DNA of 64,000 nucleotides. It comes from Paludisphaera mucosa (lineage in GTDB: Bacteria; Planctomycetota; Planctomycetia; Isosphaerales; Isosphaeraceae). The translations under genes were made by a program, and so were the position numbers. Positions 1-64,000 of the stretch are shown piece after piece (within the stretch, counting starts at the first letter, position 1; the number at the start of each line of letters is the position of its first letter). The stretch lies in contig NZ_JARRAG010000001.1 of NCBI RefSeq assembly GCF_029589435.1, positions 2,284,808-2,348,807 of the forward strand, in the 5' to 3' direction. A model generated the notes under the pieces. That model saw nothing but the letters and a program-made list of their open reading frames with translations. It ran no database searches and was not told the origin of the DNA.

Positions 1-243
1 CGGGGGATCGACGTCGCCGCCAAGTTCGCGATCTATCGCCTGATCGACGAGACCGCCGCGCGGGGGGCGGGCGTCGTCGTGGTGTCGAGCGAGGTCGAGG
101 AACTCATGCTGATCTGCGACCGGATCGCCGTGATCTCCGCCGGCCGGCTCGTCGCGACCTTCGCGCGCGGCGGATGGAGCGAGGAGAAGCTCCTCGCCGC
201 GGCCTTCCAGGGATACACCAACCGAGCGGAAATGGGCGGCTGA
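1..243 (+). CDS. Sugar ABC transporter ATP-binding protein (C-terminal fragment)
   Basis: The window opens inside this gene; 80 codons and the TGA stop are visible. The reading frame holds the end of a carbohydrate-importer ATPase of the RbsA/MglA/XylG type: an H-loop-side segment VVVVSSEVEEL, then DRIAVISAGR, which in this family follows the second nucleotide-binding domain, and a short C-terminal tail. It would sit on the cytoplasmic face and drive uptake through the permease that starts 2 bases after its stop, which implies one operon with translational coupling. The sugar cannot be inferred. The Walker motifs lie outside the window, so the assignment rests on the tail and on the neighbour. 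Confidence 0.85.
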   Translation, partial: RGIDVAAKFAIYRLIDETAARGAGVVVVSSEVEELMLICDRIAVISAGRLVATFARGGWSEEKLLAAAFQGYTNRAEMGG

Positions 244-244
244 C

Positions 245-1285
245 ATGAACGACGCGACGAACGAGGCCGCGAGGGGGGCGTCGCCGGCCGGCATCGGGGG
301 CTGGCGAGGCGCGGGGGACGTCCTGGGCATGCTCGTCGTGCTCGCCGCGCTGGCCGGGCTGTTCGGGATGTTCAGCGGCCACTTCTGGTCGGCCCAGACG
401 GTCAAGACGATCGTCAATCAGTCGGCCGACCTGACCGCCGTGGCCGTCGGCATGACGCTGGTGCTGGTGATCGGCGGGATCGATTTGTCGGTCGGCTCGG
501 TCATGGCCCTGTGCGCGGCCGTGCTCGGCCTCGCCACGGTCGACTGGAACCTCCCGTTCCCCGTCGCGGTGGCCGCCTGTCTCGCCGCGGGCGCGGCCTG
601 CGGGCTGGTCAACGGATTCATCACCGTGCACTGGTCGATCCCGTCGTTCATCGTGACGCTGGGCATGCTCGAATCGGCGCGGGGGGCGACGTACCTGATC
701 ACACGCTCGGAGACCAAATACGTCGGCCCGCGGATCGAGTGGCTGGCGCGGCCGATCCCCGGCCTGGGGGCGTCGACGAGCTTCCTGATCGCCCTGGGCC
801 TGGTCGCCGCGGGCCACGTCCTCCTGACGCGAACGGTGCTCGGCCGCTACATGGTGGCGATCGGCACGAACGAGGAGGCGGTGCGGCTCTCGGGCGTCGA
901 CCCGCGGCCGACGAAGATGCTCACGTTCGTGCTCTCGGGCCTGTGCGCGGGGATCGCGGCGGTCTTCCAGGTCTCGCGCGTGTCGTCGGCCGACCCCAAC
1001 GGCGGCGTCGGCCTGGAGCTTGGGGCGATCGCGGCGGTGGTGATCGGCGGCACGAGCCTAATGGGCGGCCGCGGCTCGGTGCTGCGGAGCTTCCTCGGCG
1101 TCCTCATCATCGCCGTTTTGCAGACGGGGCTCGACCACGTCGGCGCGAGCGAGCCGGCCAAACGGCTGATCAGCGGGGCCGTGATCGTGCTCGCGGTCGT
1201 CGCCGACGTCCACCGCCGCAGCTGGGGCGGGACGATCCGGCGGGCGGTGGGCCGATTCAGGACGAAGCCTCGCCCTCCGGCCTGA
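245..1285 (+). CDS. Sugar ABC transporter permease (RbsC/XylH family)
   Basis: 346 residues, the usual length for ribose/xylose-type permeases. Several hydrophobic segments are visible, and the family signatures are present: VIGGIDLSVGSV near residues 78-89 (the conserved GGIDLSVG loop), a GxVNG stretch, AIGTNEEAVRLSGV near 206-219 (the EAA-like coupling loop) and GGTSLMGGRG near 269-278. It should form the inner-membrane channel for the ATPase encoded just upstream. No periplasmic sugar-binding protein follows, so it is probably upstream of the window. The last 29 bases overlap the convergent MFS gene. Confidence 0.9.
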   Translation: MNDATNEAARGASPAGIGGWRGAGDVLGMLVVLAALAGLFGMFSGHFWSAQTVKTIVNQSADLTAVAVGMTLVLVIGGIDLSVGSVMALCAAVLGLATVDWNLPFPVAVAACLAAGAACGLVNGFITVHWSIPSFIVTLGMLESARGATYLITRSETKYVGPRIEWLARPIPGLGASTSFLIALGLVAAGHVLLTRTVLGRYMVAIGTNEEAVRLSGVDPRPTKMLTFVLSGLCAGIAAVFQVSRVSSADPNGGVGLELGAIAAVVIGGTSLMGGRGSVLRSFLGVLIIAVLQTGLDHVGASEPAKRLISGAVIVLAVVADVHRRSWGGTIRRAVGRFRTKPRPPA

Positions 1286-2453
1286 CGTGCAACGACGGCC
1301 GGTCCCACCGCGTCGTCGCATAGACCGCGAGCGCCGCGGCGAGGAACGCGACCCCCACGCCGCACGCGCCCGCCCAGCCGTATCGGGGCCAGGCCGCGGC
1401 CCCCGCCGCCGACCCGGCCGCCCCGCCGAAGAAGAACGAGACCATGTAAACCGTGTTCAGCCTGCTCCGCGCCTCGGGGATCAGGCCGTAGATCCGCGTC
1501 TGGTTCGAGATGTGGTTGCACTGGGCCCCGACGTCCAGCAGCAAGACGCCGACGACCAGGCCCGTCAGCGAGCGGCCGAAGGCGGCCAGCACGGCGTAAG
1601 CGGCGAGCATGAGCGCGAGCCCCAGGCCGATCGACAGCCGCGGGCCGCGACGGTCGGCGAACGTCCCCACCAGGGGCGCGGCGGCCGCGCCGGCGGCCCC
1701 GACGAGCCCGAACAGGCCGACGACGTCGCTGCCGTAATGCAGCGGCGGCGTCGCCAGGTGGAACGCCAGGACCGTCCAGAAGACGCTGAACGACGCGAAC
1801 GCCAGGCCCCCGAACAGGGCCGAACTCCGCAGCGCCGGCAGGTCGCGCACCAGGCCGGCGATCGACCGCATCAGCGCCCCGTACGTCGTCCCCACGAGCG
1901 TCGGCGTCGACCGCGGCAGGGCCCGCGCCATGACGGCCATCAGCACGACCATCAGTCCGGCCGCCAGCCAGTAGACGGCCCGCCAGCCCAGGTGCGATCC
2001 CAGGAACCCGCTGGCCGTCCTCGCCAGCAGGATGCCGATCAGGAGCCCGCTCATCACCGTGCCGACGACCTTGCCGCGCTCCGACGGCTCGGCGATCGCC
2101 GCCGCGAACGGCACGAGGATCTGGGGCGTGACCGTGGCCGCCCCCAGCACCAGGCTGGCGACGGCCAGCCACGCGAAGCTCGGCGACAGGGCCACCGCCG
2201 CCAGGGCCAGGGCCGTCGCGGCGAGCAGGACGACAATCAGCCGACGCCGCTCCAGCAGGTCGCCGAGGGGGGCGAGGAACAACATCCCCAGGGCGTAGCC
2301 GACCTGCGTCGCCGTCGCGACGATCCCCATCCGCGAGGCCGGCGCGGCGAAGTCGACCCCCATGCGTTCCAGCAACGGCTGGCTATAGTAGAGGTTGGCG
2401 ACCGACAGCCCGCTGCCGACCGCCATGATCCAGACCGTCCGTCGCGTGATCAT
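1257..2453 (-). CDS. Major facilitator superfamily transporter
   Basis: About 398 residues with twelve predicted hydrophobic helices, typical of MFS drug/sugar efflux proteins (resembling the YnfM/arabinose-efflux branch). Helix 1 begins right after the chosen start with SGLSVANLYYSQPLL, and an MFS A-like loop (GDLLERRRLIV) follows helix 2. I took the ATG at 2453; a GTG at 2534 would add 27 charged residues with no visible ribosome site. The 3' end runs 29 bases into the convergent permease gene. The substrate is unknown, and nothing ties it functionally to the ABC operon. Confidence 0.85.
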   Translation of the reverse strand: MITRRTVWIMAVGSGLSVANLYYSQPLLERMGVDFAAPASRMGIVATATQVGYALGMLFLAPLGDLLERRRLIVVLLAATALALAAVALSPSFAWLAVASLVLGAATVTPQILVPFAAAIAEPSERGKVVGTVMSGLLIGILLARTASGFLGSHLGWRAVYWLAAGLMVVLMAVMARALPRSTPTLVGTTYGALMRSIAGLVRDLPALRSSALFGGLAFASFSVFWTVLAFHLATPPLHYGSDVVGLFGLVGAAGAAAAPLVGTFADRRGPRLSIGLGLALMLAAYAVLAAFGRSLTGLVVGVLLLDVGAQCNHISNQTRIYGLIPEARSRLNTVYMVSFFFGGAAGSAAGAAAWPRYGWAGACGVGVAFLAAALAVYATTRWDRPSLHVRPEGEASS

Positions 2454-2585
2454 AGACTCGGCAGGCTTCCCGTCGTGATGGAGCCGGCCCGGCGTCGCCG
2501 AGGAGCGGCGGCGCGAGCGAGCCTCGTGGGTCACGGGGCCATTGTAAGGAACGGGTCAACCGACTGCCTGGAGGAACCCACGCCG

Positions 2586-3743
2586 ATGCTCCTCATGAAA
2601 CGCCTGTCTCCCGTTCTGGCCGTCCTCCTCACGCTTTCCCCGTCGGCCGCACCGGCCCAGCAGGCCACGCAGCCCAGGGACCCGGCGGCGGGAATCCGGT
2701 TCCTCGACCTGGCCGACCAGGCCTCGCGTCAGCTCGTCGTCGATCGCGAGCAGGGGCAGTACCTTGGCCACCCGACGACGGTCCTGCTGGAGGACGGCAA
2801 GACGATCGTGACCGTCTACCCCAAGGGACACGGCAAGGGGCCGATCGTGCTGAAGCGGAGTGAGGACGGCGGCCTGACCTGGTCGGAGCGGATGCCGACC
2901 CCCGAGAACTGGACGACGTCGCAGGAGACCCCCACGATCCACCGCGTGATCGACGCGGCCGGCAAGAAGCGGCTGATCGTCTTCTCGGGCATGACGCCGA
3001 TCCGGCTCTCGGTCAGCGAGGACGACGGCCGCACCTGGTCGCCCCTCAAGAAGATCGGCGACTTCGGAGGCGTCGTCGCCATGGCCAGCGTCGAGCGGCT
3101 GAAGGACGGCCGCTACATGGCGCTCTATCACGGCGACGGCACGAACTCGCGCGAGGGGGGCAAGAAGCCGACGGCGTTCCGCGTCTACAAGACCCTCTCC
3201 GCAGACGGCGGCCTGACCTGGGGCGAACCGATCGTCATCGCCGAGGACCCCAAACTCCATTTCTGCGAGCCCGGCCTGATCCGCTCGCCCGACGGCCGGC
3301 AGATCGCCGTCTTCCTCCGCGAGAACAGCCGCGCGAAGAACTCCCACCTCATCACGTCGGACGACGAGGGCGAGACCTGGACGAAGCCGCGCGAGCTGCC
3401 CCTGGCGCTCACCGGCGACCGCCACACGGGCAAGTACGCCCCCGACGGCCGCCTCTTCGTCTCCTTCCGCGACACCGCCAAGGGGAGCCCGACCTGGGGC
3501 GACTGGGTCGCCTGGGTCGGGACCTACGACGACGTCGTCCACGGCCGCGACGGCCAGTACAAGGTCCGCCTGATGGACAACCGCCACCAGGCCGACTGCG
3601 CATACCCCGGCGTCGAGGTCCTCCCCGACGGCACGTTGGTCGCGACGACCTACGGCCACTGGACCGAGGGAGAGAAGCCCTACATCGTCTCCGTCCGACT
3701 CAGGCTCGCCGAGCTGGACGCGATGGCGAGGTCGAATCCCTGA
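2586..3743 (+). CDS. Secreted sialidase-like (Asp-box, six-bladed propeller) protein
   Basis: 385 residues. A Sec signal peptide covers residues 1-25 (hydrophobic core LAVLLTLSPSAAPAQ). Four Asp-box motifs of the SxDxGxTW type are visible near residues 92-99, 144-151, 205-212 and 258-265, the hallmark of BNR/sialidase propellers. A GGAGG ribosome site lies about 10 bases before the ATG at 2586; a second ATG at 2595 is also possible. Planctomycetes carry many such proteins for degrading or binding sialic-acid or sulfated polysaccharides, but Asp boxes are structural and the catalytic Arg triad cannot be verified by eye, so exo-alpha-sialidase activity is only a possibility. Confidence 0.8.
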   Translation: MLLMKRLSPVLAVLLTLSPSAAPAQQATQPRDPAAGIRFLDLADQASRQLVVDREQGQYLGHPTTVLLEDGKTIVTVYPKGHGKGPIVLKRSEDGGLTWSERMPTPENWTTSQETPTIHRVIDAAGKKRLIVFSGMTPIRLSVSEDDGRTWSPLKKIGDFGGVVAMASVERLKDGRYMALYHGDGTNSREGGKKPTAFRVYKTLSADGGLTWGEPIVIAEDPKLHFCEPGLIRSPDGRQIAVFLRENSRAKNSHLITSDDEGETWTKPRELPLALTGDRHTGKYAPDGRLFVSFRDTAKGSPTWGDWVAWVGTYDDVVHGRDGQYKVRLMDNRHQADCAYPGVEVLPDGTLVATTYGHWTEGEKPYIVSVRLRLAELDAMARSNP

Positions 3744-3767
3744 GCATGGGGCCGAACCCATCGTGTG

Positions 3768-3790
3768 AAAACGCGATTTTTCGCGTATTT
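3768..3790 (+). terminator. Weak terminator-like hairpin after the sialidase-like gene
   Basis: ACGCGA (3771-3776), a TTTT loop, then TCGCGT (3781-3786) and TATTTCT. It is a short six-pair stem 25 bases downstream of the stop, with A residues before and U-rich sequence after. It could end the sialidase-like transcript, but the stem is weak. Confidence 0.35.
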
Positions 3791-3933
3791 CTCGGCGGAT
3801 TTCTGTACCATTTCCGAGGAACTCGATCTCTCGCGATCCCGGACCGTCTCCCCGCACCGGCGCGAATCGGGAGGTCGTTCGGCCCGTCAACGAGCCTCGC
3901 CCGATACGGCGGGGCCATGCCGCGGAGGTCGCG

Positions 3934-5016
3934 ATGTCCGGGCTCACGCGTCGACGCTTCTGGCCCGCCTCGGCGTTTCTGCTCGCCCAGGCCCCCAACG
4001 TCCGGAAGAAGGCCCGCAAGATCCCGCGGAAGGCCGCCGGACCGCAGGCCGCGATCCGGCCCGACGAGCCCTTCGACTACCGGCCCATGGCCATGGACCC
4101 GGCCAAGTGGGACGCGAAGGGGGTCGGCACCTGGATGGTGCCCTGGTTCGGCCGCCGCGTCGTCCTGCTGACGAATTCGCCGCGGTTCGACCCGGCGGTG
4201 ATCGCCCGGTTCGTGGGTCGACTGGACGCGGGATGGGAGCTGTACGCGGACCTCGTGGGCCAGGTCCCGCGCCTGCACCACCACCTGGAGGGCCGGGGGA
4301 CGATCGCCGCCGTGCCGGGCGACCTCACCTGCGGCGGCGGCTGCGGCTACCTGGGCTCCACCGGCATCGAGGTGCAGTACTTCTACTCGGACGACTACCC
4401 GCTGGCCGTCGACCAGCCCAAGGTGTTCAAGAATTACTACTTTTATGAGATGGGCCGGAACTACTTCCTCTTCTCCGGCCAGCACTCCCAGTTCGCGACG
4501 GGCTTCGCCGTCTTCATGCGGCACGTCTGCATGGAGCTGCTGAAGCTGGACGAGGCTCCCGGCGACGCGGGGGCGGAGGCCTGGATTCGCACGCTCGAGG
4601 GCCAGATCGGCTCGACCGACCTGACCTTCCTCAGGGCGTTCACGATGCAGGGCGGCCTGTCCGAGAAGGAGCTTCGGCACGAGAAGCTGAAGGCCAATCA
4701 GACCGACATCTACGCCTCGGCCATGATGAAGCTGAGGCGCGAGGTCGGGGGCGACGGCTGGCTCCGCCGCTTCTATCAGGCGCTCGCCGGCTGCCCCGAA
4801 ATCAAGCCCGACACGCCCGAGGGGGCCCTGAAGCAAGGGCTCATCTGGTACGTCGCGGCGTCGACCGCGGCGCGGAGAGACCTGGGCATGCTGTTCGTCG
4901 ACCGCTGGCGGCTCCCCCTCGAGCCCGAGACGCGCGCGGCTCTCGCCGACGTCGACTGGGGCTCGGTCCACCCGGCGTTCGTGCTCGCCAACATCCCGGT
5001 GGGCTTTCGATTCTGA
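3934..5016 (+). CDS. Exported protein of unknown function, possibly a degenerate metallopeptidase fold
   Basis: 360 residues. The N-terminus (LTRRRFW... then AFLLAQA) resembles a short twin-arginine leader. GGAGG lies 5 bases before the ATG. I do not recognise a named family. Residues 171-177 read YEMGRNY, placed as HExxHxx would be in gluzincin/M60-like peptidases but with Y and R in place of both zinc histidines; TGFAVFMR follows at 189-196. Residues 133-139 hold a CGGGCGY cluster. The pattern suggests an inactive peptidase-like domain, which is inference only. It lies downstream of the sialidase-like gene on the same strand, 190 bases away, so it is not clearly in the same operon. Confidence 0.6.
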   Translation: MSGLTRRRFWPASAFLLAQAPNVRKKARKIPRKAAGPQAAIRPDEPFDYRPMAMDPAKWDAKGVGTWMVPWFGRRVVLLTNSPRFDPAVIARFVGRLDAGWELYADLVGQVPRLHHHLEGRGTIAAVPGDLTCGGGCGYLGSTGIEVQYFYSDDYPLAVDQPKVFKNYYFYEMGRNYFLFSGQHSQFATGFAVFMRHVCMELLKLDEAPGDAGAEAWIRTLEGQIGSTDLTFLRAFTMQGGLSEKELRHEKLKANQTDIYASAMMKLRREVGGDGWLRRFYQALAGCPEIKPDTPEGALKQGLIWYVAASTAARRDLGMLFVDRWRLPLEPETRAALADVDWGSVHPAFVLANIPVGFRF

Positions 5017-5088
5017 GCCGGCGACGAGGCCCGGCTCCCGGCGACGCCCGTGCGCGTCGCCGGCGCGGCCGGCCTTCGGCGGCGGCGT

Positions 5089-5991
5089 TCAGATCAGGCT
5101 GCGGAGCTTGGCGGCGTAGCGGGGCATGGCGGACAGGACGTCCTCCTTGGCCTCGTACTCGATGACGACGTAGCCGGCGTAGAGCGAGGCGCGGAGGATG
5201 TCGACGATCTTGCCGAGGTCGGCCTCCTCGGTCTTGCCGCCGGCGCGGTGGATCTCGGTCTTCACCTGGACATTGACCGCGTACGGGGCGAGCTGCGCGA
5301 TGTCGGCGTAGGGGTCCTCGCCCTTGAAGTTGGCCGTGTCGAGGTTGATCCCGAAGCTCGGGTGGTCGATGGCGGCGACGAACTTCAGGAGCTGTTCGGG
5401 CGTGGCCGTGATGCCGCCGTGGTTCTCGAGCGCCAGGACGATCCCCTTGGACGCGGCGTAGGGGAGCACCTCGTTGAAGCACTCGACGACCCAGCCGAAC
5501 GCGGCCTCCTCGGCCGCGTCCTTGGGGACGTTGCCGGCGAAGAACCGGATCACCGGCGCGCCGATGAACGCGGCGCGGTCGATCCACTTCTTCGCGAGCC
5601 CGAGCTGCTCGTCGCGCTTCTCGCCCGAGGGGACGCAGAAATTGTTTCCGATGGCGGTGCCCGAGACGTCCAGGCCTTCGAGGAAGGCGTGCCGCTTGAA
5701 GCGGGCGAAGTAGGCCTCGTCGGCGTCGGCGGGGAAGTAGTACGAGGTGGGCTCGACGGCGTCGAAGCCCAGGTGCCCCGCCAGGTCCACGAATCCGAAC
5801 ATGTCCATCTGCGGCGGCTTGGCCGTCAGCAGCTGGCGGTACGAGTAGGCGGCGACGCTGAGCTTGAGGTGGCTCGGCCGCTTGCGGACGATCGGGGGGA
5901 TCGCCAGGGCCGTCGAGGGCCGCAGCAGCGCGGGGGCGGCCGCCGCGGCGAGCAGCGAGCTGCGCAAAAATCCACGTCGATGAGCGTTCAT
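5089..5991 (-). CDS. Tat-exported sugar phosphate isomerase/epimerase-like TIM-barrel protein
   Basis: 300 residues from the ATG at 5991. The leader AHRRGFLRSSLLAAAAA is a clear twin-arginine signal, so the protein is folded before export. The body matches the xylose isomerase-like/AP-endonuclease 2 TIM-barrel family: LVALENHGGITAT carries the metal-binding E-N-H pattern, followed by INLDTANF (metal Asp) and, near the end, VIEYEAKED (metal Glu). Such exported isomerase-like proteins are very common in planctomycetes, often near Gfo/Idh oxidoreductases, and their substrates are mostly unknown. An upstream in-frame ATG at 6072 would put 27 residues before the leader and was not chosen. Confidence 0.82.
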   Translation of the reverse strand: MNAHRRGFLRSSLLAAAAAPALLRPSTALAIPPIVRKRPSHLKLSVAAYSYRQLLTAKPPQMDMFGFVDLAGHLGFDAVEPTSYYFPADADEAYFARFKRHAFLEGLDVSGTAIGNNFCVPSGEKRDEQLGLAKKWIDRAAFIGAPVIRFFAGNVPKDAAEEAAFGWVVECFNEVLPYAASKGIVLALENHGGITATPEQLLKFVAAIDHPSFGINLDTANFKGEDPYADIAQLAPYAVNVQVKTEIHRAGGKTEEADLGKIVDILRASLYAGYVVIEYEAKEDVLSAMPRYAAKLRSLI

Positions 5992-6133
5992 GGCTTTCGG
6001 GCCTCCAGTCGGCGGGCCGGCGGAAACGCGGTCGACCGGGACGCGGCCTTCGCCGCGCCGGCCCTTATCCACGAATCTAGCGGCCCGGCCGCCGCCCCGC
6101 CACGACCCACCGGGATTGCCGGCGTCGCCTCGA

Positions 6134-7642
6134 TCAGGAGTCGAGGTCGGAGAGCAGCTCGTTCACCTCGCGGTTGAGGAAGCGGACCTCCTCGGCGGGC
6201 GCCGGTGCGGCGTCGCGGTCCGCCTCGTCGTGGATCAGCTCGCCCCAATCCTCGCCGTCGTCCTCGCGGGGGGCCTTGCGCTCGGAGGGGTCGGCCGTCT
6301 TCCGGGCCCGCATGTAGAGCTTGATGGGCACGTCGCGGAAGGGCAGCTTCTCGCGGAAGACGTTGAGCAGGTAGCGGAGATACGTCGCGTCGAACAGCCG
6401 GGGGCTGTTGACGAACAGGACGACGGTCGGCGGGGCCGAGCCGACCTGGGTCGCGTAGTAGATCTTGGGGGCCCGGTTGTCGCGCATCGACGGGGGATGG
6501 GCCTCGACGGCCTCGCGGAGCACGCGGTTGAGAGTCCCGGTGCCGACCCGGCGGTTGGCCTGCTTGAAGAGCGCCTGCGAGAGGTTCAGCAGCGCCTTCA
6601 CGTTCTTGCCGGTCTTGGCGGTGATGAACGCCATCGGCATGTAGCTCATGTTGCGGAAGGCGTGCTGGACGACGTGCGCGAACCGGGTCATGCCCGCGCG
6701 GCCCTCGTTCTGGGCGTCCTCGTCGGCGAGCATCAGGTCCCATTTATTGATGACGAAGATGCAGGGCTTGTATTCCTTGGCGATGTAGTCGGCCAGCTGC
6801 TTGTCGAGCCGGGTGACCCCCTGGGTCGGGTCGAGGAACAGGTAGACGACGTCGGCCCGGCGCATCGACCGCTCGGCGCGGTGGATCGAGTAGAAGTCCA
6901 GGTCGTCCTTGATCTTCGCCTTCCGCTTCACGCCCGCGGTGTCGATCGCCATGAACGGCAGGCCGTCCAGCTCGAAGTGGACGTCGACCGAGTCGCGGGT
7001 GGTGCCGGGGCGTTCCGAGACGATCATCCGCTCGGCCTGGGCCAGGGTGTTGATGAAGGTCGACTTGCCGGTGTTGGGGCGGCCGACCACGGCGATCTTC
7101 ATCACGGCGTCGGCCGGCTTCTCGGATTGCTCCCAGGGGAGCAGCTTCTCGATCAGGCGGATGAGCTGGAGCTTGTTGCGGTTCTGGTGGGTCGAGACGG
7201 CGATCGGCTTGCCGCGGCCGAGCTTGTAGAACTCGCCGCCGCGGTCGTCGAACATCGGGTCGTCGGCCTTGTTCATGACCAGGATCACCGGCGTCTTCAG
7301 GTAGCGCAGGCGCTGGGCGACCAGCTCGTCGAGCGGCATCAGCTCCTCGCGGATGTCGACGACGAAGAGGATCAGGTCGGCCTCGTTCATGGCCGTGTCG
7401 ATCTGGCGCTCGACGTCCTGGTCGAGGTCGTCGCGGTCGACGATGCCGACGCCGCCGGTGTCCATCAGCTCGAAGAACCGGGGGTCGTCGTCGTCGCCGG
7501 TCTGCACGAGCGCGCCGACGCGGTCGCGGGTGACGCCGGCCACGTCGTCGACGATGGCGATCCGGCGGCCCGCGAGCCAGTTGAAGAGGGACGACTTGCC
7601 GACGTTGGGCCGGCCCACGATGACGACTTTGGGCAGAGCCAT
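6134..7642 (-). CDS. der: Ribosome-assembly GTPase Der (EngA)
   Basis: 502 residues. Two tandem GTPase domains are visible: P-loops GRPNVGKSS (residues 10-18) and GRPNTGKST (187-195), switch-II DTGG and DTAG, and NKAD and NKWD guanine-specificity motifs, followed by the KH-like domain. This is the diagnostic Der layout; the protein is required for 50S subunit maturation. The C-terminus carries an extra acidic tail of roughly 45 residues (EDDGEDWGE...) beyond the usual end. The ATG at 7642 has GGGGAG about 9 bases upstream; the frame stays open 164 codons further, but that part has no Der homology. A sigma70-like promoter sits at 7812-7841. Confidence 0.97.
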   Translation of the reverse strand: MALPKVVIVGRPNVGKSSLFNWLAGRRIAIVDDVAGVTRDRVGALVQTGDDDDPRFFELMDTGGVGIVDRDDLDQDVERQIDTAMNEADLILFVVDIREELMPLDELVAQRLRYLKTPVILVMNKADDPMFDDRGGEFYKLGRGKPIAVSTHQNRNKLQLIRLIEKLLPWEQSEKPADAVMKIAVVGRPNTGKSTFINTLAQAERMIVSERPGTTRDSVDVHFELDGLPFMAIDTAGVKRKAKIKDDLDFYSIHRAERSMRRADVVYLFLDPTQGVTRLDKQLADYIAKEYKPCIFVINKWDLMLADEDAQNEGRAGMTRFAHVVQHAFRNMSYMPMAFITAKTGKNVKALLNLSQALFKQANRRVGTGTLNRVLREAVEAHPPSMRDNRAPKIYYATQVGSAPPTVVLFVNSPRLFDATYLRYLLNVFREKLPFRDVPIKLYMRARKTADPSERKAPREDDGEDWGELIHDEADRDAAPAPAEEVRFLNREVNELLSDLDS

Positions 7643-7811
7643 AGCACGAAACTCCCCGCGAGGACCACGAAGCGAAGACGGCCCGACGTGCGTTGTTGCG
7701 GGGAGACCGACGAAGGAAGGCCGAGGCGAGGAAAGTTCCGCCCCCGGATGCGCGCACCGTCCGTTTTCACCCGATATTGCCGCGACACGAACCCATACTG
7801 GAATTGACCGC

Positions 7812-7841
7812 ATTATACGATAGGTTGCGCCCTTTTCGCAA
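7812..7841 (-). promoter_or_regulatory. Sigma70-like promoter for der
   Basis: Reading the minus strand, TTGCGA (7841-7836) is followed after 18 bases by a perfect TATAAT (7817-7812). Transcription would begin near 7805, about 160 bases before the der start codon. No competing gene lies between. Confidence 0.5.
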
Positions 7842-7883
7842 ATCCGCGCCCCGCCGCCGACCCGGGAGCCCGCCTGAATCCGC

Positions 7884-8402
7884 ATGAGCCCGCCCATGCA
7901 GAAGCCGCGACTTACGGTCCTCGACGTCGTCGCCCTGGTGATCGGCGCGGCGGTGGCGCTGATGCACCTTAGGCCCGTCGTGGAGCCCGGGTTCTCGGCG
8001 GCCGGCCTGTTCGTGGGGCTGCCGGTCTTCCTCTGGCTGGCCGCCACCGCGTCCGGGCCGTGCCTCGCCGTCGCCCGCCGGTTCGGCCCCCGAAAGCCCC
8101 TCGGCTCGCGGCTCGGCGAGGGGCTCTGGACCATCCTGGGGACGCCCTGGCTCCTGAGCGCGGCCGCTCGATCGATGCGGGGCGGGAGCGAGGGGGCCGG
8201 GAAGGTCGACTCCTGGATCCTGACCGTCGGCCTGGCGATGGCCTCATGCTGGGCCGCGGCCTCGGTCTACCACCACTGGATCGAAGCCTCGCCAGAGGAC
8301 GCGGCGCAGGTGGCCGGGGGCTCGTGGTCGAATCGCGTCGGCATGATCCTGGCGATCGCCTGGCCGATCCAGGGGGGCCTGGCCCTCATCGCGCTTTCCT
8401 GA
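7884..8402 (+). CDS. Small integral membrane protein of unknown function
   Basis: 172 residues with about four hydrophobic segments (VVALVIGAAVALMHL, SAAGLFVGLPVFLWLAAT, ILTVGLAMASCWAAAS, IGMxLAIAWPIQGGLALIAL-like) joined by a basic, glycine-rich loop. I do not recognise a family. It is transcribed divergently from der and ends 6 bases before the stop of the convergent GH57-like gene. Two in-frame starts (7884 and 7896) are possible; neither has a strong ribosome site. Confidence 0.6.
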   Translation: MSPPMQKPRLTVLDVVALVIGAAVALMHLRPVVEPGFSAAGLFVGLPVFLWLAATASGPCLAVARRFGPRKPLGSRLGEGLWTILGTPWLLSAAARSMRGGSEGAGKVDSWILTVGLAMASCWAAASVYHHWIEASPEDAAQVAGGSWSNRVGMILAIAWPIQGGLALIALS

Positions 8403-8408
8403 CGACGC

Positions 8409-9764
8409 TCAGCCGCCGGCCGCGACGTCCAGGTCGAGGTCCGGGAGGAACGCCGGGCCGCGGGGCCGCCGAATCCCCTCGCAACGGCCGGCCATGAGCG
8501 CGGCGGCCAGCTCGTAGAACCGCGCCAGGTGCTCGCCCCCCCGGCGAAGGCCCACGTCGGGCTCGATGCGGCCCTGGACCGGATAGGTCCAGTCGACCTG
8601 CTGGGCGCGGAGGAGGCATCGGAGCATCTCGGCGACGTTCTCGCGCTCGGGCCCGTTCAGGCCGCGGCGGCGCTCGATCGCGAAGGTCATCAGGTCGGTC
8701 GCGGCGCGACAGCGGTCGAACAGGTCCGAGCCGCCGGGCCGCGCCGCGAGGACGCCGCCAACGCTCACGCCGGGACGCCCCAGGGGCCCGGTGGGGTTGC
8801 GGGACAGGTAGCGGTCGAGCGACGAGACGCGCGCCGATTCGGCCCCGGCCAGGAGTTCCAGCAGCCGGCCCAGCCACGCGTCGCCGCCGCCCCGGGGCCA
8901 GGCCCTCGCCAGGTCGTGAGCCGAGATCGCCGCGACGGCGATCGGCTCGGCGGGGGCCTCGGCGCCGGGCGGGAGGGCCTCCGCCTGCTCGACCCAGCGG
9001 TCGAAGAAGTGCCGGGCGTGGTCGAACGCCGCGCGGGGGGCGTGATCGGGATCGGCGTAGCGGGGGTCCTGGCCGTAGCCCGAGTGGGGGTCGAGCGCCT
9101 GGGCGGCGGGCTGCGGCGAGACGGCGAAGGCGGCCACGCCGCTGGGCGTGACCATCGGCGCGAGCGTCCTGCCGGGCGGCAGGATCGTCCCGCGCAGGAA
9201 GACGTCGGCGGCGACGCCGAAGGACCGCAGGCCCTGCTCGGCCATCGCCGACTCCAGGCCCGGCGGATAACCCAGGAAGGGGAGCCAGACGCCCGACGGC
9301 CGGGCCTCGAAGCGCCGGGCGTGGTCGCGGGCGGCGAGCCCGACCTGCGCCCGCGCCACGATCGGGTCGGACGCGAGGCTGGGGAGCCAGGTGTGGGTGG
9401 CGGTGGTCGGGATGACGTCGATCGCGCCCGAGGCGTTCCACCGTCGCAGCAGGTCGAGCGCGTCGCCGCCCCGCGCCGCGGCGAAGAACCGCAGCAGCCC
9501 GCGGTCGGCCCGCCCCTGCTGCACCCGACGTTCCAGCTCCCTCCGCATGAGGGTCCGGGCGGTCGGGTCGGCGGCCAGGGCGGTCCAGCTCGGGCTGACC
9601 GCCAGGGTGATCGAGGCGTCGCCGGCGCGTTCGGCGAAGCCGTCGAGGGCGCGCAGCAAGGGCCAGTCGACCTCGACGCCCGCCGCGGCCCAGTCCGGCC
9701 CCGCGTCCCGGCCCGGGGCGGGGAGCGGGTGGTGGAATTCCAGGACCAGGGCCAGGCAGGGCAT
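8409..9764 (-). CDS. GH57-family (DUF1957) protein with apparently lost catalytic residues
   Basis: 451 residues. It follows the layout of GH57 1,4-alpha-glucan branching enzymes: ALVLEFHHPLP at 5-15 (family: ALVLHAHLPY), TATHTWLPSL at 121-130 (THxxLPLL), GVWLPFLGYPPGLE at 158-171 and a C-terminal helical domain. In active members the third motif reads WLPEC or WLAEC, with Glu as nucleophile; here position 163 is Phe. The acid/base Asp region (DTELFGHWW in the family) aligns to AHDLARAW near 282-289, apparently without the Asp and His. It is therefore probably a binding or scaffolding pseudoenzyme, or it has a different chemistry. It lies 44 bases downstream of the GT-DUF4912 gene on the same strand, so the two likely form one operon. 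Confidence 0.78.
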   Translation of the reverse strand: MPCLALVLEFHHPLPAPGRDAGPDWAAAGVEVDWPLLRALDGFAERAGDASITLAVSPSWTALAADPTARTLMRRELERRVQQGRADRGLLRFFAAARGGDALDLLRRWNASGAIDVIPTTATHTWLPSLASDPIVARAQVGLAARDHARRFEARPSGVWLPFLGYPPGLESAMAEQGLRSFGVAADVFLRGTILPPGRTLAPMVTPSGVAAFAVSPQPAAQALDPHSGYGQDPRYADPDHAPRAAFDHARHFFDRWVEQAEALPPGAEAPAEPIAVAAISAHDLARAWPRGGGDAWLGRLLELLAGAESARVSSLDRYLSRNPTGPLGRPGVSVGGVLAARPGGSDLFDRCRAATDLMTFAIERRRGLNGPERENVAEMLRCLLRAQQVDWTYPVQGRIEPDVGLRRGGEHLARFYELAAALMAGRCEGIRRPRGPAFLPDLDLDVAAGG

Positions 9765-9808
9765 GACGACTTCCAGGGCTCGGGGTGCGTGGGAGAGGTC
9801 GGGGCCGA

Positions 9809-11326
9809 TCAGACGCCGGGGCGGCGGGGCGCCACGCGGAGCCGCCGCGGGGGCGTCGCCGGGGCCGATCCCTCGCGGGGGAGGTGGCAGATCCGGGAGT
9901 GGGTCACGGGATGGAAGTAGCCCCATCGCGAGCGGACGCCCAGGCACGCGGCCAGCGAACGGCCGTCGAACGGCAGGGCGATCGTCCGGTGGGTCTCGCC
10001 CAGGCCCAGGTCCACGTCCGAGGCGTTGTGGGCGTTCAGGCCGTCGAAGGCCACGTCGGTCACGTCGAACAGCCGGATCGTCAGCACGGCGCGTGCGGCC
10101 TCGGGCCCCAGCCACTCCAGCGCGACCCGCCAGTCGTCGGGCCGGAGCGTCCACGACGCCAGCGCCTCGCGGCTCGACACCGGGATGAGCGTCAGCCGCG
10201 ACCGAAGCTCAGGGAACGCCAGGGCTTGCCGGGCCGGGGGCGGGGCCGACGCCGCCGGGCGGGCGTTCGGCTCGGGCGCGTTCCGCCTGCGATCGAGGAT
10301 GCGGAGATAGATCCTCAGCCATTCCGCGGCCACGCCGTCGGCGTCGATCCGGCGGCCTTCCAGGGCCGAGGCCAGGCGTACGTCGACCTCTCGACGCTCG
10401 CGATCGAACAGTGCGTCCAGGATGTCCCGACCGAACGCCTCGGCGTCTCGGCCTCGCAGGCGGACGACGGGCGCGCCGACCAGCCAGGCGGCGCGGGCGA
10501 ACGGGTCGTCGACCAGGTCGTCCGTCGCCGTCGCGACGACCGACGCCTGCGAGACGGCCCCGTTCCAGCGGCCCGCCGTCGGGACGCTCGTCTCGCCCCA
10601 TCGGGCCGAGAGCAGCCCTTCGGCCTTCAAGACCCGCCGCAGCCGATCGCAGCGGGCGGCCGTCCCGAAAACCGCAGCGACCAGGCCCGGCGCCTTCTCG
10701 CGCGCGGACTTGAGACCGGCGACGACGGCCCGGGGCGAGAAGCGGGCGCCGGCGTGCAGGGTCAGGACGACGCACGGGCCCTCGGCCGCGTCCCGTCGCG
10801 GACCTTCGCGATCGCTCCAGTGGGACAGCCCGGCTTGCGAGGGGATCGTGAAGATCGGCTCCTCGCCATCACGGCCGAGACCGAAGCCGGCGCGGAGCCG
10901 CTCGGCACCCCAGGGATGGTCGCAGATCCAGGCGTCGGGGGCCTGTCGGGGCCCGAAGCCGGGATCCTCGGCCTCCTCGTCCTCGGCCCGGTCCGAGGCC
11001 ACGACGACCGTCGGCCCGCCGCTTCGCGCGGCCAGCTCGCCGGCGGCCGGCCGGGACTTCCAGTCCATGGCGTGGACGACGTCGAAGTCGAAGCCCAGGC
11101 CCGACGTGCTCGCCACCCGGACCGTCCCCACGCCGAACGCGACCGCCTCGTCGCGCGGGCCGCCGCCGATCTGGTGCGGGCAGCGCACTTCCAGCCAGCC
11201 GGGATGGGCCTCGCGCTCGGGCTCGTCGGCGAACCAGCGCGTGAAGGCGACGACGTCGACGCCGAGCCGGCCGATCGCGTCGATCGTCTCGCGATCCAGG
11301 TCCCAACCCAGCAGAGCGATCCTCAT
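9809..11326 (-). CDS. GT-B-like glycosyltransferase fused to a C-terminal DUF4912 domain
   Basis: 505 residues. The start, MRIALLGWDLDRE, and the following Rossmann-like N-domain with DVVHAMDWKS near residue 82 resemble the N-domain of GT4/GT5 enzymes (starch synthase-like). A second Rossmann-like half follows (VVLTLHAGARFSPRAVVAGL). After a Pro/Ala linker near 355-370, residues about 373-490 match DUF4912: LTLIPVSSREALASW, LTIRLFDVTD, GYFHPVTHS. GGGGGA lies about 10 bases before the ATG. The order GT first, GH57-like second suggests a shared role with an alpha-glucan or an exopolysaccharide. The E-x7-E donor motif of GT4 is not evident, so catalytic activity is uncertain. Confidence 0.72.
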   Translation of the reverse strand: MRIALLGWDLDRETIDAIGRLGVDVVAFTRWFADEPEREAHPGWLEVRCPHQIGGGPRDEAVAFGVGTVRVASTSGLGFDFDVVHAMDWKSRPAAGELAARSGGPTVVVASDRAEDEEAEDPGFGPRQAPDAWICDHPWGAERLRAGFGLGRDGEEPIFTIPSQAGLSHWSDREGPRRDAAEGPCVVLTLHAGARFSPRAVVAGLKSAREKAPGLVAAVFGTAARCDRLRRVLKAEGLLSARWGETSVPTAGRWNGAVSQASVVATATDDLVDDPFARAAWLVGAPVVRLRGRDAEAFGRDILDALFDRERREVDVRLASALEGRRIDADGVAAEWLRIYLRILDRRRNAPEPNARPAASAPPPARQALAFPELRSRLTLIPVSSREALASWTLRPDDWRVALEWLGPEAARAVLTIRLFDVTDVAFDGLNAHNASDVDLGLGETHRTIALPFDGRSLAACLGVRSRWGYFHPVTHSRICHLPREGSAPATPPRRLRVAPRRPGV

Positions 11327-11561
11327 CGACGGCTTTCCCCCTCGCGGCGCGACGCTCCCGATCCCGGGCGGCCCATCTCACAGCGAACTATAACACGCGA
11401 GAATCTGGCGAGCCTCCTCCCGTCGGGCGATCTTTCCCGAGGACGTCGACCCTGCGGATTGCGCCGATCGCGACGACCGCCGTGCGGATATGGTTTTGCC
11501 CCGAACCCGTGAATCGCGTTTTCATTCGTCGATCCGGGCGCATCGTAAATGATATGGCATT

Positions 11562-11717
11562 CCCTTCTCCCATCGGGAGAAGGTGCCGCGCAGTGGCGGA
11601 TGAGGGTCGTGGGAGTTCGGAGGGGGGCGTCGAAATATGCGAGCGATACAGTTCTCGAAAACCCCCAACCCTCATCCGGCCCCTCGGGCCACCTTCTCCC
11701 GGCGGGAAAGGAGAAGG
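11562..11717. repeat. Inverted pair of about 46-50 base dispersed-type repeats
   Basis: The left copy (11562-11607) runs from CCCTTCTCCC through GGGAGAAGGTG to GGATGAGGGT. The right copy (11668-11717) is its reverse complement in outline: ACCCTCATCCGG, a GCCCCTCGGGCC stem, CCTTCTCCC and GGAGAAGG. Each copy has its own internal hairpin, and about 60 bases separate the two. Such ACCCTCATCC/CCTTCTCCC elements occur as extragenic palindromic (REP/MITE-like) families in many genomes; membership here is an inference from the pattern. No transposase is adjacent. Confidence 0.7.
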
Positions 11718-11775
11718 CCCCGGCCGCCATGTTCGAGAGGTCGAAAACGAATTTTTTTTCGACGAGCGAAGCCAA

Positions 11776-11816
11776 AATAAAAAGACGCAAGACCCTCAAG
11801 CAGAAGGCCTTGCGTC
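11776..11816 (-). terminator. Rho-independent terminator for the PpiD/SurA-like gene
   Basis: On the minus strand an eight-pair stem GACGCAAG/CTTGCGTC (11816-11809 with 11791-11784), whose loop can extend the pairing through CCT/AGG, is followed directly by TTTTTATTTT. It lies 64 bases past the stop codon at 11880. Confidence 0.8.
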
Positions 11817-11879
11817 CATAATCGATTTCGCACGCGGGGCGAAGGAAGCCAATTCGAAGCCGATCCCGGAGGAAGCGCC

Positions 11880-13763
11880 TCAGCTCTGGGCGGCGTCGTC
11901 GTCCTTGGCGTTCTCGTCGGGCGGAGCCCAGTCGGCGGGGAGGCCGGCGTCGCGGCGGAGGCGGTTCATCCAGGACTCGTCCTGGTGGGCGGCCGCTTCC
12001 TCGCCGGCCAGGGCCCGGTAGCGCATCTCCTCGCCGTTGGGGGCGTAGAGCTGGGCGAAGTCGACCGGCTCGCGACGGTCGAGGGCGAGCACGTAATAGG
12101 AGGTCTTGGGCTCGTTGGGGGCGACGGCCGTCTCGCCGTCTCGCAGGCCGAAGTAGGCGTTGCGGAAGGCCTCGCCGGCGAACGGGACGTCGGGGATCGG
12201 GGTCTCGGCCTGGGCCACGTACTCGAACGGGTTGGCCCCGACGCCGCCCATCTGCTTGCGGGTGATGGGGGCGATCGCCAGGACGTTGTAGCCGTCGACC
12301 TGGTCCTCCTCGATCTTGCCCTTCTTGTCGGCCTTCAGCCTGGCCGCCAGCTCCTGGGCGGCCTTCTCGGCCAGCGGCCGGGCCTTGTCGAGCTTCCAGG
12401 CATGGACGACGTCGGCCTTCACCTCGTCGAGCGAGGGGATCCGGGGGGCCTCGTCCTTGATCTTGCGGGCGAGGTAGCGGGCGCCGGTGATGCCGGTCAG
12501 CTCGACCGGCTCGTAGAGGCCGACCTTGGGGTCGAAGAACTCGTCGACGAACTTGCGGCCGCCGCTGAAGCGGGCGGTGCCGACCTGGGAGTTGGCGATG
12601 AGGCCGTAGCGGGCGGCCTGCTCGCGCGACAGGAGCGGCGAGATCTCGTAGGCGAGGCCCTCCGCGGCGGCGATCGCCTTGAGGTCGACGTCCTTCGGGG
12701 CCTCGACCTTGGCGCCGGGCGCGGAGGCCTGCTCGTCGAGCATCGTCAGGTAGGCGTCGGCGAACGGGATCAGCTTCTCGTCGCGGATCTTGTTGAAGAG
12801 GTCGTTGATCTCGGCCTGGGCCTTCTCGTCGGCGAGCCGGCTGGCCAGCAGCTCGCGGACCTCGGCGAAGGGCTGGATCACGGCGGGGGTCAGGTCGGGG
12901 GCGTCGGCGAACAGGTCGTCGGGAAATTCCGAGGGGACCTTGAACTCGTTCTTATGGTTTTCGTAGAAAGCCTGGAGTTCGGCGGCGGGGAGCTTGTCGC
13001 GGAGGGCGCGGGCCTTGGCGTCGCCTTCGACGGTGGCGAACTCGACCTGCACCCGCCGCGGGACCTTGAAGCCGGGCGTCGCGAGCGCCGGGTCGGGCAG
13101 GACGTCCTTGTACTTGTCGTAGAGGGCCTGCACCTCGGCCTGGGACGGCTCGCCGACCTTGCCCAGGAAATTCTCGACGGGAATTTCGACCACCTTGTCG
13201 GCGACCCGTTCGCCCTGGCCGCGGTAGGCCTGGAAGGCGTCGTAGGGGGTCACCAGGGGCCGGCCCGGCAGGGTGCGGACCTTGGCGATCCGGACCTGGT
13301 TGGCGATGTCGGCGAGGAGGTCTTCCTGGCTGATCTCGTTGCTGAAGCGGCTGTAGAGGGACTCGAAGACCTCGCGGTTCATCCGCCCGCCGGTGGCCGC
13401 CAGCAGCCACTCGCGGCCGGCGGCGGCGTCGGCGGGCATCCCCAGGCGGTCGGCCTCCTTCTCGAGGATCAGGGCGTCGATCAGGTCGCGCTCCTTGAGC
13501 CCGCCGAAGGCGTCGCGGCTGAACGGGAAGAGGTTCAGGGCGTTGGCGACCAGGTTGGCGCGGGAACGCTGGCGGGCCATCTGGCCGAGGTCGCTGCGGT
13601 GGACGGTGCGGCCGAACAGCTTGGCCACCTCCACGTCGCGGGCGGCGTAGCTGGGGCTCAGCAGGCGGGGCAGGCTGTCGGCGAGGACGAAGGTGAACAT
13701 CGCCAGGATGGCGAGGATGGCCAGCATCTTACGCTGGTGGCGGCGGAAGACCTCGAAAGGCAT
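11880..13763 (-). CDS. Membrane-anchored PpiD/SurA-like periplasmic chaperone
   Basis: 627 residues. One N-terminal membrane helix (residues about 13-30, MLAILAILAMFTFVLA) is followed by a helical region like the SurA N-domain (ARQRSRANLVANALNLF..., LIDALILEKEADRLGM near 88-110) and a long helical tail rich in Lys, Glu and Ala. This is the PpiD layout: anchored in the inner membrane, facing the periplasm and helping outer-membrane protein folding. I do not see a parvulin signature (GGDLGW or GFHI-type), so it may be a chaperone without prolyl isomerase activity. GAGGATC precedes the ATG. A terminator follows, and it is divergent from topA. Confidence 0.7.
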   Translation of the reverse strand: MPFEVFRRHQRKMLAILAILAMFTFVLADSLPRLLSPSYAARDVEVAKLFGRTVHRSDLGQMARQRSRANLVANALNLFPFSRDAFGGLKERDLIDALILEKEADRLGMPADAAAGREWLLAATGGRMNREVFESLYSRFSNEISQEDLLADIANQVRIAKVRTLPGRPLVTPYDAFQAYRGQGERVADKVVEIPVENFLGKVGEPSQAEVQALYDKYKDVLPDPALATPGFKVPRRVQVEFATVEGDAKARALRDKLPAAELQAFYENHKNEFKVPSEFPDDLFADAPDLTPAVIQPFAEVRELLASRLADEKAQAEINDLFNKIRDEKLIPFADAYLTMLDEQASAPGAKVEAPKDVDLKAIAAAEGLAYEISPLLSREQAARYGLIANSQVGTARFSGGRKFVDEFFDPKVGLYEPVELTGITGARYLARKIKDEAPRIPSLDEVKADVVHAWKLDKARPLAEKAAQELAARLKADKKGKIEEDQVDGYNVLAIAPITRKQMGGVGANPFEYVAQAETPIPDVPFAGEAFRNAYFGLRDGETAVAPNEPKTSYYVLALDRREPVDFAQLYAPNGEEMRYRALAGEEAAAHQDESWMNRLRRDAGLPADWAPPDENAKDDDAAQS

Positions 13764-13819
13764 GGGATCCTCGGTGCTTGCTGAGAGGCTTCGGGAGGGC
13801 CTCCTCGGCGTCCCCCCCC

Positions 13820-13848
13820 TTGACAGACCCCGTTACCCTAGCTATGCC
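13820..13848 (+). promoter_or_regulatory. Candidate topA promoter
   Basis: A perfect TTGACA (13820-13825) is followed after 17 bases by TATGCC (13843-13848). The -35 and the spacing are ideal but the -10 is weak. It would start a leader of about 150 bases before the topA GTG. Confidence 0.4.
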
Positions 13849-14008
13849 GCTAATGTGAAGGATGCGGAGTCGTGCTCGACGGCCCAGGAAGCCCCCATCG
13901 TAGCAAACTTGCCGCCCGGAGCAACCTCAAAGGGGTGCCGGGCGGATTCCGGCGGAACCCGGACGGATCGACGGATCTGACTTCTAGGAAAGACCATAGG
14001 ATAACAAC

Positions 14009-16705
14009 GTGCCTCCAAAGTCCTCTCCCAAGTCCGCGCCCAAGTCCGGCGACGCCGCCAAGCCCAAGGCGGCCAAGACCGCCACGCCCCGCGCCAAGAC
14101 GGCGTCCGCCAAGGGGGCGGCCGGCAAGGGTTCGCGAACGAAAGCGGCCTCCGCTTCCGCCGGGACGCCGGGCACCGGCCCCTCGCTGGTGATCGTCGAG
14201 AGCCCCAAGAAGGCCAAGTCGATCAACAAGTTCCTGGGCTCCAGCTACATCGTGAAGGCGAGCATGGGCCACGTCCGCGACCTCCCCAAGCGCAAGCTGG
14301 GCCTGGACGTCGCCAACGGCTACGCCCCGTCGTACGAGGTCGTCCCGGCCAAGAAGGACACGATCGGCGACCTCAAGCGGGACGCCGCCCGGGCCGACGT
14401 CGTCTACCTGGCGACCGACCCCGACCGCGAGGGGGAGGCCATCGCCTGGCACCTCCAGCACGCCCTCGACCTGCCCGACGACCGGGTCCGCCGCGTGACG
14501 TTCCACGAGATCACCGAGCGGGCCGTGCGGGAGGCCTTCACGAAGGTCGGCCCGATCAACATGGACATGGTCAACGCCCAGCAGGCCCGGCGGTTCCTCG
14601 ACCGCTTCGTGGGCTACCAGCTCAGCCCCCTGCTCTGGAAGAAGGTCGCCCGCAACCTGAGCGCCGGGCGGGTCCAGTCGGTGGCCACCCGGCTGATCGT
14701 CGACCGCGAGCGGGAGATCCGGGCGTTCGTCCAGGAGGAGTTCTGGAAGATCACCGCCACCGTCTCGCCGGCCGGCTCCGCCAAGGAGGACGAGCGGTTC
14801 GAGGCCCTGCTGACCGAGTACGAGGGCAAGAAGTTCGAGGCCAAGACCGAGGCCGACGCCCACAAGGTCCGCGACGTCCTGGCGTCCGCGCCCTACGTCG
14901 TCGCCAAGGTCGAGGAGGCCGAGAAGCTCGACCGGCCCGAGGCCCCGTTCAAGACGAGCACGCTCCAGCAGCAGGCGGCGATCCGCCTGCGGTCTTCGGG
15001 CAAGAAGACGATGCGGACCGCCCAGGAGCTGTACGAGGGCATCGACGTCGACGGCTCGGGCCCGACCGGCCTCATCACCTACATGCGGACCGACAGCCTG
15101 CGGGTCTCCGACGAGGCCGTGACCAGCGTCCGCGACCTCATCAAGGACCGCTACGGCGACCGCTACGTGCCGGCCAAGCCCAACCGCTACGCCGCCGGCA
15201 AGAACGCCCAGGAGGCCCACGAGGCCATCCGCCCGACCGACCTGGCGCTCTCGCCGGAGCGGGTCCGCGAGCGGCTCAGCCACGACCAGTTCCGGCTGTA
15301 CCAGATGATCTACAACCGGTTCGTCGCCAGCCAGATGACGCCGGCCGTCTTCACGGTCACCGACGTCGTCATCCAGGCCGGGCCGGGCCTCTTCAAGGCC
15401 CAGGGCAAGATCCTCCGGTTCGACGGCCACCGCCGGGTCTGGGCCGCGTCCGGCAAGCAGGAGGACGCGCTGCTGCCGCCGATCAAGGTCGCCGACCCCC
15501 TGGACCTCCAGAACCTGGACGCCACCCAGCACTTCACCCAGCCGCCGCCGCGCTACAGCGAGGCGACCCTGATCAAGGCGCTCGAGAAGGAGAACATCGG
15601 CCGGCCCTCCACCTACGCCCCGATCATCCAGACGATCCAGGACCGCAAGTACGTCGAGCACAAGGACCGGCGGTTCTTCGCGACTGAGCTGGGCATGGTC
15701 GTGACCGACGTCCTGGTGAAGCACTTCCCCAAGATCCTGGACCTGAAGTTCACCGGCCACATGGAGGACGAGCTCGACGACATCGCGACCGCCAAGGAGG
15801 ACATGATCAAGGTCCTCGACGAGTTCTACTACCCGTTCCAGGACGCCCTCAAGGCGGCCGAGACCCAGATGGAACGGGTGCAGATCGCGACCGACGAGAT
15901 CTGCCACGTCTGCGGCGCGCCGATGGTCATGAAGTTCGGCCGCACGGGCGAGTTCCTGGGCTGCTCGAAGTACCCCGACTGCAAGGCGACCCGGCCGATC
16001 GGCGGCCAGCCCCGCGCCGAGGCCGTCGACAGCGGCCACGCCTGCCCCAAGTGCGCCAAGCCGCTCTTGATCCGCGAGAACAAGAAGGGCGAGAAGTTCC
16101 TCTCCTGCTCGGGCTACCCCGAGTGCAAGGAGTCGTTCGACATCGACGACCAGGGGAACCCCGTCCCCAAGCTCACCGAGACCGACCAGAAGTGCGAGAA
16201 GTGCGGCAAGCCGATGGCCCTGCGGAACGGCCGGCGCGGGCCCTTTTTGGGCTGCACCGGCTATCCCAAGTGCCGCAACATCGTGGCCGTCGACGCCGAG
16301 GGGAAGCCCCTGCCGACCGTCAAGATCGACATCAACTGCGAGAAGTGCGGCAAGCCGCTGGCCGTCCGCCAGGGCAAGCGCGGGGCCTTCCTGGGCTGCA
16401 CCGGCTACCCCAAGTGCCGCAACGCGGTCCCCGTCCCCGACGAGCTGAAGGACGAGGTCGCCAAGCTGGCCCCGCCCCCGGCGGCCGCCAAGGGGCCCGA
16501 CTTCAAGTCGCTCGAGATCGACGAGACCTGCGACGACTGCGGCGGCCCGATGACCCCGCGCAAGGGGCGGCGGGGCTACTTCCTGGGCTGCTCGAAGTAC
16601 CCCAAGTGCAAGGGGACCAAGGAGCCGAGCGCCGAGACGCTGGAGAAGATCAACGCGGCCGTCGTCCAGGCCGAGTCGGCCGAGGCCGCGGCCGCGGCCG
16701 ATTGA
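14009..16705 (+). CDS. topA: DNA topoisomerase I (type IA) with five C-terminal zinc ribbons
   Basis: 898 residues from a GTG start. A Lys/Ala-rich, probably disordered extension of about 55 residues precedes the Toprim domain (LVIVESPKKAKSI, catalytic Glu65; TDPDREGEAIAWH supplies the DxD). The active-site tyrosine is Y358 in GLITYMRTDS. The C-terminus carries five topoisomerase C4 zinc-ribbon repeats, each CxxC...CxxYPxC (for example CHVCGAPMVMKFGRTGEFLG and CDDCGG...), against three in E. coli. The enzyme relaxes negative supercoils. It ends 23 bases before the convergent acpS gene. Confidence 0.97.
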   Translation: MPPKSSPKSAPKSGDAAKPKAAKTATPRAKTASAKGAAGKGSRTKAASASAGTPGTGPSLVIVESPKKAKSINKFLGSSYIVKASMGHVRDLPKRKLGLDVANGYAPSYEVVPAKKDTIGDLKRDAARADVVYLATDPDREGEAIAWHLQHALDLPDDRVRRVTFHEITERAVREAFTKVGPINMDMVNAQQARRFLDRFVGYQLSPLLWKKVARNLSAGRVQSVATRLIVDREREIRAFVQEEFWKITATVSPAGSAKEDERFEALLTEYEGKKFEAKTEADAHKVRDVLASAPYVVAKVEEAEKLDRPEAPFKTSTLQQQAAIRLRSSGKKTMRTAQELYEGIDVDGSGPTGLITYMRTDSLRVSDEAVTSVRDLIKDRYGDRYVPAKPNRYAAGKNAQEAHEAIRPTDLALSPERVRERLSHDQFRLYQMIYNRFVASQMTPAVFTVTDVVIQAGPGLFKAQGKILRFDGHRRVWAASGKQEDALLPPIKVADPLDLQNLDATQHFTQPPPRYSEATLIKALEKENIGRPSTYAPIIQTIQDRKYVEHKDRRFFATELGMVVTDVLVKHFPKILDLKFTGHMEDELDDIATAKEDMIKVLDEFYYPFQDALKAAETQMERVQIATDEICHVCGAPMVMKFGRTGEFLGCSKYPDCKATRPIGGQPRAEAVDSGHACPKCAKPLLIRENKKGEKFLSCSGYPECKESFDIDDQGNPVPKLTETDQKCEKCGKPMALRNGRRGPFLGCTGYPKCRNIVAVDAEGKPLPTVKIDINCEKCGKPLAVRQGKRGAFLGCTGYPKCRNAVPVPDELKDEVAKLAPPPAAAKGPDFKSLEIDETCDDCGGPMTPRKGRRGYFLGCSKYPKCKGTKEPSAETLEKINAAVVQAESAEAAAAAD

Positions 16706-16728
16706 CCGCGACGCCCCCCCAAGGCGGC

Positions 16729-17157
16729 CTAGGCTTCGGGGGGGGGCGGCGGCGGCGAAGGAGTGCCCGGGGCGGGCCGGGCGATCGCCATGGCGTAGGC
16801 CGTGGCGTACGTCCGGCAGTGGGCCATCGAGACCAGGACCTGGCCGACGCCCCGCTTCCGGACGACCTGTTTCGCCGCGCCTGCGACCATGACCTTGAGC
16901 GTCCCCCGCGGGCCGACGCGGATCTCCAGGTCGGTCCACGAGACCCCTTCCGCCGGGCCCGTCCCGAGGGCCTGGAAGACGGCCTCCTTGGCCGCCCACC
17001 GGGCCGCGAAGTGCTCGATCGCATGCCTGCGCGACTGGCAGTGGCGGATCTCGCGCTCCGTGTAGATCCGGCGCAGGAACAGCTCCCCATGGCGCTGGAT
17101 CATGCCGCCGATCCTGGGGCACTCGACGATGTCCGTCCCGATCCCGACGATCTCCAT
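16729..17157 (-). CDS. acpS: Holo-[acyl-carrier-protein] synthase
   Basis: 142 residues. It transfers 4'-phosphopantetheine from CoA to the acyl carrier protein. IGTDIVEC near residues 6-13 holds the Mg-binding Asp, and FAARWAAKEAVFQALG near 50-65 holds the conserved WxxKEA. LVSMAHCRTYATAYA matches the family's VSxSHxxxxAxA near the end, followed by an extra proline-rich tail (PSPPPPPPEA). AGGAG lies 9 bases before the ATG. It is divergent from pcrA and convergent with topA. Confidence 0.95.
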   Translation of the reverse strand: MEIVGIGTDIVECPRIGGMIQRHGELFLRRIYTEREIRHCQSRRHAIEHFAARWAAKEAVFQALGTGPAEGVSWTDLEIRVGPRGTLKVMVAGAAKQVVRKRGVGQVLVSMAHCRTYATAYAMAIARPAPGTPSPPPPPPEA

Positions 17158-17355
17158 CCGCGTCGAACTCCTGCGCCTTCCCGGGTTGACCGCTCCAGTC
17201 TACCGGAGGTCCCGGCGGGCGAGTAGGATGCGGCCGATTGCGACGGCCCCGGGCCCCCTCGGGGGCGGGAATCGGATCGCCCGGCGGGGCGGTCGCCGCT
17301 ATACTTTGGGCATCGCCTCCCGGACCCGGACGCCCTCGCCAAAGCAAGGACCGCG

Positions 17356-19644
17356 ATGGACCTGCTCGCCGACCTGACGCCGCCCCAACGCGAAGCCGTG
17401 ACCCACGTGAACGGCCCCCTCCTCGTCCTGGCGGGCGCGGGCTCGGGGAAGACCCGGGTCATCACCCGCCGGGTCGCCCACCTGCTCCAGCAGGGCGTGT
17501 CGCCCCACAACATCCTCGCGTTGACGTTCACCAACAAGGCGGCCGGCGAGATGCGGGAACGCATCGAAGTCCTGGTCCCCGGCGCGAAGGTCTGGGTCGG
17601 CACCTTCCACGGCTTCTGCGCCCGGCTGCTGCGGAGCCACGGGTCGCTGGTCGGGCTCGATTCGTCATTCACCATCTACGACCAGGCCGACCGCCTGCGG
17701 ACCGTCCGCGACGTCCTCGACGCCATGGGGGTCGAGGAGCCGCCGATCACCCCCGAGAAGATCGAGGGGGCGATCAGCCGGGCCAAGAACGACCTGGCCA
17801 CCCCCAAGTCGCTCGCCCACCGCGCCCGCGACGACCGCGACCGGCTCGTGGCCAAGGTCTACGCCGCCTACGAGGAGCGCCTCAAGGCCGCGTCGGCCGT
17901 CGACTTCGACGACCTGCTCGTCCACGTCGTCAAGATCCTCAAGGAGCACCGGGACGTCCGCGAGAACCTCGACGCCCGCTACCGCTACGTCCTGGTCGAC
18001 GAGTACCAGGACACCAACATGGCCCAGTACGCCATCGTCCGGGCCCTGTCGGTCAACCACCCCAACCTCTGCGTCACCGGCGACCCCGACCAGTCGATCT
18101 ACGGCTGGCGAGGGGCGAACCTGTCGAACATCCTCGAGTTCGAGAAGGACTACGACGCCGTCCGGGTCGTCAAACTCGAGCACAACTACCGCAGCACCAA
18201 GAGCATCCTGGCCGTCGCCGACCACCTGATCCAGCACAACGTCAACCGCAAGCCGAAGGACCTGATCACCGAGAACCCCAGCGGCGAGCCCGTCCAGCTC
18301 ACCGTCTACGCCCGCGAGTCCGAGGAGGCCGAAGGGGTCGCCGCCCGCATCGCGAGCCTCGTCCGCGAGGGTTCGTACAACTACTCCGACGTCGCCGTCT
18401 TCTGCCGGATCACCGCCCTGACGCGCACGTTCGAGCAGGCCTTCCGCTCGGCGCGGATCCCGTACCAGATCGTCGGCGGGGTGTCGTTCTACGAGCGGCA
18501 GGAGGTCAAGGACGTCCTGTCGTACTTGAATCTCATCAACAACCCCAAGGACGACCTGGCGTTCAGCCGGGTCGTCAACGTCCCCCCCCGGGGCCTGGGG
18601 AAGACGTCGTTCGAGCGCCTGACCGCCTTCGCCCGCGACCACGGCCTGACCCTGCTGGAGGCGGCCCGCCGCGCCCGCGAGGCGCCCGGGCTGAAGGACA
18701 AGGCGATCCGCTCGTTCCTCGACTTCGTCGCCCTCTACGACGAGCTGGGGGCCCTGCGCGACGACGCGGCCGAGCGGGTCATCCTCCAGACGATGGAGAA
18801 GACGGGCTATCGCCAGCACCTGAAGGACGAGTCGCGGGGCGAGGGCGAGGACCGGCTGGCGAACCTCGAAGAGCTGATCACCGCCGCCCGCGAGTTCGAC
18901 CTGGAGCACGCCGGGGCCACGATCCAGGACTTCCTCGCCGACATCACGCTGGCCTCGCCCGTCGACCGCTGGGACCAGCAGACCGGCGCCGTCACCCTGA
19001 TGACCCTGCACGCCGCCAAGGGCCTGGAATTCCCGGTCGTCTTCATCATCGGCCTGGAAGAAGGCCTGCTGCCCCACAGCCGGGCCTTCGAGAACCCCAA
19101 CGAGCTGGAGGAGGAGCGCCGGCTCTTCTTCGTGGGCATCACCCGGGCGCAACGAGAGCTTTATATCAGCCGGTGTCGAATCCGGACGTTCCGGGGCCAG
19201 CAGCAGGCCACGGCGCAGTCGCGGTTCCTGATGGAGCTGCCGGAAGACTTCCTGACCTACGACGACCGCTCGGGCGTCTCTTCGGGCGACTCGCGCTGGG
19301 GCCAGGCGTCGTGGAGCGGCCAGTCCGGCTACGCACCCCGTCGCCCCCAGCCGACCCGGACGCCCATGCCCACGCCGTCCGCGGGCGGCTTCCGGTTGAC
19401 GACCGCGGCCCAGCTCGCGGGGGGCGGGCCGTCGTCGATCGCGGCCCCGGGCGACCTGGACGCGTTCCGCCCCGGCGCGTCGGTCCTACACCCGGAGTAC
19501 GGCCTGGGGCGGATCGTCGCGATCGAGGGGGCGGGGCCGAACCGCAAGGGGCGGATCGCCTTCACCCTGGCGGGCGAGCGGACGTTCGTCCTGGCCAAGT
19601 CCCCCTTGAAATTGGTGGGCAAGTCGGGCGCGGGGCCGCGATGA
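17356..19644 (+). CDS. pcrA: UvrD/PcrA/Rep-family 3'-5' DNA helicase
   Basis: 762 residues. The SF1A motifs occur in order: Q-motif LTPPQREAV (7-15), Walker [10 protein letters not shown] (26-34), [10 protein letters not shown] (Ia), Walker [10 protein letters not shown] (about 213-221), [13 protein letters not shown] (III), LEHNYRS (IV), [14 protein letters not shown] (V) and [15 protein letters not shown] (VI). The C-terminal 60 residues ([16 protein letters not shown]...) form the Tudor-like domain that contacts RNA polymerase in PcrA. AAGGA is 5 bases before the ATG, and a TATACT -10-like element lies at 17300-17305. Its stop overlaps or nearly abuts pdxJ, an unusual pairing. Confidence 0.95.
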
Positions 19645-19676
19645 CGCCCGGTCGGCAGACGACGAGGACGAAACCC

Positions 19677-20432
19677 ATGACCGCCTCCACGCCCAACTCC
19701 GAACGAAGGCCGCCCCGCCTGGGGGTGAACATCGACCACGTGGCCACCCTGCGGCAGGCGAGGCAGGGCGTCGAACCCGACCCGGTCTGGGCGGCGGTCG
19801 CCTCGGAGCTGGGGGGGGCCGACGGGATCACCGTCCACCTCCGCGAGGACCGCCGGCACATCCAGGACCGCGACGTCCGGGTCCTCCGCCGGACCGTCCA
19901 GGTCGGCCTGAACCTGGAGCTGGCGGTCGAGCCGTCGATGCTCGCGATCGCGCTGGAGATCCGGCCCGACCAGGTCACGCTCGTCCCCGAGCGTCGCCAG
20001 GAAGTGACGACCGAAGGGGGGCTGGCGGTGGCCTCCCAGCGCGACCGGGTGGGCGAGGCCGTGTCACGATTGCGCGACGCCGGCATCTCAGCGGCGGCCT
20101 TCCTCGATCCGGACCCGTCGGAAATCGACGCGGCCGTCGCCCTGGGGGTCGACGCGATCGAGCTGCACACCGGCCGCTACGCCGACGCCCGCGAGGGCCG
20201 GGCCCGCGACGTCGAGCTGGAGGCCCTGCGCGCGGCCGGGGCGCGGATCGTCTCGGCCGGAGTCGGCCTGCACGCGGGCCACGGGTTGAATTATCGCAAC
20301 GTCGGCGAGGTGGCCTCGATCGCCGCGATGGCCGAGCTGAACATCGGCCACGCGATCGTCTGCCGGGCCGTCTTCGTGGGCCTGGAGCGGGCCGTGCGCG
20401 AGATGAAGGGCCGCATCGAGGCCGCGGTCTAG
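19677..20432 (+). CDS. pdxJ: Pyridoxine 5'-phosphate synthase
   Basis: 251 residues. It condenses 3-amino-2-oxopropyl phosphate with 1-deoxyxylulose 5-phosphate, the last ring-forming step of de novo vitamin B6 synthesis. Diagnostic motifs: [15 protein letters not shown] at the start, [48 protein letters not shown] and [16 protein letters not shown] chose the ATG at 19677, which has GAGGACG upstream; an ATG at 19641 overlapping the pcrA stop (ATGA) is in frame and would add 12 residues, so translational coupling to pcrA is possible. Confidence 0.97.
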
Positions 20433-20643
20433 GCCGCCTTCAGTCGCGGCGCGGACGGCCTTGTGTATCAATTCGTTAAGCGGGGAGCCAGCCCCCTTCC
20501 CTCGTGTGGGGCCGGGCCCTAAGATTTATCGCTGGTATGCGGCGTTGCATGCTTCTCATGGTGTCATGTTACTGCAAAAAGCCGTCGTCAATCTTCATGT
20601 GTCGAGTCCGGATCGACGGCGAACGACGGTGGGTGCTTCTTCC

Positions 20644-21537
20644 ATGGCGAGTAAGGGACGGATGTTCGCCGGCTGCACGGTGGCGCTGGCGACACCATTT
20701 CGTGACGGCGAGGTCGACGAGCCGGCCCTCCGCTCCTGGGTCGAGTGGCAGGTCGCGCAGGGGACGCCGATCCTCAGCCCGGTCGGAACGACCGGCGAGG
20801 CGCCGACGCTCTCGCACCTCGAGCACGAGCGGGTGATCGCGATCGTGGTGGAGACCGCCGCGGGCCGCGCCAAGGTCGTGCCCGGCACGGGCTCGAACGC
20901 CACGACGGAGGCGATCCGGCTCACCAAGTTCGCCGCCCGCGCCGGGGCGGACGGGGCCCTGATGGTCGCTCCGTACTACAACCGCCCCAGCCAGGAGGGG
21001 ATCTACCGCCATTTCGCGGCCGTCGCCGAGGCCGTCGACCTGCCGATCGTGCTCTACAACATCCCGTCCCGGACGGGCCGCAACGTCGAGCCCGAGACGA
21101 TCGAGCGGCTGGCCGCGATCGACTCGATCGTCGCCATCAAGGAGGCCGCCGGGTCGCTCGACCAGGTGAGCGACATCCTCGCCCGCACCGACCTCACGGT
21201 CCTCTCGGGCGACGACAGCCTGACGCTGCCGATGCTCGCCATCGGCGCCGAGGGCGTCGTCTCCGTGGCGGCCAACCTGGTCCCTCGCGACATCCGGGGC
21301 ATGATCGACGACTTCAACGCCGGCGACGCCCCGGCCGCCCGCGAGCGCCACGCCAGGCTCTTCCCGCTCTGCCGCGACCTGCTCGGCCTGGCGCCCAACC
21401 CGGTCCCGCTCAAGGCCGCGCTCGCCCTCCTCGGCCGGGGCAACGGCGAGATCCGCCTGCCGCTCTGCCCGCTCGACGAGGCGGCCGCCGCCAAGCTCTC
21501 CCGCGCCCTCGCCCGCTACGGCCTGCTGGAGTCCTGA
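20644..21537 (+). CDS. dapA: 4-hydroxy-tetrahydrodipicolinate synthase
   Basis: 297 residues. It condenses pyruvate and aspartate semialdehyde toward lysine and diaminopimelate. Motifs: [14 protein letters not shown] (the TTGE pyruvate-binding loop), [15 protein letters not shown]138 in LYNIPSRTG and the Schiff-base Lys166 in AIKEAAG. I took the ATG at 20644, where homology begins; the frame is open 61 codons further upstream without family similarity. Planctomycetes were long thought to lack peptidoglycan, and the pathway to diaminopimelate here fits the later finding that they do make it. Confidence 0.95.
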
Positions 21538-21869
21538 CCCGATCGCAACCGATCCCGAGATTGATCTGCACGCATCCTGAAAATGGATTATTCTTAAGTC
21601 GCAACGCCTCCGCTCCGAGTCGCCTGTTCGTCCGTCAGCCGCCTTCACTCCTCCGCCGCCGTGGGCCTCGACCTCTCCTCGATGGCCCGACCGACAACAT
21701 CAACCACAATCCGCAGCCTCCACGTCTCGGCCCTCCCGCGTACGGTTCGGGGGCCCCGCGACGATTCTCTCCACGACGCTCGCTCCGAATTCCTTAGTTC
21801 ATCGCTCGCGTCCAAACGCCTCGACCTCGAACCAGACCGCTTCGGACTCTCTTGCAAAGGGATCTCGCC
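21538..21869. other. 332-base region between dapA and the ArsR regulator
   Basis: I see no coding frame with protein-like features and no strong hairpin. A local AT-richer spot (AAAATGGATTATTCTTAAG, near 21579-21597) could hold the regulator's promoter, but no -35/-10 pair with proper spacing was found. Confidence 0.4.
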
Positions 21870-22283
21870 ATGGCTCGCAAAACGACGTCCACGAACGGCA
21901 ACGGCAACGGCAAGGTGGAGGAACAGGCCCCGGAGGTCTCCGACCAGTCGATCCGCGAGCTCGCCCAGGTTTTCAAGCTCCTGAGCGACGAGACGCGACT
22001 GCGGATCTTGTTCTACCTGGCGCTCTCGCAGAACGGCGAGCTGCACGTGACCGAGCTGTGCAATCGGCTGGGCCAGAGCCAGCCGGCCGTGAGCCATCAC
22101 CTGGCGCTCCTTCGCGTCTCGAGCCTCATCGAGTCCCGGCGCGAGGGCAAGCACAACTTCTACAGCGTGCGCACCGAGCACTTCGGCGAGCTGCTGCTGA
22201 GCCTCTTCTCGGCCGCCGGCGAGACGCCCAAGAACAAGAAGTACCGCTTCCACGACTTCGTCCTGAACTACACCGGCGCCTGA
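21870..22283 (+). CDS. ArsR-type winged-helix transcriptional regulator
   Basis: 137 residues. After a low-complexity start rich in Asn, Gly and Thr, a clear ArsR winged helix follows: VFKLLSDETRLRILFYLALS (about 31-50), LCNRLGQSQPAVSHHLALLR (recognition helix) and RREGKHNFYSV (wing). The metal-binding ELCVCDL motif of ArsR/SmtB is replaced by VTELCNRL, with only one Cys, so a metal sensor is not supported. The ATG at 21870 has AAGGGAT upstream. It precedes the OmpH and lpx genes on the same strand and could regulate them; that is inference. Confidence 0.85.
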   Translation: MARKTTSTNGNGNGKVEEQAPEVSDQSIRELAQVFKLLSDETRLRILFYLALSQNGELHVTELCNRLGQSQPAVSHHLALLRVSSLIESRREGKHNFYSVRTEHFGELLLSLFSAAGETPKNKKYRFHDFVLNYTGA

Positions 22284-22554
22284 CGCCGAGGCTCGCGAGA
22301 CCTCGGGGGGCGACCTCACCCCGCCCCCGACGCCGCGAGGCCGGACGGCTCTGGTCCGGCCCCTTTCGAATCGACCCCGTTCGGTTCGGCTTGACCCCCT
22401 CGGGGCTTCGGCGCAGAATGCCCGCGTCGGCTCGCCGGGGCGTCGGACCTCGCCCGGATGCGCGAGCGTCGATCCGCCCGCGATGGAGTTCGCGGGCGAG
22501 CGCGAGCAAGGGCGTCGGCCCGCGATCACCAGCGGTGCAAAAAGGAGTTTCCCG

Positions 22555-23304
22555 ATGGTTCTCTCATCTCGTTTGATCGTGGCGGCGGGTCTCGGCGTCG
22601 TGGGAGCCGGACTCCTGGTCGCGCCCATCCAGGGCCAGCAGGACGGGGCCGTCCGCAAGACCAACGGCGGCGCCTCGCAGTTCAAGGAAGGGACCCCGCC
22701 GGTCATCGGCACGATCGACCTGGACGGCGTCTTCAAGAACTACGAGAAGGTCAAGTACGCCAACGAGGAGTTCCAGGCCTCGCTGCTCGCCAAGCGCAAC
22801 GAGCTGATGAAGATCCAGCAGGAGATGACCCAGGAGGCCGAGCTGCTCCAGCGCTACGCCCCGGGCCAGGAAGAATACAAGAAGCAGGAAAACAAGCTCA
22901 CGGTCCTGAAGGCCCAGATCGAGGCCGGCCGCGAGCAGGCCGAGCGCGAGTTCCAGTCGAAGGAAGCCGAGGCCATGGCCAGCCTCTACAACGAGGTGAC
23001 CGAGGTGGCCAAGCGGGTCGCCAAGAGCCGCAAGATGACCTACGTCGTCAAGGTCACCAACCAGGCCCCCAGCGGCACGAACCCGAACTCGGTGATGGCC
23101 GCGATGGCCAACCCGATGATCTACTTCGACCCCGCCAACGACATCACCCAGGACGTCGTCTACAACCTGAACAAGGTCTACAAGGACGCCGGCGGCCCGA
23201 TCGCCAAGGGCGTCGCCGCGCCGGCCGCCAAGGCCGCCCTCGGGGCCCCCGCAGCCGCGACGCCCCCGGCCGCCGCCGCCGCCCCCAAGGCGACCGTCCG
23301 CTGA
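22555..23304 (+). CDS. OmpH/Skp-family periplasmic chaperone
   Basis: 249 residues. A signal peptide covers about 1-27 (SRLIVAAGLGVVGAGLLVAP). The body is the Skp/OmpH type: IGTIDLDGVFKNYEKVK near 59-75 (family: vg.vd...v...y), then a long coiled coil to about 170 and a conserved strand TYVVKVTN, followed by YFDPANDITQDVVYNLNKVY. The C-terminus is an Ala/Pro-rich tail. The ATG at 22555 has AAGGAG 8 bases upstream. Skp binds unfolded outer-membrane proteins; its place just ahead of lpxC-fabZ and lpxA is the classical ompH-lpx neighbourhood, minus lpxD. Confidence 0.88.
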   Translation: MVLSSRLIVAAGLGVVGAGLLVAPIQGQQDGAVRKTNGGASQFKEGTPPVIGTIDLDGVFKNYEKVKYANEEFQASLLAKRNELMKIQQEMTQEAELLQRYAPGQEEYKKQENKLTVLKAQIEAGREQAEREFQSKEAEAMASLYNEVTEVAKRVAKSRKMTYVVKVTNQAPSGTNPNSVMAAMANPMIYFDPANDITQDVVYNLNKVYKDAGGPIAKGVAAPAAKAALGAPAAATPPAAAAAPKATVR

Positions 23305-23310
23305 GCCGAC

Positions 23311-23333
23311 GGGGCGGGCGTCGCGCCCGCCCC
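23311..23333 (+). terminator. GC-rich hairpin between OmpH gene and lpxC-fabZ
   Basis: GGGGCGGGCG, loop TCG, CGCCCGCCCC: a perfect ten-pair stem starting 6 bases after the stop. No U-tract follows, so it may attenuate or protect the upstream mRNA rather than terminate fully. A second imperfect hairpin follows near 23339-23371. Confidence 0.45.
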
Positions 23334-23465
23334 CGCCTCCCCCGGCGCGGCTTCCGCCGCGCTCCGGGGCGCCGTCCCGATCACGGACCGATCGGGACCT
23401 CCACGGGAAGCCCGCCGCTCCGGCGCCGCATCGGCCGCCAGGCGGGCGAAAGGACCAGGGAAGGT

Positions 23466-24812
23466 ATGCTCATCTCCAAGCGACCCCAGCGCACCCTCGC
23501 CCGCGAGGCCGCGATCGGCGGGATCGGCTTCTTCCACGGCGCCGACGTCGCCATGCGATTCCTGCCCGCCGAGCCCGACGCCGGGATCCGCTTCGTCCGC
23601 ACCGACCTCCCCGGCCGCCCGGGGGTCGCCGCGCGGATCGACCAGGTCGTCCCAACCCAGCGCCGCACGGCCGTCCAGGACGGCCCCGCCAAGGTCGAGA
23701 TGATCGAGCACGTCATGGCGGCACTCGCCGGCATGCAGGTCGACAACTGCACGATCGAGATCGACGCCCCCGAATGCCCCGGCCTCGACGGATCCAGCAA
23801 GGCTTACGTCGAGCTGCTCGACGAAGTCGGGACCGTCGACCAGGACCGCCCGCGCCAGGCCCTCACGCTGGAGCGGTCGTTCGTCGTCCGCGAGGGCGAC
23901 GCGGTGCTCGCCGCCCATCCCAACTCGGCCGAGGGGCTCACGCTCTCGTACCACCTCGACTATGGCCAGGCCTCGCCGATCGGCAACCAGAGCGTCCTGG
24001 TCGCCCTGACGCCCGACACCTTCCGCGACGAGGTCGCCTCCAGCCGCACCTTCCTCCTCGAGCAGGAGGCCAAGGGGCTCCGCGAGGCGGGGATCGGACT
24101 GCGGACCACCGAGGCCGACGTCCTGCTCTTCGGCCCCGCCGGGGTCGTCGGCAACAGCCTGCGGTTCCCCGACGAGTGCGCCCGCCACAAGATCCTCGAC
24201 ATGGTGGGCGACCTCGCCCTGCTGGGGATGGACCTGCACGGCTTCGTCGTGGCCCACCGCTCGGGCCACCACACCAACGCCTCGCTCGTCCGCAAGCTGA
24301 TGCAGGCGGTCGAGAAGGATCGCGAGAAGGAGGCCCGGCCCCGCGCCGCCCTGCCGATCCGCGCCGACGGCACGATCGACATCCAGGGCATCCTCGAAAT
24401 CCTCCCCCACCGTTACCCTATGCTCCTGCTCGACCGCGTGATCGAGCTGCAGGAGGGCCGCAGGGTGGTCGGGCTCAAGAATGTCAGCGCCAACGAGGCG
24501 TTCTTTCAAGGCCACTGGCCCGGCCGGCCGATCATGCCGGGGGTGCTCATCATCGAGGCCATGGCCCAGGCCGCCGGCGTCCTGATCGCGTCGACCGTGA
24601 ACCGCTCGGGGCGGGCCGCCGTCATCGCTTCGATCGACGCGGTGAAGCTGCGACGCCCCGTGGTCCCCGGCGACCAGCTCAGGCTCGAAGTCGACGCCCT
24701 GAAGATCAAGACGTCGTACGCCAGCGTCGCCGCCGTCGCCCGGGTCGACGACGCGATCGCCGCGGAGGCCCGGATCCGCTTCGTGTTGATCGACGCCCCG
24801 GCCGTCGCGTGA
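23466..24812 (+). CDS. lpxC-fabZ: Bifunctional LpxC/FabZ: UDP-3-O-acyl-GlcNAc deacetylase fused to 3-hydroxyacyl-ACP dehydratase
   Basis: 448 residues in one frame. LpxC spans about 1-290: zinc ligands H82 (EHVMAAL), H241 and D245 (HKILDMVGDL), and SGHHTN at 266-271 with the general-base His. FabZ spans about 303-448: LPHRYPMLLLDRV, then FQGHWPGRPIMPGV with catalytic H350, and E364 in IIEAMAQA. LpxC catalyses the committed step of lipid A synthesis; FabZ dehydrates 3-hydroxyacyl-ACP. The fusion is known in Bacteroidetes and some other phyla. The ATG at 23466 is preceded by AGGGAAGG. Confidence 0.96.
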   Translation: MLISKRPQRTLAREAAIGGIGFFHGADVAMRFLPAEPDAGIRFVRTDLPGRPGVAARIDQVVPTQRRTAVQDGPAKVEMIEHVMAALAGMQVDNCTIEIDAPECPGLDGSSKAYVELLDEVGTVDQDRPRQALTLERSFVVREGDAVLAAHPNSAEGLTLSYHLDYGQASPIGNQSVLVALTPDTFRDEVASSRTFLLEQEAKGLREAGIGLRTTEADVLLFGPAGVVGNSLRFPDECARHKILDMVGDLALLGMDLHGFVVAHRSGHHTNASLVRKLMQAVEKDREKEARPRAALPIRADGTIDIQGILEILPHRYPMLLLDRVIELQEGRRVVGLKNVSANEAFFQGHWPGRPIMPGVLIIEAMAQAAGVLIASTVNRSGRAAVIASIDAVKLRRPVVPGDQLRLEVDALKIKTSYASVAAVARVDDAIAAEARIRFVLIDAPAVA

Positions 24813-24891
24813 GACGACGAGGCCCCGACGAGATCCCCTCGACACAGCCACGTTTAACCATATCCCGCTGACCGGCTGTAGGAACACACTC

Positions 24892-25707
24892 ATGGCCACC
24901 ATGATCGCTGACACCGCCTGCATCGACCCTCGCGCCGAGATCGCGGACGACGTCGAGATCGGCCCGTACTGCGTCATCGGCCCCGACGCCAAGGTCGGCC
25001 GGGGCACCCGGCTGATCGCGCACGTGTGCATCCTGGGCCACACGACGGTCGGCGAGAACAACGTCGTCCACCCCAACACGGTGCTCGGCGGCGACCCCCA
25101 GGACTTCACCTACAAGGGCGAGCCCACCCTGCTGGAGATCGGCGACGACAACACCTTCCGCGAGGGCGTCACGATCCATCGCGGCAGCTGCAAGGAAGAG
25201 GGCATCACCCGGATCGGCTCGCACAACTACTTCATGGCCAACGTCCACGTCGGCCACGACTGCATCCTCGGCGACCGGATCCTGATCGCCAACAACACGA
25301 TGCTCGCCGGCCACATCCACATGGAGTCGTACGCGACGGTCTCCGCGGGCGTCGGCCTGCACCAGTTCGTCACCGTCGGCCAGTACAGCTACATCGGGGC
25401 CCTCTCGCGGATCTACCACGACGCGCCGCCGTTCATGCTGGTCGAGGGAAACCCCTCGAAGGTCCGCTGCATCAACATCGTCGGCCTGAAGCGGCACGGC
25501 ATCGCCGCCGACGCCATCACGGCGCTGCACGAGGCCCATCGCCTCATCTACCGCGCCCGCATGATCGCCCGCCAGGCCAACGAGATCCTCGAGGCCAACG
25601 GCCAGATCTGCCCGGAGGTCCGCCGCCTGCTCGACTTCATCGAGGTCCAGCAGCAGGGCCGCCACGGCCGGGGCCGCGACCGCGCCCGCCTCTCCGCCTC
25701 GGCCTGA
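24892..25707 (+). CDS. lpxA: Acyl-ACP:UDP-N-acetylglucosamine O-acyltransferase
   Basis: 271 residues, near the usual 262. A left-handed beta-helix of hexapeptide repeats is visible (for example IGPYCVIGPDAKVGRGTRL, LGGDPQDFTYKG), with the catalytic His122 in VHVGHDC and the C-terminal helical part from about residue 195. It starts lipid A synthesis by acylating UDP-GlcNAc or its 3-amino analogue. AGGA lies 9 bases before the ATG. The gene lies 79 bases after lpxC-fabZ and 50 bases before a Gfo/Idh gene, so it is probably cotranscribed. The C-terminus ends with an arginine-rich extension. Confidence 0.96.
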   Translation: MATMIADTACIDPRAEIADDVEIGPYCVIGPDAKVGRGTRLIAHVCILGHTTVGENNVVHPNTVLGGDPQDFTYKGEPTLLEIGDDNTFREGVTIHRGSCKEEGITRIGSHNYFMANVHVGHDCILGDRILIANNTMLAGHIHMESYATVSAGVGLHQFVTVGQYSYIGALSRIYHDAPPFMLVEGNPSKVRCINIVGLKRHGIAADAITALHEAHRLIYRARMIARQANEILEANGQICPEVRRLLDFIEVQQQGRHGRGRDRARLSASA

Positions 25708-25757
25708 GCGCCGGGCGGATCGCTGCATCCCACGAAGAGACACGGAGAGTCCGACCG

Positions 25758-26870
25758 ATGAAACCGCTTCGCGTCGCCGTCGTCGGCGTCGGCCACCTTG
25801 GCCGGCATCACGCCCGAATCCTGGGGGCCCTTCCCGGGGTCGAACTCGTCGCCGTGGCGGATTCCCGTCCCGAGCAGGCCCGGATCATCGCCGAGGGCCT
25901 CAAGACCCGCGCCGTGGCCGACTACCGCGAGCTGATCGGCCAGGTGGACGCGGTCTCGATCGCCGTGCCCACGGTCCTCCATCGCGAGGTCGCCGGCGCG
26001 TTCCTCGAGCGCGGGATCGCGGCGATGGTCGAGAAGCCCCTGGCCGGCTCGCCCGCCGAGGCCGAGGAGCTGGTGGCGATCGCCCGGGCGTCGGGGGCGG
26101 TGCTCCAGGTCGGTCACATCGAACGCTTCAACCCCGCCCTGGCCGCGCTCCAGGCCTCGCCGATCCGGCCCAAATTCCTGAGCGCCGAGCGGCTCGCGAT
26201 CTACACCTTCCGGTCGACCGACGTCGGGGTCGTGTTCGACCTGATGATCCACGACATCGACCTGGTCCTGAGCCTGGTCGACTCCCCCGTGCGGTCGGTC
26301 TCGGCCGTCGGCGTCGGCCTCTTCGGCGACCACGAAGACGTGGCCGACGCCCGGATCGAGTTCGAGAACGGCACCGTCGCCAACCTGACCGCCAGCCGCG
26401 CCAGCTACGCAACGTCGCGGAAGATGCGGATCTGGGGGACCGAGGGCTACGCCTCGCTCGACTTCGGAGCCAAGCAGGCGACCGTCGTGAGGCCGTCCGA
26501 GGAGTTCCTCGCCGGCGGCGTGGACCTCGAAGGCGTCGACCTGACCCAACCTTCGGCCATCAAGGAGCACCTCTTCGGCAAGGTCCTCCGCGTCGACCGA
26601 GTCGAGCCGCCGACGTGCGACCAGCTCACTCTGGAGCTGCAGGAGTTCGTCGCGGCCGCCCGCGGCGAGATCACGCCCCGTGTGACCGGTGCGGCCGCCC
26701 TGGAGGCCGTCCGGATCGCCGACCGGATCGTCCGCAGCCTCGACGCCCACCGCTGGGAAGGCGACGCCGCGACCTCCCCCGCCCTCCCCGCCCAGGCCGC
26801 TTCCGCCCTCCGCGGGCCCCACGCCTGGAGCCGCGCCCGCCTGGATCGCCGCTCCCGCGCGACGAGCTAG
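25758..26870 (+). CDS. Gfo/Idh/MocA-family oxidoreductase of the lipid A cluster (possible GnnA)
   Basis: 370 residues. An N-terminal Rossmann fold (VAVVGVGHLGRHHARIL, GxGxxG at 9-14) is followed by MVEKPLAGS (the family's EKP), GHIERFNPAL and IHDIDLVLSLV (the HDIDL motif with its catalytic-region His/Asp). GGAGAG lies 9 bases before the ATG. A Gfo/Idh gene right after lpxA recalls gnnA of Leptospira and Acidithiobacillus, which oxidises the 3-OH of UDP-GlcNAc so that an aminotransferase (GnnB) can install an amine for amide-linked acyl chains. No gnnB is in view, so the role is inference. Confidence 0.8.
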   Translation: MKPLRVAVVGVGHLGRHHARILGALPGVELVAVADSRPEQARIIAEGLKTRAVADYRELIGQVDAVSIAVPTVLHREVAGAFLERGIAAMVEKPLAGSPAEAEELVAIARASGAVLQVGHIERFNPALAALQASPIRPKFLSAERLAIYTFRSTDVGVVFDLMIHDIDLVLSLVDSPVRSVSAVGVGLFGDHEDVADARIEFENGTVANLTASRASYATSRKMRIWGTEGYASLDFGAKQATVVRPSEEFLAGGVDLEGVDLTQPSAIKEHLFGKVLRVDRVEPPTCDQLTLELQEFVAAARGEITPRVTGAAALEAVRIADRIVRSLDAHRWEGDAATSPALPAQAASALRGPHAWSRARLDRRSRATS

Positions 26871-27055
26871 GGCGTCGCCCATCGCCGCTCCGTGCGCTTG
26901 CCAGCGGGGGCGGGTTTGGATTAGACTGTCCCGGTCGAAGCCTGCGCCCGGAGTCCGGCCGTTTCGTCCGGCCGACCCGCGCGGGATGTGTTGCGACCGC
27001 CGCCCGGCGGTCTTTTTCTCTTTCCACCGCGCGAAGTCGTTGCAGGATCCGTTCG

Positions 27056-27439
27056 ATGGCCAATAAAGACGACAAGAACAAAGACAAAGACAAGCCCAAG
27101 AAGCCCCACAAGGACCCCAGCAAGGATCCCAACAAGGCCCAGGCGAAGGAAAAGCCCAAGAAGCCGAAGGAGGCCGCCCCCGCCGAGGCCGCCCCCGTCG
27201 TCGAGAAGAAGCCGGAGGCCCCGCGGCCGCCCGCCGATCCCCGCCTCAAGTTCGTCAAGAAATTCCACGGCCGGTTCCTGCCCCGCGGCCCGCTGCGCGA
27301 CCGCCACACGGCCCTCTTCGCCCGCTGGAACAGCGGCGAAGACCACGGCGGCGTGACCGTCGAGGAGCTCAAGTCGCTCTTCCAGGACTGGAAGGTCTCC
27401 CGCGAGAAGGGCCCGAAGAAGAAGGCGACCACCGTCTGA
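27056..27439 (+). CDS. Small lysine-rich hypothetical protein
   Basis: 127 residues. The first 60 are almost entirely Lys, Asp, Pro and Ala (KDDKNKDKDKPKKPHKD...), so probably disordered. The second half is compact and looks conserved: LKFVKKFHGRFLPRGPLRDRHTALF, then VTVEELKSLFQDW. I do not recognise a family. It lies 185 bases after the Gfo/Idh gene on the same strand and is followed by a strong palindrome. The basic tail could bind nucleic acid or anionic lipid; this is speculation. Confidence 0.65.
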   Translation: MANKDDKNKDKDKPKKPHKDPSKDPNKAQAKEKPKKPKEAAPAEAAPVVEKKPEAPRPPADPRLKFVKKFHGRFLPRGPLRDRHTALFARWNSGEDHGGVTVEELKSLFQDWKVSREKGPKKKATTV

Positions 27440-27459
27440 GCCGTCGCTGAATGCATCGA

Positions 27460-27502
27460 CCGCCCGGGCCGAGCGGGGTCATGACCCCGACGCCCCGGGC
27501 GG
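27460..27502. terminator. Nested palindrome between convergent genes
   Basis: An outer stem CCGCCCGGG/CCCGGGCGG (27460-27468 with 27494-27502) encloses a perfect 16-base palindrome CGGGGTCATGACCCCG (27474-27489). It lies between two convergent stops (27439 and 27531) and could end transcription from both sides; only a short U run (CGTTTC) follows on the plus strand. Confidence 0.55.
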
Positions 27503-27530
27503 CCTCGTTTCTCGACCGCCTTGCTCGTCG

Positions 27531-30392
27531 TCAGTCGGCCCGTTCGCGGCGGGCGAAGCGACGGACCGCCGACGCCAGGGCATTCGCCACGCCCCGCGCC
27601 GCGTCGCTCGGGGCGCACTCCATCGCGGCCGTGGCCTGTTCATAGGCTTCCTGAGCCCGGGCGTCGTCCTGGTCCAGGACGGCCAGGCCGTATCGGGCCT
27701 CGAACAGCCGGGGCTCGACGTCGATCGCCTTCCGGAATTGCTGGCGGGCCTCCTCCAATCGGCCCTCCACCAGGTCGCATACGGCCAGGCGGGCGTCGCG
27801 GAGGGCTGGCCGGGGCACGTCGACGGCCTCTTGGAGCTGGCGACGGGCCCGATCGGGCTCGCCGAGGTGCAGCAGCAGCGTCGAGAGCCGTTCGACCGCG
27901 TCCCAACCGCCCCGGCCGGGGGGGTTGGCGCCCTCCAGGAGCCTCACGGCCGTCTCGACCCGGCCCAGCTCCAGCTCGTGGTTCACGAGCCGGTCCAGCT
28001 CGTCGAGGTTCCGCCAGGTCGTCGGCACAGGCTCGTCGAGGCGATTGGCGATTTGAAGTTGCGTCTCCTGGACGGACTTCTGGAGGTTCGCCTGCTGAGG
28101 GTTGATCGTGTTCAGCCTGAGGATGCGGCCCAGGATCTCTTGCAGGGGTTCGAGCATGCCCCGGTTTTCATAAGTCCGCTGGAGCAAGGCGAGCGTCAGG
28201 AAGTCCCGGGGGGCGATCGCGGCGGCGCGGCGGAGCGCGTACGTCGTCCGGGCGGGCGCGAGGTCGAAGATGGGGTCGAACGGGACGCGGCAGCGGGCGG
28301 CCGGGGCCGTCGGCTCGCGGATCAGCTCGATGTAGCCGATCGACTTCCAGCCCTCCAGCGATTCGGGATCGGCGGCCACGACCCGTCGGGCGTAGTCGAG
28401 GGCCAGCCAAAGCATGGGACGACCGAGGTCGGGCCGCGACCCGGCGTTCAGGAAGTTGGCGTAGTTCCGCAGTCCCTTCGACGCGGCGATGAGGGCCGGG
28501 ACTCCCTGGGGATCGATGCCGGCGCTCGGTTGGAAATGGCGGGCCCCGAAATCGACCTCGTGGGCCCCCACCGCGCTCTTGTACGAGTCGTGCAGGAAGA
28601 CGGCCGAGATGGCGTCGAACCGGACGCATCGCCACCGCCCGCTCTGGAGCAAGGCGGCGCCGACCTCCGCATTGTAATCATGGTCGACCAGGATCGACGG
28701 CCGGCCCTCGGCGTCCAGCTCTCGCTGCCATCGCGGGCTCTCGTTGTCCTTGACGATCCAATCCTTGAGGTCGAGATAGCGGCGATACAATTCCTGGCCG
28801 CTGACCTCCAGCCGGGGGTCGGTGAACACGGTCTTCCCCGGCCCGCCGGGCTTCTCCGGGCTGTGGTTGTAGATGAACAGCGAGGCGTGGCCGTTGTGGA
28901 AGCTCAGGAATCGCTCGGGCATTCCGGGCCCGCCCGCGAACTTCGCGGCCTCGTGAGGGAACCAGAGCGGCTCCTCGCCCCAGCCGATCACCCGGCCCTC
29001 CCCGGCCCAGGCGTAGAGCGACCCGCTCCCCACCGCGAAAGTCAGGACGATCAGGGCCGTCAAGGCGATGAGCCTGGGCCGGACGCCGTCCGAAGCCGCG
29101 ACTTCGCCTCCACGCACCCTTCGTGCGACCTCTCGGGAGCCGATCCACTCCGCGAAGTTCCAGGCGGTCACGGTCCCCACGACGGCCGCGAACTGGTGGC
29201 TGTTGCGCGTAGCCTGGAAGCTCAGGAGCGAGAAGGCCGCGAAGAGGAGCAGGCGCAGCACGCTGACCCGCCAGACGTCCTCGCGGGGCTCCTCGACGAC
29301 GTCGACGGCACCCTTCTTCTTCCGGGTCGCGACGGCCTTCTTCGCCGCCTTGTCCGGCCCCTTGACGCCCTTCCTGCGCGTCGGCGACGCATCCTCGACG
29401 GCCGCCGAAGCATCGGGACGGAGGCTGCGGACGCGTGACGCCCCGGCGGCGAGGATCGGCACGAGGAAGCTCAGGGCCCCGAGGACGATCGTGGCGAAGT
29501 GGATCTGGAGCGGGAGGTTGCCGAAGCCGGTCTCCCGGATGAAGTCCGGGATCGGCTTCAGCTCGGCGATCGTTCTGGAGAAGTCCGGGCTGCTCATCGT
29601 CCCGGCCAGCTCCAGCGGGTAGAACGCGCCGCGGATCCCGTAAGGGTTCAGCAGGCACGCCAGCGCCGTCGCGGCCGACGCCGGCACGACGGTCGTCCAC
29701 CACTTTCGTCGCGCCGTGGACAGGGCCCCGCGTCGCATGGCGGCGTCGATGAGGGCGAACCCCAGGACGATGGGCCCCAGGATGAACAGGCCGTGCGAGT
29801 TCACCCACGCGACCTGCACGAACGGCAGCACCCAGGCCAGCGCCGGGCGACGCTCCCAGCGACATAGAACCGCCAGGAAGATCGACAGGTAGAGCAGCGT
29901 CAACGTCTCGGGGCGGATGTACATGCGACCCGAGAGGACCAGCAGCGCGGGGAGCCACGCCAGGATCATCGCCCAGACGGGCCACGTGCGACGCCTCGCG
30001 GTGATGAGCAGCAGCAGGGCGGAGCAGGTGATGAGACACTTCGCCAGCGTCAGAGCGGGGACGCCCCCGCGTTCGAAGACCCAACTGATGCCGACCTGGA
30101 ACATCCAGTGCAGGTCGATCCAGGGCGCGCCGACGCGGGTGAACGTGTAGAAGTCGACCCGGGGGACCTCGCCCCACTTGCGGATCAGGTCGCCCGTCCG
30201 AAGGTGCCAGTAGAAATCGGTGTCCTTCAGCCGGAAGACGCCCAGCAGGAAGGCCAGAGCGAGGAAGAACCCGATCAGCACGGCATCGAAGAGGCGAAGT
30301 CCCCAGGCCGGGCCGGCCGGACGTCCTTCCAGCCGTCCCGCATCCGACGTGGAGGATCGAGGCCTGGGCGGCGAAGGACGAACCTCGGACAT
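27531..30392 (-). CDS. Polytopic membrane protein (GT-C-like) with C-terminal TPR region
   Basis: 953 residues from the ATG at 30392 (GGGAG 8 bases upstream). The first 480 residues hold about ten membrane helices with a large loop after helix 1 that contains DTDFYWHLRTGDLI, the acidic first-loop pattern of GT-C enzymes (oligosaccharyltransferase/PMT-like folds), and a later Lys-rich cytoplasmic loop (KGVKGPDKAAKKAV...). The C-terminal third is helical with TPR-like repeats (LARRQLQEAVDV, GRLEEARQQFRKAIDVEPRLFEARYGLAVL). It may transfer sugars from a lipid carrier at the inner membrane, but substrate and activity are unknown. It has no partner in an operon. Confidence 0.7.
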   Translation of the reverse strand: MSEVRPSPPRPRSSTSDAGRLEGRPAGPAWGLRLFDAVLIGFFLALAFLLGVFRLKDTDFYWHLRTGDLIRKWGEVPRVDFYTFTRVGAPWIDLHWMFQVGISWVFERGGVPALTLAKCLITCSALLLLITARRRTWPVWAMILAWLPALLVLSGRMYIRPETLTLLYLSIFLAVLCRWERRPALAWVLPFVQVAWVNSHGLFILGPIVLGFALIDAAMRRGALSTARRKWWTTVVPASAATALACLLNPYGIRGAFYPLELAGTMSSPDFSRTIAELKPIPDFIRETGFGNLPLQIHFATIVLGALSFLVPILAAGASRVRSLRPDASAAVEDASPTRRKGVKGPDKAAKKAVATRKKKGAVDVVEEPREDVWRVSVLRLLLFAAFSLLSFQATRNSHQFAAVVGTVTAWNFAEWIGSREVARRVRGGEVAASDGVRPRLIALTALIVLTFAVGSGSLYAWAGEGRVIGWGEEPLWFPHEAAKFAGGPGMPERFLSFHNGHASLFIYNHSPEKPGGPGKTVFTDPRLEVSGQELYRRYLDLKDWIVKDNESPRWQRELDAEGRPSILVDHDYNAEVGAALLQSGRWRCVRFDAISAVFLHDSYKSAVGAHEVDFGARHFQPSAGIDPQGVPALIAASKGLRNYANFLNAGSRPDLGRPMLWLALDYARRVVAADPESLEGWKSIGYIELIREPTAPAARCRVPFDPIFDLAPARTTYALRRAAAIAPRDFLTLALLQRTYENRGMLEPLQEILGRILRLNTINPQQANLQKSVQETQLQIANRLDEPVPTTWRNLDELDRLVNHELELGRVETAVRLLEGANPPGRGGWDAVERLSTLLLHLGEPDRARRQLQEAVDVPRPALRDARLAVCDLVEGRLEEARQQFRKAIDVEPRLFEARYGLAVLDQDDARAQEAYEQATAAMECAPSDAARGVANALASAVRRFARRERAD

Positions 30393-30518
30393 CAACCGAC
30401 TCCCGACCCGGACGGCGGCCTCGACCCCGACGGCTCCGGGCGCGGCCTCGGCCCGGTCCCTGAGTGTACCACCCGGGCTCGAAGGGGGTCGAGACGCCCG
30501 CCGAAGGCTGGAAGGACC

Positions 30519-30989
30519 TCAGTTCTGGTCGATCCAGTAGGCCCCGCTGGTCCACCAGGGCGGCGTCGGGCGGGGTGTTCGGGGCGCGTAGTAGTTGCTG
30601 CGCCGGGTCGGATAGACGAACGGCGACAGGATCGGCAGGTTGGGCGTCGAGGAAGACGTCCCCGGCACCGCGCGGACCACGCCATCGTAGCCGCGATTGT
30701 ACGTCACCACAGGGGCCGCGATCGAGCGCAGCGACGAGACCGGCCCGTTGAGCGACAACGAGGTGTCGCCGAACGTCCCCAGCGGCGAATATCCGTTCGA
30801 CGTCGGGGCGGCGGCCCCCACCATGATATAGGGCGTCGGCTCGAAGGTCCCCAGGGTTGGGGGCTCATCGACCATGCCCGGCTGCTGGGCGCGAATCGAT
30901 GCGGGCAGGTGGATGCCGGCGATCATGAAGAGGCCGGCTGCCAGGACGCGGCATCGCGTCGCGCGGAACGGTCGCAGATTCGGATTCAT
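30519..30989 (-). CDS. Small secreted protein of unknown function
   Basis: 156 residues from the ATG at 30989. A signal peptide is visible (VLAAGLFMIAGIHLPASIRAQ, cleavage after about residue 35). The mature part is rich in Pro, Ser, Thr and Tyr (YSPLGTFGDTSLSLNGPVSS, YPTRRSNYYAPRTPRPTPP), without recognisable domains, and resembles low-complexity planctomycete surface proteins. The upstream ATG at 31019 would add 10 residues. It lies 126 bases upstream of the GT-C/TPR gene on the same strand; joint transcription is possible. Confidence 0.6.
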   Translation of the reverse strand: MNPNLRPFRATRCRVLAAGLFMIAGIHLPASIRAQQPGMVDEPPTLGTFEPTPYIMVGAAAPTSNGYSPLGTFGDTSLSLNGPVSSLRSIAAPVVTYNRGYDGVVRAVPGTSSSTPNLPILSPFVYPTRRSNYYAPRTPRPTPPWWTSGAYWIDQN

Positions 30990-31134
30990 GGTTGCGATCT
31001 CGGGTGGGAGACATCTCAAGCTGCATACGCCGGGCTGCGCCCTCGACGGGCCGACGAGGCGACTTGAGAAAATCTACCCTTCGAATCCCCGGGAGGGAGG
31101 CGTTTCGCCGAATCCGAGGATTTCGCGGCCGATC

Positions 31135-31683
31135 TCAGACCGTGTTGCGCGACCGTGGGAGGAGCCCGTGCAACTCGTCCAGGACTCGGGCGACGGCGGA
31201 ACCGATCGGAGAATGCAGCAGATCATGCAGCTTGGAAAGGAGCTCGCCCTCACGCAGCAGGGCGCTTTCCTGGGTCGCGAGCGTCCCACGATGCACGGCG
31301 TCGGGGATGGGCCGGCCCTTCTCGCGGAAGTCTTCGGCGTGCCCGCCGCCCAGGCCGGCATGCGTGGTCGCGGGGAGGGAGAGGGGCCCCCCCTCGGCGG
31401 GGAACCAACGGTCGAGGCCGCGTGTTCGGAACGTGGCCTGCGGTTTGACCGCGCCTGGCGCGGGCGGGGAGGCGGGAGCCTCGTCCTCGCTCAACAGGTC
31501 GTCCATCGACACGTCGAGCGCCACGGCGATCCGGCGCAGCGTGCCGGCGCGGGGGAGGCCCGTCTTACCGCTCTCGATCTGGTACAGGGCGGTGCGCGAA
31601 ATCTCGGCCCGGTTGGCGAGTTCGTCGGGGCCCCACCCCTTGGCGTATCGAAAATCTCGTACGCGCTGAGCCAATGTCATCAT
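31135..31683 (-). CDS. XRE-family (HTH_3) transcriptional regulator
   Basis: 182 residues. An N-terminal HTH spans about 5-60: LAQRVRDFRYAKGWGPDELANRAEISRTALYQIESGKTGLPRAGTLRRIAVALDVSMDDLL, read as separate short motifs (ELANRAEIS turn, ALYQIESGKT recognition helix). The remaining 120 residues are Pro/Gly-rich and then helical, with no recognised sensor domain. Two adjacent ATGs (31683 and 31680) share a GGGGG site. A near-consensus sigma70 promoter lies 130 bases upstream (31815-31843). Targets are unknown. The AT-richer surroundings suggest a recently acquired gene. Confidence 0.85.
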   Translation of the reverse strand: MMTLAQRVRDFRYAKGWGPDELANRAEISRTALYQIESGKTGLPRAGTLRRIAVALDVSMDDLLSEDEAPASPPAPGAVKPQATFRTRGLDRWFPAEGGPLSLPATTHAGLGGGHAEDFREKGRPIPDAVHRGTLATQESALLREGELLSKLHDLLHSPIGSAVARVLDELHGLLPRSRNTV

Positions 31684-32220
31684 GGATGCCCCCGACGCAG
31701 GGTTTCAGAGAGGTGCCGATCGGGTCTGTGGAGGAACGCTTGAGAGCGCGGCGACCCCATGGAGTCGCCAAAATTCCCTGTCGTCTTCAAAATAAGGAAA
31801 TCGGATAAGTCGAACTTGTACAAAACGCAGCGTTGCTTGTCAAGAAAGACCTTAAAATACGCCAAAGTAAGTCAGTACCGCCTGCTAGCGTGCCGATTCA
31901 AGATCCGCCCCACCCACAACTTGAGACCGAAGTCCGGATCGGTTCACTGCATTCAAATCGATAAATCGGCACATTAAGACAGCTAGACGCGATCCGCTCG
32001 GCGGCGAGGGCGTGATCTGTTCGAGACCTTCACTGCGAGAGTAGGAAGATTCCCGTTGAAACGCCCTCGCAGATCGAAGGGTGCGTTCTTCGGCGTTCCT
32101 TCCGATGAATTGTAGGACTCCGGACAGGCCCAGGAGAACCGGTCAACTCCGAAAGAACTCGAAATTCCACCGGAAATCGTCCCAGGCCATGCGCTGCGAG
32201 ACCGTCGAGTCGAGCCCGCG
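31684..32220. other. 537-base AT-richer intergenic region upstream of the XRE gene
   Basis: The stretch 31760-31985 is clearly lower in GC than everything around it (for example AAAATTCCC, CAAAATAAGGAAATC, TTAAAATACGCCAAAG). It contains the XRE promoter. No coding frame with protein-like features was found. The right part (31986-32220) is ordinary GC and lies after the stop of the 86-residue gene. Confidence 0.5.
31815..31843 (-). promoter_or_regulatory. Near-consensus sigma70 promoter for the XRE regulator
   Basis: On the minus strand, TTGACA (31843-31838) is followed after exactly 17 bases by TACAAG (31820-31815). Transcription would start near 31808, leaving a leader of about 125 bases. 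Confidence 0.6.
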
Positions 32221-32481
32221 TCACGCCTTGCCGTCGAGTTCCTTGAGCACGCCGACCAGGAGTTGCGGGTCTCGCTTTTCCATCAAATGGACGATCCGGG
32301 ATTCCGAGAACTCGATCTTCCGCAGGGCGTCCTCGACGCGCTTCCAGAGTCGATCTTTCTGCTTGCCTTCGGCGAGATAGAGGTCCGAGGCCAGCTCGGA
32401 GAGCCGCTGGAACGTGATCGCGTCGAAGTTCTTGTAATAGCGGTTGATGATCTTCTTCTGATACGGAGAGTGGTCGGCCAT
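32221..32481 (-). CDS. Small conserved-looking protein of unknown function
   Basis: 86 residues, basic and mostly helical: PYQKKIINRYYKNFDAIT, LSELASDLYLAEGKQKDRLW, VEDALRKI, then MEKRDPQLLVGVLKEL. The sequence has the low Gly/Pro content and strong amphipathic helices of a real small protein, and it is unlike the antisense frames around it. I do not recognise a named family. It is probably cytoplasmic because no signal is visible. It has no obvious operon partner; the neighbour on the same strand ends 128 bases upstream. Confidence 0.7.
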   Translation of the reverse strand: MADHSPYQKKIINRYYKNFDAITFQRLSELASDLYLAEGKQKDRLWKRVEDALRKIEFSESRIVHLMEKRDPQLLVGVLKELDGKA

Positions 32482-32554
32482 GATGTTCGCTCTCGGGCGG
32501 GGATCCTGGTCGTCGGGCGATCATCCTAGCGACCGCCGGCGGAGGCCGCCAGCC

Positions 32555-32584
32555 CGGGCCCGTGGGCGGCGTCCCACGGGCCCG
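32555..32584. terminator. Perfect GC hairpin downstream of the secreted LEPR-like gene
   Basis: CGGGCCCGTGGG (32555-32566) pairs with CCCACGGGCCCG (32573-32584) across a six-base loop. It lies 26 bases beyond the stop of the minus-strand gene at 32610. It lacks a U-tract but is the only strong structure there. Confidence 0.5.
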
Positions 32585-32609
32585 TCGGGCGTGAACGTCG
32601 CGATCCGCG

Positions 32610-34229
32610 TCAATTCGCGCCGCTGAGGACGGCTTCCATGGGGGCGGCGGGGGCCGTCGAGGGGGTCACCGAGTCGAGGTAGCTCGCCAGGCTGTTCTTC
32701 AGCCGCCCGGAGAGTCTCGACGCGCCCTGCTCCGTCTGTACATTCACGACCTGCCGCGGCGCGGCGACCGGCGTGAGGATGCCCTGACGGGCCGTGGACG
32801 AGTAGTCGACGGTCAGGGCCGACGCCACGCTCGCCGAGGCCGTCCCTAGGTTGACGGTCGCCGGGGAGGCCGTCGCGCCCGCGGCGGCGGTCCCGGCCGA
32901 GCGGTCGAACACGCTCCAGTCGAGGATCGCATCGGGGTTGCTGCGGGCGACGCGCTTCAGCGCCGTGTACTGGCTGTCGACGTTGCGGTTCATCAGGAAC
33001 TTCAGCCGGCCGGCGGCCGACGCCGAGTTCGTGATGTTCACGACCTGGTTGGAGGTGATGATCTGCTGGCCGTCGAAGGTCTTGGCCGTGAAGGTCAGGG
33101 TCTGGAGCCCGGGATCGGCCTGGATGTCGCTGGCCTTGAAAATGAAGACCTGCGCCGCATAGGGGCTGCGGGGGAAGTGGTGCACCTGGGTGGCGACCGG
33201 CGACGCGCCGTTCAGCAGGGCCGTCGCGGGGTCGATCGTGGCCGGGTCGAAGCCCGACGTCCCCTGGATGTAGACCCGCACCAGGTCGGCGTGCGCGGTG
33301 TCGATGATCCGATGCTCGTGGGGATTGATGAGGATCGGCGGCGAGATCGGCGGGCAGACCGGCGGCTCGGGGGTCGGCGGCGTCGCGGCGCTCAGGAGGA
33401 CCGGCTGCTCGGGGAAGAACGCCTCGCTGATCGGCCCGTCCTGGGCCGAGCCGGCGAAGGCGCCGACGTTGAACACCGAGGTCGGCACGATGGCCGAGCC
33501 CGTGATCGACTGATAGAGCGTGTCGAAGTTGACGAGCGACATCTCGATGTTGGGGTGGTTGGGGTCGTTCTGGGTGTAGATGTTGCCGCGGAACTGCGGC
33601 AGAGGGGTGCCGAACGTGGGCGCGACGTTGGGGCCGGCCTGATTGGCGGTCGCGACCTGGAAGACCTTGGCGTCCTGGCCGGAAGGGACGTTCTGCGAGA
33701 AGCCGGCGACGACCTGGCCGGTGCCGGTCCCGAGGAAGTCGAGATAGACCCCCATGAACTCGGTGCCGCCGATGTCGGGGACGTCCTGGAATCCCGGCGA
33801 AACGGCCGTGACAGCGGGGTTGACGGTTCCCCAATTTCCGTTATTGTCTGCATCCGTCGCGATCACGGGCCGCCCGGCCGAATCTTTCGGATTCGCCGGC
33901 TGCTCGATGCCGATGGACAGCGTCCCGTTGTTCTCGGGCGAGTAGCTGACCCGGAGGCTCGTGATGTCGAAGCCGGAGACCCCGATCAGGCCCTGCAGGT
34001 TGGCCGGGATCGTCGGATGCTGGACGCTGGCGTTGTCGGGTAGGATTACAACGCCTGGAGTTTGTGTGGCGGGAAAATCGGTTGCGACGTTTCCCGTGAA
34101 GGTGACGCTGAGCATTTGCCGATGATCAAGCTGTTCCATCGCGACGCTGGAGTTCCGGACCGTCCTGACGCGGCCGCTACGGCGGCGCCACGAGCGAACA
34201 GCTTGCAGCAGTCTTGCGAATAGCGACAT
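32610..34229 (-). CDS. Secreted planctomycete surface protein with LEPR-xLL-like N-terminus
   Basis: 539 residues from the ATG at 34229 (AAGGA about 10 bases upstream). The N-terminus is basic (SLFARLLQAVRSWRRRSGR) and then reads MEQLDHRQMLSV at 31-42, a variant of the planctomycete LExRxLLSA signal found on large extracellular proteins. Residues about 43-245 share a domain with the divergent neighbour at 34506 (see findings). The remainder contains a beta-rich segment (about 255-385, VRVYIQGTSGFDPATIDP...) and a Ser/Ala/Val-rich tail. Function is unknown; it is probably displayed on or shed from the surface. Confidence 0.72.
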   Translation of the reverse strand: MSLFARLLQAVRSWRRRSGRVRTVRNSSVAMEQLDHRQMLSVTFTGNVATDFPATQTPGVVILPDNASVQHPTIPANLQGLIGVSGFDITSLRVSYSPENNGTLSIGIEQPANPKDSAGRPVIATDADNNGNWGTVNPAVTAVSPGFQDVPDIGGTEFMGVYLDFLGTGTGQVVAGFSQNVPSGQDAKVFQVATANQAGPNVAPTFGTPLPQFRGNIYTQNDPNHPNIEMSLVNFDTLYQSITGSAIVPTSVFNVGAFAGSAQDGPISEAFFPEQPVLLSAATPPTPEPPVCPPISPPILINPHEHRIIDTAHADLVRVYIQGTSGFDPATIDPATALLNGASPVATQVHHFPRSPYAAQVFIFKASDIQADPGLQTLTFTAKTFDGQQIITSNQVVNITNSASAAGRLKFLMNRNVDSQYTALKRVARSNPDAILDWSVFDRSAGTAAAGATASPATVNLGTASASVASALTVDYSSTARQGILTPVAAPRQVVNVQTEQGASRLSGRLKNSLASYLDSVTPSTAPAAPMEAVLSGAN

Positions 34230-34505
34230 CGCGCCATCGTCCTTTCTAGCGAGATCCCGATCCCCCGACGAGGGAGACGGTGGTGAGCCGAGCGCGAGCG
34301 AGCCGGGCACGAGCCCCGATCATTCCCGTCGGCTGGAAACAGCGAATCGATCCATCAACTTGACCATCTGGCTGAGTCGTGGTTTGCTCGCCAGGCCCTG
34401 GTCGCATCAACGCCTGGCTTACTCGTCCCGGCTGACGCGAGGACAGCGTCACGCCCCACCCGGCTTCCGCGGGACGAAACGACCATACGTAGAAGGAGTC
34501 TCGTC

Positions 34506-35417
34506 ATGGTTTACCGTCGCTTGGGCCTGTGGGGCCTCGCACTCGGCGCTTTCATCGGTTCCGGTCCGGCCGTCTGCCTCGCCGTCCCCGTGAACCTCAC
34601 GGGCTTCGTCGAGAAAGACTTCCCCAGCGGGGGCGGCACCGCCGAATCCGGCAAGGTCTTCACCCAGGAGGTGACGTCCTCGCCGACGACCATCGGCCAG
34701 TCGAGCTGGATCACCCAGAACGGCTGGGTCTCGGGCTGGAACGTCAAGGACATCCGCTTCAGCTACGGCGAGGATTCGGCGGGCAACAACTCGCTGGCCG
34801 TCGGCTTCAACACCTGGGCGAACAGCAGCGGGACGTACGCTCCGTTCGGCCAGGCCAACGGCGACCCCTCGGGCACGCCCACGGCCTACGACCCGGCCCA
34901 CCTGGGCGCAGGCACGCCCACGAGCGACAAGTCGTTCGCGCTGGTGATCGCCAAGGAGAACCCGACCGATCCCACGAAACCGGGCGAGGTCGTCGCCATC
35001 GCCGGCGTGCCGGCCGACAAGTCGCTCAACGGCCTCGGCACGAACGGCTACACCGTCTCGCAGGTCGACCTCAACCGCTCTTCGGGCGGCCTGGCCTACA
35101 TGTTCGGCACGCCGATGAATAAGTACCTCGGCAACCTGGCCTACGACCCCTCTCCTTCGCACCCCCAACTCGAATTCACGGTCGCCAACTTCAAAGACCT
35201 GGTCGGCCTGGCGCCGGGCAAGGGCTTCTGGGTGACGGCGTACGCCGGCTCGGGCCTGGACGGCGTCGCCGGCGAGACCTACATGGGCTGGACCTATGTT
35301 TCGGGCCTGGCCCCGCAGATCGGCGTGCCCGAACCCACGACGGTCCTCGCCTGGACCCTGGTGGTCGGCGGCTTCGCCTGGAAGGCCCGCGGCCGCAAGG
35401 CCAAGGGCGTCGCCTGA
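34506..35417 (+). CDS. PEP-CTERM-type secreted protein
   Basis: 303 residues. A signal peptide covers about 1-26 (LGLWGLALGAFIGSGPAVCLA). The C-terminus has the PEP-CTERM sorting signal: VPEPTTVLAW, a hydrophobic stretch (LVVGGFAW) and a basic tail (KARGRKAKG), the target of an exosortase (not in this window). The body is beta-rich and homologous in part to the divergent neighbour. GAAGGAG sits 8 bases before the ATG. It is probably an exopolysaccharide-associated surface protein. A strong terminator follows. Confidence 0.82.
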   Translation: MVYRRLGLWGLALGAFIGSGPAVCLAVPVNLTGFVEKDFPSGGGTAESGKVFTQEVTSSPTTIGQSSWITQNGWVSGWNVKDIRFSYGEDSAGNNSLAVGFNTWANSSGTYAPFGQANGDPSGTPTAYDPAHLGAGTPTSDKSFALVIAKENPTDPTKPGEVVAIAGVPADKSLNGLGTNGYTVSQVDLNRSSGGLAYMFGTPMNKYLGNLAYDPSPSHPQLEFTVANFKDLVGLAPGKGFWVTAYAGSGLDGVAGETYMGWTYVSGLAPQIGVPEPTTVLAWTLVVGGFAWKARGRKAKGVA

Positions 35418-35462
35418 GGTCTGAGGGTTGTCGAAACACGGCATAGAACGCATCCCTGCGCG

Positions 35463-35497
35463 AAGCGGCGGCCCGATCCAAGGGTCGCCGCTTTTTT
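35463..35497 (+). terminator. Rho-independent terminator of the PEP-CTERM gene
   Basis: AAGCGGCG (35463-35470) pairs with CGCCGCTT (35486-35493), followed by TTTT. It lies 46 bases after the stop codon. Confidence 0.85.
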
Positions 35498-35730
35498 CAT
35501 CGGTCCCGCCGCCGGCTCGGATTCCCCCCTTTCCTAGATACGGGCCGCCCCCCTTCCCTGTTCTTGCTATGGCCCCTTCGTCTTCCCCAGGCCGCTGAGA
35601 TCGCCACGCCTTCGCGACCGGACGAGTCTACCGCGTTTCCCGGGTCTTCCACGGTCTAGAAACACCGAGGGCGTCCGACTCGCGAGGAGCGGGACGCCCG
35701 AATGTTCTCCAACGGCGACGGCCGGCGGCG
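35498..35730. other. Intergenic stretch between PEP-CTERM terminator and BON-like gene
   Basis: Together with the terminator this leaves 313 bases without a gene. I see no coding frame and no further strong structure; GCGTCCGACTCGCGAGGAGC (35670-35689) is only a weak partial palindrome. Confidence 0.4.
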
Positions 35731-35979
35731 TCAGCGCGACGAGTAGCCGGGCCCGACGACGGTGATCCGTTCGCGGAAACGATCCCCGGACAGCAATTCG
35801 AGCGCCGCCTGCAATGCGAGTTGCTTGGAATGCCAGGTCCGGACCTCGCCGCTCACCACCACCTTGCCACGGGTCTCCTCGACCATGAGGTTCCGGATGC
35901 GCCCGTAGGTGTAGCGACGCACTTGATCCGCCACCTGCTCCGTCAGCGACGTCATTTCCACGGGTTCGAGAGGCTCCAT
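35731..35979 (-). CDS. Small BON-domain-like protein
   Basis: 82 residues from the ATG at 35979, which has GGAG 9 bases upstream (a GTG at 35994 is the alternative). The layout resembles a single BON domain: a helix (LTEQVADQVRRYTYGRI), strand-turn-strand (LMVEETRGKVVVSGEVRTW), a second helix (KQLALQAALELLSG) and a last strand (ERITVV). BON domains often bind membranes or partner proteins; here there is no signal peptide and no second domain, so it is probably cytoplasmic. A hairpin terminator separates it from holA. Confidence 0.7.
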   Translation of the reverse strand: MEPLEPVEMTSLTEQVADQVRRYTYGRIRNLMVEETRGKVVVSGEVRTWHSKQLALQAALELLSGDRFRERITVVGPGYSSR

Positions 35980-36092
35980 GGAACCTGACTCCACTTAATT
36001 AGACGATTCGTGATGACAATCATGAAGCAAGAGGCAAGCCGGTCTCACGAACGCGGTCGTCCATCCAGCTTGACACGACCAGCCTAGAACAC

Positions 36093-36119
36093 AAGGAAAA
36101 AGCCGTCGGCTTTTTCCTT
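36093..36119. terminator. Perfect bidirectional terminator hairpin
   Basis: AAGGAAAAAGCC (36093-36104) pairs with GGCTTTTTCCTT (36108-36119) over a three-base loop. A-rich and T-rich arms on both sides of the short GC core make it a good bidirectional terminator. It would end minus-strand transcription coming from holA before the BON-like gene. Confidence 0.8.
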
Positions 36120-36227
36120 CGTTATTCATGAACTGGAAACATGATCAAGCAAAACACGGGCCGACGAGAGGGCGACCGAAAGATCCGTCGCCTGAGTTCG
36201 CGCGACTTTAGGCGATAGCGGGCCTGC

Positions 36228-37232
36228 TCAATCCTCGCGCGGCCGCGAGAGCCGGATGAGCAGCATTTCGAGGACCACGCGGGGGTTGAGCTGGCTCCCC
36301 CCCTTGACGTCGAGATCGGCCTGGAGGAGGTCGGCCGGGAGCCGATCGACGCGGCTCGGGCCGAGGTGGGTATGCTGGCGGACGACCTGCTGCTCCAGGA
36401 ACGGCGGGACGCCGGCCGCCTTGCAGGCTTCCGAGACGCTCAGCCTGGCCGCCCGGAGCCGGCCGGCGTTGTAGACGCGGATCAGCGTGGAGGACATCTG
36501 TGCCAGCAGCTTGACCGGATGTTCGCCCTTGGCGATCAGGTCGTCCAGCAGTCGGGCCGCCTGCTCGCCCCGTCCTTCGGTGGCCGCGTTGACGACGTCC
36601 CAGATTTCCTCGATGCGCCCGGCCTCGACGAATCGGGCGACGTCCTCGCGGCGGATCTCGCCGACGTGGGCCGTGGCGATCGCCAGCTTCTCGACCTCCG
36701 CGACAAGGATCCCCAGCTCGGGCCCGACCAGTTCCAGCAGGAGCTTCGCCGCGTCCGGTCCCAATTTCGACTCGGCCCTCGTCGCGTAGGCGGGGAGCCA
36801 GCGGATCAGGTCGGACTCGCTCGGGCTCGAACAGTCGATCGGCAGCCCCGCCTTGGCCGCCGACTTGGCGAGCCTCGTGTTGCTGGGCCACGTGCGGACG
36901 GCCAAGATCAGGCATCCCGAAGAGCTGGGGGCGTCGACGTAGGCCTCCAGCTCCTTGCGATACGCGGTCACGAACGGGTCCGCCTCCTCGACGAGGGCCA
37001 CCCGGCGCTTCGAGAAGAACGGCAGCGTGCGCAGCTCGTCGACGACGTCCGCGAGCTTCGCCGAGGCTCCCTCGAACCGCACCACGCCGACGTCCGCCTC
37101 GTCGCCGGGGATCTCCTCCCGGATCGACCGCCGGATGGCCTCCCGGCGCAGGTAGGCGTCGTCGCCGTACACGACGTAGACGGGCCTTCCGCCCGGTCCC
37201 GAGGCTTGCTTCAACCAGTCCAGGCCCCTCAT
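36228..37232 (-). CDS. holA: DNA polymerase III delta subunit (clamp-loader)
   Basis: 334 residues from the ATG at 37232 (GGGAGG 5 bases upstream), the usual HolA length. The N-terminal P-loop-like region has VYVVYGDDAYLRREAI (about 18-33), then FFSKRRVALVEEADPF, LILAVRTWPSNTRLAK (the delta family's sensor strand), IRWLPAYA and an AAA+ lid with PELGILVAEVEKLAI. Delta opens the beta clamp in the clamp-loader complex. The frame extends 43 codons upstream without homology. It is divergent from the TetR regulator. Confidence 0.92.
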   Translation of the reverse strand: MRGLDWLKQASGPGGRPVYVVYGDDAYLRREAIRRSIREEIPGDEADVGVVRFEGASAKLADVVDELRTLPFFSKRRVALVEEADPFVTAYRKELEAYVDAPSSSGCLILAVRTWPSNTRLAKSAAKAGLPIDCSSPSESDLIRWLPAYATRAESKLGPDAAKLLLELVGPELGILVAEVEKLAIATAHVGEIRREDVARFVEAGRIEEIWDVVNAATEGRGEQAARLLDDLIAKGEHPVKLLAQMSSTLIRVYNAGRLRAARLSVSEACKAAGVPPFLEQQVVRQHTHLGPSRVDRLPADLLQADLDVKGGSQLNPRVVLEMLLIRLSRPRED

Positions 37233-37334
37233 CGCACCTCCCGAACGCACCGCGTCCGATCCCCCCGCATCCTGCCAGATTCCCGCACCGCTGACGAGAG
37301 CGGTCGGCCCGCGACGGATTCCGCCGGAATCACC

Positions 37335-37362
37335 TTGACCGCGATTGGACGAGATATACAAT
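37335..37362 (+). promoter_or_regulatory. Sigma70-like promoter of the TetR-exporter operon
   Basis: TTGACC (37335-37340), 16 bases, TACAAT (37357-37362): five of six matches in each hexamer. Transcription would start near 37369, about 43 bases before the TetR ATG. Confidence 0.65.
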
Positions 37363-37380
37363 CGATTGAAACGCTCGTTT
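37359..37380 (+). promoter_or_regulatory. Candidate TetR operator (two adjacent palindromes)
   Basis: CAATCGATTG (37359-37368) is a perfect ten-base palindrome that overlaps the -10 and the start site. Directly next to it AAACGCTCGTTT (37369-37380) is a twelve-base palindrome. Their position is what is expected for an autoregulating TetR repressor; which one is bound cannot be told. Confidence 0.5.
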
Positions 37381-37411
37381 GAAACCCATGTTTTAGACGC
37401 TTCAGGGACGA

Positions 37412-38053
37412 ATGGCCATTCCGGACACGACGAAGGCGCGACTGGTTGAGGCGGCGGGGCGGGAGTTCGCCGAGAAGGGTTTCGAACTGGCCCGGATCAG
37501 GACGATCTGCGACCGGGCCGGGGCGAACCTGGCGGCGGTGAACTACCACTTCGGCGACAAGGAGCAGCTCTACCGGGCCGTGCTGCTGGAGGCGTACAAG
37601 CGGCGAAGCTCGGTGGTGACCCCGACGATCGGCGACGTCCCCCCGGCGGAGAAACTTCGGGCGTTCATCCGCTTCTTCTTCGAGCAGGTGGTGGCCGGCT
37701 CCGACGAGGACACGTGGCAGGCCCAGCTCATCATGCGGGAGATCTTCTCCCCCACCTCGGCGCTCGACGCGGTGATCCAGGAGTGGATCCGTCCGCGGTT
37801 CGAGCTGCTGAAGTCGATCGTGCGGGAGATCCGCCCGGAGGCCGACGACCGCCGGCTGAACGTGCTCTGCTTCAGCATCGTCGGCCAGTGCCTCATGTAC
37901 CGGATGACTCGCGAGGTGACGGGAAGGCTGATCGGCCCGGAGGGTTTGGGGCGGCTCGACATCGCCTATCTCGCCGACCACGTCGCGACGTTCTCGCTCG
38001 CGGCGCTGGGCCTCGGGCCCCCGGCGGGGCGGGACGCGGATCCGCGAGCATAA
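37412..38053 (+). CDS. TetR-family transcriptional regulator (CecR/YbiH-like)
   Basis: 213 residues. The N-terminal HTH spans about 8-55: LVEAAGREFAEKGFELARIRTICDRAG, then ANLAAVNYHFGDKEQLYRAVL, the classic TetR recognition helix. The C-terminal ligand domain resembles the CecR/DUF1956 type (FFEQVVAGSDEDTWQAQLIMREI). CecR in E. coli controls an ABC exporter (ybhGFSR), and here the next three genes are an exporter, 10 bases away. Palindromes overlap the promoter, so autoregulation is likely. Confidence 0.88.
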   Translation: MAIPDTTKARLVEAAGREFAEKGFELARIRTICDRAGANLAAVNYHFGDKEQLYRAVLLEAYKRRSSVVTPTIGDVPPAEKLRAFIRFFFEQVVAGSDEDTWQAQLIMREIFSPTSALDAVIQEWIRPRFELLKSIVREIRPEADDRRLNVLCFSIVGQCLMYRMTREVTGRLIGPEGLGRLDIAYLADHVATFSLAALGLGPPAGRDADPRA

Positions 38054-38063
38054 GGATCACGGC

Positions 38064-39503
38064 ATGAACTGGATCGCGATCAAGATGCTGGTGGGCGACC
38101 GGGCCAAGTTCGCGGGGATCGTGATCGGCCTGACGTTCGCGGCCGCCCTGATCACGCAGCAGGGCTCGATCTTCTGCGGCCTGATGCTCCGCACCTGCGC
38201 CTTGATCTCGGACGTCACCGGGGCGGACCTCTGGGTGATGGACCCGGGCGTCCGGTTCGTCGACGACGTGAAGCCGATGCTGGAGAACAACCTGGACCGG
38301 GTCCGGGGGGTGACCGGCGTGAAATGGGCCGTCCCGCTCTACAAGGGCAACGGCCGGGCGAAGCTGATCTTCGACCCCGACGAGCTGAAGGCCAAGACGT
38401 ACCCGGCCGAGGCGCTGGCCCGCGAGCGCGCCGAGGCGGCGAGGTCGGGGTCGCCGGCGAACGTCTTCACGAAGGTCCTGGACCTTTTCGCGCCCTCATC
38501 CGGCGACTTCTCGACGCCGCCGCCGCGCTGGTACGACCCCGCCGAAGTCAACGTGGTCGAGTCCGTAAACCTGATCGGGGTCGACGACTCGTCGATGGTC
38601 GGCGCGCCGCCGGACGGGCCGATGATCGGCGAGGGCGCGAAGGGCCGCATGTGGGTCGGCGGGCTCGCCGACCTGCGCCGGCCCGAGTCGATCATCGTCG
38701 ACCGCGTCGGCCTGAGGAAGCTCTTCCCGGGCTGCCACCTGGAAGACCCGTTCGACGACCCGCCCGAGAGCGAGCGGGCCTACGCCGATCGGCTGCGGGC
38801 CTTCGTCCGGGCGGCCCCCGAGATCGAGATGAACGACCATCGCGCCGTGATCGTGGGGGTCTGCGAGGCGACGCGGACGTTCCAGTCGAACCCGGTCGTC
38901 TACACGCTGTACAGCCGGGCCAAGCGGTTCATGCCGATGGAGCGGAAGATGCTCACGTTCATCCTGGCCCAGACGGCCGACGACGGGGCCGGCCGTAAGC
39001 TGTCGGCCGGGGTCGTCGCCGAGCGGATCCGCCGCGACACGGGGCTGGGGTCGTGGACGAGCGAGAACTTCATGTTCCGCACGATCAAGTACTACCTGAT
39101 CTACACCGGGATCCCGATCAACTTCGGCATCACGGTGTTCCTCGGCTTCCTGGTCGGAACGGCCATCGCCGGCCAGACGTTCTACAACTTCACGATCGAG
39201 AACATCAAGCAGTTCGGCTCGCTCAAGGCGATGGGGGCGTCGAACGGGCGGATCGTCTCGATGATCCTCCTGCAAGCGGCCGTGGTGGGGGCGATCGGCT
39301 ACGGGATCGGCGTGGGGCTCTCCACGCTCTTCGGCTTCAAGACGCTCGACCGCTGGGGCAACCCCACCGAGCTGGCGTACTTCACCCCCTGGCAGCTCCT
39401 GCCGATCACGGCGGCGGCCATCCTCTTTATCTGCGTCCTGGCGAGCCTGGTGAGCGTCCAGCGGGTGGTCCGACTGGAACCGGCCGTCGTCTTCCGGAGC
39501 TGA
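38064..39503 (+). CDS. DevC/FtsX-type ABC exporter permease with an enlarged periplasmic domain
   Basis: 479 residues, against about 385 for DevC proteins. Helix 1 (residues about 17-40) is followed by a large periplasmic region (about 45-345) and three helices at the C-terminus (IPINFGITVFLGFLVGTAIAGQ, MILLQAAVVGAIGYGIGVGL, LLPITAAAILFICVLASLVSV), the MacB/FtsX layout. FGSLKAMGASNGRIV is the FtsX coupling motif. The extra length is in the periplasmic region (for example the GSPANVFTKVLDLFAP... insert). AAGGAT lies 7 bases before the ATG. It forms the membrane part of the exporter with the next two genes. Confidence 0.88.
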   Translation: MNWIAIKMLVGDRAKFAGIVIGLTFAAALITQQGSIFCGLMLRTCALISDVTGADLWVMDPGVRFVDDVKPMLENNLDRVRGVTGVKWAVPLYKGNGRAKLIFDPDELKAKTYPAEALARERAEAARSGSPANVFTKVLDLFAPSSGDFSTPPPRWYDPAEVNVVESVNLIGVDDSSMVGAPPDGPMIGEGAKGRMWVGGLADLRRPESIIVDRVGLRKLFPGCHLEDPFDDPPESERAYADRLRAFVRAAPEIEMNDHRAVIVGVCEATRTFQSNPVVYTLYSRAKRFMPMERKMLTFILAQTADDGAGRKLSAGVVAERIRRDTGLGSWTSENFMFRTIKYYLIYTGIPINFGITVFLGFLVGTAIAGQTFYNFTIENIKQFGSLKAMGASNGRIVSMILLQAAVVGAIGYGIGVGLSTLFGFKTLDRWGNPTELAYFTPWQLLPITAAAILFICVLASLVSVQRVVRLEPAVVFRS

Positions 39504-39509
39504 TTCGCC

Positions 39510-40262
39510 ATGTCCGTCGCGACTTCAACGGCGGTCGACGAGACGGCCCGGGGCGGGACGATCGCCGTCCGCGTGCGGGGGCTGTCCAAGGGCTTCGGCT
39601 CGGGCGAGCAACGCGTCGTCGCCCTGGACAAGGTCGACCTCGACGTCTACGCCGGCCGGATGTCGCTGATCGTCGGCCCGTCGGGATGCGGCAAGACGAC
39701 GCTGCTGTCGGTGATCGCCGGCATCCTCAACGCCGACGAGGGCGAGGTCGCCGTCTTCGGCGAGACGATCACGCGGATGGGCGATCGCGCCAAGACGCGG
39801 TTCCGCGCCCGTCGGATCGGCTTCGTCTTCCAGCAATACAACCTCTTGCCCGCGCTCACGGCGGCCGAGAACGCCTCGATCCCCCTCGTGATCGCCGGCT
39901 GGCGCAAGGGCCCGGCGGTCGCCCGTGCGGCCGAGGTGCTCACGTCGATCGGCATGGGCAAGAAGGTGGACAGCCTGCCGTCGCAGCTCTCCGGAGGGCA
40001 GATGCAGCGGGTGGCGATCGCCCGGGCGCTCGTCCACGACCCCCAGCTGCTCGTCTGCGACGAGCCGACGGCCGCGCTCGACCACGAGACCGGGCTGACC
40101 GTGATGGAACTGCTCCGCGAGGCGGCGGTCCGGCCCGACCGAGCCGTGGTCGTCGTCACCCACGACAACCGCGTCTTCCACTTCGGCGACCGGATCGCCC
40201 ACATGGACGACGGCCGGGTCGTCAAGATCGAGGATCGCGACCCCAGCCTCTCCGCCGCCTGA
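39510..40262 (+). CDS. ABC exporter ATPase (DevA/LolD/MacB type)
   Basis: 250 residues. Walker A GPSGCGKTT (56-64), Q-loop FVFQQYNLLPALT, signature LSGGQMQRVAIARAL (near 160), Walker B LLVCDEPTAALD and the H-loop VVVVTHD are all intact. FQQYNLLP and the short size match the LolD/MacB/DevA group that works with FtsX-type permeases. It starts 6 bases after the permease stop and lies before the membrane fusion gene, giving the order permease, ATPase, adaptor. Confidence 0.95.
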   Translation: MSVATSTAVDETARGGTIAVRVRGLSKGFGSGEQRVVALDKVDLDVYAGRMSLIVGPSGCGKTTLLSVIAGILNADEGEVAVFGETITRMGDRAKTRFRARRIGFVFQQYNLLPALTAAENASIPLVIAGWRKGPAVARAAEVLTSIGMGKKVDSLPSQLSGGQMQRVAIARALVHDPQLLVCDEPTAALDHETGLTVMELLREAAVRPDRAVVVVTHDNRVFHFGDRIAHMDDGRVVKIEDRDPSLSAA

Positions 40263-40289
40263 CGGCCGCGACTTTACGGGACCACGAAC

Positions 40290-41447
40290 ATGTTCATGCG
40301 AATCGTTCTGCCGATCGTCGCCCTGCTGGGAATCGCGCTGGCGGTCCGCAGCGTCGTGCCCTACAACCTGACCATGGAGTCGGGCCGGCCGGTGTTCAAG
40401 AGCAAGGTCCCGCCCCCCTCGAAGCCGCTGCTGCCGCCGCCCGAACGGCCCTCGCGGTTCCAGGCGAGCGTCCACGGCATGGGGCTGGTGGAAGCCCAGC
40501 GCGAGAACATCCCGATCGGGACGCCGGTCCCGGGCGTGGTCATGGAAGTGTACGTCGACGGCCGCCCGAGCTACGACCCGCCCCACAAGTGGGTCGGCGA
40601 TCGGATCAAGAAGGGCGAGCCCCTCTTCCGCATCGACGGCCGCGACCTCGAGGCCGAGCTGACGGCGCGCGAGGCGACGCTGGCCGCCGCCGAGGCCCAG
40701 CTTCATCGGCTGGAAGGGATGCCCCGCGCCGAGGACCTGCCCCCCGCCCAGGCCGCACTCGAAGAGGCCGAGGCCAAGCTGCTCGACGCCGAGGCGGCCT
40801 TCGGGCGCAGCTCCCAGCTCTACCAGCGGAACATGCTCTCGGCCAGCGACTACGACCGCGACCGCTACACGAAGTTCGCCGCCAAGGCCGCCGTCGACCG
40901 CGCCAAGGCCGACCTGGAGAAGCTCCAGGCGGGCGCATGGAAGGAGGATCTGCAGGTCCAGCGCGCGGCGGTCCTCCAGGCCCGCAGCCAGGTCGACAGC
41001 ACGCGGATCCTGATCGAGCGGCTGACCGTGCGCGCCCCCGTCGACAGCGAGATCCTGCAGGTCAACGTCCGGCCCGGCCAGATCGCGACCATGGCCTGGA
41101 AGGAGCCGATGGTCGTCCTCGGCGAGGTCGACCGGCTCCACGTCCGGGTGGACATCGACGAGAACGACCTCCCGCGCTTCCGCGAAGGCGTCCCCGGCGT
41201 CGCCACGCTCAAGGGCCGCACCGACCCCGAGTTCCCATTGAAGTTCGTGCGGATCGAGCCCTACGTCATCCCCAAGAAGAGCCTGACCGGCGACAATTCC
41301 GAACGCGTCGACACCCGGGTCCTCCAGGTCATCTACGCGCTCCCCGACAACCCGCCGTCCAAGGTCTACGTCGGCCAGCAGATGGACGTCTTCCTCGACC
41401 TGGGCGAGCGATCCGCCGCCTCGGGGCCGGAACCCGCCCGCCCGTGA
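40290..41447 (+). CDS. HlyD/DevB-type membrane fusion (periplasmic adaptor) protein
   Basis: 385 residues. One N-terminal membrane anchor (MRIVLPIVALLGIALAV) is followed by a lipoyl/barrel-sandwich half (GLVEAQRENIPIGTPVPGVV, KGEPLFRIDGRDLEAEL), a long coiled-coil hairpin (about 115-225, rich in Ala, Glu and Leu), the second lipoyl half (RLTVRAPVDSEILQVNVRPGQIA) and beta-barrel and end regions. This is the adaptor between the inner-membrane ABC pair and an outer-membrane channel. No TolC-like gene is in the window. Confidence 0.92.
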   Translation: MFMRIVLPIVALLGIALAVRSVVPYNLTMESGRPVFKSKVPPPSKPLLPPPERPSRFQASVHGMGLVEAQRENIPIGTPVPGVVMEVYVDGRPSYDPPHKWVGDRIKKGEPLFRIDGRDLEAELTAREATLAAAEAQLHRLEGMPRAEDLPPAQAALEEAEAKLLDAEAAFGRSSQLYQRNMLSASDYDRDRYTKFAAKAAVDRAKADLEKLQAGAWKEDLQVQRAAVLQARSQVDSTRILIERLTVRAPVDSEILQVNVRPGQIATMAWKEPMVVLGEVDRLHVRVDIDENDLPRFREGVPGVATLKGRTDPEFPLKFVRIEPYVIPKKSLTGDNSERVDTRVLQVIYALPDNPPSKVYVGQQMDVFLDLGERSAASGPEPARP

Positions 41448-41469
41448 CCGCCGGGCCGCGGCCGGCGGT
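41447..41469. terminator. Hairpin between convergent adaptor and exported-protein genes
   Basis: ACCGCCGG (41447-41454) pairs with CCGGCGGT (41462-41469) over a seven-base loop; it starts at the last base of one stop codon and ends next to the other. No U-tract is present. It probably acts from both sides. Confidence 0.5.
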
Positions 41470-42009
41470 TCATTTATCGGTTTCGGCCTTGGGGAGCTTG
41501 GCGGCGACGACCCGGAACTTCACCGAGGCGGTGACGGTCGCCTTCTCGAGGTTCTCGTCGCGGAGGATCATGTCGTACTCATACTCGCCCGGGGGCAGGC
41601 CCTTCAGGGAGAACGTGTTGCTGATGTAGAGGTTCCGCGGCGGCGTCTTCGAGACGGCCTCGTAGTCGAGGAGCTTCTCCTTGCGGAGGAGGACCTTCTT
41701 CTTCCCCAGGGCGCGGATCTGGCCGTCCTGGGTGAAGTGGGCCGCGTAGTCCTCGCCCTTGCGGACGATCGCGTAGTTCTTGGGGCGGAAGTAGACGAGG
41801 AGCTTCTCGTCGCTCGTCTGCTCGGCCTCGGGCCGCTCCTCGTAGTCCTCGTACCCCTCGATCGACTGGCAGACGACCTGCCCCTCGATCCGCAAGGACA
41901 TCTCGGGCTCGGTGGCCGCCTTGGGCCGTTCCTGCACCTGGGCCGCGACGGGAGCCGTCACGACGGCGAGGCCGGCGAGGATCATCCATCGGGCGAGCGT
42001 CGAGGCCAT
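41470..42009 (-). CDS. Exported protein of unknown function
   Basis: 179 residues. A signal peptide covers about 1-23 (ARWMILAGLAVVTAPVAAQ). The mature part is highly charged and beta-like (EMSLRIEGQVVCQSIEGYED, LLVYFRPKNYAIVRKG, NTFSLKGLPPGEYEYDMIL, ATVTASVKFRVV) and may be an Ig-like or beta-sandwich domain. The single Cys is near residue 47. GGAGG lies about 6 bases before the ATG. It is convergent with the exporter operon; any link is speculative. Confidence 0.65.
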   Translation of the reverse strand: MASTLARWMILAGLAVVTAPVAAQVQERPKAATEPEMSLRIEGQVVCQSIEGYEDYEERPEAEQTSDEKLLVYFRPKNYAIVRKGEDYAAHFTQDGQIRALGKKKVLLRKEKLLDYEAVSKTPPRNLYISNTFSLKGLPPGEYEYDMILRDENLEKATVTASVKFRVVAAKLPKAETDK

Positions 42010-42150
42010 GCGATCCTCCGCGCGACGAACTCTGTGGGACCTCCCCGGTCCACGCTAACCGACCTCCCAGGCCTCGTCAAACGGGGCCCGAAACGGACCC
42101 CGCCGCCCCCGCGTGGGGCGAGGGACGGCCGGGTCATGAGCCTGGGCGGG

Positions 42151-42168
42151 CCCCGCATCGATGCGGGG
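42151..42168. terminator. Perfect palindrome downstream of the M13 peptidase gene
   Basis: CCCCGCATCGATGCGGGG (18 bases, perfectly self-complementary), 14 bases past the stop of the minus-strand gene. It could terminate or stabilise the transcript; no U-tract follows. Confidence 0.4.
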
Positions 42169-42182
42169 CGGCGGGCGCTTCG

Positions 42183-44222
42183 TCACCAGATCCGGACGCG
42201 TTCCTGGGGGGGCAGCCAGAGCTTGTCCCCTTCCTTGAGGTCGAACGTCGCGTAGAACTCGGGCAGGTTGCGGAGCACCCCGTTGCAGCGGAATTCGGCC
42301 GGCGAGTGGGGGTCGAGGGTCAGCCGGCGGGAGAGCTCGGCGTCGCGGATCTTGCCGCGCCAGGCCTGGGCCCAACCCAGGAAGAACCGCTGGTCGCCGG
42401 TCAGGCCGTCGATCACCGGGGCCTCCTTGCCGGCGAGCGACCGCTTGTAAGCCTTGTAGGCGATCGTGAGGCCGCCCAGGTCGCCGATGTTCTCGCCGAT
42501 CGTCAGGGCCCCGTTGACCTTCTGCCCGGGGAGCTGCTTGGGCTCGAAGCCGCCGTACTGCTCGATGAGCTTCTGGGCGCGGGCGTCGAACTCCTTGCGG
42601 TCGGCGTCGGTCCACCAGTTCACCATGTTGCCGTCGCCGTCCGACTTCGAACCCTGGTCGTCGAAGCCGTGGCCGATCTCGTGGCCGATGACCGCGCCGA
42701 TGGCCCCGTAGTTCACGGCGTCGTCGGCATCCAGGTCGAAGAACGGCGGCTGGAGGATGGCGGCCGGAAAGACGATCTCGTTGAGCGTCGGGTTGTAGTA
42801 GGCGTTGACCGTGTGCGGCGTCATCCCCCATTCGCTGCGGTCGATGGGCTTGCCGAGCTTGGCGAAGTCGCGGTCGTTCTCGAAGGCGTCGGCGCGGCGG
42901 ACGTTGCCTAGCAGGTCGTCGGGCTTGATCTCCAGCTTCGAGTAGTCGCGCCACTTGTCGGGGTAGCCGATCTTCGGGTTGAACTTGCCCATCTTGTCGA
43001 TGGCCTTGGCCCTGGTTTCGGGGCTCATCCATTCGAGCGAGCCGATGTCCTCGCGATAGGCGGCGATCAGGTTGTCGACCAGGCCCTTCATCCGCGACTT
43101 GGCGGCGGGCGGGAAGTGCTTCTCGACGTAGAGCTTGCCGACGGCCTCGCCCAGAGAGCCCGAGACCAGGCCGACGCCGCGCTTCCAGCGGGGGCGCAGC
43201 TCAGGCGTGCCCGAGAGGGTCTTGCCGAAAAACGCGAAGTCCTCGTCGACGAACGGCTTGCTCAGGTACTGGGCCGCGTCGTGGATCAGCCGCCAGCGGA
43301 GCCAGGTCTTCCAGCGGTCGAGCTGGACCTCTTCGACCAGCTTGGAGGCGGCCGCGAAGAAGTCGGGCTGGGCGACGACCATCTCGTCGAGCTTGGGCGC
43401 CCCCAGGCCCTCGAACCAGGTCTTCCAGTCGATGGCGGGGGCGAGCGTCTCCAGCTCGGCGAACGTCTTCTTGTTGTAGCTGAGGGTCCGGTCCCGGCGC
43501 TTCACGCGGTCCCAGTGGTTCTTGGCGATCGCCGTCTCCAGCTCCAGCACGGCGGCGGCCTCGGCCGGGGCGTCGGGCACGCCCGCGAGCGTCAGCATCC
43601 TGGCGACGTGGGCGACGAACTTGTCGCGGATCTCCTGCTGCTTGGGGTCGCGGTAATACGACTCGTCGGGGAGGCTGATGCCCCCCTGCCCCATGTAGGT
43701 GACGTACTGGTCGGACTTCTTGGCGTCGACGGAGACGCCGGCGCCGAACAGGCCGCCCGCGCCCTGGCGCTGGAGCTGGCCGAGGAGCGCGATCAGGCCC
43801 TTCTTGTCGGTGAGGGCTTCGACGCGGGCGAGGTCGGCGGCGAGGGGCTTGACGCCCAGCTCGTCGGCCCGGGCCTCGTCCAGAAAGCTCCTGTAGAGGT
43901 CGCCGACCTTGCGCGCCTCGGAGCCGGCGGGCGCGTCAGCCTTCTGGGTCTCCTCGACGATGGCCCGGATGGCGGCGTCGCTCTCGTCGATGAGCTGGTC
44001 GAACGTCCCCCAGCGCGACTTGTCGGGCGGGATCGCGGTCCGCTCCATCCAGCCGCCGTTGACGTAGCGGAAGAAGTCGTCCTGGGGGCGCACCGACTTG
44101 TCGAAGCCGGTCGGGTCGACCCCCGAGCGGAGCGGGGCCGGGTCGTCGGCCCGGGCCGCGGGCGAGACGGCGGCGGCCGCCGCCAGGATGAGGGCGAGGC
44201 GGGGTCCTGAGCGCTGGAACAC
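42183..44222 (-). CDS. M13-family zinc metallopeptidase (PepO/neprilysin-like)
   Basis: 679 residues from a GTG at 44222 with AAGGA upstream; further upstream only a TTG (44336) is available and has no homology. A signal peptide follows (LALILAAAAAVSPAARA). The M13 zinc site is intact: HEIGH at 514-518 with the third ligand in GENIGDLGG, and the substrate-binding NAYYNPTLNEIVFPAAIL precedes it. M13_N spans about 40-430. Such secreted peptidases degrade oligopeptides in the periplasm or outside; here it is likely a nutritional peptidase. Confidence 0.95.
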   Translation of the reverse strand: MFQRSGPRLALILAAAAAVSPAARADDPAPLRSGVDPTGFDKSVRPQDDFFRYVNGGWMERTAIPPDKSRWGTFDQLIDESDAAIRAIVEETQKADAPAGSEARKVGDLYRSFLDEARADELGVKPLAADLARVEALTDKKGLIALLGQLQRQGAGGLFGAGVSVDAKKSDQYVTYMGQGGISLPDESYYRDPKQQEIRDKFVAHVARMLTLAGVPDAPAEAAAVLELETAIAKNHWDRVKRRDRTLSYNKKTFAELETLAPAIDWKTWFEGLGAPKLDEMVVAQPDFFAAASKLVEEVQLDRWKTWLRWRLIHDAAQYLSKPFVDEDFAFFGKTLSGTPELRPRWKRGVGLVSGSLGEAVGKLYVEKHFPPAAKSRMKGLVDNLIAAYREDIGSLEWMSPETRAKAIDKMGKFNPKIGYPDKWRDYSKLEIKPDDLLGNVRRADAFENDRDFAKLGKPIDRSEWGMTPHTVNAYYNPTLNEIVFPAAILQPPFFDLDADDAVNYGAIGAVIGHEIGHGFDDQGSKSDGDGNMVNWWTDADRKEFDARAQKLIEQYGGFEPKQLPGQKVNGALTIGENIGDLGGLTIAYKAYKRSLAGKEAPVIDGLTGDQRFFLGWAQAWRGKIRDAELSRRLTLDPHSPAEFRCNGVLRNLPEFYATFDLKEGDKLWLPPQERVRIW

Positions 44223-44364
44223 GCGGATGGTCCTTCCCTGATGAGGATTCGAAAGCGAGACGCCCGCGCCCGGCGGGGCCGGGCCCGGGCGCGCGGCCGG
44301 AGCCTTTAGGTTCGGGGATGCGGGCGGCGAAATCAAGGCGACTGGGCCGCCCGCTCGGCCCGCG

Positions 44365-45249
44365 TCACTTCTTGGGGTCGAGGTTCTGCTTCAGCTCTTC
44401 GGGCGTGACCTCGGAGGCGACGCCGCCGGCGGGGACGTCGAGGCCGGCCGTCCAGAGGATGGCGTTGAGGTTGAGCTTGCGGAAGTTCGGGTCGCCCCAG
44501 TTGGCGTGGGCGTGGCCGCCGGTGAATCCGTATCCCCGGCCGCCGTCGGGCCGCTCGACGACCCAGGCGAGGACCTCGGGGCGGCCCTTGGCATCCTGAA
44601 TATGCTTGTAGGGGCCGGCCGGCGACGTGTGCGAGCTGTCGCGGGTGGCGTCGTCCGGCTTGGCGACGAGAATCGGTGTCACCCCCTTCATCTCCGGGCG
44701 GAAGCGGATGTTGTAGTACCACTCGTCGACCACGGCGAACGGCTTCACGCCGCGGGCGATCGGGTGGTCGGGCAGGCTCTCGATGGCGGCCTTCCAGTGG
44801 GGGTTGGTCGAGAAGGCCGTCTCGTAGTAGCCGCCGATCCAGTCGAGGAACTTGTCGCCGGGCTCGCCCTTGGGGACCTCGACGCCGTAGTGCATGAAGC
44901 CGAGGCCGACGCCCTTCTCGGCGAGTTTCTGGAGCTTGGCCGGGTGGTCGCCCTGGATGGCGGGATGGCCGCCGCCGCCGTCCATGAAGAAGATCAGGGC
45001 CCTGACGCCGTCGAAGACGGACTCGTCCTTGGGCCAGCCGCCGGCGACGACCACGGGCTCGACGCCCGGGACCTCGGCCAGGCATTTGGCGAGCAGCTTG
45101 CAGCCGGCGTTGAACTCGTGGTCGCCGGGGCCGTGGCTGGGCCGGCCGGCGATCAGGACGATCTTGGTCGGGTCCGCGGCCTCGGCCCTCGCGACGAAGG
45201 TCGCCGCGAGGAGGAGGGCCGCGAGGCCGACGAAGCGATACCGCGTCAT
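44365..45249 (-). CDS. ThuA-like exported protein (trehalose utilisation fold)
   Basis: 294 residues with a signal peptide (FVGLAALLLAATFVARAEA). The body is the ThuA/class I glutamine amidotransferase-like fold: IVLIAGRPSHGPGDHEFNAGC, ALIFFMDGGGGHPAIQ, GVGLGFMHYGVEVPKG (family: hyG), WIGGYYET and GRGYGFTGGHAHANW. In planctomycetes ThuA proteins often lie near Gfo/Idh dehydrogenases, as here, which suggests carbohydrate catabolism in the periplasm. No catalytic cysteine of the amidotransferase type is visible, as usual for ThuA. Its start is 175 bases after the Gfo/Idh stop, past a terminator. Confidence 0.85.
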   Translation of the reverse strand: MTRYRFVGLAALLLAATFVARAEAADPTKIVLIAGRPSHGPGDHEFNAGCKLLAKCLAEVPGVEPVVVAGGWPKDESVFDGVRALIFFMDGGGGHPAIQGDHPAKLQKLAEKGVGLGFMHYGVEVPKGEPGDKFLDWIGGYYETAFSTNPHWKAAIESLPDHPIARGVKPFAVVDEWYYNIRFRPEMKGVTPILVAKPDDATRDSSHTSPAGPYKHIQDAKGRPEVLAWVVERPDGGRGYGFTGGHAHANWGDPNFRKLNLNAILWTAGLDVPAGGVASEVTPEELKQNLDPKK

Positions 45250-45333
45250 GGGGCGTCCTCGACTGGGTGTCTCAAGGGGGGGGAATCGTGGAGGGGCGTC
45301 GGCGGGGCTCGCCGACGGGCTGCGAAAGGAAAA

Positions 45334-45373
45334 GGGCGGGGCGCCGGGAGGAAGTCCTCGCGACGCCCCGCCC
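45334..45373 (-). terminator. Rho-independent terminator of the Gfo/Idh gene
   Basis: GGGCGGGGCG (45334-45343) pairs with CGCCCCGCCC (45364-45373); the loop contains a second small stem (GAGGA/TCCTC). On the minus strand the stem is followed by TTTTCCTTT. It lies 51 bases beyond the stop at 45424 and separates the Gfo/Idh gene from ThuA. Confidence 0.8.
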
Positions 45374-45423
45374 CATCGTCGGTGGTCAGGCGATTCGGGG
45401 CGGCCGGGGCCGTCCGAGAGAGG

Positions 45424-46689
45424 TCAGATCAGCTCGGTGACGCCCGGCCGGGGGAACTCGGGCTCCGCCATGCTCCCCTTCATGTCGAGCGACTTGGGGA
45501 AGGTGTCGAGCTTGGACTCGAGCGCCTGCTCCCACGTCACGGCCTGGCCGGTGTAGGCCGACATCCGGCCCATGATCGCGGTGAGGGTGCTCTCGGCGAC
45601 CTGCTTCAGCTCGTTGAGCGGCTGGCCGGCGACGATGCTCTCCAGCAGGTGGGTGTGCTCGTGGACGTAGGCGTTGCCGTCCTGCACGCGGACCCGTTCC
45701 TTGTTGGCGCCCGAGAAGCGGTAGCCGCCGCTCTGGAACCGGCCCTTGGTGCCGACGATCGTCTCGGAGACGTTGTTCTCGCAGCCGGGGATCTGGCGGC
45801 ACATCGACATCAGGTGGACGTCGTTGGGGTACTCGTAGTCGACGGCGAAGTGGTCGTAGCTCTGGCCCAACTCCGGCCCGGCTAGCGTCTGCCGGCCGCC
45901 CATGCCCACGGCGCGGACGGGGTGGGCGCCGATGGCCCAGTTGGCCACGTCGAGGTTGTGGACGTGCTGCTCGACGATGTGGTCGCCGCAGAGCCAGACG
46001 AAGTGGTACCAGTTGCGGAGTTGGTACTCGACGTCGCTCCAGCTCGGCTGCCGCTTGTTGGCCCAGATGGCGCCCTGGTTCCAGTAGACCTGGCCGCCGT
46101 TGATCTCGCCGATGGCGCCGTCGTGGATCCGCTTCATGCTCTCGAGGTAGCCGGGCTGGTGGCGGCGCTGGGTGCCGACGACGACGGAGAGCTTCTTGGC
46201 CTTGGCCTCCTCGGCGGCGGCGATGACCCGGCGGATGCCGGTGCCGTCGACGGCCACGGGCTTCTCGGCGAAGAGGTGCTTGCCGGCCTTGACCACGGCC
46301 TCGATGTGGCCGGGGCGGAAGCCGGGAGGCGTGGCGAGGATCACGAGGTCGCAGCAGTCGATGACCTTCTTGTAGGCGTCGAGGCCCACGAAGCAGCGGT
46401 CGTCGGCGACGTCGTACTTCTCCTTCGAGTTCTGGCTGTTCTTGACGCTCTCGCGACAGTTCTTGAGGTGGTCCTCGAAGATGTCGCCCAGGGCGTGGAT
46501 CTTGATGTTGTAGGTGGTGCCGGCCGCCTCGCAGATGTTGTCGGCGGCGCCGGTGCCCCGTCCTCCGCAGCCGACGACGCCGACCTTGATGACGTCGTTG
46601 CCGCGGGCGTGGGCGTTGCTCATGAGGCCGAGGCCCGCGGCGGCCGCGGACGAGGTTTTCAGGAAGGTGCGACGATTGGGACCGGTCAT
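45424..46689 (-). CDS. Tat-exported Gfo/Idh/MocA oxidoreductase
   Basis: 421 residues. A twin-arginine leader (NRRTFLKTSSAAAAGLGLM) is followed by the Rossmann core (KVGVVGCGGRGTGAA, GxGxxG), LFAEKPVAVDG (EKP motif), VVVGTQRRHQPGYLE (family: GTQRRHxxxY) and YHFVWLCGDHIVEQHVHNLDVANW (catalytic His/Asp region). The type is typical of planctomycetes: an NAD(P)-bearing enzyme is folded in the cytoplasm and exported with its cofactor. The substrate is unknown. GGAG lies about 12 bases before the ATG. Confidence 0.93.
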   Translation of the reverse strand: MTGPNRRTFLKTSSAAAAGLGLMSNAHARGNDVIKVGVVGCGGRGTGAADNICEAAGTTYNIKIHALGDIFEDHLKNCRESVKNSQNSKEKYDVADDRCFVGLDAYKKVIDCCDLVILATPPGFRPGHIEAVVKAGKHLFAEKPVAVDGTGIRRVIAAAEEAKAKKLSVVVGTQRRHQPGYLESMKRIHDGAIGEINGGQVYWNQGAIWANKRQPSWSDVEYQLRNWYHFVWLCGDHIVEQHVHNLDVANWAIGAHPVRAVGMGGRQTLAGPELGQSYDHFAVDYEYPNDVHLMSMCRQIPGCENNVSETIVGTKGRFQSGGYRFSGANKERVRVQDGNAYVHEHTHLLESIVAGQPLNELKQVAESTLTAIMGRMSAYTGQAVTWEQALESKLDTFPKSLDMKGSMAEPEFPRPGVTELI

Positions 46690-46839
46690 GATTCGACGAC
46701 TCCGGGGGGAAGGGGTAGGCGGGACGCAGCCGGCCTCACGTGGTCGGGCGACGTCTCCGCCCCGGACTGAAGGTTGCCACTCGCTACGATCTGGACTCTC
46801 GATGGGATGAGGACTCCGATCGGGATCGCAAGGCGGGCC

Positions 46840-47889
46840 TCAGCGGGTCCCCTTGCCCTTGACCACGAGCGACTTGAGCCCCTTGAGGGACTCCTGCTCG
46901 TTCAGAGGGCGGACGACGCGGAAGCCGACGAAGGTGGCGTCGGTGTGCCACCAGATGCTCTGGGGACGCTGGGGATCCTGCACGCTCCACTCCAGGTCCG
47001 ACCCGCGTCGGGCCGCGCTGCGGAGCTTCTCGGCGTCGTCGTCCCACGAGCCGCCCCGGACCACGTAGGAATACTCCTTGGCGGTGGGGGGGGCGAACGG
47101 CTCGAGCGTGGGCTTGTCGCCGGCGAACTGCTTGTAGAAGTCGGGGACGTAGTGGTCCAGGCACCACTCGGCGACGTTGCCGTGGATGTCGTAAAGGCCC
47201 CAGGGGTTGGGCTTCTTCTTGCCGACCGGCTGGGGCTTCTCGGCGTTCTCGACGTACGAGGCGTATTCCTCGAGCCCGGCGGGATCGTCGCCGAAGAAGT
47301 AGGCCGTCTTGGTCCCGGCGCGGCAGGCGTACTCCCACTCGGCCTCGGTCGGCAGGCGGTAGACGAGGCCCGTCTTCTCGGAGAGCCAGCGGCAGTATTC
47401 CATGGCCGAGTGGTGGGTGATGCAGATGGCCGGCTGGTTCTTGTGGCCGTAGCCGAAGGTCATGTCGGCGTAGGGCGGGGTCGGCCGCGTCACCGCGTCG
47501 GCCTTCATCTCGGTCGCGACCTGGTTCTTGAGGTCGACGCCCTCGCGGGTCTTCTTCTTGAGGTCGAGCGAGAAGCAGAAGAGATCGTATTCGTCCCAGG
47601 TGACCTCGCGGGCGCCCATCCAGAACGGGGCGATGGCGACGGGGTGCTGGGGGCCCTCGTCCTCGCCGCGCTTCTCCTCGGAATCGGGGCTGCCCATCAG
47701 GAACTGGCCGCCGGGGATCGGCACCAGGTCGAACTTCACGTCGGTCCCGGGGATGGCCTGGTTGTAGGCCTTCATCTCGGCTTCGGTCTTGACGACGGGG
47801 GCCTGGGCCGCGGCCGGGCCGGACCAGGCCCAGCAGAAGGCGAGGGCCAGGGCCACGGCGAGGCGGGGGGCGTGCGTCGAGCGGCTCAC
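46840..47889 (-). CDS. Secreted SUMF1/FGE-fold protein, apparently not a formylglycine generator
   Basis: 349 residues from a GTG at 47889 (GGAG 10 bases upstream), which places a signal peptide (LAVALALAFCWAWSGPAAAQA) near the start; the frame is open 91 codons upstream. The SUMF1 core is clear: IPGGQFLMGS, HPVAIAPFWMGAREVTWDEY, RLPTEAEWEYACRAG, YDIHGNVAEWCLDHY and YVVRGGSWDDD, ending GFRVVR. In true formylglycine-generating enzymes two cysteines follow the RGGS motif; here that stretch (RSAARRGSDLEW) has none. A carbohydrate- or cofactor-binding role is more likely than sulfatase maturation. Confidence 0.85.
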   Translation of the reverse strand: MSRSTHAPRLAVALALAFCWAWSGPAAAQAPVVKTEAEMKAYNQAIPGTDVKFDLVPIPGGQFLMGSPDSEEKRGEDEGPQHPVAIAPFWMGAREVTWDEYDLFCFSLDLKKKTREGVDLKNQVATEMKADAVTRPTPPYADMTFGYGHKNQPAICITHHSAMEYCRWLSEKTGLVYRLPTEAEWEYACRAGTKTAYFFGDDPAGLEEYASYVENAEKPQPVGKKKPNPWGLYDIHGNVAEWCLDHYVPDFYKQFAGDKPTLEPFAPPTAKEYSYVVRGGSWDDDAEKLRSAARRGSDLEWSVQDPQRPQSIWWHTDATFVGFRVVRPLNEQESLKGLKSLVVKGKGTR

Positions 47890-47983
47890 TTTGATATGCT
47901 CCAGCAGGTCGAGTTCCGACCGAGACGCGCGCTCGGACGGCGAATGGGGATCGTCAGGGGGGGATACCGTGGCTCCGTCACCC

Positions 47984-49009
47984 ATGAGCGTTCGCCTGAG
48001 CGCTTTGGTCCTGGTTTCGACTCTCGTCGGTTCGGGGTCGGCGGGCGAGCTTGGGCGTTTCGAGTTCGTCGAGACGCACATGGGAAGCTCGTTCAAGATT
48101 CTTTTATACTCCACCGACGAAACCGCCGCCAGACGCGCGTCCCGCGCCGCGTTCGATCGCATCGCCCGGCTCGACGCGGTGCTCAGCGACTATGACGTCG
48201 ACAGCGAACTCTCCCGGCTCTCGGCGGCCTCCGGCGGCCCCCCAGTCGCGGTCGGCCCCGAGCTGTTCGACGTGCTGGAGAGATCCAGATATTGGTACGA
48301 CAGGACCGAAGGGCGCCTCGATCCGACGATCGCGCCCGTGGGCCGATTGTGGCGCCGCGCCCGCCGCGAGCGCAAGCTCCCCGAGCCCGACAAGCTCGCC
48401 GAGGCCCTGCCGCTCGTGGGCATGGACAAGCTGGTCCTCGACCCCGCGGCCCGGACCGTCCGGCTGACGAAGTCCGGCATGAAGCTCGACGTCGGCGGCA
48501 TCGCCAAGGGCTACGCCTCGCAGGCGGCGATCGACGTGCTCCGCGCCCAGGGGATCGACCGGGCCCTGGTCGCCGGCGCGGGCGACATCGCCGTCTCCGG
48601 CCCGCCGCCCGACGCCCCGGGCTGGACGATCGGCGTCGCCACGCTGGAGCCCTCGAAGACCGAGCCCGAGATCTACCTGTCGCTCAAGGCCCAGGCCGTC
48701 TCCACCTCGGGAGACGCCGAGCGTTTCGTCGTCATCGACGGCCGCCGGTATTCTCACATCATCGACCCGAAGACCGGCCGGGCGATCGAGGACCGCGCCA
48801 GCGTGACCGTCGTCGCCCCCGACGGCGCGACGGCCGACGCGCTGGAGACCACGGCCTACATGCTCGGGCCCGAGAAGGGCCTGGCCCTGATCGACTCGGT
48901 CCCCGGCGCGGCGGGCGTCTTCACCCGCGAGACGCCCGAGGGCCTCCGGCGGTACGAGTCGTCCCGGTTCAAGGACGTGCCTCGAGCCCGGCCTCGACCC
49001 GCTCCCTGA
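47984..49009 (+). CDS. apbE: FAD:protein FMN transferase (ApbE family)
   Basis: 341 residues with a signal peptide (SALVLVSTLVGSGSAGE). ApbE motifs: SDYDVDSELSRLS near 63-75, DPTIAPVGRLW, KLDVGGIAKGYA (family: DLGGIAKG) and STSGDAERFVVIDGRRYSHIIDPKTG, with the Mg/FMN-binding residues. It attaches FMN to Thr or Ser of partner proteins such as Na+-NQR/Rnf subunits, none of which is in view. A GTG at 47969, better spaced from a GGGGG site, would add five residues before the signal. The last 41 bases overlap the convergent mscL. Confidence 0.92.
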   Translation: MSVRLSALVLVSTLVGSGSAGELGRFEFVETHMGSSFKILLYSTDETAARRASRAAFDRIARLDAVLSDYDVDSELSRLSAASGGPPVAVGPELFDVLERSRYWYDRTEGRLDPTIAPVGRLWRRARRERKLPEPDKLAEALPLVGMDKLVLDPAARTVRLTKSGMKLDVGGIAKGYASQAAIDVLRAQGIDRALVAGAGDIAVSGPPPDAPGWTIGVATLEPSKTEPEIYLSLKAQAVSTSGDAERFVVIDGRRYSHIIDPKTGRAIEDRASVTVVAPDGATADALETTAYMLGPEKGLALIDSVPGAAGVFTRETPEGLRRYESSRFKDVPRARPRPAP

Positions 49010-49421
49010 GCAGGTTGCGGATCTCTTCCAGGAGCATCTGGTCCTTGGTCAGCGCGGGCGTCGGCTTCGCCGCCTCCTCCTTGCTGTTCCTCGTCAGCCA
49101 GCCCAGGAACTTGACGACGAAGACGAAGAGGGCCGCGGCCACGATCAGGAAATTGACGATCTCGGCGAGGAACTGGCCGTAGGGGATCGTCTTGCCGTCG
49201 ATCGTCCAGGCCCAGTGCTGATAGCCCTGGTCGGCGGGCAGGAAGACCCCCAGAACGGGCATGATGATATTCTTGACCAGCGAGTCGACGATCTTGCCGA
49301 AGGCCGTGCCCACCACCACGCCCACCGCCAGGTCCACGACGTTTCCCTTGAACGCGAACTTCTTGAACTGTTCCAGCAGCGACCAGACCTCTCTGGTGGG
49401 GTCGATGTTTTTCAGTCCCAT
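48969..49421 (-). CDS. mscL: Large-conductance mechanosensitive channel
   Basis: 150 residues, near the usual 136-150. MscL features: FKKFAFKGNVVDLAVGVVVGTAFGKIV (TM1 with the GxxxGxxxG-like pore), NIIMPVLGVF, a periplasmic loop and TM2 (AEIVNFLIVAAALFVFVVKFL), then a Lys/Glu-rich C-terminal bundle. It opens under osmotic downshock. AGGAGGAG lies about 6 bases before the ATG, an almost perfect ribosome site. The 3' end overlaps apbE by 41 bases. Confidence 0.97.
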   Translation of the reverse strand: MGLKNIDPTREVWSLLEQFKKFAFKGNVVDLAVGVVVGTAFGKIVDSLVKNIIMPVLGVFLPADQGYQHWAWTIDGKTIPYGQFLAEIVNFLIVAAALFVFVVKFLGWLTRNSKEEAAKPTPALTKDQMLLEEIRNLLRERVEAGLEARP

Positions 49422-49652
49422 GCCGACTCCTCCTGTATCGGGTTGGTGAATCCGGCCGACAGGGATCGCACATGACGTGCCGGCCGGGCGGCGGCGTCCT
49501 TGCGGGAGGCGGCGGGCGCGGCTATATCTGGTGACGGCGGCGTCCCACCGACCGACGCGCCGCCTCCCCCCGGATCCGCCCTCACCCCGCGCGACCTGGC
49601 GACGCCGCCACCTCCCGCCCCGCGAGGGCCCCTCCCCCCCTGGAGGCCCATC

Positions 49653-52600
49653 GTGCCACGCTCCTCGCTCGCCTTGAGAATCCCCGCGTTCGCGTTCGTT
49701 GTCGCCGTGACCGCCGGCCCGGCCCTCGCAGACGGCTACACGCGGCTCGCCCCCGCGGCCGTCAAGGCGGTCGCCTCCTCGCCGGCCTTCCCGGGCGATT
49801 ACGGTGCCGAGAACCTCCTCAAGCCGACGCCGTCCGCCGGCTGGGGCCTACATCCCGAGTACGCCTCGCACGCGGCCGGCGCGGCGACGTTCGTCGACTT
49901 CGACTTCGGCGCGCCGACCGCCGTCGGGGCCTTCCGCCACATCCAGCGCCGGACCCCGGACGTCGTCGCCGAGGCCGACCTCGTCTTCAGCGACGTGCCC
50001 GACTTCTCGAAGGAACTGGCCCGGGTCGCGATCCACCACCAGCCCCATCCGGGGGCGACGACCACTTCGGCCTTCGCGCCCGTCCGCGCCCGCTACGTCC
50101 GCTGGCAGGTGAAGGCCCTGATCCCGGGCAGCTCGCCCAACGTCGGCGGCCAGAGCGTCGAGTTCTTCTCTGTCGCAGGGACCGACCCGAAGCCGACGCA
50201 GCTCGGCGTCGAGGCCAAGGCGGACGCCATCCTCCCGAAGACGCCCGCCGGCGTCGTGCAGACGCTCCAGGTCGCGATCGCGTGTCCCTACGTCGAGCCG
50301 GTCCAGGCGACGTTGAGGGTCGCAGGGTGCGAGCCCCGGCCGGTCGACCTGGCCTTCGGCCGTCGCGTGGAGTCCTTCCCGATCCCGGCGGCCGACTCCG
50401 CCCGCACGATCCAGGTCGCGATCGAGGCCGGCGGCGAGGCCGTCGCCTCGCGAACGGTCGACCTCCCGCCCGTTCGGCCGCTGACGATCTACGTCCTGCC
50501 CCATTCGCACACCGACGTCGGCTACACCGGGATCCAGTCGGACATCGAGGAGAAGCAGGTGAACAACCTGCTCCAGGGGATGGCCGAGGCACGCCGGACC
50601 GCCGACTTCCCCGAGGGCGCCCGCTTCGTCTGGAACGTCGAGGGCACCTGGGTCGCCAAGATCTTCCTGGAGCGGCTCGGCGAGGCCGAACGCGCCGCGT
50701 TCGTGAAGGGCGTCCAGGACGGCTCCGTGGGGCTTAACGGCATGCTGCTCAACACGCTGACCGGCCTCTGCCGTCCCGCCGAGCTGCTCCGCCTCTTCCG
50801 CGAGGCCGCGAGGCTGGGCGAGTTGACCGGCAAGCCCGTGGATGCGGCCATGATCAGCGACGTCCCGGGCTACACCTGGGGGACCGTCTCGGCCATGAAC
50901 CAGGCCGGGATCCGCTACTTCTCGGTCGCGCCCAACTTCTTCGACCGGATCGGCGGGATCCTCGCCAACTGGGAGAACAAGCCGTTCTGGTGGGTCGGCC
51001 CCGACGGGACCTCGCGCGTGCTCGTCTGGATCCCCCGCAAGGGCTACGCGCTCTCGCACCTCTACCACGAGCCGTCGGAACGGTTCGCCCGCGAGTTCTG
51101 CGAGGACCTGGAGCGCCGGGGATACCCCTACGACATCGCCTACATCCGCTGGTCCGGCCTGGGCGACAACGCGACGCCCGACGGGTCGATCTGCGACTTC
51201 GTCAAGGACTGGAACGCTACGCACGCCTCGCCCCGATTCGTGATCGCCTCAACGAGCCTCGCCTTCCGCGCGTTCGAGGCGAAGTACGGCGACAAGCTGC
51301 CCGAGGTCCGCGGCGACTGGACGGCCTACTGGGAAGACGGCGCGGGCTCCACGGCGGTCGAGATGGCCCTCAACCGCGCCGCGTCCGACCGGCTGGCGCA
51401 GGCCGAGGCCCTCTGGGCGATGCTCCAGCCCCGCCGCTTCCCCGCCGCCGAGTTCGACAGGGCGTGGGACGACGTCTTGCTCTTCTCGGAGCACACCTGG
51501 GGGGCGCATTGCAGCGTCACGCAGCCGGCGATCCCCTTCACGACCGACCAGTGGGCCATCAAGCAGTCGTTCGCGACGGCCGCGAACCTCCAGTCCCGCA
51601 GGCTGCTCGGCCGGGCGGCGATGGGGGCGAACGGCTTCGAACCGGACCCCGCCGTCCGCGGCGACGACGTGGCCGCGCGGGTCAGCCGGATCGACGTCTA
51701 CAACACCTCGTCCTGGCCTCGAACCGAGGTCGTGTCGATCCCCCGCGAGGTCGCTCCTGCGGGCGACTTCGCGACCGACGACGCCGGCAAGGCCGTCCCG
51801 GCGCAACGGCTGGCGAACGACGAGCTGGCGCTCCTGGTGAGCGACCTGCCCCCGTTCTCGGGCCGGCGCTACACGATCCGGGCTCGGGCCGCGGACGCCT
51901 CGCCGTCGTCGACGCCTCCCGCCCCGGCCACGGCCGCTGGGGCCGTCCTCGCCAACGACAAGCTCCGCGTCCTCATCGACGAGACGACCGGGGCGATCGC
52001 CGAGCTGCGCGCCGAGGGGATCGACGCGAACCTCGTCGATTCGAGCGGGGGGCACGCGCTCAACGACTACCTGTACTTCACCGGCGACGACCCGGCGGCG
52101 GCCCGCCGCAACGATCCGGTGACGATCGGCGTGCGGAACAACGGCCCGCTGGTGGCTTCCCTGACGATCGAGTCGACCGCGCCCGGCTGCCACAGGCTCT
52201 CGCGCGAGATCCGCCTGGCGGCCGGCTCGGGCCACGTCGAGATGATCAACACCGTCGACAAGAAGCGCCTGGAAGCGGCGAGCTACATGTCGAAGGAAGG
52301 CAAGGAGAGCCTGAACTTCGCCTTCCCGTTCCACGTCCCCGGCGGCGAGATCCGGATCGACGCCCCGCTTACCGTATTCCGCCCCGAGGTCGACCAGCTC
52401 GCGGGCTCGTGCAAGAACTGGCTGACCGTCGGCCGCTGGGTCGACGTCGCCAACGCCGACTTCGGCGCGACCTGGGCGACGCTCGACGCGCCGCTCGTCC
52501 AGCTCGGCGGCCTGACCGCCAACCTGCTGAACTCCCAGGGCGACCCCGCCGTCTGGCGGCAGAAGATCGGGCCCACCCAGGAGGTCGACTCGTGGGCCAT

Positions 52601-53021
52601 GAACAACCACTGGGGGACCAACTACAAGGCGTACCAGGAGGGCCCGGCGGTCTTCCGATACGTCGTCCGCCCCCACAAGGGCCGGGTCGCCGACGCCGAG
52701 GCCTCGCGGTTCGCCGTCGCCCTGACCCAGCCCCTGGTGGTCGTCCCGGGCCGAGGCCGCGCGCCGGCGTCCGCCCCCCTGCTCCAGGTCGACCCGCCCG
52801 ACGTCCTCGTCGCCGAGCTGAAGCCGAGCGACGACGGCCGGGCGATCGTCGTCCGCCTGATGGGGGCCGAGGAGCCGAGGGGCGTCCGCTTGACCTGGGG
52901 CCTGACGCCCACGCAGGTCCGCCTGAGCGGTACCGGCGAGCAGCCGAATCAGGAGGTCGGCGACGCGATCACGGTCCCGGCCCGATCCATCATCACCCTG
53001 AGGGCCGAGTTTGCGGACTGA
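49653..53021 (+). CDS. Secreted GH38-type alpha-mannosidase with N-terminal F5/8-like domain
   Basis: 1122 residues from a GTG at 49653 (GGAGG 6 bases upstream). A signal peptide covers about 1-27. Residues about 30-170 resemble a discoidin/F5-8 carbohydrate-binding domain (DYGAENLLKPT, ATFVDFDFGAPTAVGAFRH, ARYVRWQV). The catalytic domain starts near 278: VLPHSHTDVGYT with zinc ligands H284? or H286 and D288, and MISDVPGYTWG with the probable nucleophile D403. The C-terminal half has the GH38 beta domains (ATFRPEVDQLAGSCKNW... type). It would trim alpha-mannosides outside the cell. Which zinc His is H284 or H286 is a residue-count estimate. Confidence 0.85.
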   Translation: MPRSSLALRIPAFAFVVAVTAGPALADGYTRLAPAAVKAVASSPAFPGDYGAENLLKPTPSAGWGLHPEYASHAAGAATFVDFDFGAPTAVGAFRHIQRRTPDVVAEADLVFSDVPDFSKELARVAIHHQPHPGATTTSAFAPVRARYVRWQVKALIPGSSPNVGGQSVEFFSVAGTDPKPTQLGVEAKADAILPKTPAGVVQTLQVAIACPYVEPVQATLRVAGCEPRPVDLAFGRRVESFPIPAADSARTIQVAIEAGGEAVASRTVDLPPVRPLTIYVLPHSHTDVGYTGIQSDIEEKQVNNLLQGMAEARRTADFPEGARFVWNVEGTWVAKIFLERLGEAERAAFVKGVQDGSVGLNGMLLNTLTGLCRPAELLRLFREAARLGELTGKPVDAAMISDVPGYTWGTVSAMNQAGIRYFSVAPNFFDRIGGILANWENKPFWWVGPDGTSRVLVWIPRKGYALSHLYHEPSERFAREFCEDLERRGYPYDIAYIRWSGLGDNATPDGSICDFVKDWNATHASPRFVIASTSLAFRAFEAKYGDKLPEVRGDWTAYWEDGAGSTAVEMALNRAASDRLAQAEALWAMLQPRRFPAAEFDRAWDDVLLFSEHTWGAHCSVTQPAIPFTTDQWAIKQSFATAANLQSRRLLGRAAMGANGFEPDPAVRGDDVAARVSRIDVYNTSSWPRTEVVSIPREVAPAGDFATDDAGKAVPAQRLANDELALLVSDLPPFSGRRYTIRARAADASPSSTPPAPATAAGAVLANDKLRVLIDETTGAIAELRAEGIDANLVDSSGGHALNDYLYFTGDDPAAARRNDPVTIGVRNNGPLVASLTIESTAPGCHRLSREIRLAAGSGHVEMINTVDKKRLEAASYMSKEGKESLNFAFPFHVPGGEIRIDAPLTVFRPEVDQLAGSCKNWLTVGRWVDVANADFGATWATLDAPLVQLGGLTANLLNSQGDPAVWRQKIGPTQEVDSWAMNNHWGTNYKAYQEGPAVFRYVVRPHKGRVADAEASRFAVALTQPLVVVPGRGRAPASAPLLQVDPPDVLVAELKPSDDGRAIVVRLMGAEEPRGVRLTWGLTPTQVRLSGTGEQPNQEVGDAITVPARSIITLRAEFAD

Positions 53022-53030
53022 GCGCGCGAA

Positions 53031-53059
53031 GCGACGCCGGGGGAACGCCCCGGCGTCGC
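53031..53059. terminator. Bidirectional terminator between GH38 gene and gltA
   Basis: GCGACGCCGGGG (53031-53042) pairs perfectly with CCCCGGCGTCGC (53048-53059) over a five-base loop; an outer GCGAAG/CTTCGC pair extends it with a small bulge. It sits between two convergent stops (53021 and 53088). Confidence 0.75.
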
Positions 53060-53087
53060 TCCTTCGCGGTCGATTCGCCGGCCGGGG

Positions 53088-54380
53088 TCACTTTCGCTTG
53101 TCGATGGGGACGTACTCCGTCTCGTTGGGGCCGGTGTAAATCTGGCGGGGGCGGGCGATCCGGGCCTTGGAGTCGTCGTGCTGTTCCTTCCACTGGGCGA
53201 TCCAGCCGGGCATGCGGCCGATGGCGAAGATGACCGTGAACATGTTGGTCGGGATGCCGATCGCCCGCATGATGATGCCGCTGTAGAAGTCGACGTTGGG
53301 GTACAGCTTGCGTTCGACGAAGTAGGAATCCTCGAGGGCCAGTTCCTCGAGCTGGCGGGCGACGTCGAGCAGCGGGTCGTTGACGCCGAGCTGGCCGAGG
53401 ACCTTGTCGGCGGCTTGCTTGAGGATCCTGGCGCGGGGGTCGAAGTTCTTGTAGACGCGGTGGCCGAAGCCCATGAGGCGGAAGTCGTCGTTGGGGTCCT
53501 TGGCCATCTCGACGGCCTTGGCGGCGCTGATGCCCCCCTTGTGGATGGCCTCGAGCATGTCGAGGACGGCCATGTTGGCCCCGCCGTGGAGCGGCCCCCA
53601 CAGCGCCCCGACGGCCGCGGCGCACGAGGCGTAGATGTTCGCCTGGCTGGATCCGACCATCCGCACGGTCGACGTGGAGCAGTTCTGCTCGTGGTCGGCG
53701 TGCAGCAGCAGGATCAGGTTCAGCGCGTCGACCACCTCGCGCGACGCGATGTGCTGCTCGTAGGGCGTCGAGAACATCATGTGCAGGAAGTTCGCGACGT
53801 ACGGCAGCTTGAAATCGGGATAGATGAAGGGGAGGCCCATCGACCGCCGGTACGAGTAGGCGGCGATCGTGCGGACCTTGCTGATGAGCTGGGCGGCGTT
53901 CTCGAGGAAGTTCTCCTCGGGGCTCTCGGACTCGGCGCCCCGGCGGGGGAAGCAGGCGATCGTGTTGACCATCGCCGAGAGGATGGCCATCGGCGGGGCG
54001 TCGACCAGGAAGCCCTCGAAGTGGTGCTTGAACGCCTCGTGGAGCGGGGCGCTGCGGACCAGTCGCTCGCGGAAGTCGTCGAGCTCGGCCTGGGAGGGGA
54101 GCCGTCCGAAGATCAAGAGCCAGGCGACCTCGACGAACGTCGAGTTCTTGGCGAGCTGCTCGATCGGGATGCCCCGATAGCGGAGGATGCCCTTCTCGCC
54201 GTCGATGAAGGTGATCGCGCTGGTGCAGGCGCCGGTGTTGCCGTAGCCGGGGTCGAGGGTGATCAGGCCGGTCCCGGACCGCAGCTTGGCGATGTCCACC
54301 CCCAGCTCCCCTTCGGAGCCTTCCACGACCGGCAACTGGATCGACCGGTCTTCGAACGTCAAGGTCGCAGTCCGCGCCAT
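53088..54380 (-). CDS. gltA: Citrate synthase
   Basis: 430 residues, the usual length of the hexameric type II enzyme. Motifs: LRYRGIPIEQLAKN (substrate-binding), DHEQNCSTSTVRMVGSSQAN (catalytic His in the DHE segment), GPLHGGANMAVL (active-site His) and LMGFGHRVYKNFDPRA (catalytic His and Asp region). It condenses acetyl-CoA with oxaloacetate, the entry to the TCA cycle. The ATG at 54380 has GGAG 11 bases upstream; the GTG at 54395 is the alternative. Confidence 0.98.
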   Translation of the reverse strand: MARTATLTFEDRSIQLPVVEGSEGELGVDIAKLRSGTGLITLDPGYGNTGACTSAITFIDGEKGILRYRGIPIEQLAKNSTFVEVAWLLIFGRLPSQAELDDFRERLVRSAPLHEAFKHHFEGFLVDAPPMAILSAMVNTIACFPRRGAESESPEENFLENAAQLISKVRTIAAYSYRRSMGLPFIYPDFKLPYVANFLHMMFSTPYEQHIASREVVDALNLILLLHADHEQNCSTSTVRMVGSSQANIYASCAAAVGALWGPLHGGANMAVLDMLEAIHKGGISAAKAVEMAKDPNDDFRLMGFGHRVYKNFDPRARILKQAADKVLGQLGVNDPLLDVARQLEELALEDSYFVERKLYPNVDFYSGIIMRAIGIPTNMFTVIFAIGRMPGWIAQWKEQHDDSKARIARPRQIYTGPNETEYVPIDKRK

Positions 54381-54676
54381 CGCCTCAATCTCCACGCGGC
54401 TTCACCGGCAGGCCCAGCCGCCAAAAGTTCGTCGCAGAACGCACCCGTCGATTCTTTCATTCTACACGCGGTTTTCGACTTGGGAATGATTCGCCGCCGC
54501 CGGAAAGTCCCCGCCTTCCGCCCCTTTCGACGCTTGCGCCGGGGGCGACCGGCCCGCCGCGGCCGGCGCCGCCGATCCGGCGGCGAACCGTCTTTACTTT
54601 CGCGACGCCGGCGGGCAGAATGACGGTTTGCTGGCGGGGCGCGCGGGGATCGAATTCCGGGTCGAGGGGCCGAGCC

Positions 54677-55615
54677 GTGTATGAAGAGGCCATCCGAAAA
54701 GCCGACGTCTTGATCGCGGCTCTGGGCTACATGCGCAAGTTCCACGGCCGGTACACGGTCATCAAGCTCGGCGGCTCGGTGATGGAGAGCCCCGAGTCGC
54801 TGCAGGCGCTGCTCGTCGACATCGTGTTCATGCAGACGGTCGGCATGCGGCCGGTGGTGGTCCACGGCGGCGGCAAGGCGATCACGGTGGCGATGGAGAA
54901 GGCCGGGCTGACGCCGCGGTGGGTCAAGGGCCGCCGCTACACCGACGACGCCACGCTCGAGATCGTCGCGCGGGTCCTCGCCGAGGAGATCAACGCCGAC
55001 ATCGAGCGGCACATCAACAAGTTCGGCGGCCGGGCCTCGGGGCTGCACCACAAGACGCGCCAGTGCCTCTTCGGCCGTCGCCTGCTCATGCCCGTCGAGG
55101 ACGGCGAGCCGACCGACCTGGGCCGGGTCGGCGAGGTCGTCGAGGTCGACGCGCCCGTGCTCGAGAACCTCTGCCTGGCCGGCGTCGTCCCCGTGCTCCC
55201 CTCGCTCGCCGAGGACGAGGACGAGGAGGGGAAGCTCCTGAACGTCAACGCCGACACGGCCGCCGCGGCCGTCGCCCAGGCCCTCCGCGCCGACAAGCTC
55301 GTCTTCCTGACCGACACCCCGGGGATCCTCCGCGACCGCAACGAACCCTCGACCCTGATCCGGGGTCTGACCCCGGACGATTGCCGCGATCTGATCCGGG
55401 ACGGGGTGGTCGACAAGGGGATGATCCCCAAGGTCGAGGCCTGCCTCACCAGCCTCGAAGCGGGCGTCCGCAAGACGCACATCATCGACGGCCGGCTCCG
55501 CCATTCGCTGCTGCTCGAGATCTTCACCGAGAGCGGCGTCGGCACCGAGATCGCGGCCGACGAACACACCGACAGGGCCTCCCCCCCGGGCCGTCGGCCC
55601 GTCCTCGTCCGCTGA
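54677..55615 (+). CDS. argB: N-acetylglutamate kinase
   Basis: 312 residues from a GTG at 54677 (GAGGGG about 8 bases upstream). It phosphorylates N-acetylglutamate in arginine synthesis. Motifs: TVIKLGGSVM (amino acid kinase P-loop), VVHGGGKAIT, KGRRYTDDATLEIV, NVNADTAAAAVAQAL and FLTDTPGIL. The N-terminal helix (EEAIRKADVLIAALGYMRKFHGR) matches the family extension that mediates arginine feedback inhibition in hexameric enzymes, suggesting feedback control. The C-terminus has a Pro/Arg-rich tail. It starts the arg cluster argB-argD-argF. Confidence 0.95.
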   Translation: MYEEAIRKADVLIAALGYMRKFHGRYTVIKLGGSVMESPESLQALLVDIVFMQTVGMRPVVVHGGGKAITVAMEKAGLTPRWVKGRRYTDDATLEIVARVLAEEINADIERHINKFGGRASGLHHKTRQCLFGRRLLMPVEDGEPTDLGRVGEVVEVDAPVLENLCLAGVVPVLPSLAEDEDEEGKLLNVNADTAAAAVAQALRADKLVFLTDTPGILRDRNEPSTLIRGLTPDDCRDLIRDGVVDKGMIPKVEACLTSLEAGVRKTHIIDGRLRHSLLLEIFTESGVGTEIAADEHTDRASPPGRRPVLVR

Positions 55616-55719
55616 CCCGACCGCCCGGGGCGACGACCGCTCCCGACTTCTCGACGTCTCCGCACCGCGACGCGAGGCGCGCGACGGCCCATCGTCGCGT
55701 CCCCCCTGGAGCTTTTCCC

Positions 55720-56934
55720 TTGGCACACGCTCAGACCACGCACCCGACCTCGCAGGAGACCATCGCCGAGTTCGACCGCTACGTCGTGCCGAACTATCGC
55801 CGCTACCCGGTCTCGCTGGTCCGCGGCGAGAACTCCTGGATCTGGGACGCGGAGGGGCGTCGCTACCTCGACTTCTTCCCCGGCTGGGGCTGCAACCTCC
55901 TCGGCCACTGCCCCCCGCGCGTCGTCGAGGCGGTCCGGGACCAGGTCGGCCGGCTGATCCACGTGCCGAACACGTGGTACATGGAGGCCCAGGGCGAGTT
56001 CGCCAGGGCCCTCTCCGAGCGGAGCTTCGGCGGCCAGTCCTTCTTCTGCAACAGCGGGGCCGAGGCCAACGAGGCCGCCATCAAGCTGGCGCGGGCCTAC
56101 GGCCACCCCCGGGGCAAGTTCAAGATCCTCACCATGGAAGGCGGATTCCACGGCCGGACCTTCGCCGCCCTGACGGCCACGGCCCAGCCCAAGTACCACG
56201 AGGGCTTCGAGCCCATGGTCCCCGGCTTCGTCTACATGAAGTACGACGACCTGGAGGCCGTCGCCGCCGCGATCGACGACCAGACGGCCGCGGTCATGCT
56301 GGAGCCGATCCAGGGCGAAGGGGGCGTCAAGATCCCCTCGCGCAACTTCCTGCCGGGCCTCCGCAAGCTGTGCGACGACCGCGGGGCGCTCCTGATCCTC
56401 GACGAGGTTCAGACCGGCATGGGCCGCACCGGGTCGTGGTTCGCCTACCAGCATTCCGGGATCACGCCCGACGTCCTCACCTGCGCCAAGGCCCTGGCTG
56501 GGGGGATCGCGGCCGGCGTGATGATCGCGAAGCCCGAGATCGCCGCGGTGCTCAAGCCTGGCATGCACGCCTCGACCTTCGGCGGCAACCCGATCGCCTG
56601 CCGCGCCGGGCTGGCCACCGTCGAGACGATTGAGGAAGAAGGCCTGCTGGCCCGGGGCGCCGCCATCGGCGAGCGGTTCCGGTCCCAGTTCGAGGCCCTG
56701 CAGGCGGAGATCCCCGAGAAGATCCGCGAGATCCGGATCCTCGGCGTGATGATCGGCCTGGACCTGACGTTCGACGCCTCGGACGTCGTGGCCCAGTGCC
56801 TGTCGCGCCGGCTCCTGATCAACGCGACCCACGGACACGTGGTCCGGCTGCTGCCGGCCCTGACCATCAGCGACGAACAGATCGACCAGGGGTGCGCCAT
56901 CCTGGCCGACGTCTTGCGGGAGGCCCAGCACTGA
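55720..56934 (+). CDS. argD: Acetylornithine aminotransferase
   Basis: 404 residues from a TTG at 55720 (GGAG 8 bases upstream; no ATG or GTG fits before the homology). A class III aminotransferase: YLDFFPGWGCNLLGHCPP, FFCNSGAEANEAAIKLARAY, GGFHGRTFAALTAT, EPIQGEGGVKIPS, LLILDEVQTGMGRTG and the PLP lysine in LTCAKALAGG. It makes N-acetylornithine from the ArgC product. Its stop overlaps the argF reading frame by 43 bases if argF starts at its upstream GTG, so the two are translationally coupled. Confidence 0.95.
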   Translation: MAHAQTTHPTSQETIAEFDRYVVPNYRRYPVSLVRGENSWIWDAEGRRYLDFFPGWGCNLLGHCPPRVVEAVRDQVGRLIHVPNTWYMEAQGEFARALSERSFGGQSFFCNSGAEANEAAIKLARAYGHPRGKFKILTMEGGFHGRTFAALTATAQPKYHEGFEPMVPGFVYMKYDDLEAVAAAIDDQTAAVMLEPIQGEGGVKIPSRNFLPGLRKLCDDRGALLILDEVQTGMGRTGSWFAYQHSGITPDVLTCAKALAGGIAAGVMIAKPEIAAVLKPGMHASTFGGNPIACRAGLATVETIEEEGLLARGAAIGERFRSQFEALQAEIPEKIREIRILGVMIGLDLTFDASDVVAQCLSRRLLINATHGHVVRLLPALTISDEQIDQGCAILADVLREAQH

Positions 56935-57986
56935 GTCGCTCCAAGAAACACGGGCCGCGGCCCCCCGCCGCCCCCGCCCGCCGCAACGGCGACGCCCCGG
57001 CCGCCGTCCGCGCCTCCCTGACCGGCGGCGACGGCCGCCCCGGGCCGCGCCACTTCCTGGACCTCCGAGGCATCGACCCCGACCGCGCCCGGGCGCTGCT
57101 CGACCGCGCCGCGACGCTGAAGTCGGGCCGCGTCGAGCCCGGCTGGACGCCGCCCCTGCTGGGGAGGAACCTCGGCCTGGTCTTCGAGAAGCCCTCGCTG
57201 CGGACCCGCGTGAGCTTCGAGGCCGCCTTCGCCCGGCTGGGGGGAAGCTCGATCTTCCTCCGCGGCAAGGACGTGGGCATGGGCGTCCGCGAGAGCGTGG
57301 CCGACTTCGCCCGGGTCATCAGCCAGTACGTCGACGCCCTGGCCGTCCGGACGTTCGCCCACTCGATGCTCGAAGAACTGGCCGAATACGCCGCGATCCC
57401 GGTCGTCAACGCCCTCTCCGACGACGCCCACCCCTGCCAGGCCATGGCCGACATGCTCACGCTGCGGGAGCTGAAGCCGGACCTGGCGGGGATCAAGCTC
57501 GCCTTCGTGGGCGACGGCAACAACGTGGCGATGTCTCTGGCCGAGGCCGCCGCCCTGCTCGACGTCGACTTCGTCCTGGCCTGTCCCGAGGGCTACGAGT
57601 ACCCCGAGACCTTCACCGCCGCCTTCGCCGCGCGGTTCCCCGACGTCCCGCTGCAGGTCGTCCACGACGCCCGCGAGGCGGCCGAGGGGTCCGACGCCGT
57701 CTACGCCGACGTCTGGGCCAGCATGGGCCAGGAGCACGAGGCCGACCAGCGCCGCGAGATCTTCGCGCCGTTCCAGGTCGACGAGGACCTGATGGACCTC
57801 GCCCGGCCCGACGCCGTCTTCCTCCACTGCCTGCCGGCCCACCGCGGCGAGGAGGTGACCTCGGGCGTGCTCGACGGCCCCCGCAGCCGGGTCTTCCAGC
57901 AGGCGGCCAACCGCATGTACTTCCAGATGGCCCTTCTCGAATGGCTGGTGCAGGACCGCACCGCCGAGGATCGACTCCGGTATTGA
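56892..57986 (+). CDS. argF: Ornithine carbamoyltransferase
   Basis: Catalytic body of about 315 residues plus an N-terminal extension. Motifs: RHFLDLRGIDPDRARALL (start of homology, near 57040), EKPSLRTRVSFEAAF (STRT-like carbamoyl phosphate loop, here SLRTR), FAHSMLEELA, NALSDDAHPCQAMADML, DAVYADVW and FLHCLPAHRGEEV (HCLP). The start is uncertain: GTG at 56892 inside argD (364 residues), or a rare CTG at 56931 that overlaps the argD stop as CTGA with GGGAGG 6 bases upstream. No ATG is available before the homology. It makes citrulline from ornithine. Confidence 0.93.
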   Translation: MRHPGRRLAGGPALSRSKKHGPRPPAAPARRNGDAPAAVRASLTGGDGRPGPRHFLDLRGIDPDRARALLDRAATLKSGRVEPGWTPPLLGRNLGLVFEKPSLRTRVSFEAAFARLGGSSIFLRGKDVGMGVRESVADFARVISQYVDALAVRTFAHSMLEELAEYAAIPVVNALSDDAHPCQAMADMLTLRELKPDLAGIKLAFVGDGNNVAMSLAEAAALLDVDFVLACPEGYEYPETFTAAFAARFPDVPLQVVHDAREAAEGSDAVYADVWASMGQEHEADQRREIFAPFQVDEDLMDLARPDAVFLHCLPAHRGEEVTSGVLDGPRSRVFQQAANRMYFQMALLEWLVQDRTAEDRLRY

Positions 57987-57999
57987 GGAGCGTCGCGAC

Positions 58000-58704
58000 A
58001 TGACTCGCCGGGATGGACGAAGCGACGACGAGCTGCGGCCCGTGACGATCGCGCCGGGCTTCGCGGTCAACTGCGCCGGCAGCGTGCTCTATTCGTGCGG
58101 GGGGACGACCGTCCTGGTCACGGCCCAGATCGCCGACACGGTCCCGCCCTTCCTGGAAGGCAAGGGCGTGGGCTGGCTCACGGCCGAGTACGCCATGCTC
58201 CCGGGCAGCACCCCGACCCGGATCTCGCGGCGGACCGACGGCCGGGCCACGGAGATCCAGCGCCTGATCGGCCGGAGCCTCCGCGCGATCGTCGACCGCC
58301 AAGCCCTCGGCCCCTGGACGGTCCACGTCGACTGCGACGTCATCAACGCCGACGGCGGCACCCGGACCGCCGCCATCACCGGCGCCTACGTCGCCGTCGC
58401 GATCGGCCTCGGCAAGCGGTTCGGCCCCGAGAAGGCCGCCGAGGTCCTCAAGGAGTCGGTCGCGGCCGTCAGCGTCGGCATCGTCGCCGGCCGGCCCCTG
58501 CTCGACCTGGACTACTCCGAGGACTCGAAGGCCGAGGTCGACGTCAACGTCGTCCGGCTCGGCTCGGGCGGCCTCGTCGAGGTGCAAGGCACAGGCGAAG
58601 GGGGCGTCTTCTCGCGGGGCCAGCTCGACCAGCTTCTCGATCTGGCCGAGGCCGGCATCGACCGCCTCGCCGCGCTCCAGAAGGCGGCGATCGAGGGGGC
58701 GTGA
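58000..58704 (+). CDS. rph: Ribonuclease PH
   Basis: 234 residues, the usual length. Motifs: RRDGRSDDELRPVTI, GGTTVLVTAQI, EYAMLPGSTPTRISRR, GRATEIQRLIGRSLRAIVD, DCDVINADGGTRTAAITGAYVA and EVQGTGEGGVFSR, as in the phosphorolytic 3' exonuclease that trims tRNA 3' ends. GGAG lies 9 bases before the ATG, 13 bases after argF, so cotranscription with the arg genes is possible. Its usual partner rdgB lies 1.4 kb downstream with one gene between. Confidence 0.97.
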   Translation: MTRRDGRSDDELRPVTIAPGFAVNCAGSVLYSCGGTTVLVTAQIADTVPPFLEGKGVGWLTAEYAMLPGSTPTRISRRTDGRATEIQRLIGRSLRAIVDRQALGPWTVHVDCDVINADGGTRTAAITGAYVAVAIGLGKRFGPEKAAEVLKESVAAVSVGIVAGRPLLDLDYSEDSKAEVDVNVVRLGSGGLVEVQGTGEGGVFSRGQLDQLLDLAEAGIDRLAALQKAAIEGA

Positions 58705-58916
58705 TCGCCCGCGGATTTCCCGGGCCGATCGATCTGGGCGGCTTTCCGGGTTTTTGCTAGAGTTCCGCGCATGTTCCGCCGGGGGGGCTCGTCCATCGGA
58801 CTCGCCCCCGCCTCGCGCGGCGATCTACGGGATGAAATCTGGAGTTCGGAACGGCGGCCCCCTCGGGCCCCGGGCCGGCCCGGGCGTCGATGATCCGACA
58901 AGGAAGGGGATCGTCC

Positions 58917-59966
58917 ATGAAGAAGCCTCTTGCCACGATGGCACTCCTGGGAGCCCTGGCGGGCGGGCCCGCCTGGGCGCAGTCCATTCCCTCCACCGCC
59001 GTGGAGACCGTGCCCGAGCCGACGCCCGTCGATCAGCTCAAGGCCCCCACGATGGACCTGCCCGACGACCCGATCGAGCCCTACCTCCTGACCAAGGAGA
59101 ACGGCCCGTTCATGGTCCTGGCCAAGACCTTCCAGGGCCCCGATTCCCAGCGGATGGCGCTGGCGCTCGTCAAGGAGCTGCGCAGCGAGTACAACCTGCC
59201 GGCGTACGTCCTGCGCAGCAAGGACTGGCCGGGCGGCAGCAACATCCGGGGCATCCCGCCCCAGGCCGATGCGGCCGTCGTCCAGGCCGGCGTGGGCGTG
59301 CCCGAGAAGGTCCGCACTTATGACCAGGCGGCCGTTCTCGTCGGCGACGAGAAGACCCAGAAGGCGACCGCCGACCTGCTCCACCAGGTCAAGAAGATCA
59401 GCCCGAAGTGCCTCGACAACGTCTCCTCGGTCTTCCACTGGCGCAAGGGACTCAGCAACGCGACCCGCACCACCAACCCGTACGTCGCCGCCCAGCACCT
59501 CTACACGGTCAAGAAGGACCGGCTCGTCGTCGAGATGAACTCGGGCGCCGGCAGCATCGCCGAGTGCCCGGGCCGCTACAGCCTGCAGGTCGCCGAGTTC
59601 AGCGGCAGGTCGACGTTCAACGAGAAGGATTCCACCTTTCAGGGCAACTGGAACCTCCTGAAGAGCCCGCTCCGCACGGCGGCCAGCGACGCCGAGAAGC
59701 TCGCCGCGACCCTGCGGAAGGACAAGGACGTCGTCCAGATCGGCCAGCCCGTCTACGTCTACCACGACCGGACCTCCAGCCGGGTCTTCGTGGGCGCGTT
59801 CGACGCCCCGAACGACCCTCGGGCCGGGGCCACGCGGGAAGGGCTCGTCAAGCTGGCGGTGCCGCTCATGGACGCCAAGACCCGGGCCAAGACGCTCGAC
59901 ACCATGATCGCGCCCGCCACCGGCCTGACCGACCTGACGCCGATCAAGCAGAACTTCGAGAAATGA
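58917..59966 (+). CDS. Secreted protein with two SPOR-like modules
   Basis: 349 residues. A signal peptide covers about 1-21 (TMALLGALAGGPAWAQ). Two modules resemble SPOR (septal peptidoglycan-binding) folds: NGPFMVLAKTFQGPDSQRMALALVKELRSEYNLPAYVLR near 60-98, and YSLQVAEFSG... DAEKLAATLRK... VYVYHDRTSSRVFVGAFD near 215-295. Both pair a beta strand with a hydrophobic helix. SPOR identity is inference from the pattern only. AGGAAGGGG precedes the ATG at 58917. It interrupts the usual rph-rdgB pair and is followed by a hairpin terminator. Confidence 0.68.
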   Translation: MKKPLATMALLGALAGGPAWAQSIPSTAVETVPEPTPVDQLKAPTMDLPDDPIEPYLLTKENGPFMVLAKTFQGPDSQRMALALVKELRSEYNLPAYVLRSKDWPGGSNIRGIPPQADAAVVQAGVGVPEKVRTYDQAAVLVGDEKTQKATADLLHQVKKISPKCLDNVSSVFHWRKGLSNATRTTNPYVAAQHLYTVKKDRLVVEMNSGAGSIAECPGRYSLQVAEFSGRSTFNEKDSTFQGNWNLLKSPLRTAASDAEKLAATLRKDKDVVQIGQPVYVYHDRTSSRVFVGAFDAPNDPRAGATREGLVKLAVPLMDAKTRAKTLDTMIAPATGLTDLTPIKQNFEK

Positions 59967-60020
59967 GCGGAGGGGCCGACGCCCGCCCCTTCCCGCCCTC
60001 CTCGACGTCGGAGAGAATGA

Positions 60021-60051
60021 GTCGCCGCCCCTCCTCGCGAAGGGCGGCGAC
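60021..60051 (+). terminator. Hairpin terminator after the SPOR-like gene
   Basis: GTCGCCGCCC (60021-60030) pairs with GGGCGGCGAC (60042-60051), a perfect ten-base stem with an eleven-base loop, followed by TTCGCGTTTC. It lies 55 bases after the stop and ahead of rdgB. Confidence 0.6.
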
Positions 60052-60117
60052 TTCGCGTTTCAAGGCATCCTCGCGGCCCCGGGCGCGAGGCGACCGTCCC
60101 GGGATCGACGACCGACC

Positions 60118-60774
60118 ATGAGCGCCTCCCCCTCGCCGATCCGCCTCGTCCTGGGCTCGCGGAACCGCAAGAAATGCCAGGAGATGGCCGAGTTGATCGC
60201 GCCCCCCTGGGAGCGTCGGCCGTGGATGGACCTCGTCGCCGTCGAATCGATCGCGGCCTATCCCGACGTCCCCGAGGTCGTCGAGGACGCCGACACCTTC
60301 GCCGGAAACGCCCGCAAGAAGGCCTCGGAGACCGCCCTGGCCCTCGGCGCCTGGGTCCTGGCCGACGACTCGGGCCTGGCCGTCGACGCGCTCGACGGCG
60401 CGCCGGGCGTGTACTCGGCACGCTACGCGGGCGAGCCCTGCGACGACGCGGCCAACTGCCGAAAGCTGCTGGAAGCACTCGCCTCGACGCCCGACGACCG
60501 CCGCGGGGCCGCGTTCCGATGCGCCCTGGCCGTGGCCGATCCCGAGGGTCGCATCCGCCTCGAAGCCGAGGGCTCGGTCCGCGGCCGGATCATCCGCGAG
60601 CTCCGCGGCCCCGGCGGCTTCGGCTACGACCCGATGTTCCTGATCCCCGAATATCACAAGACCTTCGGCGAGCTGTCCGCGCTGGTGAAACACCAGTTGA
60701 GCCACCGCTCGCGGGCCTTCGCCCACCTCACGCCCGGCCTGGAGAAGCTCGTGCTCGCGACCATCGAGGGCTGA
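60118..60774 (+). CDS. rdgB: XTP/dITP pyrophosphatase (RdgB/HAM1)
   Basis: 218 residues. Motifs: LVLGSRNRKKCQEM near 10-23 (family: T(S)xNxxKxxE), TFAGNARKKASETALALG, VLADDSGLAVDALDGAPGVYSARYAG and GPGGFGYDPMF (substrate loop), then KTFGEL. It removes non-canonical purine nucleoside triphosphates. The usual partner rph is upstream on the same strand. A strong hairpin follows the stop. Confidence 0.95.
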   Translation: MSASPSPIRLVLGSRNRKKCQEMAELIAPPWERRPWMDLVAVESIAAYPDVPEVVEDADTFAGNARKKASETALALGAWVLADDSGLAVDALDGAPGVYSARYAGEPCDDAANCRKLLEALASTPDDRRGAAFRCALAVADPEGRIRLEAEGSVRGRIIRELRGPGGFGYDPMFLIPEYHKTFGELSALVKHQLSHRSRAFAHLTPGLEKLVLATIEG

Positions 60775-60797
60775 TCTTCGCCCCTCAAGAATGCGAA

Positions 60798-60831
60798 AAC
60801 GCCCCCCGGTGGTTTCCCACCGGGGGGCGTT
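60798..60831. terminator. Perfect 15-pair terminator between rdgB and the YTV gene
   Basis: AACGCCCCCCGGTGG (60798-60812), loop TTTC, CCACCGGGGGGCGTT (60817-60831). On the minus strand it is followed by TTCGCATTC after TT, ending YTV-gene transcription; on the plus strand it follows rdgB by 24 bases. Confidence 0.8.
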
Positions 60832-60911
60832 CGCCGTTCAGGGAGCGCCGAAGGACGGTTCTGAAACGGAGGGTTGGATCGACGCCGGCGGTCCGACCGC
60901 CCGGCTCAGTC

Positions 60912-63182
60912 TCAGTGGAAGAGGCCGAAGCCCTTCTTGGCGAAGAACGGGTGCTTGGCGTCGCACGCGTCGCACGCCGGCAGGGTGGTCATCGGCAGGC
61001 TGGTGGCCTGCGGCGAGGCGACGACGCTCTGGGCCGAGGGGATGACCGCCGGCTCGCAGTGGGTCACGACGGGCACCTTGACGCAGACCTCGACCGGCAC
61101 CTGCTTGCAGACGGTCCGGGGGACGCAGACGGTCTTGGTCTCGGCGACCTCGCGCTGGACGGTCACCGGGCAGTGGACGACCTTGGTGTCGACCACCTGC
61201 TGGCAGGTCGTGTAGGGGACCTGGCGAGTGCAGACGACCTGCTGGGTCTCGCAGACGGTCACCGGCACGCACTTGGTCCGCTGCTCGGTCACCATGTCGC
61301 AGACGGTCTGGGGGACCTGCTTGACGCACTGTTCCTGGACCATGCGGCAGGTCGTCACCGGCACCTGGCACGAGCGGGTCTCGGCGACCATCCGGCAGGT
61401 CGTCACCGGCACCTGCTTGGCGCAGGTCTCGGTGACGGTGCGGCAGGTCGTGATCGGGACGCGCTTGACGCAGGTCTGCGGGACCATCCGGGTGATCGTG
61501 CACGGCACCTGCTTGGCGCGGGTCTCGCGGAGCATGCGGGTGTACGTGTACGGCACCTGCTTCGACAGCGTCTCGGGGACGTACGTCGTGACCTGGTAGG
61601 GGTCCTGACGATACTCCGTCTTGGCGCACATCTTGGTCACGCTGACCGGCACGCAGCGGGTGGCGGTGCGGGGCTGCATCGTGCAGACCGTGTACGGGAC
61701 GGTCTTCGTGCACGTCTCCTGGACGGTGCGGCAGACGGTCACGGGGACCTGCTTCACCACTTCCTGGGGGACGTACTCGCAGACCGTGTACGGGACCTGC
61801 TTCGACTGGACCTCCTGGACGGTGCGGCAGACGGTCACGGGGACCTGCTTGACGACCTCTTCCGAGACCATCTGGCAGGTGGTGACCGGGACCTGCTCGG
61901 TGACGGTCGTGGGGACCGACCGGCAGACCGTCACGGGGACCTGCTTGCGCACGGCCTGGGACTCGTACACCGTGCACTCGACGTTCTCGACGACCGTGCG
62001 CGGGCAGGAGACCGTCTTCTGGCACCACTGGCCGGGCGTCTCGACGAGGCAGCCGTTGACGCAGACCGTCTTGCCGGGGACGTAGTACGACTGCACGACC
62101 TGCTCGCAGACCGTCTTCGCGACCTGCTTGACGACCGTCTTGGGGACGCAGACCGTCTCGCAGACGTCCTTCATGACCGTCTCGGTGACGTTCTGGCAGA
62201 CCGTCTTCGAGATCGTCTTCATGCTGGTCGTCTGGACGGGGCGGCAGACGGTGTAGCGGCACTCCTTCATGACCGTCTCGCGCACCGGGCGGCTGACGGT
62301 GTAGGTGCAGGTCTTGTACTCGGTCCGCTGGACGGGGACCTGGACGGTGTACCGGCACTCCTTCATGACCGTCTCGCGCACCGGGCGGGACACCGTGTAG
62401 GCGACCTCCTTGTAGGCGGTCTGCCGGACGGGGACCATCTCGGTGTAGGGCTGCTGCTGCATGACGGTCGTCTGCACCGGCACCTGGACGGTGAACGGCA
62501 CGGTGCGGTAGCACGTCTTCTGGACCGGCCGGCTGACGGTGTAGCAGACGGTCTTGTACGCGGTCTCCTGCACCGGGGTGCAGACGACCTCGTTGACGGT
62601 CTTGAAGATCGTCTCCTGCACGGGGCGGCTGACGGTGTACGTCACGTCCTTGAACGACGTCTCGCGCACCTGGCGGTTGACGTTGTAGTACGTGGTCCGG
62701 AAGCTCGTCTCCTTCACGGGCCGCTGGACCGTGTAGGAGCGGGTCTCGTAGTGGGTCTCGCGGACCGGCCGGCTGACCGTGTACGCGACGTCCTTCCAGA
62801 CGGTCCGGGTGACCGGCTTCTGGACGGTGTAGTTCACGATCTGGCTGACGGTCCGGTAGACCGGGCGGCTGACCGTGTACTGCTCCTGGCGGACGTGGTT
62901 CTCGACGACGTTGCGGACCGACTGGACCGTCCGCGGCTGCATCACCGTCTCGGATACGATCCGGACGCTGGGCACCTGCTGCGTCTCATAGACGGTCTCC
63001 TGCACGTTCTGCAGGACCGTCCGACGCTGGAGCTGATACTGGACGTGCCCCCCGCATTCCTGGGGGGCCGGGCAGCAGCGCGACGAGGCGCCGCCGCCGT
63101 AACTGGCCTGGGCCGGGCGCGCAGCCACCCCGAGTCCCAATCCTAGGACCGTCAGGGCGAGCCACGGTAGTTTTCTCAACAT
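60912..63182 (-). CDS. YTV-repeat cysteine-rich surface protein
   Basis: 756 residues from the ATG at 63182 (GGAG 8 bases upstream). A signal peptide is visible (LPWLALTVLGLGLGVAARPAQA). Residues about 48-700 are tandem 16-residue repeats. The first half uses the form YTVSRPVRETVMKECR (Cys-poor); the second uses VPVTVCRTVQETCTKT (two or more Cys per repeat). The tail (PACDACDAKHPFFAKKG) is distinct. YTV (Pfam) repeats are known from planctomycetes, where cysteine-rich YTV proteins were found in the cell wall of Rhodopirellula; this is likely a cell-wall structural protein cross-linked by disulfides. No partner is in the operon. Confidence 0.9.
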   Translation of the reverse strand: MLRKLPWLALTVLGLGLGVAARPAQASYGGGASSRCCPAPQECGGHVQYQLQRRTVLQNVQETVYETQQVPSVRIVSETVMQPRTVQSVRNVVENHVRQEQYTVSRPVYRTVSQIVNYTVQKPVTRTVWKDVAYTVSRPVRETHYETRSYTVQRPVKETSFRTTYYNVNRQVRETSFKDVTYTVSRPVQETIFKTVNEVVCTPVQETAYKTVCYTVSRPVQKTCYRTVPFTVQVPVQTTVMQQQPYTEMVPVRQTAYKEVAYTVSRPVRETVMKECRYTVQVPVQRTEYKTCTYTVSRPVRETVMKECRYTVCRPVQTTSMKTISKTVCQNVTETVMKDVCETVCVPKTVVKQVAKTVCEQVVQSYYVPGKTVCVNGCLVETPGQWCQKTVSCPRTVVENVECTVYESQAVRKQVPVTVCRSVPTTVTEQVPVTTCQMVSEEVVKQVPVTVCRTVQEVQSKQVPYTVCEYVPQEVVKQVPVTVCRTVQETCTKTVPYTVCTMQPRTATRCVPVSVTKMCAKTEYRQDPYQVTTYVPETLSKQVPYTYTRMLRETRAKQVPCTITRMVPQTCVKRVPITTCRTVTETCAKQVPVTTCRMVAETRSCQVPVTTCRMVQEQCVKQVPQTVCDMVTEQRTKCVPVTVCETQQVVCTRQVPYTTCQQVVDTKVVHCPVTVQREVAETKTVCVPRTVCKQVPVEVCVKVPVVTHCEPAVIPSAQSVVASPQATSLPMTTLPACDACDAKHPFFAKKGFGLFH
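61076..63041 (-). repeat. Tandem 48-base (16-codon) coding repeats of the YTV protein
   Basis: About 40 imperfect units. Unit edges are marked by YTV or VPV/VPY/VPQ at the codon level. Two nearly identical units (YTVSRPVRETVMKECR) occur twice with one unit between, near 62255-62405, evidence of recent unit duplication by unequal exchange. The DNA is diverged enough that the units would look unlike a CRISPR array and they have no unique spacers. Confidence 0.85.
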
Positions 63183-63591
63183 CGGACGCTCCACGGTACA
63201 CTCCCGACTGACTTCGGCGCTCATACGGCCGTCGGATCCGAGACTCCGCCTCGGGACCCTGAGCCGCCAACCAACCCTACTCATCGTCCTTCCCCAATCG
63301 CCCCCTTAGGGTGTTTATCCAAATAACCCAGCAATCCAGGCTGCCCAGGGTGCATGCCTCTTACATTCGTTACCTCCCTAACGCAAGCACCCCCAAAAGC
63401 CACAAGATTCTCGCAGTCGGCGTTCCCCGCAGGCGCGCCAGAATCGCCGCGACCGAACCAGGCGGACCGCTCGCGCGTCGATCGGGGGCCCTCGCCGACG
63501 CCTGGCCATCGCCGTCGGCGGCGGGTATTTTCGAGGGGCGCGGGGCGAGGTCGTCCCGGTGTGGCTGCATTTGATTCCGAGGTCGTGGTCC
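63183..63591. other. 409-base divergent intergenic region between the YTV gene and argJ
   Basis: The stretch 63306-63420 is AT-richer than the surroundings (GTGTTTATCCAAATAACCC, CATTCGTTACC) and probably holds both promoters. No -35/-10 pair with good spacing was found. The frame upstream of the YTV start is open to 63284 with GGAAGGACG ahead of an ATG, but the signal peptide begins at 63182. Confidence 0.45.
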
Positions 63592-64000
63592 ATGAGCGAA
63601 GCGTCGCCGATCGTCGTCCCCCGCGGCTTCCGCGCCTCGGCCGTGAAGGCCGGCATCAAGCCCTCCGGGGGCCTGGACCTCGCCATGCTGGTCGCCGACG
63701 TCCCCTGCACCGCCGCCGGCACGTTCACCACCAACCGCGTCTGCGCGGCTCCCGTGCAATGGTGCCGGTCGACGCTCCCCTCGTCGTCGGTCCGGGCGAT
63801 CGTGGTCAACGCCGGCAACGCCAACGCGGCGACGGGATATCAGGGCAACGCGAACGTCTCCCGCACGGCGGCGCTCGCGGCCGAGTTGATCGGCTGCGAG
63901 GCCACCGACGTCCTCGTGGCCTCGACGGGCGTGATCGGCCATCAGTTGCCGATGGACCGCCTTGAGACCGGGCTCCGATCGGCCGCGCCGGCGCTTTCAG
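63592..64000 (+). CDS. argJ: Glutamate N-acetyltransferase / ornithine acetyltransferase (start only)
   Basis: The first 136 codons are in the window and the gene continues past the edge. Motifs of the ArgJ N-terminal half: FRASAVKAGIKPSGGLDLAML, AAGTFTTNRVCAAPV (family: AGVFTTNRxxAAPV), AIVVNAGNANAATG and VLVASTGVIG. ArgJ recycles the acetyl group between acetylornithine and glutamate, so no separate argE is needed. The catalytic Thr in the next part (KGxGMIxP followed by T) is outside the window. It belongs to the same pathway as argBDF 8 kb upstream. Confidence 0.93.
   Translation, partial: MSEASPIVVPRGFRASAVKAGIKPSGGLDLAMLVADVPCTAAGTFTTNRVCAAPVQWCRSTLPSSSVRAIVVNAGNANAATGYQGNANVSRTAALAAELIGCEATDVLVASTGVIGHQLPMDRLETGLRSAAPALS

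Follow-up and report, generated by a model that had tools for sequence, protein, structure and literature searches.

GH57 proteins without catalytic residues are already on record. Martinovicova and Janecek (2018; PMC6037648) describe, in the part of their article drawn on here, a GBE-like GH57 group of 60 bacterial sequences in which one or both catalytic residues are missing; these are of the branching-enzyme type, as is the protein presented below, with a listed length of 520 amino acids, and the GH57 pseudoenzyme as a kind is thus already published. In the portions of the literature seen, such inactive GH57s have been catalogued without an assigned function. The main text of the same article names no planctomycetes and no DUF4912, and the part drawn on describes no inactive partner. 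A further article (PMC5352709) gives GH57 counts of four for Paludisphaera borealis and two for Isosphaera pallida, with no remark on catalytic residues in the part of that text drawn on. In open-licence full texts, we found no description of a paired loss in a GH57 protein and a partner, and none of a function for DUF4912.

The window analyzed here, a stretch of 64,000 nucleotides from the 8.2-Mb genome of Paludisphaera mucosa, carries an open reading frame with an ATG start at 9764 and its end at 8409 on the minus strand. It encodes a 451-residue GH57 branching-enzyme-like protein without catalytic residues (P0002; 8409–9764, minus strand), as assigned from Pfam, a PDB match and orthologues. 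A first-pass annotation had placed a GH57-like protein at these positions; the reading frame is real, and its location is the minus strand. The Pfam GH57 model (PF03065) matched P0002 with an E-value of 5.5e-6 (26.4 bits, over the family cut-off of 21.2) and matched nine of the ten orthologues introduced below at E-values up to 0.1. In the PDB, phmmer matched P0002 to AmyC (2b5d; E 6.3e-25), and by sequence the protein belongs to the same family as AmyC and TK1436 (3n8t) over most of its chain. The GH57 branching enzymes of known structure used for comparison are AmyC of T. maritima (2b5d), TK1436 of T. kodakarensis (3n8t) and TT1467 of T. thermophilus (1ufa and 3p0b). The NCBIfam model for Thermus-type branching enzymes gave 66.9 of 920 bits, far under its cut-off. 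The BE_C C-terminal domain was matched in nine of ten orthologues at E-values up to 0.1, weakly and below the cut-off in P0002, and of its Ser-Asp-Trp all ten orthologues retain Asp-Trp while the Ser is gone from all ten. Structure predictions, from two-row alignments in each case, reached mean pLDDT values of 40.5 (GH57-like protein) and 32.0, and the models were left unused.

The first-pass annotation had also proposed that both catalytic residues were lost, and our alignments bear this out. The nucleophile motif GVWLPFLGYPPGLE occupies residues 158–171 (9252–9293, minus strand), as claimed, with Phe163 (codon 9276–9278, minus strand) at the place of the nucleophile, AmyC Glu185. At the acid/base place, AmyC Asp349, stands Ser281 (codon 8922–8924, minus strand), next to AHDLARAW (residues 282–289; 8898–8921, minus strand), a remnant of the acid/base motif near which the Asp had been reported missing. 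Three alignments, made by phmmer, by matching a ten-row profile to 2b5d and by running MAFFT L-INS-i on the orthologues together with 28 canonical GH57s, all placed F163 on Glu185 and S281 on Asp349, ungapped around both. Misalignment as the source of the missing residues was ruled out by the concordance of the three methods. For the canonical set, 392 genomes of the phylum were searched and 30 loci were taken for their best hits; 28 were used, the window's own locus and L066, which is split by a stop codon, being omitted (the L066 pieces still show both catalytic residues). In the MAFFT alignment, the nucleophile Glu and the acid/base Asp are present in 28/28 canonical planctomycete GH57s, but in none of the ten GH57-like Isosphaeraceae orthologues, a contrast that chance does not explain. 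In order, the orthologues read F F F F S F F F H F (F8 S1 H1) at the nucleophile place and S S S S S S S P A S (S8 P1 A1) at the acid/base place. As to whether homologues share the Phe, a point raised in the first-pass annotation, the catalytic Glu is gone from all ten, but Phe itself is found in only eight, with Ser and His elsewhere.

As judged from these alignments, the loss extends past the two residues noted earlier to the polariser His, Arg237, Trp356, Ser462 and the segment after residue 238. The acid/base polariser, His in 27/28 canonical proteins with one gap, is Glu9 (codon 9738–9740, minus strand) in nine orthologues and Leu in one; the polariser role of His10 and the near-active-site residues are taken from Table 1 of PMC6616209, the part of that article drawn on. 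The ten orthologues carry V or I in place of Arg237, one of A, G, D, N or R in place of Trp356, one of V, L or I in place of Ser462 and one of Y, L, M, T or S in place of Phe466. Nine of the ten lack the segment that follows residue 238, where L026 carries its own insert. Compared with AmyC, TK1436 and TT1467, the GH57-like protein therefore replaces nucleophile, acid/base residue, polariser, Arg237, Trp356 and Ser462, but has in common with them His12 (H11), Trp28 (W25) and the near-active-site Asp463 (D391; codon 8592–8594, minus strand), in mixed TK1436/AmyC numbering, all three of which are retained in 10/10 orthologues. The place of AmyC Trp246 is Trp in no orthologue and Phe in two, and Trp402 sits in an insertion that is unaligned relative to the orthologues; Trp411 aligns to an Arg column, a placement that is uncertain because the MAFFT column is Asn in 27/28 canonical proteins. 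Several aromatic groove residues are lost, so that the original glucan cleft has probably not survived intact; their loss argues against a simple glucan reading through it.

Among 105 columns that are near-invariant in the canonical proteins (27 or more of 28), the canonical residue is absent from all ten orthologues at 49, to which the deleted segment after residue 238 contributes in part; 30 are kept by nine or ten orthologues, including H11, W25, D391 and W392, and the rest are mixed. Conversely, 24 columns are invariant among the ten orthologues and present in at most 5/28 canonical proteins. H11, H12, R191 and D391 occur in all ten, and D284 (Asp in nine, Glu in the tenth), three residues past the acid/base place, aligns to a canonical Leu. 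As nucleophile, acid/base residue and polariser are all replaced in the alignment, the protein is unable to carry out GH57 chemistry in the known way.

The GH57-like search matched 12 of the 45 genomes of the order. One match (G004) was judged by eye to be a different GH57-like protein; the others comprise ten complete orthologues, the window's included, and one contig-end fragment recognized by ORF reading (G025), so that the GH57-like gene and its partner are confined to 11/45 genomes. The ten orthologues fall into four genus groups, the other nine being 37–78% identical to P0002, and the pair is retained down to less than 40% identity. In a midpoint-rooted tree of 38 proteins, they cluster as a single clade (100/100) whose stem measures 1.24 changes per site; several rows of this tree deviate in composition, and the two most distant orthologues are long branches. 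The simplest reading is a single loss followed by maintenance. Nei-Gojobori dN/dS ratios between the window and five congeners were 0.32–0.35 for the GH57-like gene and 0.24–0.36 for the partner, lower in the DUF4912 part of the latter, synonymous change in this GC-rich DNA being probably underestimated. The neighboring gene at 11880–13763 gave 0.34–0.47 (four genomes), the GH57-like gene thus being no laxer, and the gene at 14009–16705 gave 0.18–0.25 (three genomes). The single clade, dN/dS of about 0.33 and the 24 newly fixed residues argue that the GH57-like family is maintained and is not decaying. A scan of viral contigs with the ten-row GH57-like profile found no relative.

Directly upstream of the GH57-like gene, on the same strand and across a gap of 44 nt, lies the gene of its partner, a 505-residue protein with a GT4-like domain fused to DUF4912 (9809–11326, minus strand; Pfam and locus comparison). 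The tie to a DUF4912 protein proposed in the first-pass annotation is real: the domain (PF16258; residues 376–487; 9866–10201, minus strand) matched Pfam at E 9.2e-12 (45.7 bits versus a cut-off of 29.4), all eleven partner copies matched at E-values up to 0.1, and the partner adjoins the GH57-like gene in 11/11 carriers. A second DUF4912 copy is found in 11/45 genomes of the order, the same eleven that have the GH57-like gene, fragment included. The other strongly matching DUF4912 protein, at C2:3359971-3360324 in the window's genome (G000), has equivalents such that it is represented in 43/45 order genomes, pair or no pair.

The GT4-like half of the partner comprises residues 1–350 (10277–11326, minus strand). 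Pfam GT4 matched it below cut-off, in five of eleven copies, with a best value of 0.003. A profile of ten of the eleven GT halves (L026, the most divergent, was omitted) found matches in seven of 294 genomes of the phylum besides its own, at 5.5e-6 to 2.0e-5 per genome; four of those seven proteins scored 1.3e-8 to 3.4e-8 among 79 ORFs of nine fetched loci, and Pfam classes all four of these best-scoring relatives as GT4. The matches span the N-domain, and the C-domain, the site of EX7E, aligned with a negative HMMER score and no significant match. In this weak C-domain alignment, Leu271 and Ala279 stand at the EX7E place (10490–10516, minus strand) instead of two Glu; across the eleven copies, the first place reads L L L L A P P P P A P, with Glu in none, and the second, equally weakly aligned, A A A A A A L L K K E, with Glu only in L026. 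Independently of this alignment, no conserved Glu pair eight apart was found in the ten-row GT half, the conserved Glu being E39, E60 and E142, and the Gly-rich loop is a gap in all ten rows aligned. The designation of the partner as glycosyltransferase-like needs adjustment: its N-domain is homologous to GT4, but EX7E appears to be gone from ten of eleven copies and half-lost in L026. We conclude that the partner probably lacks the usual GT4 chemistry, given that EX7E, whose place is weakly anchored, and the Gly-rich loop were not found. With the GH57 residues gone from one protein and EX7E apparently from the other, both look catalytically silent.

Direct descent of the GT half from glycogen synthase was not supported: hhalign against a synthase-DUF4912 fusion gave a probability of 2.6 and E 0.017 over 38 columns. 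Searching the PDB with the GT-half profile likewise left a synthase parent unsupported, with a UDP-GlcNAc 2-epimerase as best match (0.093) and glycogen synthases at about 0.5. By sequence comparison, GT4 appears to be the better parent. Two of the four GT-half relatives, L112:1411-2607 (+) and L114:1354-2595 (+), are GT4s of the planctomycete family f36 that carry D and S where EX7E would have its two Glu, and are possibly inactive GT4s too.

Eight carriers, the window included, share at least part of the window's neighborhood, the genes of which we label, presumptively, TopA-, SurA/PpiD- and Der-like. In L025 and L026 the flanking genes differ and the pair is still together; L027 is too short to judge. 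Ten proteins encoded beside the pair in L025 and L026 were scanned, and none had a recognizable role in glucan metabolism. A promoter scan of 8300–11900 found none, and a terminator-like site upstream of the pair (11817–11783, minus strand) is at chance level. Convergent with the GH57-like gene is the gene of a 172-residue hypothetical protein (7884–8402, plus strand) with no significant Pfam match, which is also present in the loci of four congeners and in both g2 loci.

DUF4912 and GH57 are associated well beyond this pair. Among 49 other planctomycete genomes with a GH57 match, chosen from the upper part of the 392-genome search list, DUF4912 is present in 48, and in 41 it is no more than 3 kb away from a GH57; it is equally close to 19 of the 28 GH57s verified to carry the catalytic E and D. 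In all twelve loci picked for DUF4912-GH57 adjacency (L094–L105), DUF4912 is directly upstream of the GH57 on the same strand. In one genome (G094; L105:4156-6402 (-)), a GT5 glycogen synthase is fused to DUF4912, which scored just below the cut-off in one Pfam scan and above it in another; the fusion gene immediately precedes a GH57 whose motifs are intact. A second genome (G069; L116/L121) encodes a protein 55% identical to this fusion over residues 3–662, again before an intact-motif GH57, and the fused synthases retain the stretch EPCGLNQLYAM. In nine further genomes (G241, G313, G304, G338, G362, G354, G285, G170 and G138), DUF4912 lies about 200 nt from GH57 in frames of about 755–862 residues, which look like DUF4912-GH57 fusion proteins. 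The GH13 branching-enzyme model matched all 45 order genomes, 43 above cut-off, indicating that glycogen branching has another provider. Besides a match to the GlgB model, carriers of the pair possess other GH57s; in the window's genome, three such genes are located at C2:186886-188163, C2:190389-191090 and C1:2023561-2024265, the protein encoded by the last also bearing a DUF3536 domain.

On these results, the pair has the appearance of a glucan-synthesis module in which catalysis has been silenced. The two genes would be co-transcribed, given their common strand and 44-nt gap, and the pair may have descended from, or been modeled on, the widespread DUF4912-GH57 pair and its synthase-fused form; that gene context, together with the synthase fusions, points to alpha-glucan synthesis and branching. 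We suggest, with roughly even confidence, that the GH57-like protein and its partner form a complex in which binding was kept and catalysis lost. Such a complex might hold an alpha-glucan or a related oligosaccharide; alternatively, it might dock onto the functional glucan enzymes that other loci of the genome encode, and scaffold or regulate them. It is gene context, accordingly, from which we infer a role of the pair in glucan metabolism, be it binding, scaffolding or regulatory. Counting against a complex of this kind are the lost groove aromatics, the lack of recognizable glucan neighbors in L025 and L026, the restriction to 11/45 genomes, the limitation of significant GT4 homology to the N-domain, the one Glu kept in L026 and the low pLDDT of the models. 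A more far-reaching version, for which we would put the chances somewhat short of even, is a two-protein pseudoenzyme complex: a whole GT4-DUF4912 plus GH57 module would have lost catalysis in the synthetic as well as the branching subunit and then been kept as a non-catalytic sensor, primer-holder or scaffold. In a bolder form, E9, H11, H12, R191 and D391 would be the core of a GH57 pocket rebuilt for a new reaction.

Several other explanations bear on the same observations. A non-catalytic pair could have reused its folds for a ligand other than alpha-glucan, such as another envelope glycan or a protein. The loss of Trp at the AmyC Trp356 and Trp246 places in all ten orthologues, the unaligned Trp402, the deletion after residue 238 and the presence in carriers of a GlgB-model match and other GH57s are all compatible with this view, but DUF4912 near GH57 in 41/49 genomes and its fusion to glycogen synthase in two speak for a glucan, and we regard a different ligand as unlikely, albeit worth keeping in mind. 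In line with the alternative named in the first-pass annotation, that other residues are used, the active site might instead have been rebuilt for a different reaction via E9, H11, H12, D284, R191 and D391, perhaps together with the partner. Conservation of E9 and D284 in nine of ten orthologues (Glu replacing D284 in the tenth), invariance of the other four, the newly invariant columns and purifying selection on the gene would be expected under such rebuilding; however, one orthologue has Leu at position 9, the conserved residues are scattered along the chain, and the partner's own catalytic motif has apparently gone too, so that we consider a rebuilt site doubtful.

Branching or amylase chemistry could also persist with shifted substitute carboxylates, for instance D284 as the acid/base, a carboxylate being present at that position, three residues from the acid/base place, in every orthologue. 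Yet the three ungapped alignments set D284 on a canonical Leu, the nucleophile place offers F, S or H and no carboxylate, and the polariser His, Arg237 and Ser462 are replaced throughout, making this very improbable. Hardly any weight attaches to a pseudogene pair in decay: absent catalytic residues and a distribution limited to 11 of 45 genomes, one with a contig-end fragment, might suggest it, but the frames are open across 451 and 505 residues, dN/dS is about 0.33 and lower in the DUF4912 part, and adjacency is conserved in four genus groups. We reject this reading on the dN/dS ratio and the newly fixed residues. The complex with retained binding and lost catalysis is the explanation that we prefer.

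A GH57 pseudoenzyme with a fixed partner that apparently lacks its motif too would make the role of a carbohydrate pseudoenzyme testable in Paludisphaera, where the fixed partner is combined with the availability of cultured strains. Moreover, the synthase fusion in two genomes and the proximity to GH57 in 41/49 suggest that the uncharacterized domain DUF4912 is an accessory to alpha-glucan synthesis.

A comparable pairing exists in mycobacteria, where Rv3032 (GT4) and Rv3031 (GH57), both presumed active, act on one polysaccharide, methylglucose lipopolysaccharide. To our knowledge, no DUF4912 is associated with Rv3032/Rv3031. Rv3031 is described as DUF1957/GH57 in the part of PMC3089613 drawn on. 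The planctomycete DUF4912-GH57 loci (L094–L105 and L116) share with the Isosphaeraceae pair the gene order, with the DUF4912 or GT-DUF4912 gene upstream on the same strand. In contrast, the catalytic E and D are intact in those of their GH57s that were checked, and EPCGLNQLYAM is retained in their fused synthases, whereas the Isosphaeraceae pair has lost the GH57 residues and apparently also the motif of the GT half.
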